From positions 1 through 13,761 of the forward strand of contig JADFJB010000120.1 of assembly GCA_022566355.1 (NCBI GenBank): a DNA stretch of 13,761 nt, given 5' to 3'. Position 1 is the first letter of the stretch; every line of letters starts with the position of its first letter. Shown here piece after piece: positions 1 to 13,761 of this stretch. Source of the stretch: a candidate division KSB1 bacterium. GTDB taxonomy: Bacteria > Zhuqueibacterota > JdFR-76 > DREG01. Made by a program: the position numbers and the translations under genes. The notes under the pieces are model-generated. The model searched no databases, was not told the DNA's origin, and was given only the letters and a program-made list of their open reading frames with translations.

Positions 1-31
1 AGAGTCCTAAATTTCTCACTTAATTTTACTA

Positions 32-49
32 ATCCCGAAGCGTCGGGAT
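32..49. repeat. Small perfect hairpin in the leader of the MutS-like gene
   Basis: ATCCCGA (32-38) and TCGGGAT (43-49) form a perfect 7-bp stem around the loop AGCG. No T-run follows on either strand, so it is not a convincing intrinsic terminator. Hairpins of this CCCGA/TCGGG kind are common in intergenic DNA of FCB-group genomes, so a dispersed repeat is the simplest reading. The rest of 1-153 shows no gene and no promoter that I would defend. Confidence 0.5.
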
Positions 50-153
50 GCTAATAGCGGAACAGTTACTATTATTGTATTAAACAACCCCTAGCCTGAG
101 TTATCACACAAGTTTAAAAACCAGTGAAGGACTAGTTTCAAGATAAATTGCTG

Positions 154-1989
154 ATGCTTTATCAAAAAAAACAACGTAAAAGATTGGCCATGCAAAAGCA
201 AATTGACTTTTTGCAAAGACGAATTGAATGGCTTAAAAAGATGAGTTCAAGATATTCATGGTTACGGTTATCGATCGTGTTGATTGGCATTCTTGCAGCT
301 TATTTATCCTTCACATTTATTTCAGAGTGGACAGGTTGGGTTAGCATAGTCTTTTTTGTTGCTGGATTTGCAATGATTGCACGATATCACAGGATTTTAA
401 TAAAGAGTATCTCAAAACATAAAATATGGATGCAAATTAAATCGGAACAAGTTGCCAGGATGAATTTGGATTGGACGAATATTCCGTACCCAAAAATAAG
501 AATCGGCGATGATAAATGTCCGTTGGATAATGATTTGAATTTATCCGGAAATCGTTCCCTTCATCATTTAATCGATACTGCCGCTACATTTGGCGGAAGT
601 CAGAGGTTATTGTCTTGGTTCTTGCAGCCGGAGCTGAATTTACATCAAATTAGAAATAGGCAAGACCTGGTAAAGGAGTTGATGCCGTTATCAACTTTTA
701 GAGATCGATTATCTCTGTACGCCCGCCTGGCGTCCGAGGAAGATGAGTCATGGCAAAATGATTCATTCTTGGAATGGCTAAAGAAGCATAACGTGGATTA
801 TTCACATAAACGACTTTTAGTCAGTTTGATAACATTAGCTGCCATCAACATTATCCTCTTTGTTGCCTACCTGTTTTCTTTCCTGCCGGCATATTGGCTG
901 ATCACAATTTTAATTTACATAACGCTTTATTTAATGAATACCCATCTCGTACGGGAAACATTTAATGAAGCATTTGATCTAGATAAAATGCTAAAAAAAT
1001 TGATTGCCGTTTTTCAATTTCTCGAGAAATACAATTATCGCAAAGACTCTAAGATTGCAGAACTCTTTAAACCATTTTGGCAGGAAGAAAAGAAACCTTC
1101 AGTATTCCTTAAGCAAATTAGTAAAATCGTTGCAGGTATTGCCATCAAAACAAATGATATTATTTGGTTATTTTTAAATTTACTTTTTCCCCTGAGTTTT
1201 TACTTAGCCTACAAGTTAAATCAATACAAAAAAAGGTTGGAACCACAATTATCGGTTTGGCTGGATCGATATTATGAAATTGAAACGCTAAACTCACTGG
1301 CAAATATCGCAACCTTAAATCCGCAATTTTGCTTTCCGGAATTTCACAGCGAATCGAACAATAACCGGTTGTTTTTCGGTGGAAGTTTGGGTCATCCACT
1401 TTTATCCGATGACCAGCGGAAAACCAATGATTTTTCATTTGAAAATAGAGGGCAGGTCGGGATCATTACCGGTTCAAATATGTCAGGCAAAAGCACTTTT
1501 CTCCGGACATTGGGCATCAACTATGTTCTTGCATTTGCCGGAGGATCCGTATGTGCGGATAAATTTCAAACGATTCCTGTTCGAATATTTACCTGTATCC
1601 AGATTATGGATTCTGTTAGTGATGGCATTTCGTATTTCTATGCTGAGGTGAAGCGCTTAAAAGAATTATTGGATAAACTCACAGCGGATGATGATAGTCC
1701 ATTATTTTACTTGATCGATGAAATCTTCCGCGGCACCAACAATCGCGAGCGACTGATCGGAAGCCGTGCTTACGTGCGGGAGCTTGTTAAAAACAATGGA
1801 GTAGGCTTGATTGCTACCCATGACCTGGAACTCGTTGAACTTGCCGAAACCTATTCCACAATCCAAAATTATCATTTTAAAGAGGAAGTATCAGACAATA
1901 AAATGACTTTCGATTATCTTCTTCGTTCGGGCCCTTGTCCTACCACAAATGCCTTAAAAATTATGAAAATAGAGGGGTTGCCAACTTAG
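154..1989 (+). CDS. Membrane-anchored MutS-family ATPase (MutS core and ATPase domains only)
   Basis: Predicted 611-residue protein. A basic N-terminal segment leads into two hydrophobic helices (about 39-56 and 62-76). A MutS core/lever region begins near residue 123 (PLDNDLNLSG, then RQDLVKEL). It is interrupted by a strongly hydrophobic pair (about 220-266) and a further helix (about 336-356). The C-terminal ATPase domain has the MutS-type Walker A GSNMSGKST (440-448), Walker B with D522-E523 followed by IFRGTNN, and the switch histidine in ATHD (H556). The N-terminal mismatch-binding and connector domains of canonical MutS are absent, so this is a MutS-related family member and not the repair MutS; its substrate is unknown. 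The open frame extends to a TTG at 148, but ATG 154 is preferred. ATG 190 is also possible; none of the three has a well-placed Shine-Dalgarno site. No partner gene lies close by. Confidence 0.88.
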   Translation: MLYQKKQRKRLAMQKQIDFLQRRIEWLKKMSSRYSWLRLSIVLIGILAAYLSFTFISEWTGWVSIVFFVAGFAMIARYHRILIKSISKHKIWMQIKSEQVARMNLDWTNIPYPKIRIGDDKCPLDNDLNLSGNRSLHHLIDTAATFGGSQRLLSWFLQPELNLHQIRNRQDLVKELMPLSTFRDRLSLYARLASEEDESWQNDSFLEWLKKHNVDYSHKRLLVSLITLAAINIILFVAYLFSFLPAYWLITILIYITLYLMNTHLVRETFNEAFDLDKMLKKLIAVFQFLEKYNYRKDSKIAELFKPFWQEEKKPSVFLKQISKIVAGIAIKTNDIIWLFLNLLFPLSFYLAYKLNQYKKRLEPQLSVWLDRYYEIETLNSLANIATLNPQFCFPEFHSESNNNRLFFGGSLGHPLLSDDQRKTNDFSFENRGQVGIITGSNMSGKSTFLRTLGINYVLAFAGGSVCADKFQTIPVRIFTCIQIMDSVSDGISYFYAEVKRLKELLDKLTADDDSPLFYLIDEIFRGTNNRERLIGSRAYVRELVKNNGVGLIATHDLELVELAETYSTIQNYHFKEEVSDNKMTFDYLLRSGPCPTTNALKIMKIEGLPT

Positions 1990-1991
1990 AC

Positions 1992-2027
1992 CACAGATTT
2001 ACGTTGATTTAAGGATTGCACTGATCC
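1992..2027. repeat. Intergenic CACAGATT-type repeat fragment
   Basis: Just after the stop codon of the MutS-like gene the DNA carries GATT-spaced units (ACCACAGATTTACG, then GATTTAAGGATTG, then CACTGAT). This resembles the ACCACAGATTTACACGGATT-like intergenic repeats found in many FCB-group genomes. Only one degenerate copy is visible here, so the assignment rests on recalled resemblance and not on a second copy in the window. Confidence 0.35.
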
Positions 2028-2070
2028 GGAATCTTTGTTTATCAAATAATTAACCACCTAGTGGCATTAT

Positions 2071-2102
2071 ATGTATAGATGTATAGATGTAAAGATGTAA
2101 AA
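2071..2102. repeat. 4 x 8-bp tandem repeat (ATGTATAG / ATGTAAAG)
   Basis: Four consecutive 8-bp units read ATGTATAG, ATGTATAG, ATGTAAAG, ATGTAAAA. The period is exact, with substitutions only in the second half of the unit. It lies in non-coding DNA, so slippage would not disturb a reading frame. Its copy number could vary between strains. Confidence 0.8.
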
Positions 2103-2125
2103 ACGAAAATAAACCGCATTGGGGC

Positions 2126-2222
2126 GGCATATTGCCTATATCAGTCCTACTGGTTGCTGATGAACCTAGGTTAAATGCTCCGTTAATTATTCCGACATAT
2201 TTACAGAATTTGTAACTGTAAC
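2126..2222 (+). other. Run of short hairpins upstream of a possible small ORF (candidate structured leader)
   Basis: In under 100 bases there are several local inverted repeats: GGCA-TAT-TGCC (2126-2136); ATCAG (2140-2144) with CTGAT (2157-2161), enclosing CC-TACT-GG; the perfect palindrome AACCTAGGTT (2163-2172); and TTACA-GAATT-TGTAA (2201-2215), which runs into a TGTAAC TGTAAC duplication (2211-2222). The segment is followed at 2251 by a strong ribosome binding site. I could not match it to a riboswitch class I know. It may be a structured 5' leader, a decayed element end, or chance; the stems are short. Confidence 0.3.
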
Positions 2223-2262
2223 GGGGGCTGCTAATCAACTAGCTAAAATAAGGAGTTGTAGC

Positions 2263-2364
2263 ATGCAAACTTTCGCTATGATGACTAATTATTCCTGGAT
2301 GTTTCGCGACAAAACAAAGATTCTGCAACACTGGCAGGGTATAGTTAGACCAGGTAAAGCATAA
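2263..2364 (+). CDS. Possible small protein of 33 residues
   Basis: An AGGAG at 2251-2255 stands 7 nt before ATG 2263, and the frame runs 33 codons to TAA 2362. The predicted peptide starts MQTFAMMTNYSW, is rich in Met, Trp and Lys/Arg, and has no membrane segment or signal peptide. I do not recognise it. The support is the initiation site, which is as good as those of the confident genes in the window, plus the hairpin-rich segment just upstream. Against it are its length, the lack of any known family, and the absence of a downstream gene on the same strand that it might control as a leader peptide. It could also be the remnant of a decayed gene. Confidence 0.3.
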   Translation: MQTFAMMTNYSWMFRDKTKILQHWQGIVRPGKA

Positions 2365-2525
2365 ATGCCGGGTTGTTTGAAGAGGGAAGTAGCAAATTAA
2401 GAGGAAACTATTTGCAGAAATTCTGCTTCACCCTATCCATCATTAATGGTTTCTTGCATAGTTATATGTTTACAACCCATTATTTGCAGATTATTCTACA
2501 CATGCAATTCACGTTGTTAAAATTG

Positions 2526-3680
2526 TTATTTTCCTTCATCAATCTTTTGGTATTCCAGGCTCATAACTCGTATTTTTGAAAAACCCATGGAATCACGGAT
2601 ATAAAATCGATCATCCTTATCTTTCCATAGAACTTCCATAGCCATGGAGTGGTTTTCAAACTGGCCATAACCGATGTATGTACCATCAGGCTCAAATAAC
2701 TCAACACCATCAATTATTTCTTCCTCTGATGATCTAGTAACTGAAAAATGAACGATAGTTCCATTATTCATAGCAAATAATCCCCTGCTCATATTCTGCA
2801 TACGGACAGCAAATTTGCCACTTTGGCCACTAAGTAAATAAGCTCCTCTAGGAAATTTTAAGTCCGGATAATCTGAAAAATTGAGCATTTTATAAGACTT
2901 ATGGGTTGGAATTTTACCTCTTAACGTTTTTAACTGCCATTGATCGGCAACTTTTTGGTAAAGATATAACAAGCCTTCATAGATCCAGGGTGCTATAACA
3001 ATTGCATTATTACCCAACGTAGCAATTTTAATAGCATTTCTGTCTATTTGAGCACGAAAAAAGGGTTGGCTAAGATCCCAAATATCATCTTCGGAAACAA
3101 ACGACTCCAAAACTGAAGAGAAATCAATTGGATATATATGAACCAATTTATCCTCTTTCTTATTGTACAATGAGCTCTCTTTATTCGTGTAATACTTACT
3201 GTCTTCCCTTACACGATATTGAAGAGCATATAATTCCAGCCCTAATGGAAGAATAATCCAAGGATCTATAAAGGAGTTATCTGGCATGGGATAGGTCGTA
3301 AATTCTTCTCCCATTTTAGAAAAACGTGTAAACCGTCTGCTCATGCGGTCGACAACGATTAAATCATCATTATGGTCGATTGTCATACACATAACTTCCT
3401 GCATTTCTCCGGGGCCCTGGCCTTTTCTACCTATTGATTTGATAAATTGACCGTATTGGTTAAATACCCTTATTTTAGACATATTCTGATCAGCTATATA
3501 GATATTGTTCTTACTATCTGTATTTACATGCATAGGGTAGGCAAACAGGTATTCATCCGATGCGTTTTCATCGTCTCCAATTACCAGTTGTTCTTTTAGA
3601 GTAACTTTTAGTTGCTGTGAATAGACATCAAAAAAAAGTAATGCAAAAACAATGGAAAATGTTATTATCAATCGTGTCAT
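2526..3680 (-). CDS. Exported 6-bladed beta-propeller (NHL-like) protein
   Basis: Predicted 384 residues. Residues 1-21 form a typical signal peptide (MTRLI, a hydrophobic core, then VYS-QQ); there is no lipobox, so the mature protein is probably periplasmic or secreted. NHL-like blades follow: NNIYIADQNMSKIRVFNQYGQ (58-78), the family-typical GRKGQGPGE (84-92), then DDLIVVDRMSRRFTRFS (105-121). A last blade with DDRFYIRDSMGFSKIRV lies near the C-terminus. This matches the 6-bladed beta-propeller families that occur as many paralogues in Bacteroidetes and relatives; their ligands are mostly unknown. The start is ATG 3680, directly before the signal peptide, with only AT-rich DNA and no Shine-Dalgarno site upstream. 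The gene is visibly more AT-rich than the RND genes beside it and seems to be its own transcription unit. Confidence 0.85.
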   Translation of the reverse strand: MTRLIITFSIVFALLFFDVYSQQLKVTLKEQLVIGDDENASDEYLFAYPMHVNTDSKNNIYIADQNMSKIRVFNQYGQFIKSIGRKGQGPGEMQEVMCMTIDHNDDLIVVDRMSRRFTRFSKMGEEFTTYPMPDNSFIDPWIILPLGLELYALQYRVREDSKYYTNKESSLYNKKEDKLVHIYPIDFSSVLESFVSEDDIWDLSQPFFRAQIDRNAIKIATLGNNAIVIAPWIYEGLLYLYQKVADQWQLKTLRGKIPTHKSYKMLNFSDYPDLKFPRGAYLLSGQSGKFAVRMQNMSRGLFAMNNGTIVHFSVTRSSEEEIIDGVELFEPDGTYIGYGQFENHSMAMEVLWKDKDDRFYIRDSMGFSKIRVMSLEYQKIDEGK

Positions 3681-3800
3681 AAGATGAATTGAATTATTTA
3701 AAAATTATTGTCAAGTTGAATTGAAGTTAAAATTCTTTATTTTGGTTCCTGGTTTCTTGCAAATATAATATATTAACCTGAATAATTCATGAATTAGGCT

Positions 3801-3839
3801 TTTAAGCTTAAAGCTTCCAATCATGTCATCCTGGAAGCT
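3801..3839. repeat. Palindrome and 8-bp stem-loop between the propeller and RND genes
   Basis: TTTAAGCTTAAA (3801-3812) is a perfect 12-bp palindrome. It overlaps by one base a stem-loop with arms AGCTTCCA (3812-3819) and TGGAAGCT (3832-3839) and a 12-nt loop. The position is downstream of the minus-strand RND operon and upstream of the minus-strand propeller gene. It could help end RND transcripts, but no U-run follows on the minus strand, so a simple intrinsic terminator is not shown. Confidence 0.5.
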
Positions 3840-3842
3840 GCG

Positions 3843-3866
3843 CCCTGAACTTTGTCGAAGGGGATC
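3843..3866. repeat. REP-like element (CCCTGAACTTTGTCGAAGGGG)
   Basis: The core at 3843-3863 is close to the CCCTGAGCTTGTCGAAGGG sequence, an extragenic repeat dispersed in many bacterial genomes. It is preceded by TCATCCTG (3826-3833) and followed by GATCT, both of which usually accompany that repeat. Only one copy lies in the window, so the call rests on recalled resemblance. Confidence 0.5.
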
Positions 3867-3917
3867 TATTTCCATACATATGAAAAAACTGAATATTAAG
3901 CATAAAATTGGAGTGCG

Positions 3918-6900
3918 TCAACCGTGTTGCTGCACACGATCTCCCTTATCCAACACCTGGTAGAGCACCGGCACAATAATCAAAGTCAGCACAGTCGCGA
4001 AACTCAATCCAAAGATAATTGCGATGGCCAGTGGCCGCCGCAGCTCGGCGCCATCGCCAAAGCCGATAGCCATGGGCAGCAGGGCCAGCACCGTTGTTAT
4101 GGTCGTCATCAAAATAGGCCGCAGCCGTTTTTTGCCGGCCAGGAGTATGGCTTCCCGAAGCTGGGTGCCCTTCCGCCGGGCCTGGTTAATAAAATCCACC
4201 TTGATGATGGCGTCGTTCACCACGATACCCACAAGCACAACCAACCCAATTAAGGACATCACATTGAAGCTTTGGCCGGTTACCAGCAAACCGATAACCA
4301 CACCGATAATCGCCAAAGGAATGGTCAGGATGATAATGAACGGATTCAGCAGGCTTTCGAATTGGGCTGCCAGGATCAGGAATACCAACACGAATGCCAG
4401 CAGAAAAGCAAAGGTCATCTGGCGAAAGGATTCGATCATCTCCTGGCGCTGGCCGCCAATGTGAATTTGAAACCCCGATGGTAATTTTACATCGGCTATC
4501 ATTTCTTCCACATCACTTGCGACAGCGTTATAACCTCTTTCGGAAATACCCACAAACAAAGTGTGCTTTCGTACCTGGTCCTCACGCTCAATCGATGCAG
4601 GCGCAAATACTTCTTCGATACGAATAACCTGGGAAAGGGGGACAGATCTTCCTCGCAGCAAGATGGGTGTCTGCAGAAGATCGTCCAATTCCTGGCGGTG
4701 GCTTAAACCCGCTCGCAGTAAAATGGGAATTTTTCGGTCAAATTCTTTGAAATCTGTGGCGACTGAGCCGTGCATATAAAGTTGGACAAATCCTGAAATT
4801 TCTCTTGGCTCAATATCATAGGCAGCGGCTTTTTCACGGTCGATGATCAAACGAATCTCCGGTCGTTTTTCCTCTTGACTGGAAAAAACCTGGGATATGC
4901 CTTTGATTTTGGTAAGGTTTTGCCGAACAGTAGCCATAATCACCGCTGCGGCATCAGGATCATCACCGCGAATCTGCACGGCAAGATCAGATAAGTTAGT
5001 GCCTAATATTTCTCCAATGGCTGTCTGCGACTGCCGCAACGTGATTGATTCAGCGCCCAGGCTGGCTAGTGATTGTTGAATTTCTTGCATAAAGATTTTG
5101 GTTGAAATATCGTGGTACAAAAAAACCTGCAATTCCGCGGTATTCATGCCTGTTCTGGTCACAATTTGTCGGATATCTTCTTCGATAAAACCGACTTGCG
5201 AAAATACCGCTTTCACTTCCGGCGATTTGTAAAGCAGGTTTTCAATTTTAGTGGTGAGTTCTTCAGTAGCCTGCAAAATGGTTCCGGGCGGCAGCTGCAC
5301 GGAAATAGTAAAACGGTGTTGTTCTACTTCTGGCATAAGACGTCTATCGATTTGCCAGCCTAACAACAGGATTAACAGAAAGCAAATTGTGGTAACGGTC
5401 AACACAAGTTTTGTACGATTTAATGCTTTTTTGAGCCAAAACTCATAAAATTCCAGGAACCTGGCAAAGAGACGGTCGAATGCCTGAAAAGCAGGAAGTG
5501 TGAAATGGCGAAAAAATTGTGTCAAATGCTTGATCCAAAAACCAAACAAACCTTTGATGAATTGAAACCCTTTTCCACGAAGAGAAGCTATGAACAGGAT
5601 CAGTTTTTCCCACCTGTTTCCTGAATCAACCTGAACCCCGGATTCTTTAATTTGAGGTTTATTCAAATTCTTGCGCTGCCAGCGAGCGGCCACCATTGGC
5701 AATAAAGTCAACGCTACAACAAGCGACGAAAGCAAGGAAAAAACAACGGTTAGCGATTGATCACGAAACAGTTGTCCTGCAACTCCACGAATATAGATAA
5801 TCGGGAAAAACACGGCGATGGTTGTGAAGGTGGATGCAGTTATGGCCATGCTTACCTCACTCACACCTGCCACGCTCGCTTCTTGTAAGGGCAGACCTTC
5901 CTCCTGGTGGCGAAAAATATTTTCCAGAACCACGATGGAATTATCCACCAGCATGCCGACCCCCAGGGCCAAACCACCAAGGGAGACCATGTTCACACTC
6001 ACACCGGCAAAATACATTAAAGTAAATGTCGCAATAATCGAGATCGGCATGGAGATAGCAATATTGATGGGATTACGAGCATCATGAAGAAAGAAGAACA
6101 ACACTATAAAGGCCAGGATACCTCCAAAAATCAACGACTGCTTAACCTGGTTTATTGCACCTGAAATAAATTCAGCCTGGTTATCCACTAAAACCAAATC
6201 CACTTCCGGGTATTGTTCCTTGAGTTGATCAATGACCCGAACGACTTTTTGTGCTACTTGCACCGTGTTGGCGCCGGATTCTTTGGTAACCAAAAGGCCT
6301 ATTGCTTCCTGGTTATTATAGCGAGTCACTCCCTGTCTTTCACGGAAAGAATTCCGGATCGTGGCTATCTCATCGAGGCGGATTGTTACACCATTATTGG
6401 AGCCTGATCCGGTATTAATCACAGTAGCACCGATTTCTTCGACCGATTGGAACTCACCCACCGTACGCAAGGCATAACGATATCGGCCTTTTTTGATGCT
6501 GCCGCCCGGCCGCGTATCATTGGCCAACTGTAGAGCTCGTTCGATTTGTGAAAGAGAAAGTCCCAAAGCTGTCAGGCGGGCCATGTTAACATCAACCTGA
6601 ATCTCACGTTTTTGTCCGCCGGTAACCGTTGCCATTGCGATGCCGTCGATTTGCTCTAAACGGCGTTTGAAAACATCTCTGGCCAATGTATATATATGAT
6701 GGTTATTTTTACCGCCAGAAATTGCCAGGGTCATGATCGGTCTGGCGCGCGGATCTACCCGGAGGATCACCGGCCGTTCGACCTCTCTTGGCAGGATAGG
6801 GGAGAGGTTGTCCAGCTTTTCCCGCAAAGTAAGCGCGGTGAAATCCATGTCCGTTCCCCAGGTAAATTCCACAGTGACCAAGCTGATCCCTGCACGGGAA

Positions 6901-7148
6901 GTCGAATGAACACGCTGAACACCGGGCACTGTGGATACGGTTTCTTCTATTGGAATGGTGACAAACTCTTCAATCTCAACCGGTCCGACATCGCGATAAT
7001 TGGTCCAAATCAGCAATCGGGGGAAAGTAATATCCGGTAGCAGGTTAACCGGCAAACGGGAGAAAGAAACGACACCCAATAAAACCACTGCGAGAAAAAA
7101 CATGGAAGTAGCGATAGGACGTCGGGTTGTGTAATAGGCGATGTGCAT
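3918..7148 (-). CDS. RND-family efflux transporter, inner-membrane pump subunit (AcrB/MdtB-like)
   Basis: Predicted 1076 residues, close to the usual ~1030-1070. It is the proton-driven inner-membrane pump of a tripartite efflux system. Residues 1-12 (MHIAYYTTRRPI) precede TM1, and the porter domain follows (NLLPDITFP, then TIPIEETVSTVPGV). TM4 carries GMLVDNSIVVLENI, with D402 at the place of the AcrB proton-relay aspartates and N403 in place of the second, as in many HAE-type pumps. The second half repeats the plan (AAQFESLLNPF, VGIVVNDAI, LRPILMTTITT). The loop between TM6 and TM7 (about 487-578) is longer than usual and rich in Phe. The frame is open to an ATG at 7205, but ATG 7148 gives the normal RND N-terminus; neither has a clear Shine-Dalgarno site. 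The adaptor gene lies 193 bp upstream on the same strand. Substrate is not predictable, and no outer-membrane channel is encoded here. Confidence 0.93.
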   Translation of the reverse strand: MHIAYYTTRRPIATSMFFLAVVLLGVVSFSRLPVNLLPDITFPRLLIWTNYRDVGPVEIEEFVTIPIEETVSTVPGVQRVHSTSRAGISLVTVEFTWGTDMDFTALTLREKLDNLSPILPREVERPVILRVDPRARPIMTLAISGGKNNHHIYTLARDVFKRRLEQIDGIAMATVTGGQKREIQVDVNMARLTALGLSLSQIERALQLANDTRPGGSIKKGRYRYALRTVGEFQSVEEIGATVINTGSGSNNGVTIRLDEIATIRNSFRERQGVTRYNNQEAIGLLVTKESGANTVQVAQKVVRVIDQLKEQYPEVDLVLVDNQAEFISGAINQVKQSLIFGGILAFIVLFFFLHDARNPINIAISMPISIIATFTLMYFAGVSVNMVSLGGLALGVGMLVDNSIVVLENIFRHQEEGLPLQEASVAGVSEVSMAITASTFTTIAVFFPIIYIRGVAGQLFRDQSLTVVFSLLSSLVVALTLLPMVAARWQRKNLNKPQIKESGVQVDSGNRWEKLILFIASLRGKGFQFIKGLFGFWIKHLTQFFRHFTLPAFQAFDRLFARFLEFYEFWLKKALNRTKLVLTVTTICFLLILLLGWQIDRRLMPEVEQHRFTISVQLPPGTILQATEELTTKIENLLYKSPEVKAVFSQVGFIEEDIRQIVTRTGMNTAELQVFLYHDISTKIFMQEIQQSLASLGAESITLRQSQTAIGEILGTNLSDLAVQIRGDDPDAAAVIMATVRQNLTKIKGISQVFSSQEEKRPEIRLIIDREKAAAYDIEPREISGFVQLYMHGSVATDFKEFDRKIPILLRAGLSHRQELDDLLQTPILLRGRSVPLSQVIRIEEVFAPASIEREDQVRKHTLFVGISERGYNAVASDVEEMIADVKLPSGFQIHIGGQRQEMIESFRQMTFAFLLAFVLVFLILAAQFESLLNPFIIILTIPLAIIGVVIGLLVTGQSFNVMSLIGLVVLVGIVVNDAIIKVDFINQARRKGTQLREAILLAGKKRLRPILMTTITTVLALLPMAIGFGDGAELRRPLAIAIIFGLSFATVLTLIIVPVLYQVLDKGDRVQQHG

Positions 7149-7341
7149 GATTTGAAAAGATTTTAAATTCCGACACACAAAACCCAAATAAAAAATAAAA
7201 TCCAATAACCAATGTTCGAAGTCACAAAATTAATGTTTGATCATTAATTATTAGAATTTTGGATTTATTTGTTATTTGTGATTTCAGAAGTTCACGTATT
7301 CCCATTTGATAATATCTTATATTGTGTCAGAATATTTGTAA

Positions 7342-8604
7342 TTATTCTACTATTCGAATTAATGCATCATGGATCATGGTGTAATGGTTACTAACCACGA
7401 CTTGTTCTCCATCCTTTAGATCGAACCTGGAAGAGAGAATTTCAACATATTCCTCATTTTTTAAACCGATATCCACATAACTCCAAACTGCGCGAAGGTT
7501 TCCATCTGTCGATTTCCTGGCAATAAATACAACCGGTCGTTGATCTCGTAACACAATCGCTTCTTTGGGCACTAGCAAACGATTTTTGTAGATTTGCGTT
7601 TCTAATTTTACAAAAGAGTACATGCCCGGAATTATTTTATGATCGCGGTTTTCCAATTGAATAGTAGCTTTGCGGGTTTTTTTCTCAGGATCAATCAAAG
7701 GATTCACAGAAATGACTGTTCCGGGAAACTTTTCACCCGGGAACGCTGTGAACATTGCCTCTGCTTTTCTACCAACCCGGACCATAGCCATTTCACTTTC
7801 CAGAATCTCAATGTCGATTAAGAGTTTATTCAAATCGACAAGGGTAAGACAATCGGTGCCGGGGGTTACCTGCATGCCAACCACCACTTTAATATCTCCG
7901 ATATATCCTGAGAATGGCGCTAAAAATTTAGTGCGTTCAAACTGTAAATTGGCTTTGTCTCGTTTGATTAGTGCAGAACTCAAACCTTTGTTCAAAGCAA
8001 TAAGTTTTCGCTTATCCGGGCTATTAAATATTTTCGCTGCAACAAGCTCTTGCTCAACAAGTTGGAGTTCCGGCCTGGTTATTTCGTTGGCCGCAAAATC
8101 TTTTTTTGCTTGCTTAAGCTTGTTTTCCGAGCTATGGATATCCAGGGGGTTTTCGGCGCTATTACTGCTTTCATGGCCTTGTTGGATACCAAGTTGAAGG
8201 CCGTATTCGATTGTGGCGCTGGTTAATTGATCTTCAGCTTCGCGAAGGTCAAGTGCATAATCGGTATCATCCAACATCAGCAATAAGTCACCGGAAACGA
8301 CTTCCTGGCCTTCTTTAACGGTGATTTCATTTATGATTCCAGTGATTTGGGATGTCAAGGTGAGTTGTTTTTTAGCGCGTGTGCGGCCGTTGGCTGAAAT
8401 GCGCATGATGAGCTTATCCCGTTTAGCAGTTGCCGCTTGCACGGCAATAGCGGCGCTTGCGCCAATGTCCGGGGCGTCCAATTCCGTATTATTTGGATCA
8501 TTATTTTCATTTTCAATGCGGAAGAATTGGAACCACAGTAAAAAGCAAACAATACCTATGATCAGGATAATGGTTGTGTTTCTATATGTCTTATCTGCCC
8601 CCAT
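7342..8604 (-). CDS. RND efflux periplasmic adaptor (HlyD / membrane-fusion protein family)
   Basis: Predicted 420 residues. It links the inner-membrane pump to an outer-membrane channel across the periplasm. A single N-terminal membrane helix (about 10-28) anchors it; there is no lipobox. The first lipoyl half follows (TGIINEITVKEGQEVVSGD, about 88-106), then an alpha-helical hairpin rich in Lys, Glu and Gln (about 114-215). The second lipoyl half reads FLAPFSGYIGDIKVVVGMQVTPG (to about 240), and a beta-barrel and membrane-proximal region follow to the end. The frame opens with two ATGs. The second (8604) is chosen because GGGAGG lies 6 nt before it and only 3 nt before the first (8607). It is first in an operon with the pump gene. 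A TolC-like partner must be encoded elsewhere. Confidence 0.9.
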   Translation of the reverse strand: MGADKTYRNTTIILIIGIVCFLLWFQFFRIENENNDPNNTELDAPDIGASAAIAVQAATAKRDKLIMRISANGRTRAKKQLTLTSQITGIINEITVKEGQEVVSGDLLLMLDDTDYALDLREAEDQLTSATIEYGLQLGIQQGHESSNSAENPLDIHSSENKLKQAKKDFAANEITRPELQLVEQELVAAKIFNSPDKRKLIALNKGLSSALIKRDKANLQFERTKFLAPFSGYIGDIKVVVGMQVTPGTDCLTLVDLNKLLIDIEILESEMAMVRVGRKAEAMFTAFPGEKFPGTVISVNPLIDPEKKTRKATIQLENRDHKIIPGMYSFVKLETQIYKNRLLVPKEAIVLRDQRPVVFIARKSTDGNLRAVWSYVDIGLKNEEYVEILSSRFDLKDGEQVVVSNHYTMIHDALIRIVE

Positions 8605-8610
8605 CATTTT

Positions 8611-8616
8611 CCTCCC
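8611..8616 (-). promoter_or_regulatory. Ribosome binding site of the adaptor gene
   Basis: On the minus strand GGGAGG is followed by AAA and then ATGATG. Spacing is 3 nt to the first ATG and 6 nt to the second, which favours the second as the true start. Confidence 0.75.
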
Positions 8617-8924
8617 TGTGGTTTTAAAGTTGTGTATAAGGGCATTTTATAATTACTCAAAAATTACAAATAATTTATTAACATGCAAGAGATAAATTCG
8701 TTTAGATTTATAAAATTGAAAATTGATTTGTAATCATAATACTTCACATTGGTGGAAATAGATTTCTTCAACATGACTTCAAATTGCAAATTCTAATTCG
8801 GGTGAATTTCCAATTTTCACAAAACTTCTTTAAGAATTGGGATACTTGACAAATGCAAACTAAAATCCATCCACCGCAAATCAAATTAATAGAATTAATC
8901 GGAGTTATCTTTTATATTTTCAAA

Positions 8925-8953
8925 TTGACAAACATATTTAGATTTGCTAAATT
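8925..8953 (+). promoter_or_regulatory. Candidate sigma-70-type promoter for the DUF1028 / M28 genes
   Basis: A perfect -35 hexamer TTGACA (8925-8930) is followed after 17 bp by TAAATT (8948-8953), 4 of 6 matches to TATAAT. That would put the transcript start near 8960, about 70 nt before ATG 9031. Within the same segment TAGATTTG (8939-8946) fits the Bacteroidetes -7 element TAnnTTTG, but no matching -33 element sits at the right distance. If the host uses the Bacteroidetes sigma factor, the sigma-70 reading may be wrong. Confidence 0.4.
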
Positions 8954-9021
8954 GTTTTCGTTGAATACCCATTGACTAACTAAATAATTATCCCACTTCT
9001 CTAACAAACTTGCAAAAAAAT

Positions 9022-9025
9022 GAGG
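9022..9025 (+). promoter_or_regulatory. Ribosome binding site that fixes the DUF1028 start
   Basis: GAGG ends 5 nt before ATG 9031, which selects this ATG over the in-frame TTG at 9010. Confidence 0.65.
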
Positions 9026-9030
9026 CTAAC

Positions 9031-9807
9031 ATGAAGAGAATATTTGTGGTTACGATAAGCACGATAGGCTTTTTGGTGGCGATTACCTTTTTGTGGCAGT
9101 ATGAGTACCAGATAAATGATAGTTCTGAAAAATGGGATCCCGTTGCGACTTTTTCAATTCTCGGTTATGATCCCGAAACCGGCGAAGTTGGCGGCGCTGT
9201 ACAATCCCGGGTGTTTTCGGTTGGCAATGGCGTCTTGTGGGGTGAAGCAAATGTGGGTATCGTCGCAACACAGGCCATTGTCGATGTGAGCTATGGAACA
9301 CAAGCGCTTGCATTATTAAAAAAGGGGCTTTCACCGGAAGATGTTGTGAAGCAGGTTTGGGAGAATGATCCCGATCCTCGTCCGGACAGTTGGACAAAGT
9401 ACGGTCGTCAATTTGCGGTTATGAATCCAAAGGGTGAATACAAAGCGTACACCGGACCTAAAGCATCGGATTGGGCTGGTCAAAAAGGGGGTAAATATGT
9501 TACGGCTCAAGGCAATATTCTTGCAGGTGAAGCGGTTGTTAACGATATGGTCACGGCTTTTGAAAACACAAAAGGACATCTTTCGTTGCGGCTCCTGGCA
9601 GCTCTGGAAGCAGGCCAGGCCGCTGGTGGGGATGCACGCGGTATGCAGTCGGCGGCTATGCTCATCGTCAAAGAGGATGGCGGTGTTTGGCTGAACAATG
9701 ATGTGGTTTTGCGTTTGCAGGTTGACGATAACCCGGAACCGATCAAAGAGCTGCGTCGACTTGTCGAAAAGGCTGTCAAGCGTTTCAGATTTGGGGAGCG
9801 GAAATAA
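9031..9807 (+). CDS. DUF1028 family protein (Ntn-hydrolase-like), probably exported
   Basis: Predicted 258 residues. A basic start and a hydrophobic stretch (about 4-22) suggest a signal peptide or N-terminal anchor; no clear cleavage site or lipobox is seen. The DUF1028 domain follows almost to the end. It begins TFSILGYDPETGEVGGAVQSR (40-60) and continues with GIVATQAIVDVSYG, AAQ-like TAQGNILAG (158-166), and the signature ALEAGQAAGGDARGMQSAA (191-209). It closes with VDDNPEPIKELRRL, the usual family end. The family resembles Ntn-hydrolases such as asparaginase-like enzymes, but its substrate is not established. The conserved Thr at the domain start (T40) could be tested as a nucleophile, which is inference. 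The gene is first of a pair with the M28 peptidase gene 129 bp downstream. Confidence 0.9.
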   Translation: MKRIFVVTISTIGFLVAITFLWQYEYQINDSSEKWDPVATFSILGYDPETGEVGGAVQSRVFSVGNGVLWGEANVGIVATQAIVDVSYGTQALALLKKGLSPEDVVKQVWENDPDPRPDSWTKYGRQFAVMNPKGEYKAYTGPKASDWAGQKGGKYVTAQGNILAGEAVVNDMVTAFENTKGHLSLRLLAALEAGQAAGGDARGMQSAAMLIVKEDGGVWLNNDVVLRLQVDDNPEPIKELRRLVEKAVKRFRFGERK

Positions 9808-9820
9808 GGCCATTTGACAA

Positions 9821-9897
9821 ACCGCAAAGGCGCGAAGGACGCAATGAAACAAATAGTTGACTATTGTCATTTTTCCACTATCTTGGCGCCTTGGTAG
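9821..9897. repeat. Inverted CAAAGGCGC / GGCGCCTTGG repeat between the two hydrolase genes
   Basis: ACCGCAAAGGCGCGAAGG (9821-9838) faces CTTGGCGCCTTGGTAG (9882-9897), so the two ends can pair imperfectly through AAGGCGC/GCGCCTT. The 9-mer CAAAGGCGC (9825-9833) recurs at 12972-12980 in the repeat island. It lies between two genes that appear co-transcribed, so the hairpin would sit inside the mRNA and might tune the second gene. Confidence 0.5.
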
Positions 9898-9923
9898 TAA
9901 GAATTTGTGAAATCAAAACCAAA

Positions 9924-9928
9924 AGGAG
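9924..9928 (+). promoter_or_regulatory. Ribosome binding site that fixes the M28 peptidase start
   Basis: AGGAG is followed by an 8-nt spacer and ATG 9937. This favours 9937 over the in-frame GTG at 9907 and puts the signal peptide at the N-terminus. Confidence 0.75.
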
Positions 9929-9936
9929 TTAATCAT

Positions 9937-12900
9937 ATGGAATTATTTACCAAAAAAATATCTCATGTATTTATGCCGATTTTTGCTTTTGTTTTTTTGA
10001 TTTCGTCACCCTTAGTTTCTCAAGAAAAAGTAGACTTGGATATTGTTGAGAGAATTAAGGAGGAAGGATTCAATCGCTCCCAGGTGATGGACTATGCCTG
10101 GCATCTGACGGATGTTATTGGACCGAGATTGACAGGATCGTCGAACATGCGTGAGGCGCAAGAATGGACAAAAGCAAAAATGGATCAGATTGGGCTCAGT
10201 TCAACGGCCATCGAATCGTGGGGTGAACATGGTGTGAACTGGGATTTGGAATATGTTTCCCTGCACATGCTGGAACCGGATTACCAGGTTCTGATAGGAT
10301 ATCCCCAGGCATTTACGCCAGGGACGGATGGAATAATAACCGGAGAGCCTATCATTGTTAATATTAAAAGTAAGGCGGATTTGGATAATTACAAGGGCAA
10401 ACTGAAGAACGCAATTGTTTTGTCCACTCCTAGGCGGCAGTATGGTCCTAGATTCACTGCAGATGCGATCCGTCACGATGAAAAATCACTGCAGGTTTTT
10501 GTTGAAGAAGGAATTGATCATAACATTCGGGAACGAAGGAAAGAGCAATGGATGCAGAATCCACAAGGGCCCAAAGATCTCAACGCTACTGAGTTAGAAG
10601 AATTTTTCAAATCTGAAGGGGTTGCTGTGGTTTTGGCTGCAGCCAGGGGTGGGGATGGTACTGTATTTGTTTCTGGCAGGCGCAGCAATCGGCGTGACCG
10701 TTCACTTAAAGCTGTGAAGAACAGCCTGCCAACGGTTGCCATTGCAGTTGAACATTACAACCGCATCCACCGGCTGGTGGAACGTAACATTGATGTGAAA
10801 CTGGAAATCGAAATCAGGGTCAATTCTGTGCAAAGGGACAAGCAGGAATATAATGTTGTTGGAGAGATCCCCGGCAGCGATCTTACTCATGAGATTGTCA
10901 TGATCGGTGCACACCTGGACTCCTGGCACTCGGGTACCGGCGCCACCGATAATGCATCGGGTTCTGCTACAGTTCTCGAAGCGATGCGAATATTAAAGGC
11001 AATCGGAGCAGCTCCACGTCGAACGATTCGAGCGGCTCTTTGGAGTAATGAAGAAGGCGGATTGCGCGGCTCTAGGGCATATGTAGCGAACCACTTTGGC
11101 AATCCCAGGGACGGTATTCTTCCCGACTATGAGAACTTTTCAGTTTATTTCAATATGGATAACGGAACAGGCCGGTTTCGTGGGGTTCATCAGCAGGGCA
11201 ATAAATTTGTAGGATCAATTTTTTCCGAATGGATGAAACCTTTTTATGATCTTGAAATTTCTACGCTCTCTAATTTCAGTAATCGGGGTTCCGATCAACT
11301 TTCTTTTGACCAGGCCGGATTGCCGGGTTTTCAATTCATTCAGGATAGGATAGAATATCGCACCAGAACGCACCATACGAACATGGATGTTTTCGATAAA
11401 CTGCTTCCGGAAGACCTTAAAATTAATGCCGTTGTGCTAGCCGGCTTTGCTTATAATGCTGCCATGCGGGACGAGCGTATCCCTCGAAAACCGTTCACTG
11501 ATTGGCGGCCGCAGTTTAAAATTGCACAAAAAGATCTTTTCAAAAGTGGTAATTCTCTAACCAATGCCATTGCCGATTTCGATAATGATGGCGACCTGGA
11601 TATATTCGTCGGTTTTAGAGGCCAGCCAAACAGGCTTTATCGCAACGATGGTGGAAAGTTCACGGATGTAGCGGCGGATGTTGGCGTCGCGGATAACGAT
11701 GTAACTCGAACTGCCGCATGGGGGGATTACAACAACGATGGCAATCTCGACCTGTTTGTAGCTTTTGTTTCACGACAGAAAAGCTGGAACCGGCTTTATA
11801 AAAACGAAGGTAATGGCAAGCGTTTTACCGATGTGACAAAGATTACAGGTGTAAGTTTAACCGGTAGTTTTCGCCAGGCATGTTGGATTGATTATGATAA
11901 TGATGGCGATGTAGATCTGTTCATTGGGTTGCGGGACAAACCGAATGTTCTCTTTCGCAATGACAATGGAAAATTCACCAACGTCGCAAAATCACTCAAT
12001 ATCGATGATCCTCGCCGGACCGTCGGCGCTGTATGGTTCGATTTTGATAAAGATGGCGATCTTGATCTTTATGTCACCAACATGGATGGTGATGCAAATG
12101 GTCTGTTCCGCAATGATGGTACCCGTTTTGTCGATGTTGCACCAGAGCTTGGTTTAGATAATGGTGGAAGACCTCTGGGGTTTAGCGCTTATGGCAGTGT
12201 ACGGCCCACCCTAGTGGATTTTGATAACGATGGCAATATAGATATTTTTATAGCCAATTACGGCCCAAACGGATTATTCCGCAATTTGGGCGGCAGCTTT
12301 AAAAATGTTGCCGCGCAAATGGGATTGGCTATAGATGAACGATACGATACCGGCGCCTGGGGTGATTATGACAATGATGGCCGCCTCGATTTATATGTCA
12401 ACGGCACAATTACCGGCGGTAAGAGCTATCGAGACTATTTATTCCACAATGATGGTGACCGTTTTACCGACATTACGCCCAAAATTCTCCTGGATCAAAA
12501 AGCCGACCATGGTGTTCACTGGGCTGATTTCGACAAGGACGGTGATCTGGACCTGGCACTTACCGGAGCAGCTTCTGACGGTATGCATCACCTGGTTCTT
12601 AATGAGATAGATAAAAAACGTGCAAATAGATCACTGCAAGTTCTCGTTCTGGATGCCAGGGGTCACTACACGCGAGCAGGATCTGAGGTTCGATTATATG
12701 ACGCAAATTCCGGTGTCTTGCTTGGCACAAATATTTTAGATACCGGTTCTGGCTACAATTCACAAAATGCCATGCCGGTACATTTCGGATTAGCAAAACA
12801 AGGTCTCGTGGATGTTGAAATTACAACACTGACTAAACAGGGACGCAAAACCGCACGGCTATCCGATATCGATCCAAAGTCTTATATCGGTCGTTGGCTG

Positions 12901-12939
12901 GTGGTAAAAATTGATGAAAATGGCAATGTGACAAAGTAG
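9937..12939 (+). CDS. Secreted M28 zinc metallopeptidase with seven FG-GAP repeats and ASPIC/UnbV domain
   Basis: Predicted 1000 residues. Signal peptide 1-28 (cleavage near LVS-QE). The M28 domain carries the full two-zinc set: H326 in GAHLDSWH, D338 in GATDNASG, catalytic E372 and ligand E373 in SNEEGG, D408 in NMDNGTG, and H479/H480 in THHTNMD. The spacings H-12-D-35-E equal those of Streptomyces aminopeptidase (H85, D97, E132). The region about 130-320 is probably a PA-like insert. Seven calcium-loop repeats of the form D-x-D-x-D-G-x-x-D follow, at 547, 597, 652, 702, 761, 810 and 864, 49-59 residues apart, enough for a seven-bladed integrin-like propeller. Residues about 893-982 match ASPIC/UnbV (GSEVRLYD, GSGYNSQNAMPVHFGL). 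No T9SS tail is evident. It probably cleaves N-terminal residues from peptides outside the cytoplasm. Its last codons (NVTK, stop) are made of the ACAAAG repeat. Confidence 0.92.
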   Translation: MELFTKKISHVFMPIFAFVFLISSPLVSQEKVDLDIVERIKEEGFNRSQVMDYAWHLTDVIGPRLTGSSNMREAQEWTKAKMDQIGLSSTAIESWGEHGVNWDLEYVSLHMLEPDYQVLIGYPQAFTPGTDGIITGEPIIVNIKSKADLDNYKGKLKNAIVLSTPRRQYGPRFTADAIRHDEKSLQVFVEEGIDHNIRERRKEQWMQNPQGPKDLNATELEEFFKSEGVAVVLAAARGGDGTVFVSGRRSNRRDRSLKAVKNSLPTVAIAVEHYNRIHRLVERNIDVKLEIEIRVNSVQRDKQEYNVVGEIPGSDLTHEIVMIGAHLDSWHSGTGATDNASGSATVLEAMRILKAIGAAPRRTIRAALWSNEEGGLRGSRAYVANHFGNPRDGILPDYENFSVYFNMDNGTGRFRGVHQQGNKFVGSIFSEWMKPFYDLEISTLSNFSNRGSDQLSFDQAGLPGFQFIQDRIEYRTRTHHTNMDVFDKLLPEDLKINAVVLAGFAYNAAMRDERIPRKPFTDWRPQFKIAQKDLFKSGNSLTNAIADFDNDGDLDIFVGFRGQPNRLYRNDGGKFTDVAADVGVADNDVTRTAAWGDYNNDGNLDLFVAFVSRQKSWNRLYKNEGNGKRFTDVTKITGVSLTGSFRQACWIDYDNDGDVDLFIGLRDKPNVLFRNDNGKFTNVAKSLNIDDPRRTVGAVWFDFDKDGDLDLYVTNMDGDANGLFRNDGTRFVDVAPELGLDNGGRPLGFSAYGSVRPTLVDFDNDGNIDIFIANYGPNGLFRNLGGSFKNVAAQMGLAIDERYDTGAWGDYDNDGRLDLYVNGTITGGKSYRDYLFHNDGDRFTDITPKILLDQKADHGVHWADFDKDGDLDLALTGAASDGMHHLVLNEIDKKRANRSLQVLVLDARGHYTRAGSEVRLYDANSGVLLGTNILDTGSGYNSQNAMPVHFGLAKQGLVDVEITTLTKQGRKTARLSDIDPKSYIGRWLVVKIDENGNVTK

Positions 12940-13010
12940 CAAAGGCACAAAGTGACAAAGTAACAAAGTTACAAAGGCGCAAAGTAGCAAGGTACAAGGT
13001 AAAAGGTAAA
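12928..13010. repeat. ACAAAG-type imperfect tandem repeat overlapping the peptidase 3' end
   Basis: Units of 8-9 bp of the type GTGACAAAG / TAACAAAG / GGCACAAAG repeat from 12928 to about 12990 and decay into GGTACAAGGTAAAAGG. The first unit supplies the last three codons and the stop codon of the peptidase gene. The 18-mer AGTGACAAAGTAACAAAG at 12951-12968 recurs exactly at 13707-13724. Confidence 0.8.
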
Positions 13011-13055
13011 AAGAAAGAAACATAGATCAAATGTCATTCCTGCATGCTTTTAAGG

Positions 13056-13143
13056 GTGACATTACGAGGAATGAAATGATGAAGCAATCTCCTGCCCATA
13101 TGAGGAAATCGCTTCTCCGCCAACCGGTGGATCGCGATGACAC
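13056..13143. repeat. 88-bp MITE-like inverted repeat (GTGACATTACGAGGA ... GATCGCGATGACAC)
   Basis: The left end GTGACATTACGAG pairs imperfectly with the right end CGCGATGACAC, and inside these GAAGCAATCTCCT (13081-13093) faces AGGAAATCGCTTC (13102-13114). The layout resembles the dispersed TGTCATTGCGAG...GAAGCAATCTC repeat seen in many bacterial genomes. It has no coding capacity. Direct target duplications are not evident. Confidence 0.6.
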
Positions 13144-13149
13144 GTAATT

Positions 13150-13221
13150 GGTAGGACAGACATTCTTGTCTGTCTAAGTAGGAGCCTTTGGGTGTGGACA
13201 GATAGGAATGTCTGTCCTACC
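13150..13221. repeat. Two head-to-head copies of the GTAGGACAGACA palindrome
   Basis: Copy A (13150-13176) contains GACAGACA-TTCT-TGTCTGTC, a perfect 8-bp stem with a 4-nt loop (13155-13174). Copy B (13196-13221) is the same repeat inverted, with arms GGACAGATA and TGTCTGTCC (13196-13217; one G-T pair) and loop GGAA. Because A and B are reverse complements over about 26 bp, the whole segment can also fold as one large hairpin around a 20-nt spacer. Confidence 0.8.
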
Positions 13222-13343
13222 GGATCTTCGGTTTTAACATTGTTATTTATTTAATTTTTTATTTTTTGCTATTTGCCATTTGCTTTTTAGGGTTAGCATA
13301 ATCATTTATCCCGCATGCCATTTATTGACCATACTTTGGATAT

Positions 13344-13382
13344 GGACAGACAAAAATGTCTGACCTACTGGATCTTCTGTTT
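13344..13382. repeat. Third copy of the GGACAGACA palindrome, same orientation as copy B
   Basis: GGACAGACA-AAAA-TGTCTGACC (13344-13365) is the palindrome with one broken pair. Similarity to copy B continues past the stem: CTACTGGATCTTCTGTTT here against CTACCGGATCTTCGGTTT there, so the repeat unit is about 39 bp and longer than the palindrome alone. Confidence 0.75.
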
Positions 13383-13479
13383 GGTAATTTGATTTTTAGA
13401 ATTTGTGATTTATTTGTGTTTTGTGTTTTCTTATCTGGTATTCGGCAAGAGCGTGAAACGGCAAATGGCAACGGAGAAA

Positions 13480-13512
13480 ACCACAAAGGCACGGAGTCAC
13501 AGAGTAGCAAAG
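13480..13512. repeat. CACAAAGGCACGGAGTCACAGAG repeat
   Basis: ACCACAAAGGCACGGAGTC followed by ACAGAGTAGCAAAG is a short run of 8-9 bp units related to the ACAAAG repeats at 12928 and 13702. This CACGGAG/CACAGAG form is a common intergenic repeat in FCB-group genomes (recalled resemblance). Confidence 0.5.
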
Positions 13513-13537
13513 ATATGAAATGTGAAATGGCAAACGG

Positions 13538-13570
13538 AAACCTCTCAGGTTTTCGAAACCTGAGAGGTTT
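13538..13570. repeat. Perfect 15-bp hairpin (AAACCTCTCAGGTTT-TCG-AAACCTGAGAGGTTT)
   Basis: Arms 13538-13552 and 13556-13570 are exact reverse complements around a 3-nt loop. The element is symmetrical and would fold on either strand. It ends in TTT but no longer U-run follows. No gene directly precedes it, so a repeat-family role is as likely as transcription termination. Confidence 0.8.
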
Positions 13571-13600
13571 AGTGTTGGTTGACTCGGACAAATCACCGTT

Positions 13601-13628
13601 AGAACAGACATTCTTGTCTGTCCTACTG
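13601..13628. repeat. Fourth copy of the ACAGACATTCTTGTCTGT palindrome
   Basis: ACAGACA-TTCT-TGTCTGT (13604-13621) is identical in its core to copy A and is followed by CCTACTGG as in copy C. With the copies at 13150, 13196 and 13344 this makes four in under 500 bases. Confidence 0.75.
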
Positions 13629-13701
13629 GTTAGCAAAGCTCAATCCTGCAATTTTTGGATATTGTATATTGCAATTTAGGATTTGTTTAGGTGTTCAAAT
13701 G

Positions 13702-13761
13702 CACAGAGTGACAAAGTAACAAAGGCACAAAGGCACAAAGGCACAAAGGGACAAAGGGAAA
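13702..13761. repeat. ACAAAGGC tandem repeat at the window end
   Basis: CACAGAGTGACAAAGTAAC leads into consecutive 8-bp AAAGGCAC units and ends AAAGGGACAAAGGG at the window edge, so the array may continue. It shares an exact 18-mer with the copy at 12951. Confidence 0.8.

Follow-up and report, generated by a model that had tools for sequence, protein, structure and literature searches.

An M28 peptidase joined to a CRTAC1-like propeller and ASPIC/UnbV cassette in a candidate division KSB1 bacterium

Is the apparent joining of a zinc peptidase to a calcium-loop propeller and an ASPIC/UnbV domain, read from one stretch of candidate division KSB1 DNA of 13,761 nucleotides (the window), a genuine arrangement, and if so, what would the peptidase gain from its C-terminal half? 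The gene is a single frame of 1000 codons at 9937-12939 on the forward strand, which runs from an ATG at 9937 to a stop codon ending at 12939 with zero internal stops. A GTG at 9907 was considered as an alternative start, and the ATG was preferred since it has a Shine-Dalgarno-like AGGAG, a ribosome-binding site, just upstream. The product begins with MELFTKKISHVFMPIFAFVFLISSPLVSQ, a secretion signal of about residues 1-29 (9937-10023, forward strand, as are all features of this gene) that was judged by eye to be of the Sec type. This is followed by an M28 di-zinc exopeptidase unit of about residues 30-518 (10024-11490), delimited by Pfam, phmmer, a fold match and its ligands, and by a short linker of about residues 519-526 (11491-11514), placed between the M28 C-terminus and the first propeller strand from the ends and starts of homologues. 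Residues 527-889 (11515-12603) make up a seven-bladed Ca2+-loop β-propeller according to AlphaFold2, the motif count and the match to CRTAC1, and the ASPIC/UnbV domain follows at residues 899-992 (12631-12912), as located by Pfam, the homologues and a whole-genome scan. That an M28 domain, seven calcium loops and an ASPIC/UnbV domain share one polypeptide, as an earlier note on this DNA had claimed, is thus borne out by the frame, Pfam and the fold matches in agreement. To the composite reading that this is a genuine secreted M28 fusion, that its C-terminal CRTAC1-like cassette acts as a docking module, and that the fusion joined two genes which had already been neighbours and had been acquired together, we give about an even chance.

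The N-terminal half matches Peptidase_M28 (PF04389) over residues 306-500 with an E-value of 2.4e-31, which places it in family M28, and phmmer aligns it with the Shewanella M28 peptidase 3iib (E 1.1e-29). In the full-length AlphaFold2 model, residues 30-521 superimpose on 3iib with a Z-score of 35.2 over 422 residues, with an inserted apical region at about residues 110-300. The five metal ligands (H326, D338, E373, D408 and H480) and the catalytic glutamate (E372), whose roles were assigned through the alignment with 3iib, are all present, and the six residues are nearly invariant across 18 M28 homologues. By sequence, this half is a family M28 di-zinc exopeptidase of the carboxypeptidase-Q/aminopeptidase type, for which the sequence cannot tell an amino-, carboxy- or dipeptidase mode apart, and it would act outside the cytoplasm, trimming off amino acids or short peptides as its family does. 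The layout with the apical insert, the metal ligands and secretion are all shared with 3iib and with its relatives carboxypeptidase-Q, BSAP and the Vibrio aminopeptidase. Where these proteins end, including a 519-residue paralogue in the same genome (L160), the window protein by contrast runs on into the propeller.

In the C-terminal half, Pfam finds FG-GAP_3 in six stretches (E 2.1e-44), while the number of Dx[DN]xDG calcium-loop motifs is exactly seven, at residues 547, 597, 652, 702, 761, 810 and 864, with one in each predicted blade, in keeping with the seven repeats counted earlier. UnbV_ASPIC (PF07593) matches residues 915-962 with 21.1-22.3 bits, slightly under the gathering score of 23.4, and the domain scores 26.2 bits in the whole-genome scan, above the cut-off. 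The weak call is upheld because 47 of 49 cassette homologues match UnbV_ASPIC and because the fold match to CRTAC1 spans the C-terminal domain. Seven FG-GAP blades with calcium loops followed by an ASPIC/UnbV domain is the order of the CRTAC1-like, or ASPIC-UnbV, proteins, which are widespread from bacteria to vertebrates.

Prediction of residues 521-1000 by AlphaFold2 with 48 homologues gave a seven-bladed propeller and an ASPIC domain at a mean pLDDT of 94.2 and a pTM of 0.93. This model has 27 propeller strands within residues 540-889, which fall into seven groups with one calcium loop each; there are three strands in the seventh group, and the first group is preceded by a lone strand at residues 527-530. 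Propeller rings are usually closed by just such a lone N-terminal strand, which completes the last blade. Strand 527-530 would be the 28th and would close the ring, a pairing drawn from strand order, so the structure prediction that the earlier note had proposed as a check returns the seven-bladed fold, with its closure supplied by this assumed pairing. The cassette aligns with mouse CRTAC1 (PDB 9etn) at a Z-score of 43.3 and an rmsd of 2.4 Å over 452 of 480 residues with 23% identity, and the alignment covers propeller and ASPIC domain together, reaching cassette residue 474. Of the window protein, the C-terminal half alone is covered by the match to mouse CRTAC1, and the matched chain showed no M28 domain. 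Among the cassette homologues, the aspartates of the loops, which are putative Ca2+ sites, are conserved in the alignment.

Could such a frame have been produced by misassembly? A chimera of assembly or binning has to be considered, as the genome is a draft of 213 contigs. Stand-alone M28 homologues stop at query residues 517-525 and stand-alone cassettes begin, after a signal peptide of their own, at about query residues 525-527, so that the junction lies exactly at a domain boundary and in frame. The frame is unbroken, G+C content is similar on either side of the join, and, as set out below, each half is independently placed beside the same lineages, in which the genes are linked; such congruence of trees and gene linkage would not be expected from a misassembly. 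A chimera of either kind therefore has very little probability, and the possibility that two separate genes were joined by an assembly error, which had been named as grounds for rejecting the fusion, is very unlikely in view of the in-frame join at the domain boundary, the congruent trees and the linked genes of relatives. The full-length AlphaFold2 model (pLDDT 69, pTM 0.56) is good in the M28 half and poor in the propeller half because its alignment contained just two cassette rows, and the relative placement of the halves is not readable from it.

Trees were made separately for the two halves. The closest relatives of the cassette are the fusions to S9 peptidases in G082 (Acidobacteria NP133) and G237 and the stand-alone copy of G357 (support 100/99), while the M28 peptidases of G236, G315, G082 and G237 form the sister group of the M28 half (support 100/98). 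Acidobacteriota M28 peptidases are 57% identical to the M28 half. In G315, separate cassette and M28 genes lie on the same strand with 73 bp between them; in G082 and G237, an M28 gene lies shortly downstream of the S9-cassette fusion, two genes apart, with an alanine racemase gene in between in G082; and in G145 a more distant M28 gene abuts the cassette gene. M28 genes occurred within two genes of cassette genes five times against 0.9 expected, with P about 0.002 by a rough Poisson estimate in which related genomes were counted as independent. M28 genes abound in the sampled cassette-bearing genomes (13-30 in each), so the adjacency alone is modestly beyond chance (P roughly 0.002-0.02), and it is its combination with both trees that makes a common source of the halves persuasive. 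By their sequences, both halves have their nearest relatives in the same Acidobacteriota lineages, where the genes are linked. Horizontal acquisition of both is likely, since the cassette is rare in the phylum group of the window while the Acidobacteriota copies reach 70-71% identity. The M28 and cassette genes would probably have been neighbours beforehand, have been acquired together and have fused later in the lineage of the window.

Homology to the cassette is full-length (residues 525-998, with 46-71% identity over about 470 residues, the ASPIC part included) and is described by a single tree. In the class of G083, 44 of 193 genomes encode it at E ≤ 1e-80, whereas within the phylum group of the window a match is found in 3 of 82 genomes, the window genome included, even at 1e-45. 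At most inspected loci the cassette is a stand-alone secreted protein of about 490-560 residues. The copy of G357 (L150:4250-5929), 65-71% identical to that of the window, has a glycine/serine/aspartate-rich insertion in the region from blade 2 to blade 3. A search of plasmids returned one stand-alone cassette, from Sphingobium, and a search of viral contigs returned nothing.

The cassette also occurs in two fusions to S9 peptidases of the α/β-hydrolase kind (L010 and L085), with Peptidase_S9 plus PD40 where Pfam was run, and in six fusions to penicillin acylases (L086, L087, L090, L091, L152 and L153), in three of which the penicillin amidase is confirmed by Pfam and in three of which it was identified by alignment to those. 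The cassettes of the two groups are 70% and 46-57% identical, respectively, to that of the window protein, and they too sit at the C-terminus of secreted amide hydrolases, although the catalytic domains are unrelated to M28. Parsimony on the cassette tree requires five changes of partner state. The cassette is therefore probably a reusable C-terminal module rather than a one-off, since other bacteria have it by itself or on either of two further, unrelated enzymes that cut amides. The M28 fusion itself is known from the window genome only among about 700 genomes searched: no second one was found in the family (3 genomes), class (7) or phylum (82) of the window or in 396 Acidobacteriota genomes, with the two best candidates per genome scored in the last search and the cassette alone used in that of the phylum. 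Long frames with a C-terminal M28 match in L157 and L158 were discarded as overlong antisense readings in high-GC DNA. The suggested architecture search thus yields no repetition of the M28 pairing while finding the same cassette on S9 peptidases and penicillin acylases. The earlier statement that enzyme domains are usually absent from FG-GAP/ASPIC proteins stands in that most cassette copies are alone, and needs amending for the S9 and penicillin-acylase fusions and for a kinase fusion in the same genome. The latter (L178:784-4239, contig 29) is a protein of 1152 residues that combines a Ser/Thr protein kinase with NHL repeats, FG-GAP and ASPIC/UnbV.

These distributions bear on the possibility that the fusion is a neutral accident, in which neighbouring genes for secreted proteins lost the intervening stop codon and signal peptide and the two halves work independently. 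The separate neighbouring genes of related lineages, the restriction of the fusion to one genome and the short, plain linker would all fit this explanation. On the other hand, the cassette is joined to at least three unrelated types of hydrolase and always at the C-terminus of the enzyme (the partner being N-terminal in every M28, S9 and penicillin-acylase fusion), which suggests a selected arrangement, and the seven calcium loops and the zinc ligands are all retained. We regard such an accident as unlikely, with a share of the evidence in its favour.

What, then, would the cassette do? To our knowledge, no clear role has been assigned to ASPIC propellers. Judged from sequence comparison, its most likely function is that of a Ca2+-stabilised docking domain which localises amide hydrolases. 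The cassette would have no chemistry of its own; with as many as seven Ca2+ ions to keep it rigid, it would dock the enzyme outside the cytoplasm by binding either a polymer at the surface or a partner in the outer membrane, for example the TonB-type β-barrel receptors encoded near other cassette genes, so that amino acids or short peptides would be released beside their uptake route. The cassette is found on amide hydrolases of zinc, serine and Ntn type, and the simplest need common to them would be docking near an uptake receptor or a surface polymer. That the propeller anchors the peptidase in a calcium-dependent way, as was suggested earlier, is plausible, and made more so by the occurrence of the same cassette on three unrelated amide hydrolases and often alone. 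One cassette on three such enzymes, together with linked separate genes, provides a direct clue to a role in localising or assisting secreted hydrolases, and the M28, S9 and penicillin-acylase fusions form a small set of enzymes for tests by adding or removing the cassette. Dockerins are the docking domains of cellulases. A broader analogy, by which the cassette would be a general dockerin-like carrier for amide hydrolases, fused or separate, with one shared acceptor, perhaps a TonB/CarboxypepD_reg receptor, appears doubtful.

A further possibility is that the cassette is itself catalytic, which would make the fusion a two-step enzyme. The fold matches include aldos-2-ulose dehydratase (Z 30), a calcium propeller with catalysis, and the invariant residues outside the loops include H334, R122, Q123 and Y416 (alignment columns in cassette numbering). 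CRTAC1, for which we know of no enzyme activity, is by far the best match (Z 43.3), and this argues against catalysis. The propellers of rhamnogalacturonan lyase 11 are catalytic (PMC9218822), and with this precedent included we consider a catalytic cassette improbable.

In other proteins, Dx[DN]xDG calcium blades are structural or regulatory (PMC3123361), and the related VCBS propellers have typically been linked to the recognition of carbohydrates, as well as to protein-protein interaction (PMC9218822). Propellers with such blades are carried by other enzymes, namely phospholipase D with integrin-like repeats and rhamnogalacturonan lyase, which have in common with the window protein the Dx[DN]xDG blades in an extracellular enzyme-containing protein (PMC3123361). 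These enzymes are other than M28, and rhamnogalacturonan lyase uses the propeller itself for catalysis. Among the freely accessible papers searched, none reports FG-GAP/ASPIC fusions with M28, penicillin acylase or hydrolases in Acidobacteria. Both domains are known, as are calcium propeller-enzyme fusions in general, while the pairing of M28, FG-GAP and ASPIC is undescribed in the literature searched. We know of no ASPIC domain in the phospholipase D and rhamnogalacturonan lyase propeller proteins.

Gene neighbourhoods provide the candidates for docking partners. At four loci (L086, L089, L090 and L119), an OMP_b-brl_4 outer-membrane β-barrel gene, most with CarboxypepD_reg, is near or beside the cassette gene, and at L089 a separate M28 gene lies between the two. 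A serine β-lactamase-family hydrolase gene abuts the cassette gene at L088, and an M28 gene on the opposite strand does so at L117. No TonB receptor gene lies beside the window fusion gene. Its upstream neighbour (9034-9807, forward strand) encodes a secreted-looking DUF1028 protein (PF06267, E 1.7e-64) with a membrane or signal N-terminus and a solved relative (PDB 2imh); it ends 129 bp before the ATG of the peptidase gene, with which it is possibly co-transcribed. None of the Acidobacteriota loci examined has a DUF1028 gene beside the cassette. At L010 (3994-12910) and L085, genes for the S9-cassette fusion, an exported-looking alanine racemase, an M28 peptidase and an M14 peptidase are clustered, possibly as a set for extracytoplasmic processing of peptides and D-amino acids.

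Elsewhere in the genome of the window (contig 16, minus strand, L176:4148-18884), three consecutive proteins of roughly 1250 residues have two FG-GAP/ASPIC units each, and beside this trio lies a protein of 968 residues with multihaem-cytochrome and TPR matches. An Rfam scan of the window returned no RNA. The remainder of the window downstream of the fusion gene (12939-13761) is non-coding and contains 8-bp tandem repeats of the ACAAAG type together with copies of ACAGACATTCTTGTCTGTCC inverted repeats, with the ACAAAG-like repeats reaching as far as the fusion gene's stop codon.
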